Below are positions 1-64,000 of a stretch of 64,000 bases of DNA, one piece after another. Position 1 is the stretch's first letter, and each line of letters begins with the position of its first letter. Origin of the DNA: Salegentibacter tibetensis (GTDB lineage Bacteria > Bacteroidota > Bacteroidia > Flavobacteriales > Flavobacteriaceae); the NCBI RefSeq assembly GCF_020164485.1, contig NZ_JAIQZA010000021.1, positions 1 to 64,000 on the forward strand. Direction: 5' to 3'. Made by a program: the position numbers and the translations under genes. The notes beneath the pieces were generated by a model, which was given only the letters and a program-made list of their open reading frames with translations, ran no database searches and was not told the origin of the DNA.

Positions 1-46
1 TTCCGCATCCCACGGAAATAACCTGCTCGTAGTCAATTGCTTTCAT
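1..46 (-). CDS. Partial N-terminus, possibly an IS110-family transposase
   Basis: A reverse-strand ATG at 46 opens a frame that leaves the window after 15 codons (MKAIDYEQVISVGCG). The ending VGCG fits the start of IS110/IS1111 DEDD transposases, where a GIDVHK-like motif carrying the first catalytic Asp usually follows. Only 15 residues are visible, so this is a tentative family guess. It would read out of the window, away from obgE. Confidence 0.4.
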   Translation of the reverse strand, partial: MKAIDYEQVISVGCG

Positions 47-158
47 CCCAATAAGTTTTTACATCACTTAAATTTAAGCAAAAAACTCATCGGTGTTTGC
101 GTGGGCTAAATCATGGGTATTTCATAAGAATAAATTTTTGACTTTTTTACAAAAAAAT

Positions 159-184
159 GCAGCGTAGAAATGAATCCACGCTGC
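159..184 (-). terminator. Rho-independent terminator of obgE
   Basis: Seven-base arms GCAGCGT (159-165) and ACGCTGC (178-184) flank a 12-base loop. On the minus strand the stem is followed by a run of T (151-157 read in reverse). It sits about 50 bp past the obgE stop and points the right way for that gene. Confidence 0.85.
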
Positions 185-231
185 TTAAATTTAATCAAAA
201 ACCTTTCAGAAATTCTAAAGATTAACAGGAT

Positions 232-1239
232 TTAAGAAGGCTCTTTATTCAGCATTTCCCATAATCTGTCTTTAAGTTCCGTTAAACCTTGTTGCGCTAC
301 CGAAGAAATAAACAGGTATGGCGCACCTAAATTTTTATCCAATTCTTGTTTCATTTCCAGTTTTAATTCGGCATCCAGCATATCGCTTTTTGAAATTGCG
401 ATAAGCCTATCCTTGTCAAGCATTTCAGGGTTGTACCTTCGTAATTCGTCCAATAGAATTTCGTATTGTTCAGAAATATTAGGAGCATCAGCAGGAACTA
501 AAAACAATAAGGTTGAGTTTCGTTCTATATGTCTTAAAAAACGATGTCCGATTCCCCTACCTTCCGCAGCACCTTCAATTATACCCGGAATATCGGCAAC
601 CACAAAAGTTTTAAAGTCGCGATACTCGACTATTCCCAAATTGGGTTTTAAAGTCGTAAACTCATAATCGGCTATCTTAGGTTTCGCGGCAGTAATTACC
701 GAAAGTAAGGTAGATTTCCCCGCATTAGGGAAGCCAACCAGGCCAACATCGGCTAGAATTTTTAACTCCAGAGTGATGTCCACCTCTGTACCGTCTATTC
801 CCGGTTGGGAATATCTTGGGGTTTGATTGGTAGAACTTTTAAAATGCCAGTTTCCACGACCACCCATTCCACCTTCTGCAACGAGATATTCCTTGCCGTC
901 TTCGGTAATTTCGTGGATAATTTCCTGGGTTTCGGTATCCCTGATTACCGTTCCTAAAGGCACTTCAATATATTCATCAGCACCTTCGGAACCTGTACTA
1001 CGTTGCTTACTACCGTTACTACCGTGTTCAGCGCGAATATGCCTTTTAAATTTTAAGTGATATAATGTCCAAAGGTTTTTGTTCCCTTTTACAATTACAT
1101 GACCACCACGACCACCATCACCACCATCGGGCCCGCCTTTTGCCACGTATTTTTCGCGGTGCAGGTGCGAAGATCCACTTCCTCCTTTTCCGGAAGCCAC
1201 ATGAATCTTTACATAATCAACAAAATTCCCTTCAGTCAT
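232..1239 (-). CDS. obgE: Obg-family GTPase ObgE/CgtA
   Basis: Ribosome-associated GTPase involved in late 50S subunit assembly and stress control. The 335 residues show the glycine-rich Obg fold first (about 1-160, with [13 protein letters not shown] and GGMGGRGN patches), then the GTPase domain. The P-loop is GFPNAGKS at 169-176, switch 2 is DIPG at 215-218, and the specificity motif reads SKSD instead of NKxD. The long C-terminal extension of some Obg proteins is absent, as is common. The start at 1239 gives the usual [10 protein letters not shown] opening after four extra residues. It is last in a run that begins with hpt-adk, separated by a dispersed repeat at 1260-1349. Confidence 0.95.
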
Positions 1240-1259
1240 ATTTTAAAAATTTAATCAAA

Positions 1260-1349
1260 AACCTCTGGACAGGCCAGGAGGTATGAATCGCAAACTATTT
1301 TATAATTTTGAGCCAGGCCCCGGGATAATCAAACGCTCAATGAGGGATT
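1260..1349. repeat. Dispersed 90-bp three-hairpin element, copy 1
   Basis: Near-identical in layout to 31011-31101 and to the shortened copy at 39252-39284. All share AACCTC at the left, a middle segment CTATTTTATAATTT, and TCAATGAGGGATT at the right. The first hairpin has changed bases on both arms compared with copy 2 (TGG/CCA where copy 2 has GGG/CCC), so pairing is kept. The right edge reaches into the stop codon of hpt-adk (TAA on the minus strand at 1348-1350). Confidence 0.85.
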
Positions 1350-2460
1350 AAGCCTGTAGCTTATCAATTACGGCACTAAGGCGCTGGGTAATTTCATCTA
1401 TAGAACCAACCCCGTCTACACCGTAATATTTGTCTTGTTTTTTATAATACTCTTTCAGGATCGCGGTTTCATCATAATAAACCTTAATCCTGTTTCTAAT
1501 CACCGATTCATCGGCATCATCTTTTCTTCCTGAAGTTTTTCCTCGCTCCAAAAGACGCTCTACTAAAACCTCATCATCAACTTCTAAAGCGATCATTGCC
1601 GTTACTTCAGTATTTTTTTCTTTTAACAATTCAGCTAAAGCATCTGCCTGGGCTTCGGTTCTTGGAAATCCATCAAAGATAAACCCATTAGCGCCTTCAT
1701 TTTTCTCAACTTCAGCCTTCAGCATTTTAATCGTTATCTCATCGGGAACCAAATGCCCTTTATCTATAAATGACTTGGCGTTTAATCCCAATTCGGTTTC
1801 GTTCTTAATATTATACCTAAAAACATCTCCGGTAGAGATATGAATAAGCTTATACTTTTCCTTTAGAATGTCTGCCTGAGTTCCTTTGCCGGCGCCGGGA
1901 GGGCCAAACAAAACTAAATTTGTCATGTTGTTTTCTTTACGTTTATAGATTTGTGTAAGATTTCTGCCTAAACCATCATAATCCAGGCCATAACCTACAA
2001 TAAATTTATTAGGGATCTCTAAGCCCCTATATTTAATATTAAAGTCTTTTTTGTAAGCTTCAGGTTTATAAAATAAAGTCACTACTTCGTAATTATCTAC
2101 ATCTTCCGTCTTCAAAATTTTATTAATTTCCTCTAAAGTATTACCGGTATCTACAATATCTTCCAGTAAAATTACTTTTCTACCCTTAAGCGACTGATTT
2201 AACCCTAAAAGTGTCTTTACATCTCCGGTAGTTGCGGTGCCCTGGTAAGAACCAAGTTTAACAAAACTCACCTCGCAATCTCCTTTAAACCTTTTAATCA
2301 CCTCGCTGGCAAACATGAAAGAACCATTAAGCACTCCTAAAAACACCGGGTTTGAATCCCGGTAATCTTCATTAAGCCTATCGGCCACTTTATCGATGGC
2401 TAAGTGGATTTCTTCTTCTGAAATATAAGGCTCAAATTCTAAATCGTGTAGTTTTATCAA
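1348..2460 (-). CDS. adk: Fused hypoxanthine phosphoribosyltransferase-adenylate kinase
   Basis: One 370-residue frame carries two purine enzymes. Residues 1-175 are a hypoxanthine/guanine phosphoribosyltransferase with the PRPP loop EDIVDTGNT at 100-108. Residues 179-370 are a full-length adenylate kinase with P-loop GPPGAGKGT at 186-194 and the nucleotide-binding stretch IFDGFPRTEAQ. Together they would salvage hypoxanthine or guanine to IMP or GMP and balance AMP, ADP and ATP. Met179 (ATG at 1926) lies exactly where a stand-alone adk would begin and could act as an internal start. I recall similar fusions in related Flavobacteriaceae but could not check. purK is divergent. Confidence 0.93.
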   Translation of the reverse strand: MIKLHDLEFEPYISEEEIHLAIDKVADRLNEDYRDSNPVFLGVLNGSFMFASEVIKRFKGDCEVSFVKLGSYQGTATTGDVKTLLGLNQSLKGRKVILLEDIVDTGNTLEEINKILKTEDVDNYEVVTLFYKPEAYKKDFNIKYRGLEIPNKFIVGYGLDYDGLGRNLTQIYKRKENNMTNLVLFGPPGAGKGTQADILKEKYKLIHISTGDVFRYNIKNETELGLNAKSFIDKGHLVPDEITIKMLKAEVEKNEGANGFIFDGFPRTEAQADALAELLKEKNTEVTAMIALEVDDEVLVERLLERGKTSGRKDDADESVIRNRIKVYYDETAILKEYYKKQDKYYGVDGVGSIDEITQRLSAVIDKLQA

Positions 2461-2540
2461 GTCTGAAAAATTTTAAAGGGCAAAGATAAGGATTCTTAAC
2501 AACCCAAACTGCCAGATTTCCATAAGAATAATAGCACAGC

Positions 2541-2562
2541 TTGACCTAAAAAATTATTTTTG
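2541..2562 (+). promoter_or_regulatory. Promoter of purKE
   Basis: TTGAC at 2541 and TATTTTTG at 2555-2562 match the Bacteroidetes housekeeping consensus (TTG or TTTG, then TAnnTTTG). The start codon of purK follows at 2578, leaving a very short leader. This is a consensus match only. Confidence 0.6.
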
Positions 2563-2577
2563 CTGAAACTTTAAGGT

Positions 2578-3735
2578 ATGATCAATTATTTTTCTTCAGA
2601 TTTTAAATTGGGAATTCTTGGCGGGGGCCAGTTGGGCAAAATGATACTTTACGAAACCCGCAAATACGATATTCAAACCAACGTCATAGATCCGAATCCT
2701 GAAGCTCCCTGCAAAATAGCTTGCGATTATTTTGAAACCGGCGACCTTATGGATTTTGATACCGTGATTAACTTCGGAAGAAAAGTGGACGTACTCACAT
2801 TTGAAATTGAAGGCGTTAACGTTAAAGCTTTAAAGCAATTGCAAAAGGAAGGTGTAAAAACCTACCCTTCAGCTGAAACCTTAGAGAAAATTCAGAACAA
2901 AGGAGTTCAAAAAAAATTTTATAAAAAACATCAAATCCCTACCGCTGAATTTGAGATTTTTTCCACCAAAAAAGAATTGATTTCTGCTCTTAAAAATGAC
3001 GAAATCAATCTACCTTTTGTTTGGAAAAGTACCACCGGTGGTTACGATGGCAAGGGAGTTTCGGTTATTAAAAGCAAAGAAACCCTAAACGATCTTCCCA
3101 ATGTTGAATGCATTGCCGAAACGCTTGTTCCTTTTAAAAATGAATTAGCTGTGATCGTGGCAAGATCGGCTTCAGGTGAAGTAAAAACCTATCCTGTTGT
3201 AGAGATGGAATTTCATCCTACCGCAAACCAGGTGGAATATGTGATTTGCCCGGCCAGAATCGAAGATTCTGTAGCGCAAACCGCCAGGGAACTTGCGGTT
3301 AAGGTTTCCGAAGCATTTGAACATGTTGGATTACTAGCGGTAGAAATGTTTCAGACAGAAAACGACGAAATTTTGGTCAACGAAGTTGCGCCAAGACCAC
3401 ACAATAGCGGGCATTACAGTATTGAAGCAAGTTACACCAATCAGTTTGAACAACATATTCGCGCTATTTTAGATCTACCATTAGGAAACACCGATAGTAA
3501 AGTCGGCGGAATTATGGTAAATTTAGTGGGCGATGCAGATCACGAAGGAGAAGTGGTTTACGAGAATATTGAAAAGATTATGAAAATGCCAGGGGTAACG
3601 CCGCATATTTACGGTAAAAAAATTACCCGCCCATTTAGAAAAATGGGTCACGTAACCATTGCGAACAAAGATCTGGCTGAAGCAAGAAAAATTGCTGAAG
3701 AGGTTAAGAATTCAATTAAAGTTATTTCTAAATAA
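2578..3735 (+). CDS. purK: 5-(carboxyamino)imidazole ribonucleotide synthase PurK
   Basis: ATP-dependent carboxylation of AIR to N5-CAIR in de novo purine synthesis. The 385 residues begin with the preATP-grasp fold (KLGILGGGQLGKMI at about 11-24), then the ATP-grasp core (WKSTTGGYDGKGV, LAVEMFQTENDEILVNEVAPRPHNSGH), and end with the PurK C-terminal domain. The length is normal. It is followed after 32 bp by purE, the partner that rearranges the unstable product, so the two form an operon ending at the terminator at 4259-4286. Confidence 0.96.
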   Translation: MINYFSSDFKLGILGGGQLGKMILYETRKYDIQTNVIDPNPEAPCKIACDYFETGDLMDFDTVINFGRKVDVLTFEIEGVNVKALKQLQKEGVKTYPSAETLEKIQNKGVQKKFYKKHQIPTAEFEIFSTKKELISALKNDEINLPFVWKSTTGGYDGKGVSVIKSKETLNDLPNVECIAETLVPFKNELAVIVARSASGEVKTYPVVEMEFHPTANQVEYVICPARIEDSVAQTARELAVKVSEAFEHVGLLAVEMFQTENDEILVNEVAPRPHNSGHYSIEASYTNQFEQHIRAILDLPLGNTDSKVGGIMVNLVGDADHEGEVVYENIEKIMKMPGVTPHIYGKKITRPFRKMGHVTIANKDLAEARKIAEEVKNSIKVISK

Positions 3736-3767
3736 TAAAACTTCAAGAAGTTTTTGAACATAAAATT

Positions 3768-4253
3768 ATGAGCAAAGTAGCAGTAATAATGGGAAGTACT
3801 AGTGACTTACCGGTAATGCAGGATGCCATAGACATTCTGGAAGGTTTTGACCTGGAGGTAGAAGTAGATATCGTTTCTGCCCACCGCACGCCCGAAAAGT
3901 TATTTGAATACGGTAAAACCGCACATGAACGGGGAATAAAAGTGATTATCGCCGGTGCAGGTGGCGCCGCCCACTTACCCGGAATGATCGCCTCCCTCTC
4001 CCCGCTTCCGGTAATTGGCGTTCCGGTAAAATCCAGCAATTCTATAGACGGCTGGGATTCGGTACTGTCTATTTTACAAATGCCCGGTGGCGTTCCCGTA
4101 GCTACAGTAGCCCTTAACGGTGCTAAAAACGCAGGAATTCTTGCAGCTCAAATTATCGGTGCTTCCGATAAATGTACTTTAGATAAAATTTTGGTTTATA
4201 AAGAAGGACTAAAACAAAAAGTGATGGAAGGCGCTAAGAAAGTAAAGCGATAA
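3768..4253 (+). CDS. purE: N5-CAIR mutase PurE
   Basis: Converts N5-CAIR to CAIR, the step after PurK. The 161-residue protein shows the class I PurE signature: MGSTSDLPVMQ near the N-terminus, SAHRTPE, then GAGGAAHLPGM and GVPVKSS. The start at 3768 leaves no extra residues before the conserved SKVAVIMGS. It is the second gene of the purKE operon. Confidence 0.96.
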   Translation: MSKVAVIMGSTSDLPVMQDAIDILEGFDLEVEVDIVSAHRTPEKLFEYGKTAHERGIKVIIAGAGGAAHLPGMIASLSPLPVIGVPVKSSNSIDGWDSVLSILQMPGGVPVATVALNGAKNAGILAAQIIGASDKCTLDKILVYKEGLKQKVMEGAKKVKR

Positions 4254-4258
4254 AAAGC

Positions 4259-4286
4259 AAAAGCCACGTCTTGCGACGTGGCTTTC
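4259..4286 (+). terminator. Rho-independent terminator of purKE
   Basis: The eight-base perfect stem GCCACGTC (4263-4270) and GACGTGGC (4275-4282) encloses loop TTGC. A-rich and T-rich flanks lie on either side, beginning a few bases after the purE stop. Confidence 0.88.
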
Positions 4287-4289
4287 TAT

Positions 4290-4551
4290 GTAGTAAACTT
4301 ACCTAAATCTGTACAAATTATTTATTAACCATTCTAAATATTTAAACCAGAAAAACTTTACAAGCTACTACATTTTTTAAAACGTTCAATATTTCAAAGT
4401 TGAAATATACAGTTTTTTACAGAAAAGATAACATTTTGTGTTAAAAAATGTTATTAAAAACGTCAAATTCAGGTTAATTAGGCTATTGGCATGGCTAAAA
4501 CAATGATTAATAGATAAATTAGATGTTAAAATTAAAAATGAAATAGAGATA
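4290..4551. other. Intergenic gap before the M3 peptidase
   Basis: AT-rich sequence between the purKE terminator and the peptidase. I see no gene, no strong promoter match and no stable hairpin in it. Confidence 0.5.
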
Positions 4552-6585
4552 ATGACCACTCAAAATAATCCGCTTTTACAGGAATTTAATCACGCACCGT
4601 TTTCTAAAATTAAAAACGAGCATTTTAAACCCGCAATAATTAAAGCCATTGAAATGGCCCGCGAAGAAATCAACGCGATTTCAACAAATACCGAAGAACC
4701 CAGCTTCTATAATACCATTGAAACTTTAGAATTTTCAGGAGAAAAATTAGATAGAGTAACCAGTATTTTTTTTAACCTAAATTCAGCTGAAACCAATGAG
4801 GAAATTCAGCAAATCGCCCAGGAAGTTTCCCCACTTTTATCGGAATTCAGAAACGATATTATTCTTAACAAAGCACTTTTTGAAAGAGTTAAGTCGGTTT
4901 TCGATAAAAAAGAAGAACTTGACCTAAACACTGAGCAAAAGACACTTTTGGACCGAAAATACAAAGCCTTTTCTCGAAATGGTGCCAACCTGCCTATTGA
5001 AAAGCAGAACGAACTTAGAGATATTGACAAAAAACTCTCAAAACTGAGTCTGGATTTTGGTCAGAATGTACTTGCCGAAACCAATAAATTTGAGTTACAT
5101 CTTACCGATGAAAACGATTTAAAAGGCCTCCCGGAGAGCTTTAAAGAAGGAGCCGCGCAGGTAGCAGCTTCAAAACAAAAAGAGGGGTGGATTTTCACGC
5201 TGGAATATCCCAGCTACCTTCCTTTTATGAAATATGCCGAAAACAGGGAGCTACGTAAAAAAATGGCACTTGCTTTTGGTTCTAAAGCATTCCATGGCGA
5301 CGAGTTAGACAACCGGGAAAATGTATTGCAGATAGCTAAATTAAGGTATAAACGTGCACAATTATTGGGTTATAAAACCCACGCCCATTTTGTTTTGGAA
5401 GAACGTATGGCCGAAACTCCCGAAAAAGTAAACAGCTTTTTAGAGGAAATCCTCGAAAAAGCAAAGCCGGCTGCAGGAAAGGAATTTGCCGAGTTGGAAA
5501 ACTTCGCCAAAGAGCTGGACGGGATAGACCAGCTTCAAAAATGGGATGCAGCTTTTTACAGCGAGAAACTGAAGCAAAAATTATTCAATCTCGATGATGA
5601 AAAACTGAAACCTTATTTTAAGCTAGAAAATGTAATAGATGGCGTTTTCACGGTAGCCAATAAACTTTACGATTTAAACTTTAAAGAAGTTTTTGACGTT
5701 GATAAATATCATGAAGACGTAAAAACCTACCAGGTTATTGATGAAAATAAAAAGAAAATCGCACTCTTTTATGCCGATTTTCATCCAAGACCGGGAAAAC
5801 GTGATGGTGCCTGGATGACAGGGTATAAATCGCAATACAAAAAAGACGGACAGGAAGAACGCCCGCACATTTCTATTGTGTGTAATTTCACCAAGCCTTC
5901 TAAAAAACAACCTTCACTACTCACTTTTAACGAAGTTACCACCCTTTTCCACGAATTTGGTCACGCCTTGCATGGGATGTTAGGAGATACGCATTATCCA
6001 AGCCTTTCTGGTGCAAACGTGTATTGGGATTTTGTAGAACTTCCAAGTCAGTTGTTAGAAAATTGGTGTTATGAAAAAGAAGCGCTTCAGTTGTTCGCCA
6101 AGCACTATGAAACCGGCGAAGTTATTCCTATGGAATTGGTTCAGAAAATAAAAGAATCGGCCAATTTCCAGGAAGGAATGGCCACGGTAAGGCAGTTGAG
6201 TTTCGGAATGTTGGACCTTAGCTGGCACGGGGTAAATCCTTCAGCAATTACAGATGTTAAGGCAAACGAAGATAAAGCTTTTGAACGCACAAAATTATTC
6301 CCGAATGTTGCGGAAAACTGTATGAGTACAGCATTCTCTCATATTTTTCAGGGCGGATATTCTGCCGGGTACTATTCCTATAAATGGGCAGAAGTTTTAG
6401 ATGCCGATACCTTTGAATATTTTCAGCAAAATGGAATCTTTAGCAGGGAAGTCGCAAATAAGTTTAAAACAAATATACTTTCACAAGGAGGCACCGATCA
6501 CCCAATGACGCTTTATAAGAAATTCCGCGGAAAGGAACCAAAACCCGATGCTCTACTAAAACGAGCCGGATTGATTGAAAAGTGA
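4552..6585 (+). CDS. M3-family zinc oligopeptidase (Dcp/PrlC type)
   Basis: Cytoplasmic or periplasmic-type metallopeptidase that trims short peptides. The 677 residues match M3A enzymes throughout. The zinc motif HEFGH starts at His467, in the longer stretch FHEFGHALHG, and the downstream region ENWCYEKEAL to FQGGYSAGYYSYKWAEVLDAD is typical of the family. No signal peptide is visible. I cannot decide between peptidyl-dipeptidase Dcp and oligopeptidase A by eye, so no symbol is given. It stands alone, with about 300 bp before it and a repeat just after it. Confidence 0.9.
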   Translation: MTTQNNPLLQEFNHAPFSKIKNEHFKPAIIKAIEMAREEINAISTNTEEPSFYNTIETLEFSGEKLDRVTSIFFNLNSAETNEEIQQIAQEVSPLLSEFRNDIILNKALFERVKSVFDKKEELDLNTEQKTLLDRKYKAFSRNGANLPIEKQNELRDIDKKLSKLSLDFGQNVLAETNKFELHLTDENDLKGLPESFKEGAAQVAASKQKEGWIFTLEYPSYLPFMKYAENRELRKKMALAFGSKAFHGDELDNRENVLQIAKLRYKRAQLLGYKTHAHFVLEERMAETPEKVNSFLEEILEKAKPAAGKEFAELENFAKELDGIDQLQKWDAAFYSEKLKQKLFNLDDEKLKPYFKLENVIDGVFTVANKLYDLNFKEVFDVDKYHEDVKTYQVIDENKKKIALFYADFHPRPGKRDGAWMTGYKSQYKKDGQEERPHISIVCNFTKPSKKQPSLLTFNEVTTLFHEFGHALHGMLGDTHYPSLSGANVYWDFVELPSQLLENWCYEKEALQLFAKHYETGEVIPMELVQKIKESANFQEGMATVRQLSFGMLDLSWHGVNPSAITDVKANEDKAFERTKLFPNVAENCMSTAFSHIFQGGYSAGYYSYKWAEVLDADTFEYFQQNGIFSREVANKFKTNILSQGGTDHPMTLYKKFRGKEPKPDALLKRAGLIEK

Positions 6586-6595
6586 GATTAGTAAG

Positions 6596-6717
6596 AAGGT
6601 TGTCTGACAGACCTTGGTGTTATCAAGCTGAACTTGTTTCAGCTTCTAACATGTTTTAATTAATAATATCTTAGATCCTGAAATAGATTCAGGATGACGA
6701 TTATTTCAGACAACCTT
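6596..6717. repeat. MITE-like hairpin element, copy A
   Basis: Twelve-base inverted ends AAGGTTGTCTGA (6596-6607) and TCAGACAACCTT (6706-6717) enclose two further hairpins: AAGCTGAA/TTTCAGCTT near 6625-6646 and TCCTGAAAT/ATTCAGGA near 6675-6693. The right half, read in reverse, matches 51977-52030 (core ATCGTCATyCTGAATyTATT). It begins ten bases after the peptidase stop and could also act as a transcription terminator. Confidence 0.75.
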
Positions 6718-6787
6718 TTCTTTTTAATCAATTTTCAGCCTTTAAAACCTTATAAGATCTATAACTTATATATTCAAATAGTTTCAT

Positions 6788-6795
6788 TAATTTTG
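6788..6795 (+). promoter_or_regulatory. Promoter -7 element of the sigma factor gene
   Basis: TAATTTTG matches the Bacteroidetes TAnnTTTG element and lies 22 bp before the start codon at 6817. The upstream -33 element is weak. Confidence 0.45.
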
Positions 6796-6816
6796 AGATG
6801 ACCTTGACGCTAGCCT

Positions 6817-7368
6817 ATGCCAATTCATAAACTCGATCCTACAAAATGGGTGGATAAATATTCAGATTATCTGTTTAACTACGCGATTGTTAGAGTAAAC
6901 GATCGCGAGGTGGCTAACGATTTAATTTCTGAAACCTTTCTTGCTGGCCTCAATTCTAAAGATAATTTTGAAGGAAGGGCTACAGAGCGCACCTGGCTTA
7001 TTTCTATTTTAAAGCGAAAAATTATAGATCATTACCGAAAGACCAATTCGCAAAAAGGCCAGGCAGAAGTTCGTATAAATTATTCAGATTCTGAAAATAA
7101 TGGGGATTGGCTGGAAGAACAGGTCGCCGATACTTTTGATCGTACTGCCGAAGATGAGATGGAAAACACCGAGTTAGGGCTGGCGATTTTAGAATGCCTT
7201 GAGCAAATAAACGAAAAACACGCCGCGATATTTAAAATGAAAACCATTGATGGGGCTGATACTGAAGCGGTTTGTAAAGAATTTAATATTAGCCCGTCTA
7301 ACCTTTGGGTAATCATTCACAGGGCACGCACCGCATTGGCAGAGTGTCTTGAAAAAAACTGGTTCTAA
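6817..7368 (+). CDS. ECF RNA polymerase sigma factor
   Basis: Sigma-70 family factor of 183 residues. Region 2 spans about 10-80 (DYLFNYAIVRVNDREVANDLISETF, then RTWLISILKRKIIDHYRK). Region 4 spans about 130-180 with a helix-turn-helix ending in SPSNLWVIIHRARTALAECL. Between them is an acidic linker. It is followed after 3 bp by a small cysteine protein that carries an anti-sigma zinc motif, so the pair is probably a sigma/anti-sigma unit. Target genes are not evident. Confidence 0.92.
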   Translation: MPIHKLDPTKWVDKYSDYLFNYAIVRVNDREVANDLISETFLAGLNSKDNFEGRATERTWLISILKRKIIDHYRKTNSQKGQAEVRINYSDSENNGDWLEEQVADTFDRTAEDEMENTELGLAILECLEQINEKHAAIFKMKTIDGADTEAVCKEFNISPSNLWVIIHRARTALAECLEKNWF

Positions 7369-7371
7369 GTT

Positions 7372-7635
7372 ATGCCGAAACGAAAATTTTTCATTTTTGA
7401 CTGTTCAAAAGCTGAAAACTGCTGCGACAAAAGTCAGTATAATGAAGCGGGAACACGTGAAAAGATCTCCATGCTAATGCATTTGATCTTATGCAGACCC
7501 TGCCGTAAGTACACTTCAAAAAACACAAAGCTTACCAGCTTAATTAAAAAATCCAAACTTAAAACCTGCTCTGAAGAAGAGAAAAAGGCCTGGAAAAACC
7601 GCATTGAAAAAGAAATGACTAAGAAAAAGCATTAG
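7372..7635 (+). CDS. Small zinc-finger protein, probable soluble anti-sigma factor
   Basis: An 87-residue lysine- and cysteine-rich protein. It contains HxxxCxxC (HLILCRPC, near residues 43-50) with upstream Cys residues at about 10, 17 and 18. This spacing matches the zinc-binding anti-sigma (ZAS) motif. No membrane segment is present, so it would act in the cytoplasm. It starts 3 bp after the ECF sigma gene, the usual place for the cognate anti-sigma factor. The role is inferred from motif and position. Its end overlaps the convergent UbiA-like gene by 17 bp. Confidence 0.75.
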   Translation: MPKRKFFIFDCSKAENCCDKSQYNEAGTREKISMLMHLILCRPCRKYTSKNTKLTSLIKKSKLKTCSEEEKKAWKNRIEKEMTKKKH

Positions 7636-8437
7636 CTACTACCAGGCACAACAACCAAAATACAGGAATTCCCTCTACCCAAAAAGCCGAATAATAGTCC
7701 CCCTGATCTACTTCGGCCGCTTTAATAAAATAGGCCGAAATCAATAAAGCAAAACCTAAAGCAATAAAGTTTGTTTCTGATGTAAAAGGTTTTAAAAATT
7801 CCAGCAAAAGCATAATTCCCAATAAAATATAACCGATTTTCTTAGTATTTGCTATTCCAATTTGCTGCGGAATGGTATTTAAATTTCCGGAATCATATTT
7901 AAGGTCCCTTATCTCAAAGGGAAGCGTTATGGCGATCACAAAGAAAAAACGCTGAAGGAAACTAAAGCTGATCTCTTTTAAAGAAATCTGATCTATCAAC
8001 GGTAAAATCACCACTACTCCCGCCCAAACAACTGCGATAATAAAGATCTTTATGCCACCTATATTTCGCAGATTTTGCCTGTTTCTCCCTAATGGAATGG
8101 CATAAAGCAAAGTAAAAACACCTAAAATAGCGGAAACTAAAAGTATTTTAAATTCCTGCTTAAAGGCAAAATATAGTAAAGCCAGAAAGCACAAAAGTGA
8201 AAAAATTTGTATCAATTTTAGGTTTCGGGCAAGGCTGGCATGATGCAGTTTGGCAATGCCGGCGTACTTTACAAAATTATAGCCGCTAATACTTCCGAAG
8301 AAAATAAAGAAAAGCAGATTGTAATCAATTTCAATATTGAATTCCAGGAAACTTAATACGCCTAGCGAAACCACGGACAAAGCCACGTGCAGACTGCTAT
8401 TTATATAAAAGTCCAGAATGTTTTTTAAACCCTGCAT
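7619..8437 (-). CDS. UbiA-like prenyltransferase family membrane protein
   Basis: A 272-residue polytopic protein with about eight or nine hydrophobic segments. The stretch FEIRDLKYDSGNLNTIPQQIG resembles the second Asp-rich loop of UbiA-type prenyltransferases (D-x-x-x-D with a following T-x-P). The first Asp-rich loop (usually NDxxDxxxD) is replaced by YNFVKYAGIAKLHHASL, which lacks the acidic cluster, so the catalytic activity is doubtful. Divergent from gcvP, convergent with the sigma/anti-sigma pair. Confidence 0.65.
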   Translation of the reverse strand: MQGLKNILDFYINSSLHVALSVVSLGVLSFLEFNIEIDYNLLFFIFFGSISGYNFVKYAGIAKLHHASLARNLKLIQIFSLLCFLALLYFAFKQEFKILLVSAILGVFTLLYAIPLGRNRQNLRNIGGIKIFIIAVVWAGVVVILPLIDQISLKEISFSFLQRFFFVIAITLPFEIRDLKYDSGNLNTIPQQIGIANTKKIGYILLGIMLLLEFLKPFTSETNFIALGFALLISAYFIKAAEVDQGDYYSAFWVEGIPVFWLLCLVVANAFS

Positions 8438-8493
8438 CCTGCTAAAATAATCATTCTTTCCGGGACCAAAATTAGCGCGTTAAATCTTAACAA

Positions 8494-8503
8494 GTGTATA
8501 CAC
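8494..8503. promoter_or_regulatory. Ten-base palindrome in the ubiA-like/gcvP divergent region
   Basis: GTGTATACAC is a perfect palindrome about 30 bp before the gcvP promoter element. It could be an operator, but nothing else supports that. Confidence 0.25.
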
Positions 8504-8534
8504 CTAAACACTAAAAATTTACGTTAAAAATATG

Positions 8535-8542
8535 TACTTTCG
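8535..8542 (+). promoter_or_regulatory. Promoter -7 element of gcvP
   Basis: TACTTTCG differs from TAnnTTTG at one base, with the start codon 27 bp further on. No glycine riboswitch is visible in the 131-bp gap. Confidence 0.45.
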
Positions 8543-8568
8543 CAGCACAAAACCACAACTTTATTTTA

Positions 8569-11415
8569 ATGAGAACAGATTCTTTTGCCCTACGCCATAT
8601 TGGCCCGAGAGAAAGCAATCTACAGGCTATGTTGGACACCATTGGTGTAGATTCGTTAGAACAGTTAATATACGAAACCATCCCGGACGATATTCGTTTA
8701 AAATCGCCTTTAAATTTACCTTCTGCACTTAGCGAAAATCAATATGCCGAGCATATTGGCAAACTGGCTGCTAAAAACAAGGTTTTCAAGAGCTATATAG
8801 GCCTTGGTTACCACCAGGGAATTCTACCGGCGGTTATCCAAAGAAATATTTTGGAAAACCCGGGTTGGTATACGGCTTATACTCCGTACCAGGCAGAAAT
8901 TGCACAGGGAAGACTGGAGGCTCTATTGAATTTCCAAACCATGGTAAGTGACCTTACCGGAATGGAGATAGCCAATGCTTCACTTTTAGATGAGTCTACC
9001 GCGGCGGCTGAAGCCATGGGACTTTTATTCGCGGTTCGCGATCGTAAGCAAAAGAAAAATGAAGTAAATAAATTCTTTGTTTCTGAACAGGCTTTACCTC
9101 AAACTATAGATCTTATTAAAACCCGTGCCGATTTTATGGGCATTGAGTTAGTGGTTGGAAATCACGAAGAATTCGATTTTAGCGATAAATTCTTTGGCGC
9201 TTTAGTGCAATATCCAGGGAAATTCGGCCAGGTTTTTAACTATGCCGATTTTGTTTCAAAATGTAAAGATGCTGAAATAAAAGTAGCTGTTGCTGCCGAC
9301 ATTTTAAGTTTAGTAAAATTACAGGCACCCGGAGAACTTGGTGTAGATGTGGTTGTTGGAACTACGCAACGTTTTGGAATCCCCTTAGGTTATGGCGGGC
9401 CTCACGCGGCATATTTTGCAACCAAAGAAGAATACAAAAGAAACCTTCCCGGAAGGATTATTGGCGTAACTAAAGATATTGATGGCAATCACGCTTTGAG
9501 AATGGCGCTTCAAACCAGGGAACAACATATTAAACGCGATAAAGCGACTTCAAATATTTGTACCGCACAGGTTTTACTTGCCGTAATGGCAGGAATGTAT
9601 GCGGTTTACCACGGACCTGATGGTTTAAAATATATTGCTGACACCGTTCATTTTTCTACAGTGACTTTAGCTGAAGAACTTGAGAAGATGGGTTTTAAGC
9701 AGCTGAATTCCGCTTATTTCGATACGCTTCAGGTAAAAGCTAATGCGCAAAAAATTAAAGCCGAAGCTGAAAAGAACGAAATCAATTTCTATTATCCTGA
9801 TGCCGAAACGGTTTGTATTTCTTTAAATGAAACCACAACCCAGGACGACATCAATAATATTCTAAAGGTTTTTGCCAGTGTTTCAGGCAAGAATGCAACT
9901 GAAATTGAAAGTCTAAAAGAGGAAGAAACAATTCCTTCAGCATTACAAAGAAAAACCGATTTCCTAACGCATAAAGTTTTCAACCTTTATCATTCGGAAA
10001 CTGAATTGATGCGTTATATCAAAAAACTGGAACGAAAAGACCTTTCGCTTAACCAGTCTATGATCTCGCTTGGAAGTTGTACCATGAAGTTAAATGCAGC
10101 TTCAGAAATGCTTCCGCTTAGCAATCCGCAATGGGGAAATATTCACCCATTTGTGCCTGTTGAGCAAGCTGAAGGTTACCAGATCGTTTTAAAAAGACTG
10201 GAAGACCAATTAACTGAAATCACCGGATTTTCAGCAACCTCGCTTCAGCCAAATTCTGGTGCGCAGGGAGAATATGCCGGCTTGATGACGATAAGGGCTT
10301 TCCACGAATCTAAAGGCGAAGACCATAGAAATATATGTTTAATTCCGTCTTCAGCTCACGGTACCAATCCTGCTTCTGCAGTAATGGCCGGAATGAAAGT
10401 GGTAGTGACCAAAGCTTCAGAAAATGGAAATATAGATGTTGATGATCTTCGCGAAAAAGCGATAAAACATAAAGACAATCTCGCCGCTTTAATGGTTACC
10501 TACCCATCTACCCACGGGGTTTTTGAATCGGCTATTAAAGAAATTACGCAAATTATTCACGATAATGGCGGACAGGTATATATGGATGGCGCAAATATGA
10601 ACGCCCAGGTTGGATTAACAAACCCTGGAGTTATTGGCGCCGATGTTTGTCACTTAAACCTGCATAAAACATTTGCAATTCCTCACGGTGGTGGTGGCCC
10701 CGGGGTAGGACCTATTTGTGTAGCAGAACAATTAAAGCCGTTTTTACCCGGAAACCCGGTGATTAAAACCGGTGGTGAAAAAGCTATTGGAGCAATTTCT
10801 TCAGCACCCTGGGGTTCTTCTTTAGTTTGCCTGATTTCTTATGGTTATATTACCATGTTAGGCAGTAAAGGGCTTCAGAAAGCTACTGAATATGCTATTC
10901 TAAACGCTAATTATGTAAAAGAGCGCTTAAACGAGCATTATAAAACATTATACTCGGGAGAACGCGGTCGTGCTGCTCACGAGATGATTTTGGATTGCCG
11001 TCCATTTAAAGAAAAAGGTATTGAAGTAGTGGATATCGCTAAACGATTGATAGATTACGGTTTCCACGCGCCAACTGTTTCCTTCCCTGTGGCAGGAACA
11101 ATGATGATAGAACCTACCGAAAGTGAGAGCAAGGCTGAACTGGACAGATTCTGTGATGCGCTTATTTCTATTAGACAGGAAATTGAAGAACTGGATAGCG
11201 AAGAAGATAACGTACTTAAAAATGCGCCACATACTATTACGATGTTGACATCAGATGAGTGGAAATTTTCTTATACCAGGGAAAAAGCAGCTTACCCGTT
11301 AAACTATGTATCAGAAAATAAATTCTGGCCAAGTGTAAGACGTGTAGACGAAGCATTTGGAGACAGAAACCTAATGTGTACCTGCCCTCCTATAGAGGAA
11401 TATATGGACGCTTAA
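8569..11415 (+). CDS. gcvP: Glycine dehydrogenase (decarboxylating), P-protein
   Basis: P-protein of the glycine cleavage system: PLP-dependent decarboxylation of glycine and transfer of the aminomethyl group to the lipoylated H-protein. The 948 residues represent the fused two-half form. The N-terminal half ([44 protein letters not shown]) is followed by the C-terminal half with the PLP lysine K700 in [14 protein letters not shown]. Length and motifs are intact. No gcvH or gcvT is adjacent, so the system is scattered. A strong hairpin terminator follows. Confidence 0.97.
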
Positions 11416-11420
11416 GTTTA

Positions 11421-11481
11421 AAAAAATGCCTGAAAATTTTCTACAGAAGTCATTCTCGAAAATTATTTTCAGGCATTTTTT
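11421..11481 (+). terminator. Long terminator hairpin after gcvP
   Basis: Arms AAAAAATGCCTGAAAAT (11421-11437) and its exact complement ATTTTCAGGCATTTTTT (11465-11481) form a 17-base stem with a 27-base loop. It has A and T runs on both ends, so it could work in both directions. Confidence 0.85.
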
Positions 11482-11536
11482 ATAATGTGATTTTAATCAC
11501 ATTTCAGTTTATTTTTCAGTTTCGTTTAAAGCTCAC

Positions 11537-11544
11537 TATATTTG
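11537..11544 (+). promoter_or_regulatory. Promoter -7 element of the KAS III operon
   Basis: TATATTTG fits TAnnTTTG and lies 40 bp before the start at 11584, past the gcvP terminator. Confidence 0.55.
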
Positions 11545-11583
11545 TAATTAATACATTAGAGTTTAATCTTAATTAAAAGTCAG

Positions 11584-12642
11584 ATGAATATTAAAATTAC
11601 CGGCACAGGTAGTTATATCCCCAAAGTTATAACCGCAAATGCTGACTTTGACAATCATGAATTTTTCAATCTTGACGGAACAGGATTTCCGCAGGACAAT
11701 AAAACAACCATTGCCAAATTTAAGGCCATAACGGGAATTGAAGAACGGCGTTACCTGGAGGAGAATTTAAATACTTCAGATATGGCAGTCATTGCCGCCC
11801 AGCAAGCTTTGGAAACTTCAGGAACAGATCCCGAAACTTTAGATTATATAATTGTAGCCCACAATTATGGCGATGTAAAGCATGAAAGCATACAGAGTGA
11901 TACGGTGCCGAGTATGGCCACACGGGTGAAATACCATTTGCGTATTAAAAACCCAAAATGCGTTGGATATGACGTACTTTTCGGTTGCCCGGGCTGGATT
12001 GAAGGGATGATACAGGCACAGGCCTTTATAAAAGCCGGTATGGCAAAAAAATGCCTTGTAATTGGTGCAGAAGCTTTATCTCGAGTAGTAGATAAACATG
12101 ACCGTGATTCTATGATTTTTTCTGATGGTGCCGGTGCAGTTGTAGTGGAAGAAACCGAAGAAGAAGGCGGTATTCTTGCCCACGAATCGGGAACTTATGC
12201 TTTTAACGAAGCTAATTATATTTACTTCGGAAAATCTAACCGAACTGAATCGCCAGAGGATTTGCGCTATATAAAAATGAACGGTCGTAAAATCTACGAA
12301 TTTGCATTAATGCATGTTCCTGCGGCTATGAAAACCTGTTTGGAAAATAGTGGCAAAACTATAAAAGACCTTAAAAAAATCTTTATCCACCAGGCAAACG
12401 AGAAGATGGATGAAGCTATTATTAAGCGATTCTACAAACTTCATAACCAGGAAGTGCCAGACAAAGTTATGCCAATGACTATTCAGGAATTGGGTAATAG
12501 CAGTGTGGCTACGGTTCCTACGCTTTACGATCTTGTCGTGAAAAACAAAATAGCCGAGCAACATCTGGAAAAAGGAGATGTGGTGATGTTTGCCAGTGTT
12601 GGTGCGGGAATGAACGTAAACGCGATTGTTTATCAATATTAG
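11584..12642 (+). CDS. 3-oxoacyl-ACP synthase III-like condensing enzyme
   Basis: A 352-residue thiolase-fold condensing enzyme of the FabH type. The triad is present: Cys135 in LFGCPGW, a His in FIHQANEKM, and an Asn in ELGNSSVATVP. It differs from housekeeping FabH in the N-terminal insert (ANADFDNHEFFNLDGTGFPQ), so it is more likely a specialised KAS III-like enzyme that loads or condenses an unusual acyl chain. It is followed directly (stop TAG then ATG) by a methyltransferase and then a glycosyltransferase, which suggests a small lipid or glycolipid pathway. The product cannot be named. Confidence 0.8.
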   Translation: MNIKITGTGSYIPKVITANADFDNHEFFNLDGTGFPQDNKTTIAKFKAITGIEERRYLEENLNTSDMAVIAAQQALETSGTDPETLDYIIVAHNYGDVKHESIQSDTVPSMATRVKYHLRIKNPKCVGYDVLFGCPGWIEGMIQAQAFIKAGMAKKCLVIGAEALSRVVDKHDRDSMIFSDGAGAVVVEETEEEGGILAHESGTYAFNEANYIYFGKSNRTESPEDLRYIKMNGRKIYEFALMHVPAAMKTCLENSGKTIKDLKKIFIHQANEKMDEAIIKRFYKLHNQEVPDKVMPMTIQELGNSSVATVPTLYDLVVKNKIAEQHLEKGDVVMFASVGAGMNVNAIVYQY

Positions 12643-13164
12643 ATGTACGAAAATACTTTTCCAAACAAACGTTATAAAGAAACTTTAGATTTTTTAGAAT
12701 CCAATGTACCGGCTCCTGCTAAAATTCTTGATTTAGGAGTAAAAAATCCTTTTTCAGAAATTATGGAGGAGCATAATTATGAGGTACAAAACACCAAAGG
12801 GGAAGACTTAGACCTGAATACCGAAGCTGTGGAAACTTCCGTCTATAATGTAGTTACAGCTTTCGAAATTTTTGAACATTTGGTCGCCCCCTACAATGTT
12901 TTAGCAAATATTAAGGCTAAAAAATTAGTGGCTACAGTTCCGCTTAAATTATGGTTTTCCAGCGCCTACCGTAGTAAAACCGATATGCGCGACCGGCATT
13001 ACCACGAATTTGAAGACTGGCAATTCGACTGGCTTTTGGAGAAAGCTGGCTGGAAAATTATTAGCAGAAAAAAATGGACCAACCCGGTAAAGAAACTGGG
13101 AATCAGGCCTGTTTTAAGATATTTCACTCCAAGATATTATGCGGTTTATGCGGAAAGGATCTAA
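12643..13164 (+). CDS. Class I SAM-dependent methyltransferase
   Basis: A 173-residue protein with the Rossmann methyltransferase plan in short form. Motif I is degenerate (AKILDLGVKNPF near 26-37), the acidic second strand is at DLDLNTEA, and motif IV is VVTAFEIFEHL near 70-80. The C-terminal part (YHEFEDWQFDWLLEKAGWKI) resembles methyltransferase type 11/UbiE-like proteins. It abuts the KAS III gene with no gap. The substrate is unknown; a lipid or sugar acceptor is likely from context. Confidence 0.65.
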   Translation: MYENTFPNKRYKETLDFLESNVPAPAKILDLGVKNPFSEIMEEHNYEVQNTKGEDLDLNTEAVETSVYNVVTAFEIFEHLVAPYNVLANIKAKKLVATVPLKLWFSSAYRSKTDMRDRHYHEFEDWQFDWLLEKAGWKIISRKKWTNPVKKLGIRPVLRYFTPRYYAVYAERI

Positions 13165-13212
13165 GCGGAATTACTTTTTTCTTAAATCATAGTAACTTCT
13201 AAATTTCGCCAT

Positions 13213-14061
13213 TTGAAGATTTGCATCATCATTCCCGCCTATAACGAAGCTGAATTTATTGGCGAAACACTTCAATCTTTAATAAATCAAAGTTTTCCGG
13301 CTAATAAAATTGTGGTGGTAGATGATGGCTCTACCGATACCACTCCAGATATTGTATCTAATTTTTCTACAAAATATCCTGAAATTTCGCTGGTCAAAAA
13401 TACTTCAGAAGGTGTTCATTTGCCCGGTAGTAAAGTGATCAATGCTTTTAATTCGGGTTTAGAAAACCTGGATAAGTCTTTCGATATCATTTGTAAATTT
13501 GATGCCGATTTAATTTTTCCGAAAGAATATTTAGAGAAAATCAAGCTTCATTTTGAGCAAAACCCAAAAGCAGGAATGGTTGGCGGATTTTGTGAAATTC
13601 AAAAGAATGAAGAATGGGTACTGGAAAACCTCACCGGGAAAGATCATATTCGCGGAGCTTTAAAAGCTTACCGAAAAGCCTGTTTTAAGGATATTGGAGG
13701 GCTTAAACTGGCAATGGGCTGGGATACGGTAGATGAGTTGCTTGCACAATACCACGGCTGGGAAATAAAAACCGATGAAAGCCTAAGGGTAAAGCATCTT
13801 AAACCCACCGGAAAGAATTACAGCAATACATCAAAATATAAGCAGGGCGCAGCTTTTTACAGATTAAGATACGGTTTTGTTATTTCTGTAATCGCTTCAG
13901 CTAAACTTGCCTTTAAAAAGAAAGATTTAGGCTTTTTCCGCGATTGCATAGTTGGCTTTCTGCAAGCTAAAAATGAAAAACGACCTTTTTTTGTAAATCA
14001 AGATGAAGGCCGTTTTATTAGAAATTTACGCTGGAAAAAAATGCAGAAAAAATTATTCTGA
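13213..14061 (+). CDS. Family 2 glycosyltransferase
   Basis: A 282-residue GT-A fold transferase: IIIPAYNEAEFIGETLQSL at the N-terminus, VVVDDGSTDTTP near 35-46, and the FDADL acidic metal site near 94-98. The C-terminal region has a basic segment and ends in KKMQKKLF. The start appears to be TTG at 13213, since no ATG lies upstream in frame near the conserved KICIIIPAYNE. It is probably co-transcribed with the two genes before it. Its end overlaps the convergent phosphatase by 9 bp. Confidence 0.85.
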   Translation: MKICIIIPAYNEAEFIGETLQSLINQSFPANKIVVVDDGSTDTTPDIVSNFSTKYPEISLVKNTSEGVHLPGSKVINAFNSGLENLDKSFDIICKFDADLIFPKEYLEKIKLHFEQNPKAGMVGGFCEIQKNEEWVLENLTGKDHIRGALKAYRKACFKDIGGLKLAMGWDTVDELLAQYHGWEIKTDESLRVKHLKPTGKNYSNTSKYKQGAAFYRLRYGFVISVIASAKLAFKKKDLGFFRDCIVGFLQAKNEKRPFFVNQDEGRFIRNLRWKKMQKKLF

Positions 14062-15708
14062 ACTTTCACTTTCTCCTGTATCCAACATCATAAATAATGG
14101 TTTTCCTGTGGTTGCATTTGGAAAAGATATTCCCAAAATAGTTGAAACCGTTGGAGCTATATCTACTATCTCTGTTCTTTGTGTTGTGCTGCCTTTTTTC
14201 ACTCCATTTCCGTAGAAAATTAATGGGGCGTGAGTATCATACATCAATCCGCTGCCGTGGGTTGAACCCGTTCTGGAATAAACAATGGTTGCGGGATCTA
14301 AAACATACACTATATCTCCACTCCTTTTTTGATTAAATCCATTTTGGATAGCAGCTCCCGCTCCTGTAACAAAACTTCCGCTGCTAAGCTGATCCCTGGT
14401 AAAAACTTTATCTATTTGATCCAGCTGAAGAATGTAATGCGCCAATTTAGATTGTAATTCTGAAAAACTGATTTCGGCTTCTTGCATTACTTCATAATTA
14501 AAAAATATCTGACTATTGTATACACTTTCTATAAGGTCCTCTTCATCAAATTCTTCTGCTGTAAATTCTTTAAGCTCTTCAGTAAATTCATCAGATTCAA
14601 AATACCCGGCTGGTATATTTACAGATTCCAGATAAGCCGGCACATCTACTCCACCGTGATCTGCAGTTAAGAAAATTGTATAATTACCTTCCCCTACCTT
14701 TTCATCTAGATGAGTTAATAAATCGGCAATATTTTGGTCTAATCTTAAATAAGTATCCTGAATTTCCTTAGAATTCACTCCGAAATTATGCCCAATATAA
14801 TCTGTGCTGGAATAGCTTAAAGTAAGTACATCGGTATCGTCATCCATCCCTAATTCTTCTGCATCTATGGCCGCCAAAGCAAAATCTGTAGTTATATCGT
14901 TCCCGTAAGCAGTAGCTTTAAGAATTTCAAATTTACGATCGGTATCTCCCAGTTTGGTTAGATCATATGGGAAAGAAGCTGTTTCCTTTCCTTTAAATCC
15001 TCCTTCAAATTCATTTATATCACTTCCACTCTCTTTATAAGTTTCAATATCATATAAAGTGTTCCAGCTTTTCAAATAAGATTCTACGTTACCTGAAGCG
15101 TTAAAATCTTCAACCCACTGCGGTAATTCATTCATATAAAATGAACTGGTTATCCATTTTCCTTCATCGGCTCCGTGAAACCAGTAAGCTGCATTTGCGG
15201 TATGCCCGGCTGGAAGTATAGACCCACGGTCTTTTAAACCTACGCCAATAGTTTTTCCACGCATTTGCGTATGCAAGCGATTTTCATCAGCAAAACTTGT
15301 GGTTTTCATTCGGTGGGGAGACATTTTTCCCGCATCATCCTGAGTTCCCACTGGCGTTACAGAATTGTCTCCCGCACAGTAAACCGACTCGTGTGTAAAT
15401 TTATCGTACCAGCCATTACCTATAATCCCGTGGTTCATTGGGCTGGTGCCGGTGAAAACCGAAGCATGCCCCGGCCCGGTATAGGTAGGCACATAATTAA
15501 AATGATTGTTCTTGAAATTGTAACCTTCATTTATCATCTTTTTAAATCCGTTTTCTCCAAACTTATCCCAGAACCGGGTAAGATAGTCGTAGCGCATCTG
15601 GTCTACAACAATCCCCACCACAAGTTTGGGTTTTTCCTGCATTTTCTCCTGAGAAAAAGTCTGAAAAGTCAATAAACCGGCCAATAGTAAAAATGTAAAT
15701 CGCCTCAT
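14053..15708 (-). CDS. Secreted PafA-type alkaline phosphatase
   Basis: Alkaline phosphatase superfamily enzyme that releases phosphate from organic phosphomonoesters outside the cytoplasm. The start at 15708 gives MRRFTFLLLAGLLTFQTFS, a clear signal peptide; a longer upstream frame exists but would hide it. The 551-residue length fits PafA of Bacteroidetes. The metal ligand Asp36 is in GIVVDQMRYDY, the nucleophile Thr77 in TYTGPGHASVFTG, and later ligands in SYSSTDYIGHNFG and TADHGGVDVP. No Pho box was searched for. It is convergent with the glycosyltransferase. Confidence 0.88.
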   Translation of the reverse strand: MRRFTFLLLAGLLTFQTFSQEKMQEKPKLVVGIVVDQMRYDYLTRFWDKFGENGFKKMINEGYNFKNNHFNYVPTYTGPGHASVFTGTSPMNHGIIGNGWYDKFTHESVYCAGDNSVTPVGTQDDAGKMSPHRMKTTSFADENRLHTQMRGKTIGVGLKDRGSILPAGHTANAAYWFHGADEGKWITSSFYMNELPQWVEDFNASGNVESYLKSWNTLYDIETYKESGSDINEFEGGFKGKETASFPYDLTKLGDTDRKFEILKATAYGNDITTDFALAAIDAEELGMDDDTDVLTLSYSSTDYIGHNFGVNSKEIQDTYLRLDQNIADLLTHLDEKVGEGNYTIFLTADHGGVDVPAYLESVNIPAGYFESDEFTEELKEFTAEEFDEEDLIESVYNSQIFFNYEVMQEAEISFSELQSKLAHYILQLDQIDKVFTRDQLSSGSFVTGAGAAIQNGFNQKRSGDIVYVLDPATIVYSRTGSTHGSGLMYDTHAPLIFYGNGVKKGSTTQRTEIVDIAPTVSTILGISFPNATTGKPLFMMLDTGESESSE

Positions 15709-15780
15709 TATATTTGTTTTATAGAAGTAGCTCAAAAATACTAAACTTATAAGGCTAAAGATTAATTCTACGTTAAATAC

Positions 15781-15806
15781 TTTGGAGTAATTTTTTAGTA
15801 TTTTAG
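15781..15806 (+). promoter_or_regulatory. Promoter of mlaEF
   Basis: TTTGG at 15781 and TATTTTAG at 15799-15806 resemble the Bacteroidetes consensus. The start of mlaE follows at 15825. Confidence 0.4.
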
Positions 15807-15824
15807 CTTTACAAAAATTGCTTA

Positions 15825-16562
15825 ATGAACTATTTACACTCCATTGGGGAATATTTTTTAATGCTAAAGGGTACTTTTCACCGAATGACAAAAGCATCGG
15901 TTTTGAAAGGTTTAATCATTAAAGAACTAGATGACCTGATAATTGGCTCCATGGGAATTGTAGCTTTTCTGTCATTTTTTATTGGAGCTGTGGTAGCTCT
16001 GCAAACAGCCCTAAATTTAAATAACCCGTTAATTCCCAAAACACTTATCGCCTACGCTGCCAGGCAATCTATAATCCTGGAATTCGCACCTACATTTATC
16101 TCGGTTATTATGGCGGGTAAGGTGGGTTCCTATATAACCTCCAGTATAGGTTCTATGAACGTAACCGAACAAATTGATGCCTTGGAAGTAATGGGTATAA
16201 ACTCTTTGAACTACCTTATTTTCCCGAAGATTGTGGCAATGTTATTTTATCCTTTCGTAATTGCCATCTCTATGTTCCTTGGTGTTTTTGGAGCTTATGT
16301 TGCTGCAGTTCTGGGAGGTTTCGTACCCCCAGATCTTTTTATTCAGGGTCTTCAGGAAGATTTTATTCCTTTCCACCTTGTTTACGCTTTTATCAAAACA
16401 TTTTTATTTGCATTCATATTGGCAACCGTTCCCGCTTATCACGGATATTATATGAAAGGCGGCGCTTTGGAAGTTGGCCAGGCCAGTACCACATCTTTTG
16501 TATGGACAAGTGTGGTTATTATTATCACAAATTACGCAGTAACCCAATTATTACTAAGTTAA
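15825..16562 (+). CDS. mlaE: MlaE-family ABC transporter permease
   Basis: Inner-membrane permease of a phospholipid-trafficking ABC system. The 245 residues carry five or six membrane segments and the MlaE signature VGSYITSSIGSMNVTEQIDALEVMGIN. The gene overlaps the ATPase gene by one base (TAATG), so the two are translationally coupled. The MCE protein (MlaD) is not adjacent. Confidence 0.9.
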   Translation: MNYLHSIGEYFLMLKGTFHRMTKASVLKGLIIKELDDLIIGSMGIVAFLSFFIGAVVALQTALNLNNPLIPKTLIAYAARQSIILEFAPTFISVIMAGKVGSYITSSIGSMNVTEQIDALEVMGINSLNYLIFPKIVAMLFYPFVIAISMFLGVFGAYVAAVLGGFVPPDLFIQGLQEDFIPFHLVYAFIKTFLFAFILATVPAYHGYYMKGGALEVGQASTTSFVWTSVVIIITNYAVTQLLLS

Positions 16563-17329
16563 TGATAGAGATAGAGAATTTACATAAAGCATTTGATGGA
16601 GAGGAGATCTTAAAAGGTATTAATTATACGTTTGAAAAAAGTAAAACGAACCTTATTATTGGGGGGTCTGGTTCCGGTAAAAGTGTACTTCTAAAATGCA
16701 TGCTTGGATTATTAACTCCGGAAAAAGGTACTATAAAATATGACGGCAAACCTTATTCTGAATTTACTGAAGATGAAAAAAAAGACCTAAGTAAGCAGAT
16801 AGGAATGATTTTTCAAGGTGGCGCCCTTTTTGATTCTATGACTGTGGAAGAGAACGTTATGTTCCCTTTAAGAATGTTTACTCACAGAAAAAAGAAAAAG
16901 GAAAACCTGGAACGAGTAAAAGAAGTTTTAAAACGAGTAAACCTGGAAGGCTCTGAGAAAAAATTACCTTCAGAAATTAGTGGAGGGATGCAAAAAAGGG
17001 TTTCTATTGCCCGCGCTATTGTGAACCGACCTAAATATCTATTTTGTGATGAACCGAACTCTGGTCTGGATCCTAAAACTGCAACGGTAATAGATAAACT
17101 TATCCAGGAGATCACCCACGAGTACGATATTACTACGATAATTATTACCCATGACATGAACTCGGTTTTGGAAATTGGTGAAAAAATCGCTTTTTTAAAA
17201 GATGGGGTTTTAGCCTGGAAAGGCGATAAATCGCAGATCTTTCAAACCGATGACGAAACCGTAACCGACTTTGTTTATTCCTCCAACCTTTTCCAAAAGG
17301 TAAGGGAAGCACAACAAAAAGGGCTTTAA
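16562..17329 (+). CDS. mlaF: MlaF-family ABC transporter ATPase
   Basis: ATPase partner of the MlaE permease. Start chosen at 16562 (MIEIENLHKAFDG), the ATG that overlaps the mlaE stop by one base; a longer frame from 16502 would lie inside mlaE. The 255 residues contain Walker A GGSGSGKS, Q-loop GMIFQGGALFDSMTV, ABC signature SGGMQKR and Walker B LFCDEPNSGLDP. The D-loop Asn-Ser-Gly is typical of Mla/Ttg2A ATPases. Its end overlaps the convergent DUF389 gene by 4 bp. Confidence 0.92.
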   Translation: MIEIENLHKAFDGEEILKGINYTFEKSKTNLIIGGSGSGKSVLLKCMLGLLTPEKGTIKYDGKPYSEFTEDEKKDLSKQIGMIFQGGALFDSMTVEENVMFPLRMFTHRKKKKENLERVKEVLKRVNLEGSEKKLPSEISGGMQKRVSIARAIVNRPKYLFCDEPNSGLDPKTATVIDKLIQEITHEYDITTIIITHDMNSVLEIGEKIAFLKDGVLAWKGDKSQIFQTDDETVTDFVYSSNLFQKVREAQQKGL

Positions 17330-18768
17330 TTAACCGATCTTACCTGCAGCGTATCCAATTTTAAACGAACCTTCAACCATTTTTCAAAACGCTGTTTTTG
17401 TTCAGCAATTTGACCTGCATTTAATTCTTTCTTCCAGCCAACTGTAAAGGTGGGAATCGTGTCGGTTTTTGTAAAATTGGTTTTGATTAGGTTAGAATAG
17501 CCTAATTCGCCAATACCTTCATAATTTATTTTCGCTTCCTGACTTAAATCGCTAAATGAAAAACCGTCACCCCGATATTTAGATATTTCATTTTCCAGAA
17601 TCGCAATTTTTTCATCTTTATTCTCGATAAGCTCCTGATTCTTCATATAGAGATCTTCAAGAATACCACTTCTAACCTGAGTGGATAGCTGATCAAGGTC
17701 TCCAGTGGGATTTGCTCCCTGGTGAATTATCAACTCAGATTCCTTTAAAGCTTCAATATCTTCCAATTGCTTTTTCCAGGTAGAAATTGTTGCCTGGGGT
17801 ACCCGATTCCCAATTAGATATACTTCAATACTTCTTTCATTATAATCGTAAGACGATTTTATAGCCTCAGTGCCTTCATATCGCATCACATTCGATACAA
17901 ATTCTTTGGCCTTAGATTCAAATAATTGTTCCTGAAGTAAGAAAACAAACAAAATAACACTTGGAATCATCACAATTACAGCTATAGTCGAAGCTATTTG
18001 TGCGGTTCTTCTACGTTTTTTGCTATTTACATATTTCACCAATGGGAATCCAAGCACTTTGGTTACTACAAAAGTAGAAAGCGCAATAAATACCGCATTA
18101 ATTGAAAAAAGATATAATGCACCACCTGCATAAGACCAGTTACCAATGGCCAGACCATAACCTACGGTACATAAAGGCGGCATAAGTGCTGTAGCAATCG
18201 CAACCCCAAGAATTACACTGGCAATGGTCCCCTTTTTGGTTTTGGCTACGATAAGCGCCAAACCACCAAAAATAGCCACTAATACATCTAAAATAGTAGG
18301 ATAGGTTCTTGCAATAAGTTCCGGAGTTTCTTCTTTTACAGGAGAAATAAGAAAATAAATATAAGCGGTAAGTACACTTAAGCCTACCATTAAACCAAGA
18401 TTGATAAAGGATTTTCTAAGGGTCAGCACATCGTTTATAGCTACCGACATTCCTACACCTACAATCGGACCCATTAAAGGAGAAATAAGCATCGCTCCAA
18501 TAACAACCGCAGTACTACTTACATTAAGTCCTACAGAAGCCACAAATATGGAAAAAATAAGAATCCAGGCATTGTGTCCTTTAAAAGAAATATCTTTCTT
18601 TACCGCCTCTACTGTGGATTCCCTATCGGTATCATGCCGAATCTCTAAAAGCTCTTTTATAAGCGATTTTATATTTTTCCAAATCCCTTTTGCGTTTGCA
18701 CCTAGATCTTCCGATTTCTTCTGCGAATCGAGGGATTGATTATTTTCAGGTTTCTGATTATTATCCAT
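17326..18768 (-). CDS. DUF389 family membrane protein
   Basis: A 480-residue protein with a charged N-terminus, six or more hydrophobic segments (about 75-290), then a soluble C-terminal domain. The membrane part has the DUF389 pattern SSTAVVIGAMLISPLMGPIVGVGMS and GVAIATALMPPLCTVGYGLA. The function of the family is not established. The gene follows manC by 6 bp in the same direction, at the end of the SDR-sprT-manC run. Confidence 0.85.
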   Translation of the reverse strand: MDNNQKPENNQSLDSQKKSEDLGANAKGIWKNIKSLIKELLEIRHDTDRESTVEAVKKDISFKGHNAWILIFSIFVASVGLNVSSTAVVIGAMLISPLMGPIVGVGMSVAINDVLTLRKSFINLGLMVGLSVLTAYIYFLISPVKEETPELIARTYPTILDVLVAIFGGLALIVAKTKKGTIASVILGVAIATALMPPLCTVGYGLAIGNWSYAGGALYLFSINAVFIALSTFVVTKVLGFPLVKYVNSKKRRRTAQIASTIAVIVMIPSVILFVFLLQEQLFESKAKEFVSNVMRYEGTEAIKSSYDYNERSIEVYLIGNRVPQATISTWKKQLEDIEALKESELIIHQGANPTGDLDQLSTQVRSGILEDLYMKNQELIENKDEKIAILENEISKYRGDGFSFSDLSQEAKINYEGIGELGYSNLIKTNFTKTDTIPTFTVGWKKELNAGQIAEQKQRFEKWLKVRLKLDTLQVRSVN

Positions 18769-18774
18769 AAAATT

Positions 18775-19857
18775 TTAACCTAGTTCTTCACCAAAATTCT
18801 CAATTGCCTTTTCCCTAAGCGCCTTGATTTCCTGTATTTTTTCCTTCGGAGAAATTAACAACACATTATCATTTTCTACCACGATAAAATCCTTTAAGCC
18901 TTCTAAGACCACAACCTTGCTATTTTGAGTTTTAATAATATTTCCGGTAGAATTAATAGGCAGTAAACGCCCGTTTACCATTGTATTACCTCGATCGTCC
19001 TGCGGCAGTTCATCTTCCAGGGATTTCCAGGTTCCCAGATCGTTCCATTTAAATTTTGCTGGAATAACATATACCTTATCAGACTTTTCTATAATTGCGT
19101 AATCTATAGAAACATTCTGTGTTTTATGATAGTTTTCATTTAAAAATTCCTGCTCCCGATCAGTATTGTAATAATCATTTCCCGCTTCAAAAAGTCTGAA
19201 AGTTTCCGGTTGGTACTTTTTAAAACTTTCCAGAATAAAAGCGGCACTCCAGATAAAAATACCCGCATTCCAAAGATAATTCCCTTCCTCTAAAAAGGTT
19301 TCAGCCTTTTTAAATGAAGGTTTCTCAGTAAACTTTAAAACCCTTTTAGAACCTTCGGTTTCATCTTTTTTGTATTTAATATATCCATACCCGGTATTGG
19401 GAAAAGTAGGTTCAATACCCAGAGTAACGAGTTTATTTTCAGAGGAAACAATATTAAAAGCTTCTTCAATATTTTCTTGAAAATCGTTATCACCCTGAAT
19501 CCAGTGATCACTAGGTGCTACAAGAATTAACGCGTCCTTGTTTTTCTTCTTGATCTTTAAAGCGCCTAATAAAATGCTAGGGGCTGTATTTCGCATTTCA
19601 GGTTCCAGTACAATCTGCTCATCTTCTACCTGCGGCAGCTGCTCTTTTACCGTTTCTCTATAATCTTTATGAGTAAGGATTATAATATTCTCTTTAGGCA
19701 TCAGCTTGGCCAAACGATGAAAAGTAGTTTGGATAAGCGTTGATCCTGCCCCAAGAATATCTTGAAATTGCTTGGGAAATTGCGTGGTACTTATAGGCCA
19801 GAACCGGGAACCAATCCCGCCGGCCATTAAAATCGCGTAGTGATTTGTGTTTTTCAT
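18775..19857 (-). CDS. manC: Mannose-1-phosphate guanylyltransferase
   Basis: Makes GDP-mannose from mannose 1-phosphate and GTP for glycan synthesis. Start chosen at 19857 (MKNTNHYAILMAGGIGSRFWPIS), which places the GGxGxRxWP nucleotide site at about residue 12; the longer frame from 19896 runs into sprT. The 360-residue length fits the short form without the phosphomannose isomerase domain. Other motifs are VAPSDHWI and FTEKP. Eleven bases separate it from the sprT stop. Confidence 0.9.
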   Translation of the reverse strand: MKNTNHYAILMAGGIGSRFWPISTTQFPKQFQDILGAGSTLIQTTFHRLAKLMPKENIIILTHKDYRETVKEQLPQVEDEQIVLEPEMRNTAPSILLGALKIKKKNKDALILVAPSDHWIQGDNDFQENIEEAFNIVSSENKLVTLGIEPTFPNTGYGYIKYKKDETEGSKRVLKFTEKPSFKKAETFLEEGNYLWNAGIFIWSAAFILESFKKYQPETFRLFEAGNDYYNTDREQEFLNENYHKTQNVSIDYAIIEKSDKVYVIPAKFKWNDLGTWKSLEDELPQDDRGNTMVNGRLLPINSTGNIIKTQNSKVVVLEGLKDFIVVENDNVLLISPKEKIQEIKALREKAIENFGEELG

Positions 19858-19867
19858 AGAAAAGAAA

Positions 19868-20467
19868 TTAATTTTTGAGCAACTCAACTTCCGCATTGGG
19901 TTGAAACAAATAAACTTTGCCCGTATCTACTTCCAGACATTCGTAGCGTTTTATTCTTCTCTCCCCTTTTTTAAACGTTTTACCATTATAGATTCTGAAA
20001 ATCCCTCCAAATGGAATTTCAAAAATATAGTTTTTATCATTCTCAGGATCAAAACTTTTAAGCGCTACCGATAATTTTGCATCAGTATCACTACTGGCTT
20101 TTGGATTTCTAAAATGCTGCGCAATTACCGGAAGCAATCCTGAAGGAAAAATTTCAGGTCTAATAAAAGGCAACATTAACTCCCTGAAGGTAAATTTCCA
20201 TTCGTGACCATGGGGTTTTATTTTCCTCCCAAATCTTTCGAAAGCTAATAAATGCGCTATTTCATGTACCGAAGTGATTAAAAAACGGTATTTGTTCAGG
20301 TTTGCATTAACCGTAATTTGCTGAGCTCCGTTTGGCATTCTCCGGTAATCCCCATGCCTGGTTTTGCGCTCATTTACAATCTTTAAATGAACATTATTGG
20401 CCTTAATCATTTCAAATACCGGAGGAACAGCTCGTTCTGGAATATATCTTTCAAGGATTTCTCTCAT
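19868..20467 (-). CDS. SprT-like zinc metalloprotease domain protein
   Basis: A 199-residue protein with the zinc motif HEIAH (in TSVHEIAHLLAFERFGRKIKPHGHEWK), a third ligand in HGHEW, and a C-terminal basic part. This matches the SprT/Spartan-like fold; the bacterial members are little studied. It lies between an SDR gene (3 bp away) and manC, so it is co-transcribed with them. Confidence 0.85.
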   Translation of the reverse strand: MREILERYIPERAVPPVFEMIKANNVHLKIVNERKTRHGDYRRMPNGAQQITVNANLNKYRFLITSVHEIAHLLAFERFGRKIKPHGHEWKFTFRELMLPFIRPEIFPSGLLPVIAQHFRNPKASSDTDAKLSVALKSFDPENDKNYIFEIPFGGIFRIYNGKTFKKGERRIKRYECLEVDTGKVYLFQPNAEVELLKN

Positions 20468-20470
20468 CGG

Positions 20471-21151
20471 CTACGGTGTGCTACTGGATACCTGGAGCAA
20501 TTTCCCATTATAAAATTTATGCCCGGTGAGACTAAAATTTGCGATATATTCAGCCATATCCTTCGCCGAAAGTGGAACTTCCAGACCGGGAAATGCTTCT
20601 TCCAGCATTTCGGTTTGTACCGCTCCTAAAGCTAATACATTAAATGAAGGTCCATTTTCTTTATATTCTTCAGCCAAAAGTTCGGTTAATGTAATAACGG
20701 CTGCCTTACTCGAACTATAAGCCGAAAGTCCCGGGAATTTCACACTGCCCTGCACCCCACCCATCGTACTAATGTTGACTACGTGTGCATTTTTATTCAT
20801 AAAAGGTAGTAGTTTTTGAGTTAAACCAACTACTCCAAATACATTAGTGCTATATATTTTCTGAAATTCTTCTGCTGAAATTTCTTCAAAAGGCTTATTG
20901 ATAAGTGCCCCGGCATTATTTAGCAAAACATCCACCTGTTCCCATTTCGCATCGATAAACGCTGAAACTTTTTTAAGATCTTCAGCCTTTGAAATATCGC
21001 AGGAAAAAGTTGTTACGCTGTCTAAATTAAGCTCAGAAACCGGTTTATCGTTTCGGGAAAGCGCCAGTACCTTATGCCCCTTTTCGGCAAAAAACTTTAC
21101 CATTTCATAGCCAATTCCGCGGCTGGTTCCTGTTATGACAATATGTTTCAT
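20471..21151 (-). CDS. Short-chain dehydrogenase/reductase
   Basis: A 226-residue Rossmann oxidoreductase. The NAD(P) site TGTSRGIG is at 8-15, the NAG motif in LLNNAGAL, the catalytic Ser in NISTMGG, and the catalytic pair in YSSSK. The substrate cannot be told from the sequence. First gene of a tight run (SDR, sprT, manC, DUF389). Confidence 0.88.
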   Translation of the reverse strand: MKHIVITGTSRGIGYEMVKFFAEKGHKVLALSRNDKPVSELNLDSVTTFSCDISKAEDLKKVSAFIDAKWEQVDVLLNNAGALINKPFEEISAEEFQKIYSTNVFGVVGLTQKLLPFMNKNAHVVNISTMGGVQGSVKFPGLSAYSSSKAAVITLTELLAEEYKENGPSFNVLALGAVQTEMLEEAFPGLEVPLSAKDMAEYIANFSLTGHKFYNGKLLQVSSSTP

Positions 21152-21182
21152 TTATTTAAAATTATTTCCGATGTTCACTTTT

Positions 21183-22178
21183 TTAGTGTCCAGCATCATG
21201 TTGGTTTAACTTTATTTCTTTTTCTGGCGTGTTGGCCATTTTTAATATTCCCGGGATCACGCTTTCAATCACTCTCGTCATATGAGATACATCAAGTTTT
21301 TCAGCTTCATCGGCCACGTGATGATAGTAATCATAATTAGTGAAATCGAAAGTTGAAATTGTTTGAGACGGGACATTAAATTCCTCGAAAAACGGATAAT
21401 TATCGCTTCGTTTAAACAGGTTATATTCCTTGGCCTGTGGCAGAAAGCCAAGCACTTTTTCCCCTGAATATTCATTGAATTTTTCAGCAAAATTAGAATT
21501 TTCGTAACCGGTTAGATAGCCTATATAATCTTTTTCGTTCATAGGCACGCCAATCATTTCAAAATTGAATAAAGTGTAAAGATCCAGGTCGTCTTCCTTA
21601 AGTTTCTGTGCTATTTTCTTTGCACCTTGAAGCCCCATTTCTTCAGCCGAAAATAATACGAACATGATACTGCGTTTATTATCGTCTATTTCAGCAAATT
21701 TCTTGGCCAGTTCTACAACAGCCACAGTCCCGGCAGCATTATCGTTCGCACCATTAGCGATTGAATCTCCTTCTATCGGCTCCTGAATTCCTATATGATC
21801 ATAATGAGCTCCAAGAATAATGAATTCATCCTTTAGCTTAGAATCGTTTCCTTCCAGTACTCCAACTATATTAAATCCTTCCATACCCTGGATTTCAAAA
21901 TTATGGCGGTAAGTGTCAAAATATTTTTGAAGACCGTTTTCTTCAAAAATGCTTTCAATTCTTTGCGCGGCCATTTCAATTCCTTCCGAACCTGTTTGTC
22001 TTCCTTTTAATTCGTCTGAAGACAAATAATTCAGTAATTCTTCAACTTCAGCTTGCTGAACATTGATATTTAAACCGGTTTTTACTTCTTCTGAAGTTTG
22101 GACCGCTTGTGAGTTTCCGCAGGAAGAAATTAGCAGAAGCGCGGCAAATAAAGCAAAACTTAGTGTGATTTTTCTCAT
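21183..22178 (-). CDS. M28-family zinc peptidase lipoprotein
   Basis: A 331-residue aminopeptidase-like protein. Start chosen at 22178 (MRKITLSFALFAALLLISSCGNS), which gives a lipoprotein signal with lipobox ISSC; the longer frame would add an unlikely tail. Metal-site motifs are GAHYDHIG, GANDNAAGTVAV and LFSAEEMGLQGA. It probably works at the cell envelope. It is separated from pdhC by a hairpin terminator. Confidence 0.87.
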   Translation of the reverse strand: MRKITLSFALFAALLLISSCGNSQAVQTSEEVKTGLNINVQQAEVEELLNYLSSDELKGRQTGSEGIEMAAQRIESIFEENGLQKYFDTYRHNFEIQGMEGFNIVGVLEGNDSKLKDEFIILGAHYDHIGIQEPIEGDSIANGANDNAAGTVAVVELAKKFAEIDDNKRSIMFVLFSAEEMGLQGAKKIAQKLKEDDLDLYTLFNFEMIGVPMNEKDYIGYLTGYENSNFAEKFNEYSGEKVLGFLPQAKEYNLFKRSDNYPFFEEFNVPSQTISTFDFTNYDYYHHVADEAEKLDVSHMTRVIESVIPGILKMANTPEKEIKLNQHDAGH

Positions 22179-22193
22179 ACCGTTAAAGATAAA

Positions 22194-22219
22194 AAAATCC
22201 CGCAAGAGTGCGGGATTTT
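22194..22219 (-). terminator. Terminator after pdhAC
   Basis: Perfect 11-base arms AAAATCCCGCA (22194-22204) and TGCGGGATTTT (22209-22219) with a 4-base loop, followed on the minus strand by a T run. It closes the pdhA-pdhC unit. Confidence 0.88.
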
Positions 22220-22245
22220 AATAATTAGTTATTTTAAAACCTGGT

Positions 22246-23913
22246 TTACGCTAGCATAGTCACCGGGTTTTCCATGTAAGTTTTAAGCGTTTTTAAGAAA
22301 GCAGCACCGGTTGCTCCATCTACTGTTCTGTGATCGCAGGCAAGGGTTAACTTCATGGTATTTCCTACCACGATTTGTCCGTTTTTCACTACTGGTTTTT
22401 CAACAATAGTTCCTACAGAAAGGATTGCAGAGTTTGGCTGGTTAATGATACTGGTAAACTCAACAATACCAAACATACCCAGATTAGAAACAGTAAAGGT
22501 ACTTCCTTCCATCTCATTTGGCTGCAATTTCTTGTTTCTTGCTTTACCGGCAACGTCTTTTACATTGTTCCCAATTTGGGTCATAGACATTTGATCGGCA
22601 AATTTTAAAACAGGAACTACAAGGCCTTCTTCTACCGCTACAGCAACACCCATATGAATGTGTTTAGCTATTTTCATAGATTCATTTGTCCACTGGCTGT
22701 TTACCTGTGGGTGTTTGCGAAGCGCCATGGCACTGGCCTTAATTACCATATCGTTAAAGGAAACCTTCACATCTGGCATTTCGTTAATTTGCTTACGTGA
22801 AGCCATTGCATTTGCCATATCTACCTCTATAGTAAGATAGTAATGCGGCGCATTAAACTTAGATTCCCCAAGTCTTTTTGCGATGGTTTTACGCATTTGA
22901 GAGTTTTTAATCTCCTCAAAGCTTTCTTCTCCTGCAGGCACATAAGGTTGTGGCGCAGCAGCAGCAGCATCTTCTTTGCCGGCTTTTGCTTCAGCAGGTT
23001 TTTCTGAAGGTTTATAATCTTCGATATCCTTTTTCACGATACGGCCATTGCCGCCGGTACCTTCCACATCTGAAAGATCTATACCTTTATCTTCTGCCAT
23101 TTTCTTGGCAAGCGGAGAAGCAAAAATTCTTCCACCGTCTTTAGATGAACCTGAAGATTTCTTATCTGAAGATTTGCTTTCTTCTTTTTCTTCAGATTTA
23201 TCTGATTTTTTATCGTCTTTCTTATCTGATTTTCCTGAAGATTTTTTAGACTTTCCGTCTACTGAAACGTTAGAAACATCTGTTCCTTCCGGTCCAATAA
23301 TAGCAAGAAGACTATCAACCTTTGCGGTTTCGCCTTCTTCAAGACCAATTTTAAGCAAAGTCCCTTCATAGAAAGATTCGAATTCCATCGTAGCCTTATC
23401 GGTTTCGATCTCAGCCAGAATATCTCCTTCTTCAACTTTGTCGCCTTCCTTTTTCAACCAGGATGCAACGGTACCTTCTTCCATGGTATCACTAAGGCGG
23501 GGCATAGTAATAATCTCTACGCCTTCCGGAATTCCCCCATCGTCGCTATCGCCATCACTTTCAGCTTCATCTTCTGCCTCGTCTTCATCAGCACCTGACT
23601 TATCTTCTTTCTTATCTTTCTTTTCGTCTTTACCAGAATCTCCGCCACCTTTCAGCAATTCAGAAATATCTTCTCCTTCCTCACCTATAATAGCAAGTAA
23701 AGTATCTACAGGGGCGGTTTCGCCTTCTTCGATACCAATATGAAGTAAAGTCCCTTCGTGAAAAGACTCAAATTCCATCGTAGCTTTATCGGTTTCTATT
23801 TCAGCAAGGATATCTCCTTCTTCAACTTTATCACCTTTTTGCTTTAACCACTTCGCAACAACACCTTCTTCCATGGTGTCGCTCAAACGCGGCATATTGA
23901 TTACTTCTGCCAT
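22246..23913 (-). CDS. pdhC: Pyruvate dehydrogenase E2, dihydrolipoyl acetyltransferase
   Basis: Core of the pyruvate dehydrogenase complex. The 555 residues show two lipoyl domains (about 1-80 and 135-215), each with the lipoylated lysine in EIETDKATMEF. Two Lys/Ser/Asp/Glu-rich linkers follow, then an E3/E1-binding domain (FASPLAKKMAEDKGIDLSDVEGTGGNGRIVKKDI), and a catalytic domain ending with DHRTVDGATGA. The two lipoyl segments are near copies at protein and DNA level. It follows pdhA by 3 bp. No E1 beta or E3 gene is adjacent. Confidence 0.96.
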   Translation of the reverse strand: MAEVINMPRLSDTMEEGVVAKWLKQKGDKVEEGDILAEIETDKATMEFESFHEGTLLHIGIEEGETAPVDTLLAIIGEEGEDISELLKGGGDSGKDEKKDKKEDKSGADEDEAEDEAESDGDSDDGGIPEGVEIITMPRLSDTMEEGTVASWLKKEGDKVEEGDILAEIETDKATMEFESFYEGTLLKIGLEEGETAKVDSLLAIIGPEGTDVSNVSVDGKSKKSSGKSDKKDDKKSDKSEEKEESKSSDKKSSGSSKDGGRIFASPLAKKMAEDKGIDLSDVEGTGGNGRIVKKDIEDYKPSEKPAEAKAGKEDAAAAAPQPYVPAGEESFEEIKNSQMRKTIAKRLGESKFNAPHYYLTIEVDMANAMASRKQINEMPDVKVSFNDMVIKASAMALRKHPQVNSQWTNESMKIAKHIHMGVAVAVEEGLVVPVLKFADQMSMTQIGNNVKDVAGKARNKKLQPNEMEGSTFTVSNLGMFGIVEFTSIINQPNSAILSVGTIVEKPVVKNGQIVVGNTMKLTLACDHRTVDGATGAAFLKTLKTYMENPVTMLA

Positions 23914-23916
23914 AAT

Positions 23917-24918
23917 TTACTGAGGTTTATGTGCTAAAAACGGATAATCTTCCTGTTCGTAAACAACATCATACATCACGTTCTTTTCCGGGAAACCTGA
24001 CTCTTCAGCAAATTTCTCACATTCGGATACCTTATCCTTAACGCGTTTGTTGATCTCTTTTATTTCATCTTCTGAAGCATACTTTTTATCCTTAATTATC
24101 TTCAACACCTTGGTGATTGGATCTAATTCCTGATATTCTGCAACTTCTTCTTTTGTTCTATATTGCTGGGCATCACTCATAGAGTGACCACGATAACGGT
24201 AAGTTTTCATTTCTAAAAATGTAGGCCCGTCACCTTTTCTTGCTCTTTTAATCGCTTCATCTAAAGCTTCTGCTACTTTAATAGGATCCATAGCATCTAC
24301 AGGACCGCAAGGCATTTCGTAACCATTACCAAGCTTCCAGATATCGGTACCTTTAGCAGTTCTTGCTACAGAAGTTCCCATAGCATAACCGTTATTTTCT
24401 ACACAAAACACCACCGGTAAATTCCATTTCACGGCCATATTTAATGTTTCGTGAAGAGAACCCTGTCTTGCAGCACCATCACCTAAGAAAGTAAGTGTAA
24501 CCGCTTCTCGCTTAAAGTATTTATCTGCAAATGCAAGCCCCGCACCAAGTGGGATTTGCCCTCCTACAATACCATGACCTCCATAAAAGTTATGTTCTTT
24601 AGAGAAAATATGCATAGAACCACCAAGACCTTGAGATGTCCCTGTACCTTTACCGTAAAGCTCTGCCATCACTCTTTTAGGATCTACCCCTAAACCAATT
24701 GGCTGCACGTGGTTACGATAAGCAGTAATCATTTTATCCTTTTCCAGGTCCATCACATGAAGGGCTCCTGCCAGGATAGCTTCCTGCCCATTATACAAAT
24801 GCAAAAAACCTCTTACTTTCTGCTGAATGTAAACTTGTGCAAGTTTATCTTCAAATTTACGCCAAAACAGCATATCCTCGTACCACTTTAAATAGGTGGC
24901 TTTTGTTACTTTCTTCAT
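23917..24918 (-). CDS. pdhA: Pyruvate dehydrogenase E1 alpha subunit
   Basis: Thiamine-diphosphate-dependent decarboxylase subunit. The 333 residues contain the ThDP motif GDGAARQGSLHETLNMA to VVFCVENNGYAMGTS and the phosphorylation-loop region YRYRGHSMSD. Length is standard for E1 alpha of the two-subunit type, so a separate pdhB is expected elsewhere. First gene of the pdhA-pdhC unit. Confidence 0.95.
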   Translation of the reverse strand: MKKVTKATYLKWYEDMLFWRKFEDKLAQVYIQQKVRGFLHLYNGQEAILAGALHVMDLEKDKMITAYRNHVQPIGLGVDPKRVMAELYGKGTGTSQGLGGSMHIFSKEHNFYGGHGIVGGQIPLGAGLAFADKYFKREAVTLTFLGDGAARQGSLHETLNMAVKWNLPVVFCVENNGYAMGTSVARTAKGTDIWKLGNGYEMPCGPVDAMDPIKVAEALDEAIKRARKGDGPTFLEMKTYRYRGHSMSDAQQYRTKEEVAEYQELDPITKVLKIIKDKKYASEDEIKEINKRVKDKVSECEKFAEESGFPEKNVMYDVVYEQEDYPFLAHKPQ

Positions 24919-25026
24919 TTAACTTATTAATTTTAAGGCCAGACAGATGGGTTTGCCAAGCGGAAAACAAAAATACTATTTTCAATAAGAATGGAAAACA
25001 GTTTTCAAGCAAAAATAACGAAAACG

Positions 25027-25509
25027 TTATAATACTGAATTTTCAAAAATTAAAGGTAGTAAATCTTTTATAGAGTTTGCCTTCATCACCTTACCACTCT
25101 CGCCCATAAAATAAACTGCGATTTCAGCTTTCTGCTTTAATTCATACTCCACCAACGCCTGCCTGCAAGCACCACACGGTGGCACTGGGGCTTCAACTTT
25201 ATGCTTCATAGATTTAGCTGAAATGGCAATATTTTGAATTTGAGCTTCCGGATAGGCAGCCCCGGCGTAATAAATCGCGGTACGTTCTGCGCATAAACCC
25301 GAAGGATAAGAAGCATTTTCCTGATTGCTTCCGGCAACTATCTCATTATTATTTAAAGCTAAAGCAGCTCCAACCTTAAATTGAGAATAGGGTGCATAAG
25401 CTTTATCCCGGGCCAAGATCGCTTTATTCATTAAATTCTGAATAGCCTGTGGAAGTTCTTCTACAGATTCATAAACCTCAAAATTAGAGGTGATTTTTAA
25501 TGGTTTCAT
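25027..25509 (-). CDS. cdd: Cytidine deaminase
   Basis: Deaminates cytidine and deoxycytidine in pyrimidine salvage. Start chosen at 25509 (MKPLKITSNFEVYESVEELP), giving 160 residues, the normal length for the tetrameric form; the frame from 25557 adds a leucine-rich stretch with no counterpart in the family. Zinc and catalytic motifs are CAERTAIYYAG and PPCGACRQALVEY. It lies between porV and pdhA on the same strand. Confidence 0.93.
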   Translation of the reverse strand: MKPLKITSNFEVYESVEELPQAIQNLMNKAILARDKAYAPYSQFKVGAALALNNNEIVAGSNQENASYPSGLCAERTAIYYAGAAYPEAQIQNIAISAKSMKHKVEAPVPPCGACRQALVEYELKQKAEIAVYFMGESGKVMKANSIKDLLPLIFENSVL

Positions 25510-25590
25510 ATAAAAATAATTGGACAGGAAAGATAACAGAAAGCTTTCAGGTAGCAAATATTAAATTAATCAGTTCTTTTTCTGAAAAAG

Positions 25591-26748
25591 TTAATAGGTA
25601 GCGAATTGATCTCCAAAGTTAAAGGTTAATCCAAAACGCAGGGTCCCTTCTAAAGGACTTGGTACCGGTGAGGTAGAAAATAAATAGGAAATATCTATGT
25701 TAACCTGCTCATATTTAAAACCTGCCCCGAAAGAAGCAAACCTCCTGGATCCTTTGGTAAGACTTTCACTAAAATAGCCGGCACGAAATGCAAATGCTTC
25801 CCGATACATATATTCAGCTCCCAACGCCCAGGTCACTTCCCTAAGCTCTTCTCCTAAACCACCCGGTGCATCGCCCCAGGAAGTAAAGATACCTTCTATA
25901 GCACCTATATCATTATACCGCGCATCATCTTCGGCATCAATTTCTCCATCCCCATTAAAATCCCTCGGTGTAGGCACCAAAAGTTTATTGAACTCGACGT
26001 AAGCGCCCAGACGGTTCTCAATATCAAATATAAAATCGAAACCTGTTCCTACTTTAAAATTAGTTGGGATAAAATTTTCCTGCCCTGCATCGTCATATTT
26101 CATTTTAGGACCAATATTGGAAATATTAGCACCTGCTTTCCACACTCCGTCAAAACCTGAAAAAATCATTTGATCACTCTGATAATAGGCTGCCACATCT
26201 ACCCCAAAACTATTAGCTGCACCTAAGTCTTCTTCGTCTTGCAGACCAAGATCTGAACGCAAATAGCGCCCGGCAACAGCCATAGAAAGGTTTTCACTTA
26301 GACGTAATGAATATGAAAGATCGAAAGTAAGTTCGTTAGGATTAACTAATAAAGGAGCCTGTTCAAAACTGGATCGCTGTTCTATACTTCCCAGGCTAAA
26401 GTAACGCAAACTGGAAGCAAAAGCACTTCTTTCATTGATTCTATAGAAATAACTAATATTTCCCAGAAAAATATCGTTAACAATATCACTTAAATAAGGA
26501 GTATAAGAAACCCCTATCCCATGTTCACTGGTAGCAAAAGCATATTTAGCAGGATTCCATTGCTGGGAAAAAGCATCTGGAGAAGTGGCCACACCCTGAT
26601 CACCCATTCCGGCTGCTCTGGCATCGGCAGCTACAAGTAAAAAAGGGACTGCAGTAGTAATCACCCTATCCCTTTCTTCCTGGGCATTCATTTTAAACTG
26701 TGAGCTTAAAACTAAGCCGAGCAATAATATTGTAATTTTTTTCATCAT
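25591..26748 (-). CDS. porV: Type IX secretion outer-membrane protein PorV
   Basis: Outer-membrane shuttle of the type IX secretion system that carries cargo from the translocon to the PorU sortase. The 385 residues start with a signal peptide (MMKKITILLLGLVLSSQFKMNAQ) and then the PorV hallmark VPFLLVAADARAAGMGDQGVATSPDAFSQ (shown here only to name the motif region, about 34-62). The rest is beta-barrel of the FadL type, ending in an aromatic-rich strand. porU, which usually sits between gldJ and porV in this family, is not here. Confidence 0.93.
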   Translation of the reverse strand: MMKKITILLLGLVLSSQFKMNAQEERDRVITTAVPFLLVAADARAAGMGDQGVATSPDAFSQQWNPAKYAFATSEHGIGVSYTPYLSDIVNDIFLGNISYFYRINERSAFASSLRYFSLGSIEQRSSFEQAPLLVNPNELTFDLSYSLRLSENLSMAVAGRYLRSDLGLQDEEDLGAANSFGVDVAAYYQSDQMIFSGFDGVWKAGANISNIGPKMKYDDAGQENFIPTNFKVGTGFDFIFDIENRLGAYVEFNKLLVPTPRDFNGDGEIDAEDDARYNDIGAIEGIFTSWGDAPGGLGEELREVTWALGAEYMYREAFAFRAGYFSESLTKGSRRFASFGAGFKYEQVNIDISYLFSTSPVPSPLEGTLRFGLTFNFGDQFATY

Positions 26749-27167
26749 ATTAATTAATGATTAACAAATATATACTAATAATCTTGTTAAGAAAAGACCT
26801 TAAGTTTAAAATAATATTATAAAATAATACGTAAATAATTTAACATCTATAAAGCAATTAAAAAAAGTAGGGATAGACTCTTAACAACTGCAAAAAAGCT
26901 AAAATATTGTATGTTTAGTAATTTAGCCACTTTTTTAGGTGCTGCAAGCTTAAGTTTAATAAAATTCGTTTAATTTTGCTGCTTTCCTGCCTAACCTTAT
27001 GATGAATAAATAGGGACGCGGGAGTTTTCAAAGAGCTTCATATCTCCCTAAGCCCTAAGGTCATCAGGGTTTTAAATAAATTTGAAGCCTGGGAGACATC
27101 ATAAAATAAACTTGTACTTTTAGCGTTAATTACTATATTGCAAAGCCTAATATTTCTACCAAAAGAG
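26749..27167. other. gldJ/porV divergent region with a structured leader
   Basis: The 419 bp hold no gene. A promoter-like TAATTTTG at 26971-26978 would give gldJ a leader of about 180 nt. In it, TCTCCC (27043-27048) can pair either with upstream GGGAG (27020-27024) or with downstream GGGAGA (27091-27096), the latter enclosing a small hairpin CCCT/AGGG (27053-27056 with 27066-27069). A second possible -7 element, TACTTTTA, lies at about 27115. Confidence 0.4.
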
Positions 27168-28865
27168 ATGATGAATATGAGAATCAATATTGCTTTTAGA
27201 GCCTTTTTAACCCTCGTTCTTGGCGTGGGTTTACTAAGCTGTAATAATTCCCGGGACTATGATAATAACTCCAGGGCAACCGGATGGGACATTAATTCAG
27301 ATGAAGGTGGATTCCAGTATAACACAGATTACAAGGAACAGGAAGCCGGCCCGGGGCTGGTTTTCGTGGAAGGCGGAACCTTTACTATGGGACAGGTGCA
27401 GGACGATGTTATGCACGATTGGAACAACACTCCTACCCAACAACACGTTCAGTCTTTTTACATGGACGAAACTGAGGTAACCAATATGATGTATATGGAA
27501 TACCTTGATTGGTTAAAAAAGGTTTTTCCTCCAACACAGGAGAACTTCCGTAATATTTATAACGGTGCAGTTCCAGACACCCTTGTTTGGAGAAATAGAT
27601 TAGGCTTTAACGAAACAATGGTTAATAACTATTTACGCCATCCTGCTTATGGCAACTATCCCGTAGTTGGTGTTAGCTGGATACAGGCGGTAGAGTTTAG
27701 CAAATGGAGAACCGACAGGGTAAACGAACTTCTTTTAGAAGAAGGCGGTTACACTAAAGAAGGTGCCCGCTATACCGATGTTGAGGCAGGTACCACTTTT
27801 AATACCGAAACTTACTTAAATGCCCCCAGCCAGGCATACGGTGGAAATACTGAAATTAGCCAGGGAGGAGATGAATCTCAAAATATGATTGATAATCAAA
27901 ATACCGATGCAGAAGGGAATGCCCTTGGTGGGCAAACATATGTTCAGCGTAAAGATGGAATTCTACTACCTGAATATCGTTTACCAACTGAAGTTGAATG
28001 GGAATATGCCGCATCTGCTTTGGTAGGAATTAGAGAGTACAATGTTTACAGAGGTAGAAAAAAATACCCATGGGATGGCCAATATACGCGTTCTGGCGAT
28101 GTAAAAAGACAGGGAGACCAGCTAGCTAACTTTAAGCAAGGTGCCGGAGATTATGGCGGAATTGCAGGTTGGAGCGATGATGGTGCCGATATTACTGCTG
28201 AAGTAAAATCTTATGCACCCAACGATTTCGGACTTTATGATATGGCCGGAAACGTAGCTGAATGGGTAGCCGATGTATACCGACCAATAGTTGATGATGA
28301 ATTTAATGACTTCAACTATTACCGGGGGAATGTTTATACCAAAAATGCTATTAACGAAGACGGATCAGTAAAAATAGTGGGGCTCGATGAAATTGAATTC
28401 GACACTTTAGCTACCGGAAGACTGGTTGCCAGAGCATATCCTGGAGATATTGCACAAATACCGGTTACCGAGGATGATACTTATATGCGTACAAACTATA
28501 CCGATAGTGACCAACGTAATTATAGGGATGGTGATAAGAGCTCAAGCCGTTATTACCAATCATTTCAGGAGGCAGATGATGATTCTCAACGTATGTACAA
28601 CTCCCCTACCTACAATGTTGCAGGCACTCCAGATAGTACAGGAGTAGCAAAACGCGGATATGACACTGCAGACAGGAGCACCCTTATAAGTGACGAGGTT
28701 AGAGTATACAAAGGTGGTTCCTGGAGAGATCGCGCTTATTGGTTAGACCCGGCACAACGTAGATATTTTCCACAGGATATGGCAACAGATTACATTGGAT
28801 TTAGAAATGCCATGTCTAGAGTTGGTTCAAAATCTTTAGATAAAAATAAGAAGGCAAGAAATTAG
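27168..28865 (+). CDS. gldJ: Gliding motility lipoprotein GldJ
   Basis: Lipoprotein needed for gliding and type IX secretion, with a formylglycine-generating-enzyme (SUMF1) fold. Start chosen at 27168 (MMNMRINIAFRAF), which gives a compact lipoprotein signal with lipobox GLLSC; an in-frame start at 27138 is possible but adds ten residues before the signal. GldJ-typical stretches are SRATGWDINSDEGGFQYNTD, VEGGTFTMG and DMAGNVAEWVADVYRP. It is followed by a terminator and then murF, the usual flavobacterial order. Confidence 0.93.
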   Translation: MMNMRINIAFRAFLTLVLGVGLLSCNNSRDYDNNSRATGWDINSDEGGFQYNTDYKEQEAGPGLVFVEGGTFTMGQVQDDVMHDWNNTPTQQHVQSFYMDETEVTNMMYMEYLDWLKKVFPPTQENFRNIYNGAVPDTLVWRNRLGFNETMVNNYLRHPAYGNYPVVGVSWIQAVEFSKWRTDRVNELLLEEGGYTKEGARYTDVEAGTTFNTETYLNAPSQAYGGNTEISQGGDESQNMIDNQNTDAEGNALGGQTYVQRKDGILLPEYRLPTEVEWEYAASALVGIREYNVYRGRKKYPWDGQYTRSGDVKRQGDQLANFKQGAGDYGGIAGWSDDGADITAEVKSYAPNDFGLYDMAGNVAEWVADVYRPIVDDEFNDFNYYRGNVYTKNAINEDGSVKIVGLDEIEFDTLATGRLVARAYPGDIAQIPVTEDDTYMRTNYTDSDQRNYRDGDKSSSRYYQSFQEADDDSQRMYNSPTYNVAGTPDSTGVAKRGYDTADRSTLISDEVRVYKGGSWRDRAYWLDPAQRRYFPQDMATDYIGFRNAMSRVGSKSLDKNKKARN

Positions 28866-28892
28866 ATATCTTAATCTTCTAAAAATTATGAT

Positions 28893-28918
28893 AAAAGCCC
28901 TATTTGTTTAGGGCTTTT
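28893..28918 (+). terminator. Terminator of gldJ
   Basis: AAAAGCCCTA (28893-28902) and TAGGGCTTTT (28909-28918) form a ten-base stem followed by further T residues, 27 bp after the gldJ stop. Confidence 0.9.
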
Positions 28919-28979
28919 TTTATAGTTTTATTTTTGAAGCTCTCGAATAATTTAAATTAAAGCTTAGAAATAGCCTTAT

Positions 28980-30278
28980 ATGAAAACAGCATTAATCCAT
29001 CAGAGATTCCTGGTAAGCACTGGAATTTCTACCGACACCCGAAACATTGAACCCGGAAGCATTTTCTTCGCTTTAAAAGGCACAAATTTTAATGGTAACG
29101 AATTTGCCACACAAGCCATTGCAAAAGGAGCAATTTGCGCTATTGTAGACGACAAAGAAGCTGCTCTAAATGATAAGGAATATATTGTTGTAAATAATAC
29201 CCTCGAGGCGCTTCAAAACCTGGCTAAGTTCCATAGAAAATACCTCGCAATTCCAATAATCGCTATTACCGGTAGCAACGGCAAAACCACTACCAAAGAG
29301 CTTATTTATAACGTACTTTCTAAAAAATATACAGTCACTGCCACCCAGGGCAATCTCAATAACCATATTGGTGTTCCGCTTAGTTTACTGGCTATGGATG
29401 AGGAAACCGAATTAGGCCTAATTGAAATGGGTGCAAACCACCCCGGAGAAATCGAATTCCTGTCTAATATAGCTATGCCAGATTATGGTTTTATAACTAA
29501 CTTCGGAAAAGCTCACCTGGAAGGATTCGGAAGTTTAGATGGGGTGATACAGGCAAAAACCGAATTATACCGGCATTTAAAAGACCATAAAAAATTAATA
29601 TTCCTGAATCTGGACGATGAAGTACAAAGACTGGAAATTAACTATAAACACATTTTTAGTTTTGGTAGCAATAGAAAGTCGCTGGTAAAAATCACTTATC
29701 CAGATACTACCGATTCTGCCGAATTGGTATTTAACGACACTAGCTTTAAAAGTCAATTAAGTGGTGCTTACAACTCCAAAAATATGGCTGCTGCGCTTTG
29801 TATAGGTTTGTATTTTAAAGTTCCTTTTGAAGAAATCAAAGAGGCTATAGAAAGTTATAAACCTTCTAACAATCGATCGGAGGTTATAGAGCGTAATTCA
29901 AATAAAATTTACCTTGATGCTTATAATGCCAATCCTACGAGTATGATGGCGGCATTGCAGCACTTTAAAAATTTAAAGACCAGCACTTCCAAGATTGTAA
30001 TTCTAGGTGATATGGGCGAATTGGGTGCAGCTTCAGAAACAGAACATCAGGTAATCGTAAATTTCCTGGAAAATACTGATATTTCAGAAATTTACCTGGT
30101 TGGAGAACAGTTTAAAAAAACCACTACCAGCAAACCTAACATCATAAAGTTTAATAATACAGAAAATATCAAAAAGCATTTACAATTAGCCGAACTAAAA
30201 AATTGTAGTATCCTTATTAAAGGATCCAGAACAATGGCTTTGGAGCAGATCTTAGAAGTATTTGAGCCTAAAGCTTGA
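28980..30278 (+). CDS. murF: UDP-MurNAc-tripeptide-D-alanyl-D-alanine ligase MurF
   Basis: Adds the D-Ala-D-Ala dipeptide to the cell-wall precursor. The 432 residues start with a MurF-type N-terminal domain (STDTRNIEPGSIFFALKG). The central ATPase has P-loop AITGSNGKTTTKE and LIEMGANHPGEI, and the C-terminal domain contains YLDAYNANPTSM and ILGDMGELG. Its end overlaps the convergent hypothetical gene by 11 bp. Confidence 0.95.
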   Translation: MKTALIHQRFLVSTGISTDTRNIEPGSIFFALKGTNFNGNEFATQAIAKGAICAIVDDKEAALNDKEYIVVNNTLEALQNLAKFHRKYLAIPIIAITGSNGKTTTKELIYNVLSKKYTVTATQGNLNNHIGVPLSLLAMDEETELGLIEMGANHPGEIEFLSNIAMPDYGFITNFGKAHLEGFGSLDGVIQAKTELYRHLKDHKKLIFLNLDDEVQRLEINYKHIFSFGSNRKSLVKITYPDTTDSAELVFNDTSFKSQLSGAYNSKNMAAALCIGLYFKVPFEEIKEAIESYKPSNNRSEVIERNSNKIYLDAYNANPTSMMAALQHFKNLKTSTSKIVILGDMGELGAASETEHQVIVNFLENTDISEIYLVGEQFKKTTTSKPNIIKFNNTENIKKHLQLAELKNCSILIKGSRTMALEQILEVFEPKA

Positions 30279-30888
30279 TCTCCTTAACATCTATAAAACC
30301 ATAGGCACTAATTTCCAAAAGAATTAACAACAATGAATCTCCAGGGATAATTTCAGCCACCTTTAATGTGTTTACATTTCCCGAAAGAAAAACTCCGGGA
30401 GCGGCTTCCATTTCATTTACAAGCTTATCATTGACCTTATTTAGCTGTTCATTAATATGAGGCTGGAGATCTAATTTCATCTTATTTTTAATCTTTTTAT
30501 AGATTAAGCTATTAGCAAGGGTCTCTAAAGAATTATCCATAAACCAACTTTTGCTCTGGCCTTCCAGTTCATACTCCGTCACCTCTATCACCTGCTCCAC
30601 CTCATCAAAACCCAAAGCGATATGTACCAGTAAGTTCACCTCTTTATTTTTAAAAAGCGTAGTAAGGGTTTTCAATTTTAAATCAAGGGTGAGATCAAAG
30701 TTTGACTCTTTACTTTTACCGAGATTAGCACCAAGCACTTCAACATAATTTTTCACGGTGCCTTTAGAGTCTTCCATTCCTATTTGTTCTCCCACTAATT
30801 TTTCCTGAAGCAGGTTTTCTAAAACCCGGTAGCTTATTTTAACCGGTAAATTGAGTTTTATATTGTCTTCGTCTAAAAGCTTATTCAT
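30268..30888 (-). CDS. Hypothetical protein, possibly half of a DUF4403-like fold
   Basis: A 206-residue protein with no signal peptide. It alternates beta-rich and amphipathic stretches (VKISYRVLENLLQEKLVGE, FDLTLDLKLKTLTTLFKNKEVNLLVHIALGF, then LVNEMEAAPGVFLSGNVNTLKVAEI). The alternation and the phrase ending with LSGNVNTLKVAEIIPGDS recall the tubular lipid-binding DUF4403 proteins, but it has under half their usual length. I do not recognise it with confidence. Confidence 0.55.
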   Translation of the reverse strand: MNKLLDEDNIKLNLPVKISYRVLENLLQEKLVGEQIGMEDSKGTVKNYVEVLGANLGKSKESNFDLTLDLKLKTLTTLFKNKEVNLLVHIALGFDEVEQVIEVTEYELEGQSKSWFMDNSLETLANSLIYKKIKNKMKLDLQPHINEQLNKVNDKLVNEMEAAPGVFLSGNVNTLKVAEIIPGDSLLLILLEISAYGFIDVKEIKL

Positions 30889-31200
30889 ATGTATAATTTC
30901 AGTTTGGTTAGTTTATGGTTTACCACATATACAACTTAAGTTTTTTCTACTGAAATATTCTGAAAACGCAGTTAAATAAATTTAAACTTCAGGAATTAGT
31001 CCAAATCAAGAACCTCGGGGCAAGCCCACGAGGTATGAATTGGAAAACTATTTTATAATTTCGAGGCAAGCCTCGGGGAATTAAACCCTCAATGAGGGAT
31101 TCAAAAAATCATAACAAAAAAAGCTGCTTTAAAGAATCGTGTTGAACTTCTTGAGATACCCCGAAACCATTTACACAACTTTTTTCAACAGTAATTTAAT
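30889..31200. other. Intergenic region carrying a dispersed repeat
   Basis: The only structure seen in these 312 bp is the 91-bp element at 31011-31101; the rest is AT-rich without a reading frame of note. Confidence 0.6.
31011..31101. repeat. Dispersed 91-bp three-hairpin element, copy 2
   Basis: Three hairpins in order: CCTCG-GGG/CCC-CGAGG (31013-31033), CGAGGC/GCCTCG (about 31062-31075), and CCCTC/GAGGG (31086-31098). CCTCGGGG occurs twice, at 31013-31020 and 31071-31078. Copy 3 at 39252 equals this element with exactly the segment between those two octamers removed. Confidence 0.88.
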
Positions 31201-31731
31201 TTAATCCAGTTCAGAAGCTACCCTAAAATTAAAGTTACCGTTACTGATTAATTTCATAGAATTATCTACTGGATTATGAGCTTCAAATTCAAAATTTCCT
31301 TTAATATAATTACCATCATCTTCAATGATCTCCAAATATGGAAAGGTAGCTTGAACCTGTTTATTTTCAGCAACAGTAATCCAGTCTCCTAATGGATTGA
31401 CAATGCCGTATCTCATCCAACTTTTATTAAATATATTATTGCTAAACATATAATTTCTTGCGCCCATATAATCGGCAATATAAAACTCCATAATTTCTCC
31501 ACTGGTGGTTTCTACATTTACCTGAAGATCTATTCCTCCATAATCGTTCAAATATTTTTGGCAGGAAATTAATCCCACCGAACGATCTACCATAAAATCT
31601 GTCCCATCAATCTGGGCGCTTAAAAATTCTTCTTCCTGCAACTGATCTACGGGATCATCATCCCTACATCCTACTAAAAGGCAAATTATAAATACACAGG
31701 GGGCTACGATCGGATTATAAAAACTTTTCAT
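31201..31731 (-). CDS. Hypothetical lipoprotein (DUF6252-like)
   Basis: A 176-residue protein with a lipoprotein signal (start at 31731, MKSFYNPIVAPCVFIICLLVGC, lipobox LVGC), an acidic linker and a beta-rich domain. The pattern EEFLSAQIDGTDFMVDR at the start and GNFEFEAHNPVDNS near the end fits the small lipoproteins common in Flavobacteriaceae that are annotated DUF6252. The function is unknown. It stands alone between a dispersed repeat and a long gap. Confidence 0.7.
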   Translation of the reverse strand: MKSFYNPIVAPCVFIICLLVGCRDDDPVDQLQEEEFLSAQIDGTDFMVDRSVGLISCQKYLNDYGGIDLQVNVETTSGEIMEFYIADYMGARNYMFSNNIFNKSWMRYGIVNPLGDWITVAENKQVQATFPYLEIIEDDGNYIKGNFEFEAHNPVDNSMKLISNGNFNFRVASELD

Positions 31732-32269
31732 AACAAAGAACATTTAATGGTTTAAAATTCATTACTTAAAAATAGAAAATCATTGCTTTACCTGTCAGGG
31801 TGTTTTCACCCTAATTTCCTGATATACAAAATATTAACTTTTTAAAATAGGAGATTGCTTTCAGGAATTTAATACGCCAATAAATAATTCTACCACTTCC
31901 AGTAGTTTCAGCATATTTAATATCTAATGCAGTGCAGTAAAATCGGCATTCATGGCTATTTCTATTACTTCAGAAAGTGTGAATGCAATTTGAAAAATGA
32001 ATTCTATAAAACTTTTTAAGTTCTTTCGAAAGAATATTTAAAAAAATAGCACTATAAATATTTGAATATCAGCTGAATGAGATTACCCTTACGGAAACCC
32101 GTAAAATAGAAAGTAACAAAAGCGCTAAGTTTGATACAAATAAGTGCAAATAGATCTGTATTTGTACTTATTTAATTTGGCAATTAAAACAATGCCGGTT
32201 GCAGAAGACTAAACTGAGTAGGGTCTGTTTTTGTCTTTACGTGGCCGGCATTTTTATTCGAGTTCTTTA
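31732..32269. other. Gene-free stretch with one long inverted repeat
   Basis: No convincing gene in about 540 bp. It holds an imperfect palindrome at 32138-32173, listed separately. The sequence is AT-rich and looks like decayed or spacer DNA next to a pseudogene. Confidence 0.5.
32138..32173. repeat. 36-bp imperfect palindrome
   Basis: Arms AAATAAGTGCAAATA (32138-32152) and TATTTGTACTTATTT (32159-32173) pair at 14 of 15 positions around GATCTG. It is AT-rich, so it is more operator-like than terminator-like. It lies just 3' of the decayed transporter gene. Confidence 0.5.
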
Positions 32270-32568
32270 CGCTCTTCTTTTCGGAAATAATGTTTTAAAA
32301 TCCACCCGCCCTTTTAGCATTTTTGTGACAAGATTTGATGCGGTGCCTGCAGGACAGGCAGCGAGCAATATGATTCCAATTTTATATACAATACAGGATC
32401 TATTGACCAGAAAAAGATCTACAGGAAAGAAATAACTGAAACACCAGGCCAGTAAATATCCCCCAAGACAAAAACTCTTATAAAATTTTTTAAATTTAGA
32501 TCCAGCCCTATTCCAAACATAATTAGGGCGCTAGACAGGGGTATAAAAATATCGGCAAATTGCTGCAT
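32270..32568 (-). pseudogene. Decayed BASS-family (bile acid:Na+ symporter-like) transporter
   Basis: From ATG at 32568 the frame reads MQQFADIFIPLSSALIMFGI and GLDLNLKNFIRV, the start of BASS-family transporters, then hits a stop near 32420. In the neighbouring frame, from about 32385 down, it reads GIILLAACPAGTASNLVTKM then LKGRVDF, which is the family's conserved cGGTASN-type motif. In an intact protein these blocks are much further apart, so the middle has been deleted and the frame shifted; the rest of the roughly 300-residue protein is missing. It lies just downstream of the fructokinase gene. Confidence 0.72.
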
Positions 32569-32674
32569 GTTCTTTCAAAAAGAAATTCAGGATAATATTT
32601 TTTTGAAAGCCAGAAAGCTTTAAGAGTTCGAAACTAATTTGTGAGCGACACCTTTAATTGATAAAATACAGCTA

Positions 32675-33565
32675 TTACCATGGAAACATAAATTTTTGAA
32701 TTTTGTCTTTTGAAATTTCAGGATTCGCGCCTTCTTCCCCGGCTACCAAAGCTCCCACGGCACAGGCAAAATCCAGTGTACTTTGTGGATCTTCTTCTTT
32801 TAACAAGCCGGCGATTAAACTGGCAAGAAATGAATCTCCCGCACCTACCGTATCTTTAACTTTAACTTTGAAACCACTGTTGTAGTAACGCGCTCCATCT
32901 TTTAGTAAAACCGCGCCATGACGCCCCTTGGTTACACAAATGGTTTGCGTATTTGTTCTTTCTGAAAGATATTGGAGGTTTTGTTCTATAGAATTATAAG
33001 GCGATCCAATCATTTCAGCAATTTCAAATAATTCGTCATCATTGAATTTTATAAAATCTGCCTGCTCCATCAGTTTTACTAAAACCTCTTTTTCATAATA
33101 AGGCGGCCGAAGATTAATATCGAAAATGCGGTATTTTGCTTCCGGTAAAAGTTCAAAAAGCGTTTGTTGACTTACCTTATCGCGGCAAATTAAACTTCCG
33201 AAGATAAAAGCATCAGCATTTTGTACCGAGTTTTTAATCCCTTCTGAAATTTCAATTTTATCCCAGGCCGCAGGATGCGCAATCTCATAAGTAGCAGAGC
33301 CACTTGCAGACAAAGTTACATTAACTACTCCTGTAACATGTTCTGCATCTTTGGCAATATTTTCGGTTTTAATATTTTTAGATTCCAGATGAGAAATTAG
33401 TTTTTCACCTTTTTCATCATCTCCTACTGTACTAATCATTTCGGTTTCAATTCCCAATCCCGATAATCTAGACGCAACATTAAGCGGTGCTCCACCAATT
33501 TTCTCCCGGTCTGGAAAAACATCATATAATATTTCGCCGAAGCATACGGCTGTTGGTTGTTTCAT
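32675..33565 (-). CDS. PfkB-family fructokinase
   Basis: A 296-residue ribokinase-like sugar kinase: GGAPLNVASRLSGLG at about 24-38 and the ATP/anion-hole signature DTVGAGDSFLASL near 237-249. Context decides the substrate: it lies 1 bp after a GH32 fructanase gene and in one run with a sugar porter, so it should phosphorylate the released fructose. No regulator is adjacent. Confidence 0.88.
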   Translation of the reverse strand: MKQPTAVCFGEILYDVFPDREKIGGAPLNVASRLSGLGIETEMISTVGDDEKGEKLISHLESKNIKTENIAKDAEHVTGVVNVTLSASGSATYEIAHPAAWDKIEISEGIKNSVQNADAFIFGSLICRDKVSQQTLFELLPEAKYRIFDINLRPPYYEKEVLVKLMEQADFIKFNDDELFEIAEMIGSPYNSIEQNLQYLSERTNTQTICVTKGRHGAVLLKDGARYYNSGFKVKVKDTVGAGDSFLASLIAGLLKEEDPQSTLDFACAVGALVAGEEGANPEISKDKIQKFMFPW

Positions 33566-33566
33566 C

Positions 33567-35156
33567 TTAACTTTTAATTACTTGAATTCTTAAATCATTT
33601 ATCTGAAATTTTTCTCCTTCCGCAGAAAAATTCTTTAATCTCTGCTCTGGAAAGAAAATTTCAGTCATTACGGTTTCTCCATTATCAAAGAAAAGTTCGA
33701 TAGACATATTATCTATAACTGCCTTCACTTTTAGATTCGAAGCTTTTGAAAGTCGGGGTGCTGTTGAGATTTTATTGCCAAAATTCTCGTTAAAATCGGT
33801 TAGCCCAGATTGGCTTTGGTCTATATAAAATTCTTCTGTATTATGATCGTACCCAAATTTTAAAATATCATCTCCTTCGCTGGTTAGACTGAAATGATAC
33901 TCCTGATCTTTTAAATTTTCTATTTCAAATGAAATTACAGACTTAGATATGTCTATTTCTTCGGAAGTTGCTATTTGCGTTTCGCCTTCAACTGAAATAT
34001 TGTCTTTAGTAAATTCTTCCACTGTATATTCTTGTAGTTCAGCTACCGGGGTTGAAATCATTTGGTAGGTTTCCCCGGTTTTGGTCAGTTTTAATTCGCG
34101 AGCTATCGTCATTGCGCTTCTCCAGGTTTCCGTGGGAACTTCATTTGCATATTGCCAGTTAGACATCCAGCCCATAAATAAATGCCTGCCATCTTCCTGC
34201 GGAATATTAGCCCAGGTTACCCCGGCATAATTATCCTTTCCAAAGTCCAACCAGTAATGATGATCTTCACCCAAATCACTCATAGACTCGTCTAAAGTGA
34301 AGGTTTTGCCATCAAAATCACCTACAAAATATTGAGTCCCTGAACCACCATTGAATCCGCCGGGATTTAAGCTTTGAATCAACACCCATTTTTTCTCCTC
34401 AGTTCCTTCAACCTTCATCTGTATAAAGTCTGGACATTCCCAAACCCCGCCGTGGGCGCCTATCCTACGGCCAAATTCAGAGGCTAACTCCCAGTCTTTT
34501 AAATTTTGAGAAGTGTAAAACATTGTTTGATCATCGGCAGAAAGTACCATAACCCATTGATTGTGTACCTCATCACGGGTTATTTTTGGATCCCGAAAAT
34601 CACGAATCCCAGGATTTTCAATAACAGGATTTCCTTTATATTTAGTAAAGGTTTTTCCTTCATCAAGACTATAAGCAATGGCCTGGGTTTGAAAATCGTC
34701 CTGGCCTTCTTCCTCTCCTTTTGGATCATGATAGGTAAACATCGCAATTACCGGCGCAGTTTCCCCATTTCCAAAACCCGAAGTGTTTTCAGTATCTACT
34801 ACAGCACTTCCTGAGAAAATATAACCCTGCTCATCGGGCTCCAGAGCTATGGGCTGTTCTTCCCAGCTAATCATATCTTTACTGGTAGCGTGCCCCCAGT
34901 GCATAGGGCCCCAGGTATTTCCTTCGGGGTAATGTTGGAAAAATAAATGGTAGGTTCCGTTTAGGAAGAACATCCCGTTAGGATCGTTCATCCAGTTTTC
35001 TTCAGGAGTAAAATGAAAAGCAGGCCTAAAATCGGTATCGCTCTGGGCGGTAATTTCAGGAGTTTTCCCATTAGACTGCTTATTGTTATCCTTACAGGAA
35101 AACAGCAGCATCACGCTAAGAAAACAGGAAAAAAGAAATATAAATTTATTTTTCAT
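33567..35156 (-). CDS. GH32 fructan hydrolase lipoprotein
   Basis: Glycoside hydrolase family 32 enzyme (levanase, inulinase or sucrose hydrolase). The 529 residues begin with a lipoprotein signal ending at Cys21 (LLFSC). The catalytic five-blade propeller has the nucleophile Asp58 in WMNDPNG, the stabiliser in FRDPK and the acid/base in WECPD. A C-terminal beta-sandwich follows. It would act at the cell surface or periplasm and feed fructose or short fructans to the neighbouring porter and kinase. SusC/SusD genes, usual in fructan loci of this phylum, are absent. Confidence 0.93.
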   Translation of the reverse strand: MKNKFIFLFSCFLSVMLLFSCKDNNKQSNGKTPEITAQSDTDFRPAFHFTPEENWMNDPNGMFFLNGTYHLFFQHYPEGNTWGPMHWGHATSKDMISWEEQPIALEPDEQGYIFSGSAVVDTENTSGFGNGETAPVIAMFTYHDPKGEEEGQDDFQTQAIAYSLDEGKTFTKYKGNPVIENPGIRDFRDPKITRDEVHNQWVMVLSADDQTMFYTSQNLKDWELASEFGRRIGAHGGVWECPDFIQMKVEGTEEKKWVLIQSLNPGGFNGGSGTQYFVGDFDGKTFTLDESMSDLGEDHHYWLDFGKDNYAGVTWANIPQEDGRHLFMGWMSNWQYANEVPTETWRSAMTIARELKLTKTGETYQMISTPVAELQEYTVEEFTKDNISVEGETQIATSEEIDISKSVISFEIENLKDQEYHFSLTSEGDDILKFGYDHNTEEFYIDQSQSGLTDFNENFGNKISTAPRLSKASNLKVKAVIDNMSIELFFDNGETVMTEIFFPEQRLKNFSAEGEKFQINDLRIQVIKS

Positions 35157-35173
35157 TATAAAATATTTTATTG

Positions 35174-36508
35174 CTAAAATGCTTCTTTGTGTTTACCAGG
35201 GGATAATTCTTCGCCCAGTTCTTCCAGTGTTTTTCCTTTGGTTTCGGGCATCATAAAAATCACAAAAAGCAGTTGAAGCACCATCATAAATGCGAAAAAT
35301 GCGAATACATAACCAGGGCCGATTGTAGCAAAAAGAACCGGTACCAGAGAAGGTACAATAGCTGCTAATACCCAATGCGTAGAAGAGCCAAATGCCTGCC
35401 CGTAGGCTCTTAGATGATTTGGGAATATTTCAGAAATGAACACCCAAATTACCGCCCCCTGGCCTACGGCGTGCGCGGCGATAAACAGGAATAGGAAAAT
35501 AGGTACCCAAAGTCCGCCCCAGTTCAGGAAGAATGCTGCAGCTACCAGGGATAGAGAAATGATATAACCTATAGACCCCACAAACATCAGTTTTTTCCTT
35601 CCTACTCTATCAATTAGAAAAACTCCAAGAAGTGTAAAAAGTAAATTTACCACGCCAATACCAATACTACTTAATAAGGCGGTATTGGCCTCTAAACCGG
35701 CCGATTCAAAAATCCTGGGCGCGTAATAGAGAAAAGCATTTATGCCGGAAAGCTGATTAAAAAATGCAATTAAAAAAGCCAAAATTAATGGAAAGCGATA
35801 CTTTTTCATAAAGATGTTCTCTCCCGTGATCTGGTTTTCAGATTGTTTTTTAATCTCCAGCATTCGTTCTTTCAAATTAGCTTCAGGATTAATTTTCTCG
35901 AGTATTTTAGCCGCTTCTTCGTTTCTGGATTTAGAGATAAGCCAACGTGGACTTTTAGGAATAAATACAACAAATATAACATAGATAAACGCCGGGATAG
36001 CTTCTACCCCGAGCATCCACCGCCAGGGTTGCGTCCCGGTATCGCGAAGTAAATAATTTGAAAGATAAGCGATTAAAATCCCTAAAACGATATTGAACTG
36101 ATAAAGGGATACCAACCTACCCCTGTCTTTAGGCGGTGCAATTTCTGAAACATAGGTGGGAGCTGCAATGGTCGAAGCTCCAACTCCCAATCCTCCTAAA
36201 AACCGAAAAACGGCAAAAGTAATAGGATCATTTGCGAAAGCTGAACCAAGCGCCGAAAGAAGATAAAGAACACCTATTACCAATAGCGTATTTTTTCTTC
36301 CGAATTTATTAGTGGGAATTCCTCCAAAAATAGCACCTACTACAGTTCCCCATAAGGCCATTGCCATAACCACGGAGCCGTGAAACGCATCAGAGGTGCC
36401 CCATAAATCTTGCAATTGTTTATCGGCTCCCGAAATAACAACAGTATCAAACCCAAAAAGAAAACCTGCCAAAGCAGCGCTAATAGACCAGACGAAAATT
36501 TTATTCAT
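35174..36508 (-). CDS. MFS sugar porter, probable fructose or fructan-product importer
   Basis: A 444-residue major facilitator of the sugar-porter family with 12 hydrophobic segments. Signatures are GFDTVVISG near 20, NKFGRKNTLL, RFLGGLGVGASTIAAPTYVSEIAPPKDRGRL, PKSPRWLI, DRVGRKKLMF and PETKGKTLEELGEE at the end. It is the first gene of the porter-GH32-fructokinase run, so fructose or sucrose is the likely substrate. It is divergent from galK across 164 bp. Confidence 0.9.
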   Translation of the reverse strand: MNKIFVWSISAALAGFLFGFDTVVISGADKQLQDLWGTSDAFHGSVVMAMALWGTVVGAIFGGIPTNKFGRKNTLLVIGVLYLLSALGSAFANDPITFAVFRFLGGLGVGASTIAAPTYVSEIAPPKDRGRLVSLYQFNIVLGILIAYLSNYLLRDTGTQPWRWMLGVEAIPAFIYVIFVVFIPKSPRWLISKSRNEEAAKILEKINPEANLKERMLEIKKQSENQITGENIFMKKYRFPLILAFLIAFFNQLSGINAFLYYAPRIFESAGLEANTALLSSIGIGVVNLLFTLLGVFLIDRVGRKKLMFVGSIGYIISLSLVAAAFFLNWGGLWVPIFLFLFIAAHAVGQGAVIWVFISEIFPNHLRAYGQAFGSSTHWVLAAIVPSLVPVLFATIGPGYVFAFFAFMMVLQLLFVIFMMPETKGKTLEELGEELSPGKHKEAF

Positions 36509-36641
36509 AAAAATAAAGCTGAGTGAAAATCTAATCTAAGAATAATTTTTAAGTCTTCACTCCCTAAGTGATAATTATAAAAATTGCTGTTTTAAGTAAA
36601 AGATTCTCTATAAATCAAATGAACGTAAGTTTTACATTTAT

Positions 36642-36649
36642 TATATTTG
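36642..36649 (+). promoter_or_regulatory. Promoter -7 element of galKT
   Basis: TATATTTG matches TAnnTTTG and lies 24 bp before the galK start. The -33 element is weak. Confidence 0.5.
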
Positions 36650-36672
36650 AAAATCTTTAAAAGAAATTTCAT

Positions 36673-37836
36673 TTGAAACCAGCAGAAAATAATAGCAGTA
36701 TACCTGAGAATTTTAAAAATTTTAAGGCTGAAGTTAAGGTTGCTTCCCCCGGGAGGATTAATCTCATTGGCGAGCATACCGATTATAACCAGGGTTTTGT
36801 AATGCCCTCGGCCATAGACAAGAAAATCCATTTTAAATTCAGGAAAAACGATAGTGATAATTTAGTCCGAATTTATAGCGAAACCTTTGAAACTTATGTG
36901 GAATTTGACCTAAACCAGATTTCGAAAAGAAAAAAATCCTGGGAGAATTATTTGCTGGGCGTTATTGATGAAATTAAGAAAGTTGGCAAAAAATTTAAGG
37001 GTTTTGACTGTATTATAAAAAGTGAACTGCCTATTGGAGCAGGGATTAGTTCTTCGGCAGCCCTGGAATGTGGTTTTGCAGGTGGTTTAAATTCGTTATT
37101 TGATTTAAACCTGTCGCAAATGGAGATCGTAAAACTTTCGCAGCGGGCAGAGAATAATTTTGTGGGCAATAACTGCGGAATTATGGACCAGTTTGCTTCC
37201 GTAATGAGCAAAAAAGATCATTTTATAAAGCTGGATTGCCAATCGCTGGAAGCAGAATTTATTCCGGCTGAAATTCAGAATTGTAAATTATTACTTTTAA
37301 ACACTAATGTTTCTCATAACCTGGCCGATAGCGAATACAATACCCGAAGACAGGAATGCGAAAATGCGGTAGCCATTATTCAGAAAAAATATACAGAAGT
37401 GAACTCGCTAAGACAGGTATCTTTTGAGATGCTGGAAGAATTCAAAGAAAAAATTGGCCCAATAAGCTTGAAACGCTGCCGGTATGTACTGGAAGAAAAT
37501 AAACGCGTACAGGATACCGAAAAAGCTTTACGAAGCGGTGATCTAAAAGCACTGGGGAAATTAATGTATGCATCCCACAGAGGCCTGCAGCATCAATATG
37601 AGGTAAGTTGCCCTGAACTGGATTTCCTGGTAGATTTTTCTGAAGACAAAAGCTTTATTTACGGCTCCCGTATGATGGGTGGTGGTTTTGGCGGTTGCAC
37701 GATTAATTTAATTGAAACCGACAAAATCGAGCATTATGTTGAGGAAGTAGAAAAAGCTTATCAGGAAAAATTTAATATTACCCCCACGCCCATAACAGTA
37801 GTTCCCGACGCAGGAACTCAAATTACTAAAGTTTAA
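36673..37836 (+). CDS. galK: Galactokinase
   Basis: Phosphorylates galactose to galactose 1-phosphate in the Leloir pathway. The 387 residues contain all GHMP motifs: GRINLIGEHTDYNQGFVMP at about 29-47, PIGAGISSSAALE near 119-131 and MGGGFGGCTI near 336-345. The start appears to be TTG at 36673; no upstream ATG fits. galT follows after 11 bp. Confidence 0.94.
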   Translation: MKPAENNSSIPENFKNFKAEVKVASPGRINLIGEHTDYNQGFVMPSAIDKKIHFKFRKNDSDNLVRIYSETFETYVEFDLNQISKRKKSWENYLLGVIDEIKKVGKKFKGFDCIIKSELPIGAGISSSAALECGFAGGLNSLFDLNLSQMEIVKLSQRAENNFVGNNCGIMDQFASVMSKKDHFIKLDCQSLEAEFIPAEIQNCKLLLLNTNVSHNLADSEYNTRRQECENAVAIIQKKYTEVNSLRQVSFEMLEEFKEKIGPISLKRCRYVLEENKRVQDTEKALRSGDLKALGKLMYASHRGLQHQYEVSCPELDFLVDFSEDKSFIYGSRMMGGGFGGCTINLIETDKIEHYVEEVEKAYQEKFNITPTPITVVPDAGTQITKV

Positions 37837-37847
37837 AAGAGGAAAAT

Positions 37848-38888
37848 ATGAACACGGAATTGAACAAGCATCCACATAGAAGATATAATATTTTAACCGG
37901 AGAATGGATTTTGGTTTCGCCACACAGAACCAAAAGACCATGGCAGGGGAAAACCGAAAAAAACAGCCAGGAAAAACGGGAAACCTACGATCCTTCCTGC
38001 TATTTATGTCCCGGAAATTCAAGAATGGGTGGAGAAACAAATCCCGATTACAAAGGTGTTCATTCTTTCGAAAACGACTTTCCTTCCCTCCTGCCCGATG
38101 GACCTACTGAAGATTTTAAAAACGGACTTCTAAAAGCCGAAAGTGAAACGGGAATTTGCAAAGTAGTGTGTTTTTCACCAGATCATTCCCTTACCCTCCC
38201 ATTAATGGAGGTGGAAGATATCACTAAAGTTGTGGGACTTTGGAAAAAAGAATATGAGGAACTGGGCAGTAAAGAAAATATAAATTACGTTCAAATCTTT
38301 GAAAACAAAGGTGCGATGATGGGCTGCAGCAATCCGCATCCACACGGGCAAATATGGTCTCAAAAATCCATTCCTACAGAAGTTTTAAAGAAATCCAGGC
38401 ATTTTAAAGCTCACTGGGAGAAAAATAAGAGCAGTTTGTTAAGCGATTATTTAAAACAGGAACTGAAACTTAATGAGCGTATTTTAGCAAAAAACGAACA
38501 TTTTGTAGCCCTGATTCCTTACTGGGCGGTTTGGCCTTACGAAGCGATGATTATTCCTGTAAAACATTATCAGCATATTGGGCAGTTAAATGCTGAAGAG
38601 GAAAAAGCCTTTGCTGAAATTATTAAAAAGCTTACCATAAAATATGATAACCTTTTTGAAACCTCTTTCCCGTATTCTTCCGGAATTCACCAGGCTCCCA
38701 CCAATGGCAAGGAATACCCGGAATGGCATTTTCATATGAGTTTTTATCCGCCGCTTTTAAGATCGGCCACGGTAAAGAAATTTATGGTAGGTTACGAAAT
38801 GTTTGCCGGCCCGCAAAGGGATATTACCGCAGAACAGGCAGCCGGTAATTTAAAAGAACTTTCTGAAGTTCATTATTTGAAGCAATAG
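37848..38888 (+). CDS. galT: Galactose-1-phosphate uridylyltransferase
   Basis: Exchanges UMP between UDP-glucose and galactose 1-phosphate. The 346 residues show the N-terminal GalT domain (HRRYNILTGEWILVSPHRTKRPW), the active-site His in SNPHPHGQIW and the C-terminal EWHFHMSFYPPLLRS. It forms a two-gene unit with galK. No epimerase or mutarotase is adjacent. Confidence 0.95.
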   Translation: MNTELNKHPHRRYNILTGEWILVSPHRTKRPWQGKTEKNSQEKRETYDPSCYLCPGNSRMGGETNPDYKGVHSFENDFPSLLPDGPTEDFKNGLLKAESETGICKVVCFSPDHSLTLPLMEVEDITKVVGLWKKEYEELGSKENINYVQIFENKGAMMGCSNPHPHGQIWSQKSIPTEVLKKSRHFKAHWEKNKSSLLSDYLKQELKLNERILAKNEHFVALIPYWAVWPYEAMIIPVKHYQHIGQLNAEEEKAFAEIIKKLTIKYDNLFETSFPYSSGIHQAPTNGKEYPEWHFHMSFYPPLLRSATVKKFMVGYEMFAGPQRDITAEQAAGNLKELSEVHYLKQ

Positions 38889-39502
38889 AAAATAAAAATC
38901 AGATTTAATTCCCGGTGTGTTCAACATTAAGGGGGGAAAATGCTCATGAATGATTTTCAATCCTTTCCATAGTATAACATTATCTATGGGCTTAAAATTT
39001 GCGTAAAAATTAACCAAACCTACCTCTCCGAATTCATTTATGAGTAAATCTTCGAGTTCGTATTCAGAACTAAAAATCGTCCCTTCATATAGCTAATATC
39101 CAACAATCAGGTTCTTCCTTTTCGATTAATTCAAACAAGATTATAAGCATATAAATTCGATAAAATGCATTGATGGTTCAAATTTTTTAATTGACACGTT
39201 CTTTTTTCTTACAAATTACATTTTAATATAGTATGTTTGGGTAAAATCAAGAACCTCGGGGAATTAAACCCTCAATGAGGGATTAAAATATATATTTATA
39301 TCGTTTTTATTTAAGTAAACTATTATGATTTGCCGTTTATAAACAACCCGGAAATGAATTATTCAGGTAAATAAAGCCAATACATCTGTAAATGATTTTT
39401 AATCTCCTATTCCTTGATTTCTTTGAAATTTCAAAATGAAAACAGGGTGGTTTTAATTACCCAGATTACCATTCTCTTCACTCCGTTTAACCTAAAAAAA
39501 TT
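38889..39502. other. Long intergenic region between galT and the sensory cluster
   Basis: About 600 bp with no intact gene. On the minus strand, roughly 38900-39095 is open with coding-like composition (EYELEDLLINEFGEVGLVNF), and a second frame, about 39095-39165, reads LFELIEKEEPDCWILA up to a stop at the join. The two look like one decayed gene with a frameshift, but I do not recognise it. A -7-like TATGTTTG is at 39232-39239, then repeat copy 3. Confidence 0.35.
39252..39284. repeat. Dispersed three-hairpin element, copy 3, internally deleted
   Basis: AACCTCGGGG followed at once by AATTAAACCCTCAATGAGG and GATT. It equals copy 2 minus the 58 bp between its two CCTCGGGG octamers, as expected from recombination or slippage between them. 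Confidence 0.82.
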
Positions 39503-41854
39503 ATGCCCTACCATCCCCAATTTAAACCTATTTTTCAACTTATACCTGCTCCCAGTATGGTATTGCTTCCTGATGCTCCAAAATTTACAATTGTGGCGGT
39601 TAATAATGCCTATTTGGAAGCGTCAAATTCAACGGAAAAGGATTTAATAGGAAAAGGGATCTTTGAAGCCTTTCCTGAAAACCCGGAAAACAAAGTGTCA
39701 AAAAGTGTTGAAAACTTAAGAAACTCCCTGGAATTTGTTATTGACTTTAAGGAGAAGCATAAAATGGCACCTCAACAATATGATATTTCTATTCGAGGTA
39801 CTTCAGGATTTAAAGTCAAGTATTTCAATCCTCAAAATATTCCATTATTGGATGATGATGGGAACATAACCCATATTTTACATTCAGTGGAAGACGTAAC
39901 AGATAAAAAAAATCTGGAATTATCGCTTGAAATTGAAAGACAGCGTTTTAATGACCTATACTTTCAGGCACCTTCCTGTATGGGAATATTAAAGGGACCG
40001 GATCATGTTTACGAATTAGCCAATCCGCTTTATTTAGAATTAATAGGCGCAAAAGATATTATAGGGAAGACAGTGAAAGAAGTACTGCCGGAACTTGAAA
40101 CACAGGGTATTTTAAAACTCTTGGACACTGTTTATGAAACCGGAGAAACTTTTTCAGCTAATGAGATGCTTCTCAAGTTTGATCATCACGGAAACGGTGA
40201 ACTCGTAGACAGATACCTGAACTTTATTTATCAGGCTAACAGAAATAATGAGGGCATTATAAATGGGATCCTTGTTTTTGCTACAGATGTAACTGAACTG
40301 GTACTGGCGCGTAAAAAAACTGAGGAAAGCGAAAAACGCTATAAGGAATTAATTCAAAATTTACCAATTGCTACCGTTTCCAGTGATTTTGAAGGACGCA
40401 TATTATTATACAACAAAGCGGCAGTAGCCCTATGGGGAAGAGAACCGGATATAGAAAATGATAAGTGGTGTGGAGCCTGGAAACTTTATTGCAAGAATGG
40501 GAATCCTCTTCCTGACGAATTGTCCCCAATGGCTATTGCCATAAAAGAAGGACGCAAAACTTCTGCCGAGGAAATAATTGTAGAGCGTCCCAATGGGGAT
40601 AAAGTAAATGTGTTGATTAATCCGGTTCCTTATAAAGATTCTTCAGGTAAAGTAATTGGGATTGTTAATATGGGCATTGACATTACCGAAAGCAAAAAAA
40701 CTGAAAAATATCTCAGGGAAAGTGAAAAAAAATACCGGCAGATCGTGGAGACAGCACAGGAGGGTATCTGGCTTGTAGATGAAAATGACAGGACCACCTT
40801 TGTCAATGATAAACTTTGTGAAATCCTGGAATACAACCGGGATGAGATGATAGGAAAAGAAATCTATCTCTTTATGGATGAAGATGCCAGGAACAAGGCA
40901 CTTCATGTAATGCAAAGGAAAAAAGAGGGATATTCGGGTCAATTTCAATTTAAATATCTCTCAAAATCAGGTAAAGAAGTGTGGACCTATATTTCTGTAA
41001 ATCCACTTTTTGATGAAACAGGATGCTATAAAGGGGGCCTGGCAATGGTTACCGATATTACCGAAAGAAGAAAGGCCGATGAAGAACTAAGGGTATTAAA
41101 CAAAGAACTCGCTGATCAAATTGAAAAAAAAGAAAGATGGGCTTCAGAATTAAGCTTTTCAAATAAGGAATTAGTTAAAACAAACAAGGAACTGGACCGT
41201 TTTGTCTATAGCGTTTCTCACGATTTACGTTCCCCGTTAACCTCTATTCTCGGCCTTATTTCTTTTATTGAAGAGGATAGTAAAGAACCTGACACCCTGG
41301 AACATGTGAAAATGATACGAACCAGTGTTAACAGACTTGACGGATTCATTAAAAATATCCTTAGTTACTCGCAAAATAACCGCACCGATCTGGAGGTTCA
41401 AAAAATACCCATTAAGAAAACCATTTATGAAATTGTAGACTCGGTACGCAACATAAAAGAGGCCAATGGAATTTCTTTTAAGGTTGATATTGACGAGCAA
41501 TACCCCTTTTATTCAAATTGGCATCGCTTTAGTACAGTTCTTGAAAACCTCGTTTCCAATTCCATTAAATATCATACAAATGAGGTTTCCGGAAGGTATT
41601 TAAAACTTACCGGGACATTAGACCCGGAAGAATTAAAGCTAAGCATCTCCGACAATGGAATTGGAATAGACCCTGAATTTCATGATAAAATATTTGAAAT
41701 GTTCTATCGCCTGCCCGGTAATACCGAGGGTACAGGTTTAGGGCTGTATATTGTAAAGGAAACAGTTGAAAAAATGCAGGGAAACATTGAAATCCAGTCT
41801 GAAAAAGGAATAGGAACTACCTTTAACATTAGACTCAAAAATTTAAAAGTATGA
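39503..41854 (+). CDS. Multi-PAS sensor histidine kinase
   Basis: A 783-residue soluble kinase without membrane segments. Four PAS regions come first (about 10-135, 145-275, 280-405 and 410-530; each of the last three ends in a DVTE/DITE-like motif). A short coiled coil follows, then the phosphoacceptor His573 in YSVSHDLRSPL, and a GHKL ATPase domain with NSIKYH, DNGIGI and GTGLGLYIVK. The next gene, a lone receiver, overlaps its end by 4 bp (ATGA) and is the likely partner. The signal sensed is unknown. Confidence 0.92.
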   Translation: MPYHPQFKPIFQLIPAPSMVLLPDAPKFTIVAVNNAYLEASNSTEKDLIGKGIFEAFPENPENKVSKSVENLRNSLEFVIDFKEKHKMAPQQYDISIRGTSGFKVKYFNPQNIPLLDDDGNITHILHSVEDVTDKKNLELSLEIERQRFNDLYFQAPSCMGILKGPDHVYELANPLYLELIGAKDIIGKTVKEVLPELETQGILKLLDTVYETGETFSANEMLLKFDHHGNGELVDRYLNFIYQANRNNEGIINGILVFATDVTELVLARKKTEESEKRYKELIQNLPIATVSSDFEGRILLYNKAAVALWGREPDIENDKWCGAWKLYCKNGNPLPDELSPMAIAIKEGRKTSAEEIIVERPNGDKVNVLINPVPYKDSSGKVIGIVNMGIDITESKKTEKYLRESEKKYRQIVETAQEGIWLVDENDRTTFVNDKLCEILEYNRDEMIGKEIYLFMDEDARNKALHVMQRKKEGYSGQFQFKYLSKSGKEVWTYISVNPLFDETGCYKGGLAMVTDITERRKADEELRVLNKELADQIEKKERWASELSFSNKELVKTNKELDRFVYSVSHDLRSPLTSILGLISFIEEDSKEPDTLEHVKMIRTSVNRLDGFIKNILSYSQNNRTDLEVQKIPIKKTIYEIVDSVRNIKEANGISFKVDIDEQYPFYSNWHRFSTVLENLVSNSIKYHTNEVSGRYLKLTGTLDPEELKLSISDNGIGIDPEFHDKIFEMFYRLPGNTEGTGLGLYIVKETVEKMQGNIEIQSEKGIGTTFNIRLKNLKV

Positions 41855-42273
41855 GTAACGAACTTCCCATAAGTTTTAAAAGTTTCATGATTATTGACGA
41901 TAACCTTATAGATCTTTATATAGCATCGCGAATGATCACTAAAAATAATTTTGGAAAAAAAGTTTTGCAGTATTCCTCGGCTATTGAGGCCTTAAAATAT
42001 TTACAGGGAAATCAGGAAAACATTCCCTTGTTGCCAGAGGTGATTTTTGTGGATATATATATGCCAGGCATGTCTGGATTTGAATTTATGGCCGAATACG
42101 ATAATTTACCGGCCAATCTAAAAAATCATTGCAGGGTATTCATTATTTCTTCATCGGTTGACGAAGAAGACGTGGCTAAAGCTAACAGCGATACAAACGT
42201 AGTGGCCATGAAGGAAAAACCAATTACCAAAGAATTTTTAAACGAATTAAAGATTAGTTATAGCATTTCATAA
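41851..42273 (+). CDS. Single-domain response regulator
   Basis: A 140-residue CheY-like receiver with no output domain. The acidic pocket is IIDDN, the phosphoacceptor is Asp68 in FVDIYMPGMSG, and the Lys is in MKEKPI. Its start overlaps the kinase stop by 4 bp, so it is translated with it. This Rcp1-like type usually relays phosphate or acts by protein contact. Confidence 0.9.
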   Translation: MSNELPISFKSFMIIDDNLIDLYIASRMITKNNFGKKVLQYSSAIEALKYLQGNQENIPLLPEVIFVDIYMPGMSGFEFMAEYDNLPANLKNHCRVFIISSSVDEEDVAKANSDTNVVAMKEKPITKEFLNELKISYSIS

Positions 42274-42675
42274 TTCAACTAAATTCCGTTTTGATCCAGA
42301 ACAAGATTACGATTTTTGAACAGTGTGCTATTTCAAAAATTTTGTACGCTATAAAACCATAGAATATTGTACCTCACATAAAAAGACCTCACATTCCCGT
42401 GAAACCAATTTCTTCTAGTAGCGGTAAAAATCGAAATATTCATAAGGATTTGGCCTTGTCTCCTGCAAAATGAATATTATACTTAGAAGCCTTAATAGTG
42501 ATAAGGGTTCCGAAGAGAAGGACCTAACATCGTCGTAATTAATAGTTTTAGACTTCAATAATCCTGTAAATCACATAAATATCGTTTTTACTTAATCTTT
42601 ACAAGGTGTGCATCAACAATGTTTATTACATTTGAAAACTAAAATTTAACTTCAGTTGTTCCAAAGCAATTTTCT
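42274..42675. other. Intergenic region before the second PAS kinase
   Basis: About 400 bp with no gene. A good -7 element TACATTTG is at 42627-42634, with the start codon 42 bp beyond it. Nothing else stands out. Confidence 0.5.
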
Positions 42676-43803
42676 ATGTCTAAACAAATAAAAGAGGATA
42701 TTAGTTCATTACGTAAATTAGATTTTGATCTGGCAAATTATTTCTCAAATACTATTATTCCCCAATTATTCGTAGATGCCGACATGATTCTGAGAATTTT
42801 CACCCCCCCGGCAATGGAACAGTTTTCATTATCCTATGACGATATAGGTAAAAATATTAAGCATGTTGAAGATAATATTCGCTATCCTACTTTCCTGAAC
42901 AATATTCAGGAGGTAATGACCACGAGCGAAATTTTTGAAAAAGAAATACAGACAACAGATGGCAACTGGTTTCAGATGAACATTCTTCCATACGTGGACC
43001 ATGACCGGAACGAGATCAATGGCGTGATTATAACTTTTGTGAATATTACCATACGCATGAAGGCGATTAAGGAGCTGGAGAAAATCAATGCAAAACATAA
43101 TGTGTTGATGTTTGCACTATCCCACGATATGAAGCAGCCAATTTCTACCATAAAGCTAATTTCTACCGGACTTTTGGAAACATACAAAAGACAAGATTCA
43201 GAAAAGTTCCACGCTATGATTAAAAGGTTGCAAACCATGTCTGATGGAATCAATACAATGCTAGATGAATTTACTGAAGACGGCGAGGCAAATCTTCAGA
43301 AGAAAGTTGAGCTGAAACAACAGAATATTATAAGATTATGTGGTAATATTTTGAATGCGCTTCGGGAGGAAATTGTAAAGGGAAACATTAAGGTTTTAAA
43401 AGATTTTAAAACGCAAAAAGTAATATTTCCAAAAAATACTTTAAGAAGCGTAATTTACAACCTTATACATAATGCCATTAAATATCAGGATCCAGATCGG
43501 AACCTGGTTATCAAGTTAAAAACCTATAAAATCAGGGATTTTGTAATATTCAGCGTAGAGGACAACGGTTTGGGGGTTGCGGAAGAACATCAAGAGATGG
43601 TCTTTGAAAAAAAGACAAGGATTAATCGTGAAATAGAGGGAACAGGAATGGGATTATATGTCGTCAAGAAAATGATTGAAGCCCATGGTGGTAAGATTGA
43701 ATTGAAAAGTACTTTAGGAGAAGGCTCCGAATTCAAAGTCTTCTTTAAGAATGAAACTGAGGAAAAAGAACTAACAAGCGCTGGGGAAACCTTAACGGAT
43801 TGA
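42676..43803 (+). CDS. PAS-domain histidine kinase
   Basis: A 375-residue soluble kinase. The single PAS domain (about 20-130) is of the type usually found just after CheR in CheB-CheR fusions: IIPQLFVDADMILRIFTPPAM, DIGKNIKHVEDNIRYP and the TTDGNWFQMNILPY signature. The phosphoacceptor is His150 in ALSHDMKQPI, and the ATPase domain has NAIKYQ, DNGLGV and GTGMGLYVVKK. It is cut off from the CheB-CheR gene 3.3 kb away in the same cluster, so the two may have a shared origin. Confidence 0.9.
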   Translation: MSKQIKEDISSLRKLDFDLANYFSNTIIPQLFVDADMILRIFTPPAMEQFSLSYDDIGKNIKHVEDNIRYPTFLNNIQEVMTTSEIFEKEIQTTDGNWFQMNILPYVDHDRNEINGVIITFVNITIRMKAIKELEKINAKHNVLMFALSHDMKQPISTIKLISTGLLETYKRQDSEKFHAMIKRLQTMSDGINTMLDEFTEDGEANLQKKVELKQQNIIRLCGNILNALREEIVKGNIKVLKDFKTQKVIFPKNTLRSVIYNLIHNAIKYQDPDRNLVIKLKTYKIRDFVIFSVEDNGLGVAEEHQEMVFEKKTRINREIEGTGMGLYVVKKMIEAHGGKIELKSTLGEGSEFKVFFKNETEEKELTSAGETLTD

Positions 43804-43860
43804 TCCAATTAATTTAGCATCGGATGGTCTGCAATGTTTTGCCAGCCACCTTTTTATTTT

Positions 43861-45150
43861 TTAGTTCTTTTCCAGTACAGTTATCTTTTTAAGAATTGTA
43901 GAAAGCACAAGACTAAATAAAACGAAGCCAATAAAAATAATAAACCCCGGCTGCAAGGATGTTTTATTGGTTGAAATACTCACGAGCGATTCGGTTTCAA
44001 TATTCGCGTTTGAAAGCTGGTGATCCAGTATCCCCTGGAAACCTATATATGCCATAAATATGGCGATCACATACACATCTGCCATGCTCCACTTCCCGGA
44101 TTTAAATGCGAAGAATTTCAGGATTTTGCTTCTCCTTATTTTTTCATTTCCTGCGAGGTAGATCTGGGTGGATATAAGTTTGGCAATAGGAAAAACAATA
44201 CTAAAGGCAAGAATAAGGATCCCTACAAAAAATGAATCTACCTTTCCTGTCTCGAATAATATATCGATCACCTGCAGAATACTTTTGCTTTGAAAGAAAA
44301 TTACCTGATCATTAAAAGTTATCTGTTCCCCGATCAATAGAAAATTCACCTGCTGAAAACGCGCATCTATTTCTATCATAGGAGCAGTAAGCCCTGCAAA
44401 AAGAACCACTAATGATAGTAGTACAGATATGATAAACATAGGCGTATGCAGGTATAATTTATTTCTTAGCAACCACCAAATAAAGAGAAAGACCACAATA
44501 ATTCCCAGCAAAATATAGGTATGATTATAGGTTTGATCCTCCAGTGCCCGCAAATCCCCCGAGGTTTTACGGTTGAAGGCTTGCAGATCTGCTACCTCAT
44601 ACTTTTCAAAAATTGTATTTATCTCTAAAACTGCAGTTTCAGAATCTGCGTGGGTCATATCACTGTATTCCTGAAGCTTACTTTTAATGACATATTTCAG
44701 TGCTTCTTTATTCTCCGGTTGCTGTATTTCATCTACAATAGTCTGAGCAAACATAGGAACCAGGGCTCTGATCTTCTCCTCAGGAACCAGTGTCCTAACC
44801 GCAAATTTCCTTAGTTTCCCTTTTAAACTTTTTTGTTTAAGATTCATCAAACTATCGCCCTTATCAATCCCGGCCATAAGAATGTTCTCTACCTGAAGCA
44901 CAAGGGTATCTTCCTGTTCAGGCGTGAATTCAAAATCATCAATACGGTTTAGGACCATATTTGTTAAATGATCTCTCCAGACATTCACTGAGAGGATGCC
45001 ATGGGTCATGCTATTAAGCTCGCTGTAGTCTTTCTTGATTTCGGCAGCTTCCGAAGAATATTTATAAACCAGATAGCTGCTCCATCCGGCTATGGCAAGC
45101 AAACAACCTGTAAATAAAATCAGGAGAACGCGTTTAAAATTTATAGACAT
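43861..45150 (-). CDS. PqiA-like membrane protein with a large N-terminal domain
   Basis: A 429-residue protein. One N-terminal membrane segment (8-30) is followed by a charged domain to about 205, then four membrane segments. The C-terminal half matches paraquat-inducible protein A: FSIVFPIAKLISTQIYL, then LKFFAFKSGKWSMADVYVIAIFMAYIGFQGI (given as two joined motif regions, about 325-385). PqiA proteins are tied to envelope lipid transport, but no MCE partner is adjacent. It runs opposite to the sensor genes on both sides. Confidence 0.72.
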   Translation of the reverse strand: MSINFKRVLLILFTGCLLAIAGWSSYLVYKYSSEAAEIKKDYSELNSMTHGILSVNVWRDHLTNMVLNRIDDFEFTPEQEDTLVLQVENILMAGIDKGDSLMNLKQKSLKGKLRKFAVRTLVPEEKIRALVPMFAQTIVDEIQQPENKEALKYVIKSKLQEYSDMTHADSETAVLEINTIFEKYEVADLQAFNRKTSGDLRALEDQTYNHTYILLGIIVVFLFIWWLLRNKLYLHTPMFIISVLLSLVVLFAGLTAPMIEIDARFQQVNFLLIGEQITFNDQVIFFQSKSILQVIDILFETGKVDSFFVGILILAFSIVFPIAKLISTQIYLAGNEKIRRSKILKFFAFKSGKWSMADVYVIAIFMAYIGFQGILDHQLSNANIETESLVSISTNKTSLQPGFIIFIGFVLFSLVLSTILKKITVLEKN

Positions 45151-45343
45151 GTAATTTTGGAGTATTCATTAAAGATACTCCTTTAGTTCGGAAAATCTCT
45201 TAATCATATTTTATGATAATCAAAGTTTTAAATTTTTGATGTTTTTTAAGAGTTTAAATTAATCCATCACAATTAATATACAAATTAGCACTTAGCGGCT
45301 TTTCTTTGGCTTATATTAAAATAGTTCTATAAAGAATTCACAA

Positions 45344-45751
45344 ATGAGACATGCTATATGTTACGTGAGTAACAAAAAGAAAGAAATTAGTGACACACAG
45401 ATTGAGGAGCTATTAGAAGAATGTTCTACTAAGAATAGTTTATCCGGAATTAAAGGGCTCTTATTATACTCTGAGGGGAACTTTTTTCAAATTATAGAAG
45501 GAGAAAAAGTCTTTATTTTAAATCTTTTCGAAATAATAAAAAAGGACCCTCGTCATTACGGAGTTATACAGATCATAGGACGTGACATAGAGCAGGATGC
45601 ATTTGATGGCTACAAAACTGATATTTTAACTGATAAAATAAGGTGTCAATCAAAACTCCCTAAGGAATACACCGATACCCTGGAAGGTTTACCTTTTGAA
45701 CTTAAAAGAATCATGGAGCGAATGATGGAGACATTTATAGACACCCATTAG
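45344..45751 (+). CDS. Short BLUF-domain blue-light sensor protein
   Basis: A 135-residue stand-alone BLUF protein that should bind FAD and sense blue light. The photoactive residues are Tyr7, Asn31 and Gln49, with the same spacing as Tyr21, Asn45 and Gln63 of AppA. The later FxxWxM signature reads FDGYKT, so the usual Trp is Tyr90 and the usual Met is Thr92. Those positions tune signal output, so the photocycle may differ. No output domain is present; it must work through a partner, perhaps one of the kinases nearby. Confidence 0.88.
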   Translation: MRHAICYVSNKKKEISDTQIEELLEECSTKNSLSGIKGLLLYSEGNFFQIIEGEKVFILNLFEIIKKDPRHYGVIQIIGRDIEQDAFDGYKTDILTDKIRCQSKLPKEYTDTLEGLPFELKRIMERMMETFIDTH

Positions 45752-45832
45752 CATTGAGTAGAGTAGATATCTATTCACAACAATTTTTAATATGGCTCGT
45801 TATAGACAATATAAATTACGAATTCCTGATTC

Positions 45833-45848
45833 CCTCCTTCACAGGAGG
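45833..45848. terminator. Small hairpin after the BLUF gene
   Basis: CCTCCT/AGGAGG with loop TCAC. It lacks a T run, so it is a weak terminator or a leader hairpin of the following lipoprotein gene. Confidence 0.3.
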
Positions 45849-45895
45849 AGTTATGGCAGGATAGTTGAATAACCCTTAATCTAAAACTTATAAAA

Positions 45896-46618
45896 ATGAA
45901 AAATTTATTTTCAAAATTACTTGTATTTACAATTGTGGCTGGTATTTCTGCCTGTAGTTCGGATGATTCTGCCGAACAACCCGCACAGGAACAAGCAACA
46001 CTATCTGTAAATTTTAATACCGTTACATCTCCATTTGATATTCAGGCTCAGGCCTCCTCAATTAATAAACAGGCTTCTGGAGGTAACTTTGTTTTTGACG
46101 ATGGATTTATCACCCTGTCGTCTATGGAATACGAGGCTGAATCAGAGAATGATCTGGAATCGGTGGAATTTGAACTTGAGCAAGTGGTAGTGATAGATTT
46201 TGCTACAGGAATTCCTACCCCAGATATTATGGCAATAGCGATTCCAGCAGGAACTTACGAAGAAGTGGAAATAGAAGTTGAGCTATTTGATGAAACAGAA
46301 GAGCCTTCAATTGTTTTAAATGGTACTTATACATCCCCAAATGGAACCGCTCATCCTGTGCGTTTTGAATTCAATTCAGGTGAAGAGTTTGAAGTAGAAA
46401 GAGAAGGAACAATAGTCTTTACTGAAGATCAGCCGGCCATTGCTGAAATCACTTTTGACCCATCTGTTTGGTTTGCTCTGGTTACTGATGAGGACATGGA
46501 AAGTGCCAATAAAAATATGGATGGTATAATTGTGATAAGTGAAGACCACAATACCGATATTTTTGAAACAGTTGAAGACGGTTTAGATTTAGTAACTGAC
46601 CTGGAATTTACTAACTAG
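45896..46618 (+). CDS. Acidic hypothetical lipoprotein
   Basis: A 240-residue protein with a lipoprotein signal (MKNLFSKLLVFTIVAGISAC, lipobox ISAC), a Gln/Ala/Asp-rich linker and a strongly acidic beta-rich body with many Glu and Asp. The composition recalls DUF4382-type carbohydrate-binding lipoproteins, but I cannot place it. A strong terminator follows, so it is a single gene. Confidence 0.7.
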   Translation: MKNLFSKLLVFTIVAGISACSSDDSAEQPAQEQATLSVNFNTVTSPFDIQAQASSINKQASGGNFVFDDGFITLSSMEYEAESENDLESVEFELEQVVVIDFATGIPTPDIMAIAIPAGTYEEVEIEVELFDETEEPSIVLNGTYTSPNGTAHPVRFEFNSGEEFEVEREGTIVFTEDQPAIAEITFDPSVWFALVTDEDMESANKNMDGIIVISEDHNTDIFETVEDGLDLVTDLEFTN

Positions 46619-46663
46619 AGTCCTATATAAAATAACTATTGCAATAAAATTTAAGTAAGATTA

Positions 46664-46697
46664 AGAGACTGTCGAAAAAGGCAGTCTCTTTTTTTTT
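46664..46697 (+). terminator. Terminator of the acidic lipoprotein gene
   Basis: AGAGACTG (46664-46671) and CAGTCTCT (46682-46689) form a perfect stem followed by eight more T residues. Confidence 0.92.
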
Positions 46698-47058
46698 GCA
46701 GTAACGGAATCGAGCATATTAAGGTTCATTCTCAGAAAACATTCCACTGCGTTCCCCTAACCTACCAAGGTTTCACATTCAAAAATATTAAAGCATTTCT
46801 TTATGCCATTAAAAGGGTCGTGAAAGATCCTCCCCGTCTAATATTTCAAATTTTTCATTGTTAATGTTGCCATTAGGAATGAGAGACCAATGGAGAAAGG
46901 ATCAACATAATCAGCACGAGTAACTACAAGCAATAAAATTTAGTCTTAAATTTAACTTCCGTATCTATAATGTTTTTCACAAACATTTGTTATAAAGCTC
47001 TTAAAGTTTTGAAAACCTTATAATTAACGGTATTTTTTCTTTTCCCAGAGGATATTAT
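46698..47058. other. Intergenic region before the CheB-CheR gene
   Basis: About 360 bp; no gene seen. AGAGGA lies nine bases before the start at 47059, a fair Shine-Dalgarno match, which is unusual in this phylum. Confidence 0.5.
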
Positions 47059-50000
47059 ATGAAAGAACAAGAACATAAACCAAATAAAGCACTCACCAAA
47101 TCTAAAAATAATTTTCCCGTAGTAGGCGTTGGTGCTTCTGCGGGGGGGTTGGCGGCATTTAAACAACTTATAAAATCCATTCCCGAAGATTCCGGAATGG
47201 CCTATGTGCTGGTGCAGCATCTGGACCCAGACCACGACAGTCTGTTGCCGGAACTACTGCAAAAAGTCACCAAAATCCCGGTTTTGGAAATTTCAGATGA
47301 GATTAAGGTGGCGCCTAATAACATTTACATTATCCCCAGTAATAAAATGCTACTTGCTAATGATGGTAAGCTGGAACTAAGCCCCAGACCAGAAAAGAGC
47401 GAAAAATTACAAAACCTTCCTATAGACCTGTTTTTCACCTCCCTTGCCTGGGTACACCAGTCGTATTCAATTGGAGTAGTATTGACAGGGACAGGTTCCG
47501 ATGGCACCGAAGGATTAAAAGCCATTAAAGAACATGGAGGCATCACGTTTGTACACGACCTGGAGTCGGCAGAATATGATGGAATGCCCAGAAGTGCGAC
47601 AAATGCGGGGGTGGTGGATTTTTCCCTTCCGCCGGATAAAATCCCGGCAAAAATTCTGGAGACAATAAAAAAAATCAACGCCAAGGAAGCTAATGACGAT
47701 GATCCAGAATACGAAGGACAGGATGAGAAGATTTTTAAACAAATACTTTCATTGTTGCGCACGCGTAGAGGAACCGATTTCACTTATTACAAGCAACCCA
47801 CTATCCGTAGAAGAATACTCCGCAGGATGGCTCTAGGCAACAAGGAAGAGCTTTCAGAATATCTTGACCAGTTAAAATCTAATACCTCAGAACAAGATGT
47901 GTTGTATCAGGATTTATTGATCCCCGTAACCACTTTTTTTCGGGACACTGAGGTTTTTGAAAATTTATGCAACACTACCCTTCCAAATATTATTAAGAAT
48001 AAAAAAGAAGGAGTTCCCATTCGTGTTTGGGTATCGGCATGTAGCACAGGCCAGGAAGCTTACAGCATTGCTATCTGTCTTTTGGAGTTTTTTGAGAATA
48101 AGCCTTCCTCTGGACCCAGGGAAAAAATACAAATATTCGGTACAGATATTAGCCAACCTGCCATTGAAAAAGCACGAACCGGAATTTATAAAAAAAATGA
48201 ATTACAGGACTTATCTCCCGAACGTTTGAAAAAATACTTCACTAAAAGAGATGGGCATTATCAAATAAACAAGAAGGTACGCGAAATATGTGTTTTTGCC
48301 CTTCATAATTTTCTTATGGATCCACCATTTGGTAAAATGGATCTTATAAGTTGCCGCAACGTTCTTATTTATATGGAGCCTTACCTTCAGAAAAAAGCAC
48401 TCACCACCTTTCACTATGCCCTAAACCAGAATGGATATTTATTGCTGGGAAAATCGGAAACTGTAAGTAATGTGCCAGATCTCTTTGGTCCTTCAGAAAA
48501 AAAACACAAAATATACTCACGCAAAGATAAACCCGGCAGGTTTATGCTCGTGACCAGCCAGCGAAGCGAGCAAAATATCGAGGACATCAACTCCAATTCC
48601 AGGGAAGAAAATACACGCACCGATTTCCAGAAGATCGCAGATGATGTTATCCTAAGTAATTATACCCCCGCCGGGGTGGTAGTGAATGAGACCAAAGATA
48701 TTGTCCATTTTCGGGGAAACACCAGCAAATTCCTGCAACAGTCCCCCGGGAAACCTACCCATAATTTGTTGAAAATGGCAAAATTGGGATTGTCATTTGA
48801 ACTTCGAAATATTTTGCACCAGGCAAAAACAAACCTGCAAGACAATCCCGAAAGAAAAACTACTGTAGAAAAAAAGGACATACTAATAGAGATAGATGGA
48901 AAAACACATAACATCTCTATTGAAGCTGTTCCTTTGCCTAAACTTGTGGAACCGCATTATTTAATCCTTTTTCACGACCATGGCCTTGCAGTATCTGCTG
49001 AGGAAACTTCTACAGCACCAAAAGATAAAGAAAAAGACAAGCGTATAAGACAACTGGAACAGGAACTTTCCCAAACCCGGGAAAATATGCGCAGTATTAC
49101 CGCGGACCAGGAGGCGGTGAATGAAGAGCTGCAAAGTGGTAATGAGGAACTAGAAAGTAGCAGTGAAGAACTGCAGAGCCTGAACGAGGAATTGGAAAGC
49201 AGCAAAGAAGAATTGCAGAGCACCAATGAAGAACTTACCAGCTTAAACCAGGAATTGCAGAGTTTGAATGCCCAACTTGTGAGTTCCCGGGATTATGCCG
49301 AGATCGTTGTTGATACTATTTGGGAACCCCTTTTAATTTTGGATAAAAACCTGCACGTAAAATCTGCCAATAAAGCTTTCTACAACACATTTAAAGTCCA
49401 GGAAGAGCAAACAGAGGGAAAATTGGTTTATGATATAGGAAATAAACAATGGGACATCCCCCAATTGAGAACACTATTGGGGAACATACTGCCGGAAAAA
49501 GAAGGTTTCACCAATTTTGAAATGACCCATGATTTTCCAGAAATCGGAACCAAAACCATGCTGCTGAACGCCCGGCAGATCTTTAGTCCCGATAATGAGG
49601 ACAATAGAATTTTACTGGCGATTGAGGATATTACGGAAGTAAAAAAAGCGGGTGCCAAAAATGCGAGATTGTCGGCGATTGTGGAGTCTTCAGAGGATGC
49701 TATTATCAGCAAAACCCTGGATGGGAACATTACCAGTTGGAACAAAGGTGCAGAAAAGATATTTGGATATAACCACAAAGAAACTATAGGAAAACATATA
49801 TCTATCATTATTCCCCAAGAGCACCAGGAAGAGGAAAAAAAGATCTTCGATAGAATTAAAAAAGGAGGAAAAGTAAACGAATTTGAATCGGTAAGGATTA
49901 CCAAAAAAGGAAAAAAGGTTCCTATCTCCCTTACAGGTTCCCTGGTAAAAGATGCCGGGGAAAAAATTATCGGGGTCTCTGAAATAAGCAGGGATATATC

Positions 50001-51483
50001 TGACCGAAAAGAAGCGGCGGAAAAAATTAAAGAAAGTGAACGACTGTACCATGAGTTGATCTATTCTTCCCCCTCATTGATCGCTACTTTTACAGGAGAA
50101 GACCATAAAATTGGTATAGCCAATAATGCTATTTTAGAAGCATGGGGAAAAGGTAAGGAAGTTATTGGCAAACCAATTTTGGAAGCAATACCGGAATTAA
50201 AGGAACAGGGTTTCAAAGAAATAATGGATAAGGTATATGAAACCGGGGAAGCTCAAAAGTTTTTCGAAATGCCTGTAGATATATTTCGAAACGGAAAAAT
50301 GGAACGTTCTTATTATAATTTTACGTACTACCCGCAAAGGGATATAAACAACAACATTACCGGAATAGTGGATATTGCCACTGAGGTTACCCCACAAGCC
50401 GAATTCAATCTTAAACTAAAGGAAAGTGAATCTCATTTTAGAAAAATGGCCGATTTAATGCCGGGAAAAATTTTAAATACAGATGAAGAAGGATACGCTT
50501 ATTATTTTAACCGACATTGGGTTAGCGATACCGGCCATAGCCAGGAAGAACTTGAAGGCCGCGGCTGGCAAAATTGTATTCATCCCGATGATTTTGAAAC
50601 TTTTATAAGCCACTGGAAGGAATCCTTAAATACCGGAAAAGAATTTGAAATGGAATTTCGCTGTGCAAACAAGAACGATGGATATAAATGGCACTTGGGC
50701 AGGGCCGTACCGCTTAAAAACAATGCCGGAAAAATTAAATTTTGGATCAATTCGGCAATAGAAATTCAAAAACTTAAAGATGAGGAAAAACGCAAAGAGG
50801 ATTTCCTTAAGATGGTGAGCCATGAGCTTAAAACCCCTGTTACTTCTATAAAAGGATATGTGCAATTATTGTTGAGCATCCTTAAAAATGACAAGGATAT
50901 AGGTTTGGATTCTTTGCCCCTAAAACCTTCTTTGGAACGCATAGATACCCAAATAGGACGTTTATCGAGACTTATTTCTGAAATGCTGGATCTCTCACGC
51001 CTGGAGGACAATAAACTGGTATTTAAAAACAAAGTCTTTAGCATAAATGAACTGGTAGATGAAACCATACAGGATATCAACCATTCCAGAACCGGGCAAA
51101 AGATTAAAATCGAGCACCAGTTTAAGTGTAACGTCAATGCCGATAAAGACAGAATTGGTCAGGTATTGATAAACCTAATCACGAATTCCATAAAATATTC
51201 TTCTAACAGTCAACCAGTGGAAGTGGAAATTAAAAAAGGAGAAAACAATTACGTTAAAATAAGCGTGAAAGATCATGGGATAGGCATAGCTGAAAATGAT
51301 TTGAAAAAGATATTTGACCGTTTTTACCGGGTTACTGGTACAAATGAAGATACGTATGCCGGTTTTGGAATAGGCCTATTCCTTTCCAATGAGATTGTAA
51401 AAAGGCATAAGGGGAAAATTTCGGTAAAAAGTAAAGTAGGAGAAGGTTCCGTTTTTTCTTTTTCGTTGCCTTATGAAGTTTAA
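47059..51483 (+). CDS. CheB-CheR-PAS-histidine kinase hybrid
   Basis: A 1474-residue soluble signalling protein. Order: CheB methylesterase (about 18-205; triad Ser27 in GASAGG, His54 in QHLDPDH, Asp148 in GTGSDG), CheR methyltransferase (about 225-490; SACSTGQEAYS and ISCRNVLIY), an unassigned linker domain, a signalling coiled coil of seven heptads (689-738, EELQS/EELES units), four PAS domains (about 745-1240), then the kinase (His1255 in MVSHELKTP; NSIKYS, DHGIGI and GFGIGLFLS). There is no receiver on CheB and no chemoreceptor gene nearby, so it probably works outside chemotaxis. A CheY-like gene follows. Confidence 0.93.
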   Translation: MKEQEHKPNKALTKSKNNFPVVGVGASAGGLAAFKQLIKSIPEDSGMAYVLVQHLDPDHDSLLPELLQKVTKIPVLEISDEIKVAPNNIYIIPSNKMLLANDGKLELSPRPEKSEKLQNLPIDLFFTSLAWVHQSYSIGVVLTGTGSDGTEGLKAIKEHGGITFVHDLESAEYDGMPRSATNAGVVDFSLPPDKIPAKILETIKKINAKEANDDDPEYEGQDEKIFKQILSLLRTRRGTDFTYYKQPTIRRRILRRMALGNKEELSEYLDQLKSNTSEQDVLYQDLLIPVTTFFRDTEVFENLCNTTLPNIIKNKKEGVPIRVWVSACSTGQEAYSIAICLLEFFENKPSSGPREKIQIFGTDISQPAIEKARTGIYKKNELQDLSPERLKKYFTKRDGHYQINKKVREICVFALHNFLMDPPFGKMDLISCRNVLIYMEPYLQKKALTTFHYALNQNGYLLLGKSETVSNVPDLFGPSEKKHKIYSRKDKPGRFMLVTSQRSEQNIEDINSNSREENTRTDFQKIADDVILSNYTPAGVVVNETKDIVHFRGNTSKFLQQSPGKPTHNLLKMAKLGLSFELRNILHQAKTNLQDNPERKTTVEKKDILIEIDGKTHNISIEAVPLPKLVEPHYLILFHDHGLAVSAEETSTAPKDKEKDKRIRQLEQELSQTRENMRSITADQEAVNEELQSGNEELESSSEELQSLNEELESSKEELQSTNEELTSLNQELQSLNAQLVSSRDYAEIVVDTIWEPLLILDKNLHVKSANKAFYNTFKVQEEQTEGKLVYDIGNKQWDIPQLRTLLGNILPEKEGFTNFEMTHDFPEIGTKTMLLNARQIFSPDNEDNRILLAIEDITEVKKAGAKNARLSAIVESSEDAIISKTLDGNITSWNKGAEKIFGYNHKETIGKHISIIIPQEHQEEEKKIFDRIKKGGKVNEFESVRITKKGKKVPISLTGSLVKDAGEKIIGVSEISRDISDRKEAAEKIKESERLYHELIYSSPSLIATFTGEDHKIGIANNAILEAWGKGKEVIGKPILEAIPELKEQGFKEIMDKVYETGEAQKFFEMPVDIFRNGKMERSYYNFTYYPQRDINNNITGIVDIATEVTPQAEFNLKLKESESHFRKMADLMPGKILNTDEEGYAYYFNRHWVSDTGHSQEELEGRGWQNCIHPDDFETFISHWKESLNTGKEFEMEFRCANKNDGYKWHLGRAVPLKNNAGKIKFWINSAIEIQKLKDEEKRKEDFLKMVSHELKTPVTSIKGYVQLLLSILKNDKDIGLDSLPLKPSLERIDTQIGRLSRLISEMLDLSRLEDNKLVFKNKVFSINELVDETIQDINHSRTGQKIKIEHQFKCNVNADKDRIGQVLINLITNSIKYSSNSQPVEVEIKKGENNYVKISVKDHGIGIAENDLKKIFDRFYRVTGTNEDTYAGFGIGLFLSNEIVKRHKGKISVKSKVGEGSVFSFSLPYEV

Positions 51484-51531
51484 ATGCTTAGCTGCGCTAA
51501 AATCTAATTACATGGTATAAACAGGAAAAAA

Positions 51532-51900
51532 ATGAAAAAAAGCAATACAAAAATTTTAGTTGTAGATGATGATACCGCGATTGGCGATATGCTTAAAATG
51601 CTGCTGGAAATGAATGGTTATGAAGTAATTGTTTCTGAAAAGCCCGAAGAGACAGAAGAAAATATTATTACTCATGGTATTGATTTGGTACTTTTAGACA
51701 TGCTCATTTCAGGGGTTAATGGCACCGATGTTTGTGAAAGGATAAGAAGAGAGGAAACCACCAAACACGTAACTATATTGATGATGTCTGCCCTTCACGA
51801 TGCCGGGAAAAAATGCAAGGCTGCAGGTGCCAACGATTTTATTGCCAAACCCTTCGATATGGATGAGCTACTGGAGAAAATAAAGATCCTGGTGCAATAG
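51532..51900 (+). CDS. CheY-like response regulator
   Basis: A 122-residue lone receiver: VVDDDTAIGDM at the N-terminus, phosphoacceptor Asp56 in LVLLDMLISG, and Lys in FIAKPFDMDEL. It begins 48 bp after the CheB-CheR-PAS-kinase stop and is its likely phosphate acceptor. Confidence 0.92.
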   Translation: MKKSNTKILVVDDDTAIGDMLKMLLEMNGYEVIVSEKPEETEENIITHGIDLVLLDMLISGVNGTDVCERIRREETTKHVTILMMSALHDAGKKCKAAGANDFIAKPFDMDELLEKIKILVQ

Positions 51901-51976
51901 ATAGCTATCAAAGTATTACTAGCGGGAAAGCAATAGTTGAAATTGAGCTTATGAATTCTATAAAAAGCAAGAACCT

Positions 51977-52030
51977 GTCTGAAAAGTTTTTTAAATCGTC
52001 ATTCTGAATTTATTTCAGAATCTAAGATGT
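51977..52030. repeat. MITE-like hairpin element, copy B
   Basis: Shares GTCTGAAA and the core AATCGTCATTCTGAATTTAT, then TTCAGAATCTAAGAT, with the reverse of 6661-6712. The hairpin is CTGAATTTATTTCAG. It supplies the stop codon and last residues of the truncated glycosylasparaginase fragment. Confidence 0.78.
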
Positions 52031-52320
52031 TGATAATCTATGGCCAGCATCCCGATAGTGTCGTGATTTTCAATATTGATTATCGGCTTATAGTTTTTCT
52101 CTTCCAGGCATTTTTCCATTCTTTTTCCTAATTCAGTCAGAAGATTTTTTGGTTTAAATCCGTTTTGAATGGCAAAGTTACAGGCACCCTCTCCTATTAA
52201 TATTACATGAGAGCTTTTTTCCATCACTTTTCGAGCGACTGCTACAGGATGCTCTATATTTTTAAGATAAGCCACACTTCTGCAATTTCCATCTGGAGCC
52301 ATATTACACGCATCCCGCAT
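52015..52320 (-). pseudogene. Glycosylasparaginase fragment, truncated at both ends
   Basis: The 101-residue frame matches only the middle of N4-(beta-N-acetylglucosaminyl)-L-asparaginase: RDACNMAPDGNCRSVAYLKN, IEHPVAVARKVME, VILIGEGACNFA, then NHDTIGMLAID with the self-cleavage site and nucleophile Thr. The family protein is over 300 residues. Here homology stops four residues after LAID, where repeat copy B begins, and a stop codon stands directly before the ATG. The C-terminal substrate-binding half is missing, so it cannot work. Confidence 0.85.
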
Positions 52321-52358
52321 TTAGAAAATCACTATAAACAATAGCCTTTCTACGGGCT

Positions 52359-52504
52359 TAATCACTCATTGAGGCTTAAGCCGCCGGAATGAAATTTATT
52401 TCGGGCAGGTTCCCCGAGGCCTGTCCGAATTATTCAGGCGGGCTTGCCCCGATATTAAGATATATTTTCCAATAATGTTTCTCGGGGTTTGCTCCGAGGT
52501 AGTT
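52359..52504. repeat. Expanded relative of the three-hairpin dispersed element, copy 4
   Basis: In reverse orientation it reads CTACCTCGGAGCAAACCCC, then ATTGGAAAATATAT, ATCGGGGCAAGCCCG, CCTCGGGGAA and CCTCAATGAGTGATT, the same order of blocks as copy 2 but with extra sequence between. It fills the gap between the glycosylasparaginase fragment and the next small gene. Confidence 0.65.
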
Positions 52505-52511
52505 ACTCGAA

Positions 52512-52751
52512 ATGCAGGAGGAACTACTCACCAGGATAATTAATATGGGGATGACCGGAGAATATTCTGAAGTAAATATGGTATTAAAGCCCGGGGATAC
52601 TTACAAATTCGATCTTGAGCAATTTCGCGAAACTAAAGATACTAACCTGAATAAGTTATTGACTTTCTTCGATGAGCTTGAACACCTTATGAACTCCCTG
52701 GCAAATATTAATGGGATTACTGAAGAGGAGCTTGAGGATGAGAATTTATAA
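52512..52751 (+). CDS. Small acidic hypothetical protein
   Basis: A 79-residue frame beginning 8 bp after repeat copy 4 (MQEELLTRIINMGMTGEYSE). It is rich in Glu, Leu and Asn and predicted mostly helical, with no signal peptide or known motif. A shorter start at Met12 or Met14 is possible. It may be a real orphan or a relic of a gene cut by the repeat. Confidence 0.4.
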   Translation: MQEELLTRIINMGMTGEYSEVNMVLKPGDTYKFDLEQFRETKDTNLNKLLTFFDELEHLMNSLANINGITEEELEDENL

Positions 52752-52789
52752 ACAAGGATCTAAGCATACACAGGGCAGGTTAAAAAGTA

Positions 52790-54355
52790 CTAACTTTCCC
52801 TGAACAACTCCCTGAAGGTCTCCTCTATTTCACGAGCCTCTTCTGCTTTTAGGTTCACAAATTCCTTTTCGCGGGCTCTTTTAGACAATTTTCCCTCATT
52901 CTGTTCAAGGAATCTTACCAGGAGAGCTACCATTTTATCCGGCATTTCATATTCGTCATCCAACCATCTTTTAAAAGCATCATAAGCCGTGAGGTATTGA
53001 ATTTCCTGAGGGATTATATTATCTATGGTGTCGTTTACGCAATCATATAAAAATTCCGTTTGCTTAGTAACGTCAAAAAATCGATAGTAATCCAGAGTAT
53101 CGTTCATCACCTGGACATTGTTATCTGGTGTTTGTTCCCAATCAATATAATCCAAAAGAGGGTGTGAATAATCTTCCAGAACGTTTCTATAGTCAACAAT
53201 ATGATCAAGAATAGAAGCTGAGACAGGAAATATCACCCCTTGCTGAGAAAATTTTTTCTTTGCCAGGAGATGATGGATTATATATCTATGAATACGTCCG
53301 TTCCCGTCGACGAAGGGATGAATAAACACAAAACCAAAAGCAATTTTCGCGGCGGCCATGACTGCTGCAAAATCATTTTCAAGTAATAATTGATTTGTAG
53401 CAAGCAGACCTTTTATTAGCTTAGATAGATCTTCAGGTTTTGCGGAAATATGATCTGGTATTGGTGCCCCAGTTGTCCTTTCATGTTCTCCAACAAAGCC
53501 TCCCTTTTTCCTGAAGCCCATCTCTACGAATCGACTGTTTTCAATCACCACTTGCTGTAGTCTAACAAATTCTTCTTCTGAAAGATCTTTTGTTCCCGCC
53601 TGTCCAATCGCTTGCCCCCATCGTGCTGCACGTTTGCTTGGCGGGTTTTCTCCCTCTATTGTAAAAGAAGCTTTGGAATCTTTCAAAAGAAGAAATGCCG
53701 AAGCTCTTTGTATAATATCCTTACGTAAACCTTTTAAGTATTCACTTTTTTTCTCCTCTAAATCGGCCTGAGAGAATTCAAGTTTCGCAGTCCTACGAAT
53801 TAATGGACAAAAATAAGGAGTGCCTGGGAGGTTATTAATCACCAAATGACGTTTTGATTTTGTCCCATTTATAGCAAACTGAAGATTACTATCTATAGCG
53901 GGAACGTAACTTTTTTTAGTGAGGGCCTTCTTTTGAGGAATCTCTTTTTCCATAATCCATTCCAACAAGAACCATATCCTCCGGCTATATTGTCCGGTAG
54001 GTTCAATATCTGTCAGCTCATATAGTTCTTCTTCAGAAAAGTACCTGGTTAGCGCACTAAACACTAATAAATTCACCCCTTCATATTTTAAACTGAATAT
54101 CAGGTGCCTATAAAGGGCTTCGATTATGGAAAGTTTCTCATGATCTTCAGGCAAATAACTAGGTGGGAAGACCCGCCAATCCTCGGTTTCAAAAGATTTG
54201 TTTTGATCGCAGATCAAAGCCACGGGCTTTTGAATAGGAATATTAAGACCCAGCTTATCAATTATGGCGGAGTATCCTACGATGACACCTTTTTCTGGTC
54301 TTTCTAGTCCGTGAAAAACAGGCGCATCAGAATAAAAATGGGCGGGATCTAGCAT
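52790..54355 (-). CDS. Fic-family protein 1, predicted AMP transferase with N-terminal inhibitory helix
   Basis: A 521-residue Fic protein. The active-site motif HPFVDGNGRIHR begins at His346. The inhibitory motif SxxxEG (SFTIEG, Ser230 to Gly235) lies before the Fic core, making it a class II, self-inhibited enzyme. The first 200 residues and the charged C-terminal helical part (MPDKMVALLVRFLEQNEGKLSK onward) are not assigned, though the latter could be a winged helix. Fic enzymes transfer AMP or related groups to target proteins. Four phased repeats precede the start, hinting at self-regulation. Confidence 0.9.
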   Translation of the reverse strand: MLDPAHFYSDAPVFHGLERPEKGVIVGYSAIIDKLGLNIPIQKPVALICDQNKSFETEDWRVFPPSYLPEDHEKLSIIEALYRHLIFSLKYEGVNLLVFSALTRYFSEEELYELTDIEPTGQYSRRIWFLLEWIMEKEIPQKKALTKKSYVPAIDSNLQFAINGTKSKRHLVINNLPGTPYFCPLIRRTAKLEFSQADLEEKKSEYLKGLRKDIIQRASAFLLLKDSKASFTIEGENPPSKRAARWGQAIGQAGTKDLSEEEFVRLQQVVIENSRFVEMGFRKKGGFVGEHERTTGAPIPDHISAKPEDLSKLIKGLLATNQLLLENDFAAVMAAAKIAFGFVFIHPFVDGNGRIHRYIIHHLLAKKKFSQQGVIFPVSASILDHIVDYRNVLEDYSHPLLDYIDWEQTPDNNVQVMNDTLDYYRFFDVTKQTEFLYDCVNDTIDNIIPQEIQYLTAYDAFKRWLDDEYEMPDKMVALLVRFLEQNEGKLSKRAREKEFVNLKAEEAREIEETFRELFRES

Positions 54356-54363
54356 GTAAAAAT

Positions 54364-54448
54364 AAATTTGAGCGCAAGATAAATAAAAAATAGGCGCAGA
54401 TAGTAAAAAATGAGCGCAAAGTTTTAATATTTATTAAAAATAGGCGCA
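54364..54448. promoter_or_regulatory. Four phased GCGCA repeats upstream of Fic 1
   Basis: AAATTTGAGCGCA (54364-54376), AAAAATAGGCGCA (54386-54398), AAAAATGAGCGCA (54406-54418) and AAAAATAGGCGCA (54436-54448). Ends are spaced 22, 20 and 30 bp, near multiples of a helical turn. A fifth, weaker match (AAAAACAGGCGCA) ends at 54325 inside the gene. The first site is 9 bp from the Fic 1 start codon. This looks like an operator array. Confidence 0.7.
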
Positions 54449-54629
54449 CTTAAAAAATCTTTGCCACCGGACCCTTGAAAAACTCCAAAATATACTTTCT
54501 CCGCGCTTTATAAATCCTAATGACTCTAAAACGCTAAGCTTCCCTTTAAACTACTGAAATTACAATTATCATAATAACGACACCTATTGTCGCCTTCCCG
54601 CCTTAATATTGTTGTACAAAACAAGGGCG

Positions 54630-54842
54630 ATGAGAACATTAGAAATAACACTTTTAGAAGAAAAATACCAGCATATTCAGGAAGAAATCAAATATGGAGG
54701 CAGAACCATGCTTGAGGAAGAAACCCTCGGTGGTTATGACATTAGCCTTCACGTTGGAGTGCCTAACATCTATACTTATCTCGAGATGAATTATATTAAT
54801 CAAGTTGATCTGGGAGAAGTGGAATGGAGCTTTAGTTCTTAA
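54630..54842 (+). CDS. Small hypothetical protein
   Basis: A 70-residue frame (MRTLEITLLEEKYQHIQEEI onward). Start chosen at 54630; the ATG-like start at 54609 is less likely because it lies in the promoter-like stretch TAATATTGTTGTAC. Mixed helix and strand, no signal peptide, no family recognised. It is divergent from Fic 1, and 252 bp of AT-rich sequence separates it from hsdM. Confidence 0.45.
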   Translation: MRTLEITLLEEKYQHIQEEIKYGGRTMLEEETLGGYDISLHVGVPNIYTYLEMNYINQVDLGEVEWSFSS

Positions 54843-55094
54843 TAATATGTTGACACCTTCGAGAAAAACTATAACAGCATAAATAATATTGAAAAATCTC
54901 CTTTTATCCACTTCTTGCACCTAAAAATGTAAGTATTACAGAAAACCGCTTTCAAAGCTTTAAGAAAATATTTAGATTTACCAAAGTGTTGCCCCACCTC
55001 CGCAAATCCCTACTCGCGGATATAATGCCTGCAAAAGAAATAATTCTATATGCAAGCTTCGGGCATTTATAAATCTTACACCGAACAAACATAA

Positions 55095-57470
55095 ATGACT
55101 CAACAAACACACAATAAATTAGTTTCCTTTATCTGGTCTATTGCAGATGATTGCCTGCGTGACGTTTACGTGCGCGGGAAATACTGCGATGTAATTCTGC
55201 CAATGGTGGTTCTTCGCCGCCTGGATGCCTTACTGGAACCAACCAAAGATGCTGTGATGGAAGAGCTGGCTTTTCAGCGTGATGAAGCCGGGTTTACCGA
55301 ATGGGACGAAAGCGGACTCCGCGAGGCTTCGGGATATGTTTTCTACAACACCAGCAAATGGACCCTGCAAAAACTGCACGATACCGCTACCAATTCCCAG
55401 CAGATCCTGCAGGCGAATTTTGAAGATTACCTGAATGGCTTCAGCCCCAACGTAAAGGAGATCATTGAAAAGTTTAAGCTTAAGAGCCAGGTACGGCATA
55501 TGGCGAGCAAAGATGTGCTGCTGGACGTACTGGAAAAATTCACTTCTCCTTATATCAACCTTACCCCTTTCGAAAAAGAAGATCCCGAAGGCCGAAAGAT
55601 GCCTGCGCTTTCCAACCTGGGAATGGGCTATGTTTTTGAGGAGCTCATCAGGAAATTTAACGAAGAGAACAACGAGGAAGCCGGGGAACATTTTACCCCG
55701 CGTGAGGTAATAGATTTAATGACGCACCTGGTTTTTGATCCCATAAAAGATAAAATGCCACCGGTAATGACCATCTACGATCCTGCCTGCGGGAGCGGTG
55801 GGATGCTTACCGAAGCTCAGAATTTTATCAAAGACGAGGAAGGCCTTATCAGAGCAACCGGCGATGTTTACCTTTACGGAAAAGAGATCAACGACGAAAC
55901 TTACGCCATTTGTAAGAGTGATATGATGATCAAGGGCAACAACCCCGAGAACATCAGGGTGGGTTCTACTTTGTCTACAGATGAATTTGCAGGGACTACT
56001 TTTGACTTTATGCTCTCCAATCCGCCTTACGGGAAGTCCTGGAGCAGCGAACAAAAATATATCAAGGACGGAAAAGATGTGATCGATCCCCGGTTTAAGA
56101 TCACGTTGAAGAATTACTGGGGCGTGGAGGAAGATGCCGATGCCATTCCGCGCTCTTCAGATGGGCAGCTGCTGTTCCTTATGGAGATGGTGAACAAGAT
56201 GTAGCCCAAACACCAAAGCCCTTCCGGTTCCAGGATCGCTTCGGTGCACAACGGCTCCAGTTTGTTTACGGGCGATGCCGGCGGCGGCGAAAGCAACATC
56301 AGGCGCTACATCATTGAAAATGACCTTTTGGAGGCTATTATCCAGATGCCCAACAACCTGTTCTACAACACCGGCATCACCACCTATATCTGGCTGCTCA
56401 GCAATAATAAAGCTGAAAACCGTAAAGGAAAGGTGCAGCTTATCGATGGCGGACAATTATTCCGAAAGCTGCGAAAGAACCTCGGAAACAAGAACTGCGA
56501 ATTCGCTCCCGAGTATATTGATGAGATCGTAAAGACTTATGCTGAAATGCAGGCGGTAAGCCGAAAGATTGATAATGAAACCAATGCCGAAGTTCCCGGA
56601 ATAGCTGCACAGGTTTTTGATAATGAGGATTTCGGATACTACAAAGTAACCATAGAACGCCCGAAGCGGTTAAAAGCTCATTTCACTGCGGAAAGAATTA
56701 TGGACTTACGTTATGACAAACAGCTGAAAGAGCCAATGCAATGGGTCTGGGAAACTTTTGGAGAGGAAGTATATACAAAGCTGAAGGATCACGAAAAGGA
56801 GATCCTTGCCTGGACGGAAGAAAACGACCTTAACCTGAGCAGCGCAAACCGAAAGAAACTGTTGAGCCCCAAAACCTGGAAAAAGCAAAAGGAAATTTTA
56901 GAGCTTGCTGAAAAACTGCACAAGAATATTGGCGAAAAAGAATACTTAAATTTTAATAATTTTAAAATAGAAGTTGAAGGAAAGCTGAAGGATTGGAAAC
57001 TCAAACCCGGCGCATCCGAAAAGAATGCAATCTACAATGCGGTAAGCTGGTATGATGCCGAAGCTGAAAAGGTGATCAAAAAGAAAGAAAAATTAAGCGG
57101 CGAAAAATTAAGTAACCTCCTCGCCCACCTTAGTTGTACCGAAGAACAATTACCCGATTTTGGCTACTTCCCCACCGGGAAGGCCGGTGAATTTGTCATT
57201 TTTGAAACCGAAAGTAACCTGCGGGATTATGAGAACGTGCCTCTAAAAGAGCCAATATACAGCTACTTTTTAGAAGAAGTAAAACCACACGTTCCCGAAG
57301 CCTGGATCAACCTCGATGCAGTCAAAATTGGTTATGAGATAAGCTTCAACAAATATTTCTACCGCCACACCCCGTTGCGTTCTTTGGATATAGTAGCCAA
57401 AGAAATTTTGGAGTTGGAAGAAAAGAATGAAGGTTTAATTTTAGAAATATTGAATTTAAATGAAAAGTAA
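55095..57470 (+). pseudogene. hsdM: Type I methyltransferase HsdM interrupted by an in-frame amber stop
   Basis: One continuous frame of 791 codons with a single TAG at 56202-56204 (codon 370). Before it lie the HsdM N-terminal domain and methyltransferase core: SAM motif DPACGSGGML and catalytic NPPYGK starting at Asn309. After it the frame resumes as PKHQSPSGSRIASVHNGSSL and FTGDAGGGESNIRRYIIEN, normal HsdM sequence. A GTG at 56244 could start the second part. The stop most simply comes from AAG by one base change. Unless read through, the full methyltransferase is not made. Base composition is visibly more GC-rich than the neighbours. Confidence 0.88.
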
Positions 57471-57574
57471 AATAGTATATCAGCTATTTTACTTTAACAC
57501 GCTAAAGTAAAATAAAGTAAAAATTATTTACCTTTATTTGGAAAAAGTAATAATATGAAAGTACTTATTTTACT
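57464..57574. promoter_or_regulatory. Phased AAAGTAAAATA repeats upstream of Fic 2
   Basis: AAAGTAAAATA at 57464-57474, inverted TATTTTACTTT at 57485-57495, AAAGTAAAATA at 57504-57514, AAAGTAAAAAT at 57514-57524, a weaker AAAGTAATAAT at 57544-57554, and inverted TATTTTACT at 57566-57574. Start-to-start steps are about 21, 19, 10, 30 and 22 bp, again near whole helical turns. The first copy overlaps the hsdM stop codon and the last lies 17 bp before the Fic 2 start. Confidence 0.75.
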
Positions 57575-57590
57575 CTAAGAGCAACTATTA

Positions 57591-58736
57591 ATGATTGATT
57601 TAAGCAAATATACATCAGGTAATTTTAGGGGTAGCGGACTAGGATATAAACAATTTCACCCCAATTTAATTAATGAGCAGTGGGTATGGAATGACCCTCA
57701 AATAAACAAACTTTTGCAGGAGGCTGCAGTAAAATTGGGAGAACTTAATGCTTATGCTCGTTTAGTACCCAATGTAGATCTTTTTATCCAACTACACGTA
57801 ACCAAAGAAGCAGTAACCAGTAGCCGTATTGAAGGCACACAAACTGGGATAGATGAAGCACTTTTGCCGGAAGACGAAATTATGCCCGGCAGACTACAGG
57901 ATTGGATAGAGGTCCAAAATTACAGTAAAGCCCTTAATTATGCTCTGGAGACTTTACCAACTCTTCCTATTTCCTCCCGCCTCTTGAGAGATACTCATAA
58001 ACTTTTATTAGACAGCGTTAGAGGACAGGAAAAACAGCCGGGAACTTTTAGAAATAGCCAGAATTGGATTGGAGGCACCAGTATATCAGATGCTGTTTTC
58101 ATTCCTCCACAACATCAGGATGTAAACAATTTGATGGGCGACCTGGAGCAATTTCTTCATAATACAGAAATTGAAGTTCCCGAACTTATTCGAATTGCTA
58201 TAGCACATTATCAATTTGAAACCATTCATCCATTTCTGGATGGGAATGGGCGGATAGGCAGGTTGTTAATCACGCTGTACCTGGTGGGAGAACAAATTTT
58301 AGACAAACCTTTATTGTACCTCTCCAGTTATTTTGAAAAAAATAAGGGGTTGTATTATGATAACCTAATGCGGGTTCGTACACATAGCGATATGCGGCAG
58401 TGGCTACGTTACTTTTTAGTAGGGGTTCGTGATACTGCCACCCAGGCAGTGGAAACCCTTGGAAAACTTATTGTTTATAAGCAAGAAAGCGAATTGAAAA
58501 TTGCTGAGACTTTTGGAAGAAGAAGTGCCAGTGGGCATACCCTCTTTCAGCACTTATTAAGAAACCCGGTGATTACAAAAATAGAACAGGTGCAAGAGAT
58601 ATGCAGTTTAAGTTATAAGGCTTCCAATGATCTCGTCAAAAAATTTGAAGAAGAAGGCCTCCTAAAAGAAACAACCAACCAGTCACGAGGTAGAATATTT
58701 ATCTTACAAGACTATATTAATATCATTCGGGAATAG
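57591..58736 (+). CDS. Fic-family protein 2 with C-terminal winged helix
   Basis: A 381-residue Fic protein: Fic N-terminal domain, inhibitory motif SSRIEG (Ser77 to Gly82, fitting [S/T]xxxE[G/N]), active-site motif HPFLDGNGRIGR from His213, and a C-terminal helix-turn-helix (about 305-375, VQEICSLSYKASNDLVKKFE) suited to DNA binding. This is the form often found inside type I restriction loci of Bacteroidetes. It stops directly before the hsdS ATG, so the two are co-translated. Repeats upstream suggest it controls its own operon. Confidence 0.92.
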   Translation: MIDLSKYTSGNFRGSGLGYKQFHPNLINEQWVWNDPQINKLLQEAAVKLGELNAYARLVPNVDLFIQLHVTKEAVTSSRIEGTQTGIDEALLPEDEIMPGRLQDWIEVQNYSKALNYALETLPTLPISSRLLRDTHKLLLDSVRGQEKQPGTFRNSQNWIGGTSISDAVFIPPQHQDVNNLMGDLEQFLHNTEIEVPELIRIAIAHYQFETIHPFLDGNGRIGRLLITLYLVGEQILDKPLLYLSSYFEKNKGLYYDNLMRVRTHSDMRQWLRYFLVGVRDTATQAVETLGKLIVYKQESELKIAETFGRRSASGHTLFQHLLRNPVITKIEQVQEICSLSYKASNDLVKKFEEEGLLKETTNQSRGRIFILQDYINIIRE

Positions 58737-59987
58737 ATGGAAGCAGTAAAAGAAAAACAACAACTACAAAAACATCCTGCTTATAAAGATTCCGGGGTGG
58801 AGTGGCTGGGAGAGGTTCCGGAGCATTGGGGTTTAAGGAGATTTAAATATTTATTTAAGGAACTTAACGAACGAAGCGTTGATGGCACTGAGGATTTATT
58901 ATCGGTATCTCAATATACCGGTGTAACTCGTAAAGGTGATAAAATTGAGGAAGGGGATTTATTGACTAATGCTTCCTCTCTTGAAGGTTATAAAAAAGTT
59001 CAAAAAGGCGACCTCGTTACTAATATTATGCTTGCGTGGAATGGCAGCCTCGGATTTTCACCTTTTGAAGGAATTACGAGTCCAGCCTATTCTATTTATA
59101 GACTCCAAGGGAATAATGAAGAACGATTTTTTCATTACTTATTACGTACGGACAGATACAAAGCGGAATTTAAAAGAAACTCTTCGGGTGTTATTGAAAG
59201 TCGCCTTAGGTTATATTCAGACGACTTTTTCAGAATTCTTTCATTACTTCCTCCAAAAGAAGAACAAAGCGCCATTGCCAATTTCCTGGACGAAAAATGC
59301 GGCAAGATCGACACCGCCATTGCACAAAAGCAACAGCTTATCGAGCTGCTCAAAGAGCGCAAGCAGATCATCATCCAAAATGCTGTAACCAAAGGTTTAA
59401 AGCCTGAGGTAAAGATGAAAGACAGCAGAGTAGAATGGATTGGCGAGATCCCGGGACATTGGGAGGTGAAAGCTTTAAAGCATATAGCCCAATTAGAAAG
59501 TGGCCAGACAATTTCTTCAGAAAGTTTCATACTTGAAGGATACCCGGTTTATGGTGGTAATGGTTTTAGAGGTTATGCTAAGACATACACTAATGAAGGG
59601 GAACATGTGTTAATTGGTAGACAAGGAGCCCTTTGTGGTAATGTGAATTACGCTTCAGGTACTTTTTTTGCTTCTGAGCACGCTATTGTTGTTTATCATA
59701 AGGATGATGTCAATATTCTTTGGCTAGGAGAAGCCATTAGAGTAGCTGATTTTAATCGACTTTCACAATCTGCAGCTCAACCTGGTATTGCTGTGAATGT
59801 TATTAAAAATGTTTTATTTCCATTTCCTCCTCCAACAGAACAAGCAGAAATAGCAAATAATCTGACAAACCAATTTTTGAAATTTGAAGAAACTATTGAT
59901 CTTCAAGAAAAGCAAATCGAAAAATTAAAGGAATATAAGAGCAGTTTAATAGACGCGGTGGTGACTGGGAAGGTAAAGGTGAGTTAA
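58737..59987 (+). CDS. hsdS: Type I specificity subunit HsdS
   Basis: A 416-residue DNA-recognition subunit with two target-recognition domains and two conserved coiled-coil spacers. The halves open with matching phrases, YKDSGVEWLGEVPEHW (about 17) and MKDSRVEWIGEIPGHW (about 222). Conserved helices are EEQSAIANFLDEKCGKIDTA and TEQAEIANNLTNQFLKFEET. The central spacer is GC-rich like hsdM, while both recognition domains are AT-rich, which suggests swapping of the recognition parts. It is intact although its hsdM carries a stop. Confidence 0.92.
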   Translation: MEAVKEKQQLQKHPAYKDSGVEWLGEVPEHWGLRRFKYLFKELNERSVDGTEDLLSVSQYTGVTRKGDKIEEGDLLTNASSLEGYKKVQKGDLVTNIMLAWNGSLGFSPFEGITSPAYSIYRLQGNNEERFFHYLLRTDRYKAEFKRNSSGVIESRLRLYSDDFFRILSLLPPKEEQSAIANFLDEKCGKIDTAIAQKQQLIELLKERKQIIIQNAVTKGLKPEVKMKDSRVEWIGEIPGHWEVKALKHIAQLESGQTISSESFILEGYPVYGGNGFRGYAKTYTNEGEHVLIGRQGALCGNVNYASGTFFASEHAIVVYHKDDVNILWLGEAIRVADFNRLSQSAAQPGIAVNVIKNVLFPFPPPTEQAEIANNLTNQFLKFEETIDLQEKQIEKLKEYKSSLIDAVVTGKVKVS

Positions 59988-59997
59988 ATAAAAAAAT

Positions 59998-61053
59998 ATG
60001 CCAAGAGGACTACCTAAAGCAGTAAAGAAAAGTCTTGAAAAGTCAAGAGATTGCGCTCTTTTAGCCGTGGAAACTTATAATAAGCCTGCAATTAAATTTA
60101 AATCTGGCGGTTATATCGTTTTGATGGTAATTTCTTGGACAGCCTTATTTCACGCAATATTTTTCAAACAAAAAAAGAAGCCATTTTATAAGGATGGAAG
60201 ATTTTTCAGAAAAAGAGATGGAGATTATTGCTATTGGGAATTATCAGTTTGTTTAAAGGAATACTTTGGAGCAGAATCTAACAATCCAATTCGTAGAAAT
60301 TTAGAATTCTTTATTCCTCTCAGAAATATGGTTGAACATAAATCTATCCCTGAACTGGATGCTGATATTTTTTCAGAATGTCAGGCTCTCCTACTTAATT
60401 TCGATAAAATAGTTGAGAAAGAATTCGGTAAAAAATATTGTATAAGGGAGTCATTGTCTTTTGCATTACAACTCTTTCCTTCATCGAAAAGTCTTAATAA
60501 CGCAGTGATTGCCAATCCATCAAATAAACCAATTGTAGATTTTATCAAATCTTACAGGAATACAATAACAACTGAAGTTAGAGAAAGTGGGGAATACGGT
60601 TTTAAAGCATTTTTAATTCAGGTTGCCAATCATGATAGTAAAAATTCCTTGCCCGTTCAATTTTTTTCCTACGATAAGTTATCAGAAGAACAAAAAAAGA
60701 ATGTAAATAGAGTAGCCGCCTTAGTTAAGAATAAACATGTTCAAGTACCCGTTCAAAATATGGACTTACTAAAACCTAATAAGGTGGTTAATCGAGTGCA
60801 AAAAGGTTTAGGGAACCCTAAAGTCGTAAGAAATGGTAAGGAAAAAGATAAGTTCACCCAGCATACTCACACTCAATGTTGGTACGCTTATGATGTGAGG
60901 CCGCACAATGGAAATGCACATCCAGAACGAACCAATAGTGAGTTCTGTATTTACGATGCACCAAACAACTCATATTTATATACAGAAGCATGGGTAGATT
61001 TTTTGATCGAGGAAATGCAAATTGATGATAAATATAACGCCCTCTATAATTAA
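59998..61053 (+). CDS. DUF3644-family protein, HEPN-like
   Basis: A 351-residue protein. The N-terminal part fits DUF3644: SRDCALLAVETYNKPAIKF, VLMVISWTALFHAIFFK, YCYWELSVCLKEYFG and NLEFFIPLRNMVEH. The last phrase contains Rx4H (RNMVEH, near 107-112), the active-site motif of HEPN ribonucleases. The C-terminal 200 residues are basic with a KH/HTHTQ-rich stretch and no recognised fold. It starts 10 bp after hsdS and ends 9 bp before the next gene, so it belongs to the same operon. A role as an RNase effector is inferred. Confidence 0.72.
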   Translation: MPRGLPKAVKKSLEKSRDCALLAVETYNKPAIKFKSGGYIVLMVISWTALFHAIFFKQKKKPFYKDGRFFRKRDGDYCYWELSVCLKEYFGAESNNPIRRNLEFFIPLRNMVEHKSIPELDADIFSECQALLLNFDKIVEKEFGKKYCIRESLSFALQLFPSSKSLNNAVIANPSNKPIVDFIKSYRNTITTEVRESGEYGFKAFLIQVANHDSKNSLPVQFFSYDKLSEEQKKNVNRVAALVKNKHVQVPVQNMDLLKPNKVVNRVQKGLGNPKVVRNGKEKDKFTQHTHTQCWYAYDVRPHNGNAHPERTNSEFCIYDAPNNSYLYTEAWVDFLIEEMQIDDKYNALYN

Positions 61054-61062
61054 CCAACCAAT

Positions 61063-61650
61063 ATGACTAAAGAAGAAATTATAAGTGAAATGGATAAATG
61101 TCTGGATTGCGCCAGCATTTCCGGTTTTAAAGAACAGGTAGACAATATATTAGAAATAAATAGCGAAAAAGAAGCCAGTTTGATAATTGCCCAATATTTA
61201 ATGACGAAATACACAGCATTTAAGGCCGATGGCTTGGCTAGCTATATGGAAGCAGCTATTCGAAAGTGGCCAAATCTGGCTGTCCTAAACCATCCTGAAA
61301 ATCCGCTTTTTAAGTTGGCAGTAATACGAGGCTCAAAAGAACTTTATGATTGTTATATGGAAGAAGCTGTTTTGCCATTTCTGTCCAATGTTATTGCCAA
61401 TGAACATCAGGATTATTTCTACGAATTACTGGCAGTTGCTGAGAAAATGGACAAAATGATCTTTGAAAATTATGAACCTATAATAAAAGGATTGCATTAT
61501 AACGGTGCCATCCCTACAGAGCAGCCTCACCTTGTAAGAATCAATAAAGAAGACTTTGAGGTTATAGAAGATGTGGTCGAGCAGTATAATGGAATTATAG
61601 GGAGAAAAGAGATTTTGAAGGATTTAAATAGAAGAATAGAGAAACTTTAA
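61063..61650 (+). CDS. Hypothetical protein in the defence operon
   Basis: A 195-residue, mostly helical, soluble protein (MTKEEIISEMDKCLDCASIS onward). It has no signal peptide, no membrane segment and no motif I can name; the C-terminal IGRKEILKDLNRRIEKL is amphipathic. It is packed between the DUF3644 gene and the GHKL ATPase gene with gaps of 9 and 23 bp, so it is probably part of the same functional set. Confidence 0.7.
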   Translation: MTKEEIISEMDKCLDCASISGFKEQVDNILEINSEKEASLIIAQYLMTKYTAFKADGLASYMEAAIRKWPNLAVLNHPENPLFKLAVIRGSKELYDCYMEEAVLPFLSNVIANEHQDYFYELLAVAEKMDKMIFENYEPIIKGLHYNGAIPTEQPHLVRINKEDFEVIEDVVEQYNGIIGRKEILKDLNRRIEKL

Positions 61651-61673
61651 AGTTATAATTAACAAACCACCTT

Positions 61674-64000
61674 ATGGAAATAACCAATACCCTTAGCCGT
61701 GAGCAGATACTAGAAAAAGCCAAGCAAGAGTCAGAAAGATCAGATCTGAAGCAACATGCTGATAAGATGATAAGAGGATTTGAAAACTTCAACAATTATT
61801 CTTCAAATCGTGCTATATGGGAACTCGTACAGAATGCATGCGACCTAACAAAACATTGTGAAGTAATAATTGATTATAGAAAAGGAGGTTTTAAGTTCAC
61901 TCACAATGGAAAACCATTTAATACACAATCCCTAATATCATTAATTAAACAAGTAAGCGGGAAATATGGCGAGGAAAATAATTTACCTGAAGTCGGAAAA
62001 TATGGAACTGGTTTTATAACTACCCATGCATTCGGCAGAAAATTTTTGATCAATTCGATCTTAGAAGCTGAAGGAACATATTTTGAAATTAAAGACTTTC
62101 TTATCGACAGAAGTCCGAAAGAATGGATGGCGATGAGTGAAAATATCAAAGCTCAAAAAGATCGAGTTTTTAATCTCATTCAAGAAGGGGACATAAATTC
62201 CTCTCCCAGTTTTAACACTTCTTTCACCTATCTACCAGAAACTGAGCAGGAAAAAAAATCGATTAGGGAATCGGAAGAATTCCTTAATGATTTTGTACCA
62301 TTAGTTTTAACCATAAATGATAGACTTAAAAAGGTAACAGTGCTAAGAGACAGTTCAGAATCATCCTTCTTTCTACAGGATAAGGTTGTGGTGAAAAAAG
62401 ATGATCTTTTTACCATTCATAAATCGAATATTCTTTTCAATGATCGAAACATTACTTACTTCTCTTTAATTGATGAAGTAAATGAAATTGAAATCATACT
62501 TCCCTTTCGTCCTTCTGGAGAAAAATTGCAGTCATTTAAATTTTCGGAGCAGATTTCCAAGTTGTTTCTTTATTATCCCTTAATAGGATCTGAAAATTTT
62601 GGTATTAATTTTATAATTAATTGCAAAAATTTCCTTCCTACTGAGCCTCGAGATGGTATTCATCTAAGCAGTAATAAGGATCAGGTAAAGGAACAGGAAG
62701 AGACCAACAGAGAATTACTTATCAAAGCTTCACAAATGATATTTGCTTTTCTTCAGAAGAATATTCATTTGATAGAAAACCCAGTTCTAGTTTCACAAAT
62801 CAATTTTGTGCGAGATTCGGATGAATTTTTATTAAATGAGTATTTCCAGAATCTACAGGAAAGATGGATCGCGATATTTGCAGATTTGCCACTTGTAGAA
62901 ACTAGCAGCCAGATGTGTACACCAAAAGAGGTGGTTTTCTTTGATTACGAGCTTCTAGAAAATGAAGAAATTTTCGAGGAAGTCTATCAGTTAACTTCAA
63001 AATTTTTCCAGAATATTCCTAAGAAAGGGATTATCAAATTGTGGAGTCAATATGCCATTGAATGGGACATGGATGATTTAAATTTTATATCTCATAAGGA
63101 ACTGGTACAAGAGATTTCAAAAAGAAAGTTGGATGATTTCGAAATTTCTGGGTTGAAGAAATATTATTCAACTCTTATTTCAGAAGGTAAACTTAATTTG
63201 TTTGATGAATATGCCATACTGCCAAATATTGATGGTGAATTTCGTTCGTTAACATCCCTTCGCATACCTGAACAACTAACTGAAGATTTAATAACAATAG
63301 GAAAAGTTTTAATTCCGGAATCAATGAAAAGACTAACCCATCAGGATTTTTATTTTGATTTTGATTTCGAAAAATTCTCTAGGCGAATTTTTTCAAACGA
63401 AATTAAAAACTTTCTCGACGAAGTAAGAGCCTCTGAAAAGTACTTTTTCCTGCAGAATTTTGAACAAGATAAAGATTACCCGGTTTCAGAAAAAGATCTT
63501 TTAGATGAAGATTGTTTCATAGCTCTTCTTGACTTTTGTAAGCTCAACAACAATATTAATTCTAATAGTAAGCCGGCTCAATTACTCAGGATAATTAGCA
63601 GGTTTTATTCATTACCTGAGGACTTAATCTATCTTCCGAAATTAGAAAAAGAAGAAGATAACATTGACAGTCGCTCTTCCAGAAAAATTTTAGTAAATCT
63701 ATTTTTTAACGTAATAGAAGTTCAATCTAAAAATTGGATTGAGAACAATATTCAACTCCTTTACGACATAGCTGAATGTAATGAAGACAGTTTAAAAGAA
63801 ATTTTCGAAAAAGCGAATATCTATCCTAATCAGAATATTCAACTTAGAAACATAAATGAATTAAAAAGAGATGTAAAAATTTCAGAGGAGATTAAAAATC
63901 TTTTTTTTAGGGCCACCGGTAAGGAATCACGGAAATACCTAGTCCACGAAGGATTCAATAAATTCGTTAACGAAGAAAATTACATAACCGAAGGATACCT
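61674..64000 (+). CDS. Partial GHKL (HSP90/sacsin-like) ATPase
   Basis: The frame from ATG at 61674 stays open for 775 codons to the window end. The ATP-binding domain is N-terminal: N-box WELVQNACD (Glu50, Asn54, Asp57), a loop FTHNGKPF in place of DNGxG, and the G-box EVGKYGTGF (108-114). Further on, INCKNFLPTEPRDG recalls sacsin-type repeats. The remainder is helical and unassigned. Large orphan GHKL ATPases of this kind occur in bacterial defence islands; no end domain can be seen because the gene runs off the edge. Confidence 0.82.
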   Translation, partial: MEITNTLSREQILEKAKQESERSDLKQHADKMIRGFENFNNYSSNRAIWELVQNACDLTKHCEVIIDYRKGGFKFTHNGKPFNTQSLISLIKQVSGKYGEENNLPEVGKYGTGFITTHAFGRKFLINSILEAEGTYFEIKDFLIDRSPKEWMAMSENIKAQKDRVFNLIQEGDINSSPSFNTSFTYLPETEQEKKSIRESEEFLNDFVPLVLTINDRLKKVTVLRDSSESSFFLQDKVVVKKDDLFTIHKSNILFNDRNITYFSLIDEVNEIEIILPFRPSGEKLQSFKFSEQISKLFLYYPLIGSENFGINFIINCKNFLPTEPRDGIHLSSNKDQVKEQEETNRELLIKASQMIFAFLQKNIHLIENPVLVSQINFVRDSDEFLLNEYFQNLQERWIAIFADLPLVETSSQMCTPKEVVFFDYELLENEEIFEEVYQLTSKFFQNIPKKGIIKLWSQYAIEWDMDDLNFISHKELVQEISKRKLDDFEISGLKKYYSTLISEGKLNLFDEYAILPNIDGEFRSLTSLRIPEQLTEDLITIGKVLIPESMKRLTHQDFYFDFDFEKFSRRIFSNEIKNFLDEVRASEKYFFLQNFEQDKDYPVSEKDLLDEDCFIALLDFCKLNNNINSNSKPAQLLRIISRFYSLPEDLIYLPKLEKEEDNIDSRSSRKILVNLFFNVIEVQSKNWIENNIQLLYDIAECNEDSLKEIFEKANIYPNQNIQLRNINELKRDVKISEEIKNLFFRATGKESRKYLVHEGFNKFVNEENYITEGY

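Follow-up and report, generated by a model that had tools for sequence, protein, structure and literature searches.

An in-frame amber codon in hsdM: a probably inactivated Type I restriction-modification locus of Salegentibacter tibetensis

Described Type I systems and the present locus

Type I restriction requires HsdM in addition to HsdS and HsdR (PMC8084154), and disruptions of hsd genes are common according to a review (PMC3874165). In group A Streptococcus strain 854, spontaneous nonsense and deletion mutants of hsdM were described, including one with a stop at codon 380 of 526 (PMC8084154). One premature stop in the later part of hsdM and a system judged inactive are what this mutant shares with the locus analyzed here; however, the strain 854 mutants arose in laboratory transformation, and the HsdM protein of that strain is different and shorter. 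Type I operons that harbour defence genes have also been described, the classic example being EcoprrI/PrrC (PMC3874165, PMC12707154). The present locus likewise carries accessory defence genes within its hsd operon, but no PrrC match was found in it. Close counterparts are the Type I hsd loci of Bacteroidota with an HsdM of the PDLC03029 type, to which the similarity extends end to end (about 70-89% identity) and in which hsdS and hsdR also follow downstream on the same strand. The differences are that hsdM is interrupted here and that the full set of cargo genes (SoFic, DUF3644, the 195-aa protein and TmtA) was found together in no relative fetched.

The locus was studied in a window of 64,000 nucleotides, corresponding to positions 1-64000 of its contig, and was followed on the contig beyond it; the features are collected in Table 1. 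In our reading, to which we assign a probability of roughly 0.8, a point nonsense mutation inactivated the modification subunit (HsdM) of a Type I restriction-modification locus. Such an allele is an ordinary pseudogene or loss-of-function variant of a known system, with similar breaks in other bacteria, and not a new mechanism.

Table 1. Positions of the hsd locus features (window numbering, unless the contig is indicated)
Feature	Position	Strand	Basis
hsdM frame, interrupted	55095..57470	+	Pfam HsdM_N and N6_Mtase; PADLOC MTase_I PDLC03029
N-terminal ORF, 369 aa, ATG 55095; HsdM_N and first half of methylase domain	55095..56204	+	ORF list, Pfam
Codon 31, Cys replacing otherwise invariant Arg (77/77)	55185..55187	+	alignment
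In-frame TAG, codon 370	56202..56204	+	Lys column in 78/79 relatives
C-terminal ORF, 408 aa, GTG; remaining methylase domain and C-terminal part; translation putative	56244..57470	+	ORF list, Pfam
SoFic-family Fic protein, intact cargo gene	57591..58736	+	Pfam; PADLOC SoFic 1.7e-115
hsdS, intact, 416 aa	58737..59987	+	Pfam Methylase_S; PADLOC Specificity_I near full length
DUF3644 / PDC-S19 candidate defence protein, intact	59998..61053	+	Pfam, PADLOC
195-aa protein, intact	61063..61650	+	homologues in other hsd loci of the Bacteroidota Type I family
TmtA-like ATPase, intact, 1067 aa	61674..64000, on to contig position 64877	+	PADLOC, contig beyond window
hsdR, intact, 1018 aa	contig 64870-67926, just outside window	+	HSDR_N, SWI2_SNF2, T1R_D3-like
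PLD-like protein, open	contig 67953-68684	+	contig beyond window

The interrupted hsdM frame

The hsdM frame comprises 791 codons, and with the TAG at codon 370 translated as X it yields 791 residues and a terminal stop only. The preliminary description of this DNA had placed the stop at this codon, between NKM and PKHQSPSGSRI, with both halves in one frame, and all of this was confirmed, the frame being open on either side of the stop. The whole frame matched a single HsdM of the nearest relatives end to end, with about 87-89% identity; thus, the two ORFs represent one interrupted gene. In the alignment the stop column is occupied by Lys in 78 of the 79 relatives and by Gln in the remaining one, which supports the earlier proposal of a single substitution, predicted to abolish the methyltransferase. 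A comparison with sister strains had also been suggested, and neither the hsdM of the sister species G405 (89% identity) nor that of S. echinorum DSM 24579 (87.4%) is interrupted. An apparent TAA within the G405 gene was rejected as a lesion, as it is the normal terminal codon.

Both domains expected of a Type I HsdM, HsdM_N and N6_Mtase, are present; however, the stop divides the Pfam N6_Mtase profile between positions 147 and 176, so that the break falls inside the catalytic domain and neither half constitutes a complete enzyme. The PADLOC profile MTase_I PDLC03029 (661 positions) is divided as well, with positions 1-337 in the first half and 339-660 in the second. The GTG codon pointed out earlier as a possible second start does exist and opens the C-terminal ORF, whose putative start lies 40 bases after the stop. 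Both halves could accordingly be made, the second from this GTG or from another restart, and form a working split HsdM, which we consider very improbable: the break lies within the methylase domain rather than between domains, HsdM is a single chain in all 75 intact relatives with a split at the site of codon 370 in none of them, and no conserved start signal was identified.

If, instead, hsdM of the strain is in fact intact and the stop is an error of base calling or assembly, one wrong base would account for it, and the assembly is a draft (4.21 Mb in 187 contigs). This explanation is nevertheless unlikely, as the completeness of the assembly is 99.98% and its contamination 0.02%, neither a homopolymer nor a repeat is found at 56202-56204, and the remaining listed genes in the window and in the operon look full length. 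Moreover, the same gene has also changed at an invariant residue, which suggests real decay: codon 31 encodes Cys, whereas Arg is found in 77 of 77 relatives (R31C).

Two further substitutions, L221M and H474Y, are also located at near-invariant columns of hsdM, and only 0-2 departures of this kind are seen in the sister species and in other close relatives. The earlier statement that the gene carries no other damage is therefore doubtful. As judged from the alignment, the three substitutions would fit relaxed constraint and hint that decay of the gene preceded or followed the origin of the stop. Relaxed selection is suggested and no more, because the private nonsynonymous/synonymous ratio of this hsdM (8/19, stop included) does not exceed that of the intact G405 gene (15/26, partly in recombinant-looking segments).

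The operon and its relatives

Downstream of hsdM, genes for SoFic, hsdS, DUF3644, the 195-aa protein, the TmtA-like ATPase, hsdR and the PLD-like protein follow in this order on one strand, each starting within about 120 bases of the end of the preceding gene, which makes an operon likely. Through polarity, the amber codon in the first gene could reduce expression of the genes that follow it. An hsdS specificity gene was identified by both Pfam and PADLOC, and hsdR encodes the HSDR_N nuclease and SF2 translocase domains in an intact frame. The matching lesion in hsdR, for which the preliminary description had proposed to look, is absent from the full 1018-aa frame. The 195-aa protein had no family match. 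The rest of the genome contains HsdM relatives of about 25-30% identity only and no close second hsdM was found in it, so complementation is unlikely.

In this Type I family (loci L004-L083) the cargo between hsdM and hsdR is variable and includes defence genes such as SoFic, DUF3644/PDC-S19 and a TmtA-like ATPase. The interval spans 1.3 to 9.8 kb in 68 relatives, and its content differs among them; some carry TmtA-like ATPases, for example, and some a Fic protein. Other Fic-domain genes are found near the operon. A different, second Fic-domain protein of 521 aa is encoded just upstream (window 52790-54355, - strand), and a third Fic-like protein of 368 aa, with weak similarity to the SoFic gene, lies a few kb downstream of hsdR (contig 71642-72748; L084:11642-12748). 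A remnant of an enzyme of the Asparaginase_2 family (101 aa, window 52015-52320, - strand), covering profile positions 86-187 of 309, is evidently a gene fragment.

The comparison within the family covered hsdM in 80 relatives and 69 copies of hsdR. Beside the copy in the window, hsdM was broken in five of the 80. Single in-frame ambers, accompanied by an intact hsdR, were present in Salegentibacter sp. R32 (L058; codon 81, near 9131-9133) and in Dyadobacter sp. CY356 (L043; codon 89, near 9155-9157), which indicates that silencing of a Type I system by an amber in hsdM is recurrent and nothing unusual; the caution about base-calling extends to these two codons as well. Frameshifts were found in Cnuella takakiae (L049; in a C7 tract at about 9480-9500), with no break in hsdR, and near codon 132 in another relative (L083), with no break in hsdR as far as the locus reaches. 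The C7 run of C. takakiae may be a slippage site or a homopolymer error. The fifth copy (L063) has ten stops, some of them in a frame-shifted stretch; a recoded genome was considered for this relative and rejected, as the stops are of all three kinds (TAG, TAA and TGA) and the copy is a decayed one. For hsdR, a possible lesion was noted in two of the 69 copies: L022, which is a remnant, and L012, a doubtful call at the edge of its locus.

The single-codon nonsense lesions of the family (window, L058 and L043) are all ambers, as would be expected if read-through or suppression maintained a little full-length HsdM. However, 38% of the possible single-base stops in hsdM are ambers, and three out of three would occur by chance with a probability of about 0.06. 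No tRNA with a CUA anticodon was present among 36 tRNA matches, a set that lacks some expected tRNAs, and TAG is in normal use, ending 12 of the 47 genes of the window. We consider read-through or suppression highly improbable here. A phase-variable methyltransferase gene was also considered and rejected, as a repeat tract at the lesion has no support in the sequence: there is no tandem tract at 56202, and no long near-identical repeat pair that could indicate slippage or an invertible element. The suggestion that the lesion is reversible is thus not borne out, a substitution being no programmed switch, and with the tRNA result and the use of TAG given above, programmed switching and recoding are both unsupported.

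Predicted consequences of a loss of HsdM

A nonsense mutation at codon 370 would leave a product in which the methylase fold ends halfway and the entire C-terminal part is missing. From the biochemistry of Type I systems, no M2S complex would be expected to form without HsdM, and without M2S the DNA would be neither methylated nor cut (r- m-). The prediction for this locus is therefore that it lacks both the sequence-specific methylation of adenine at N6 and the cleavage of unmodified DNA. The preliminary description had considered that keeping hsdR after the loss of HsdM could be harmful. This was not supported, as Type I restriction needs HsdM and an in-frame deletion within hsdM of group A Streptococcus caused no growth defect (PMC8084154); E. 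coli deleted for hsdM serves as an EcoKI-negative control (PMC11109961). On the same biochemical grounds, the intact hsdR would be harmless once HsdM is lost, and the premature stop most probably silences the system with no harm to the host.

The intact cargo defence genes linked to hsdM may, speculatively, be what still keeps the operon. A larger claim would be that hsdM is lost preferentially in the Bacteroidota Type I family studied here, with hsdR and the cargo defence genes retained and the operons persisting as carriers of defence genes with restriction off. We regard this as improbable. The excess of hsdM over hsdR lesions in our survey did not reach significance (Fisher p 0.08 if no hsdR lesion is counted and 0.23 if one is).

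In annotations of this genome, the locus is best recorded as a Type I system that is probably inactive, in which the embedded defence genes are possibly still active. In a half-broken Type I system of this kind, the loss of HsdM would disarm HsdR rather than unleash it, and a broader comparison of the order in which hsd genes are lost could show whether such operons survive for their cargo.
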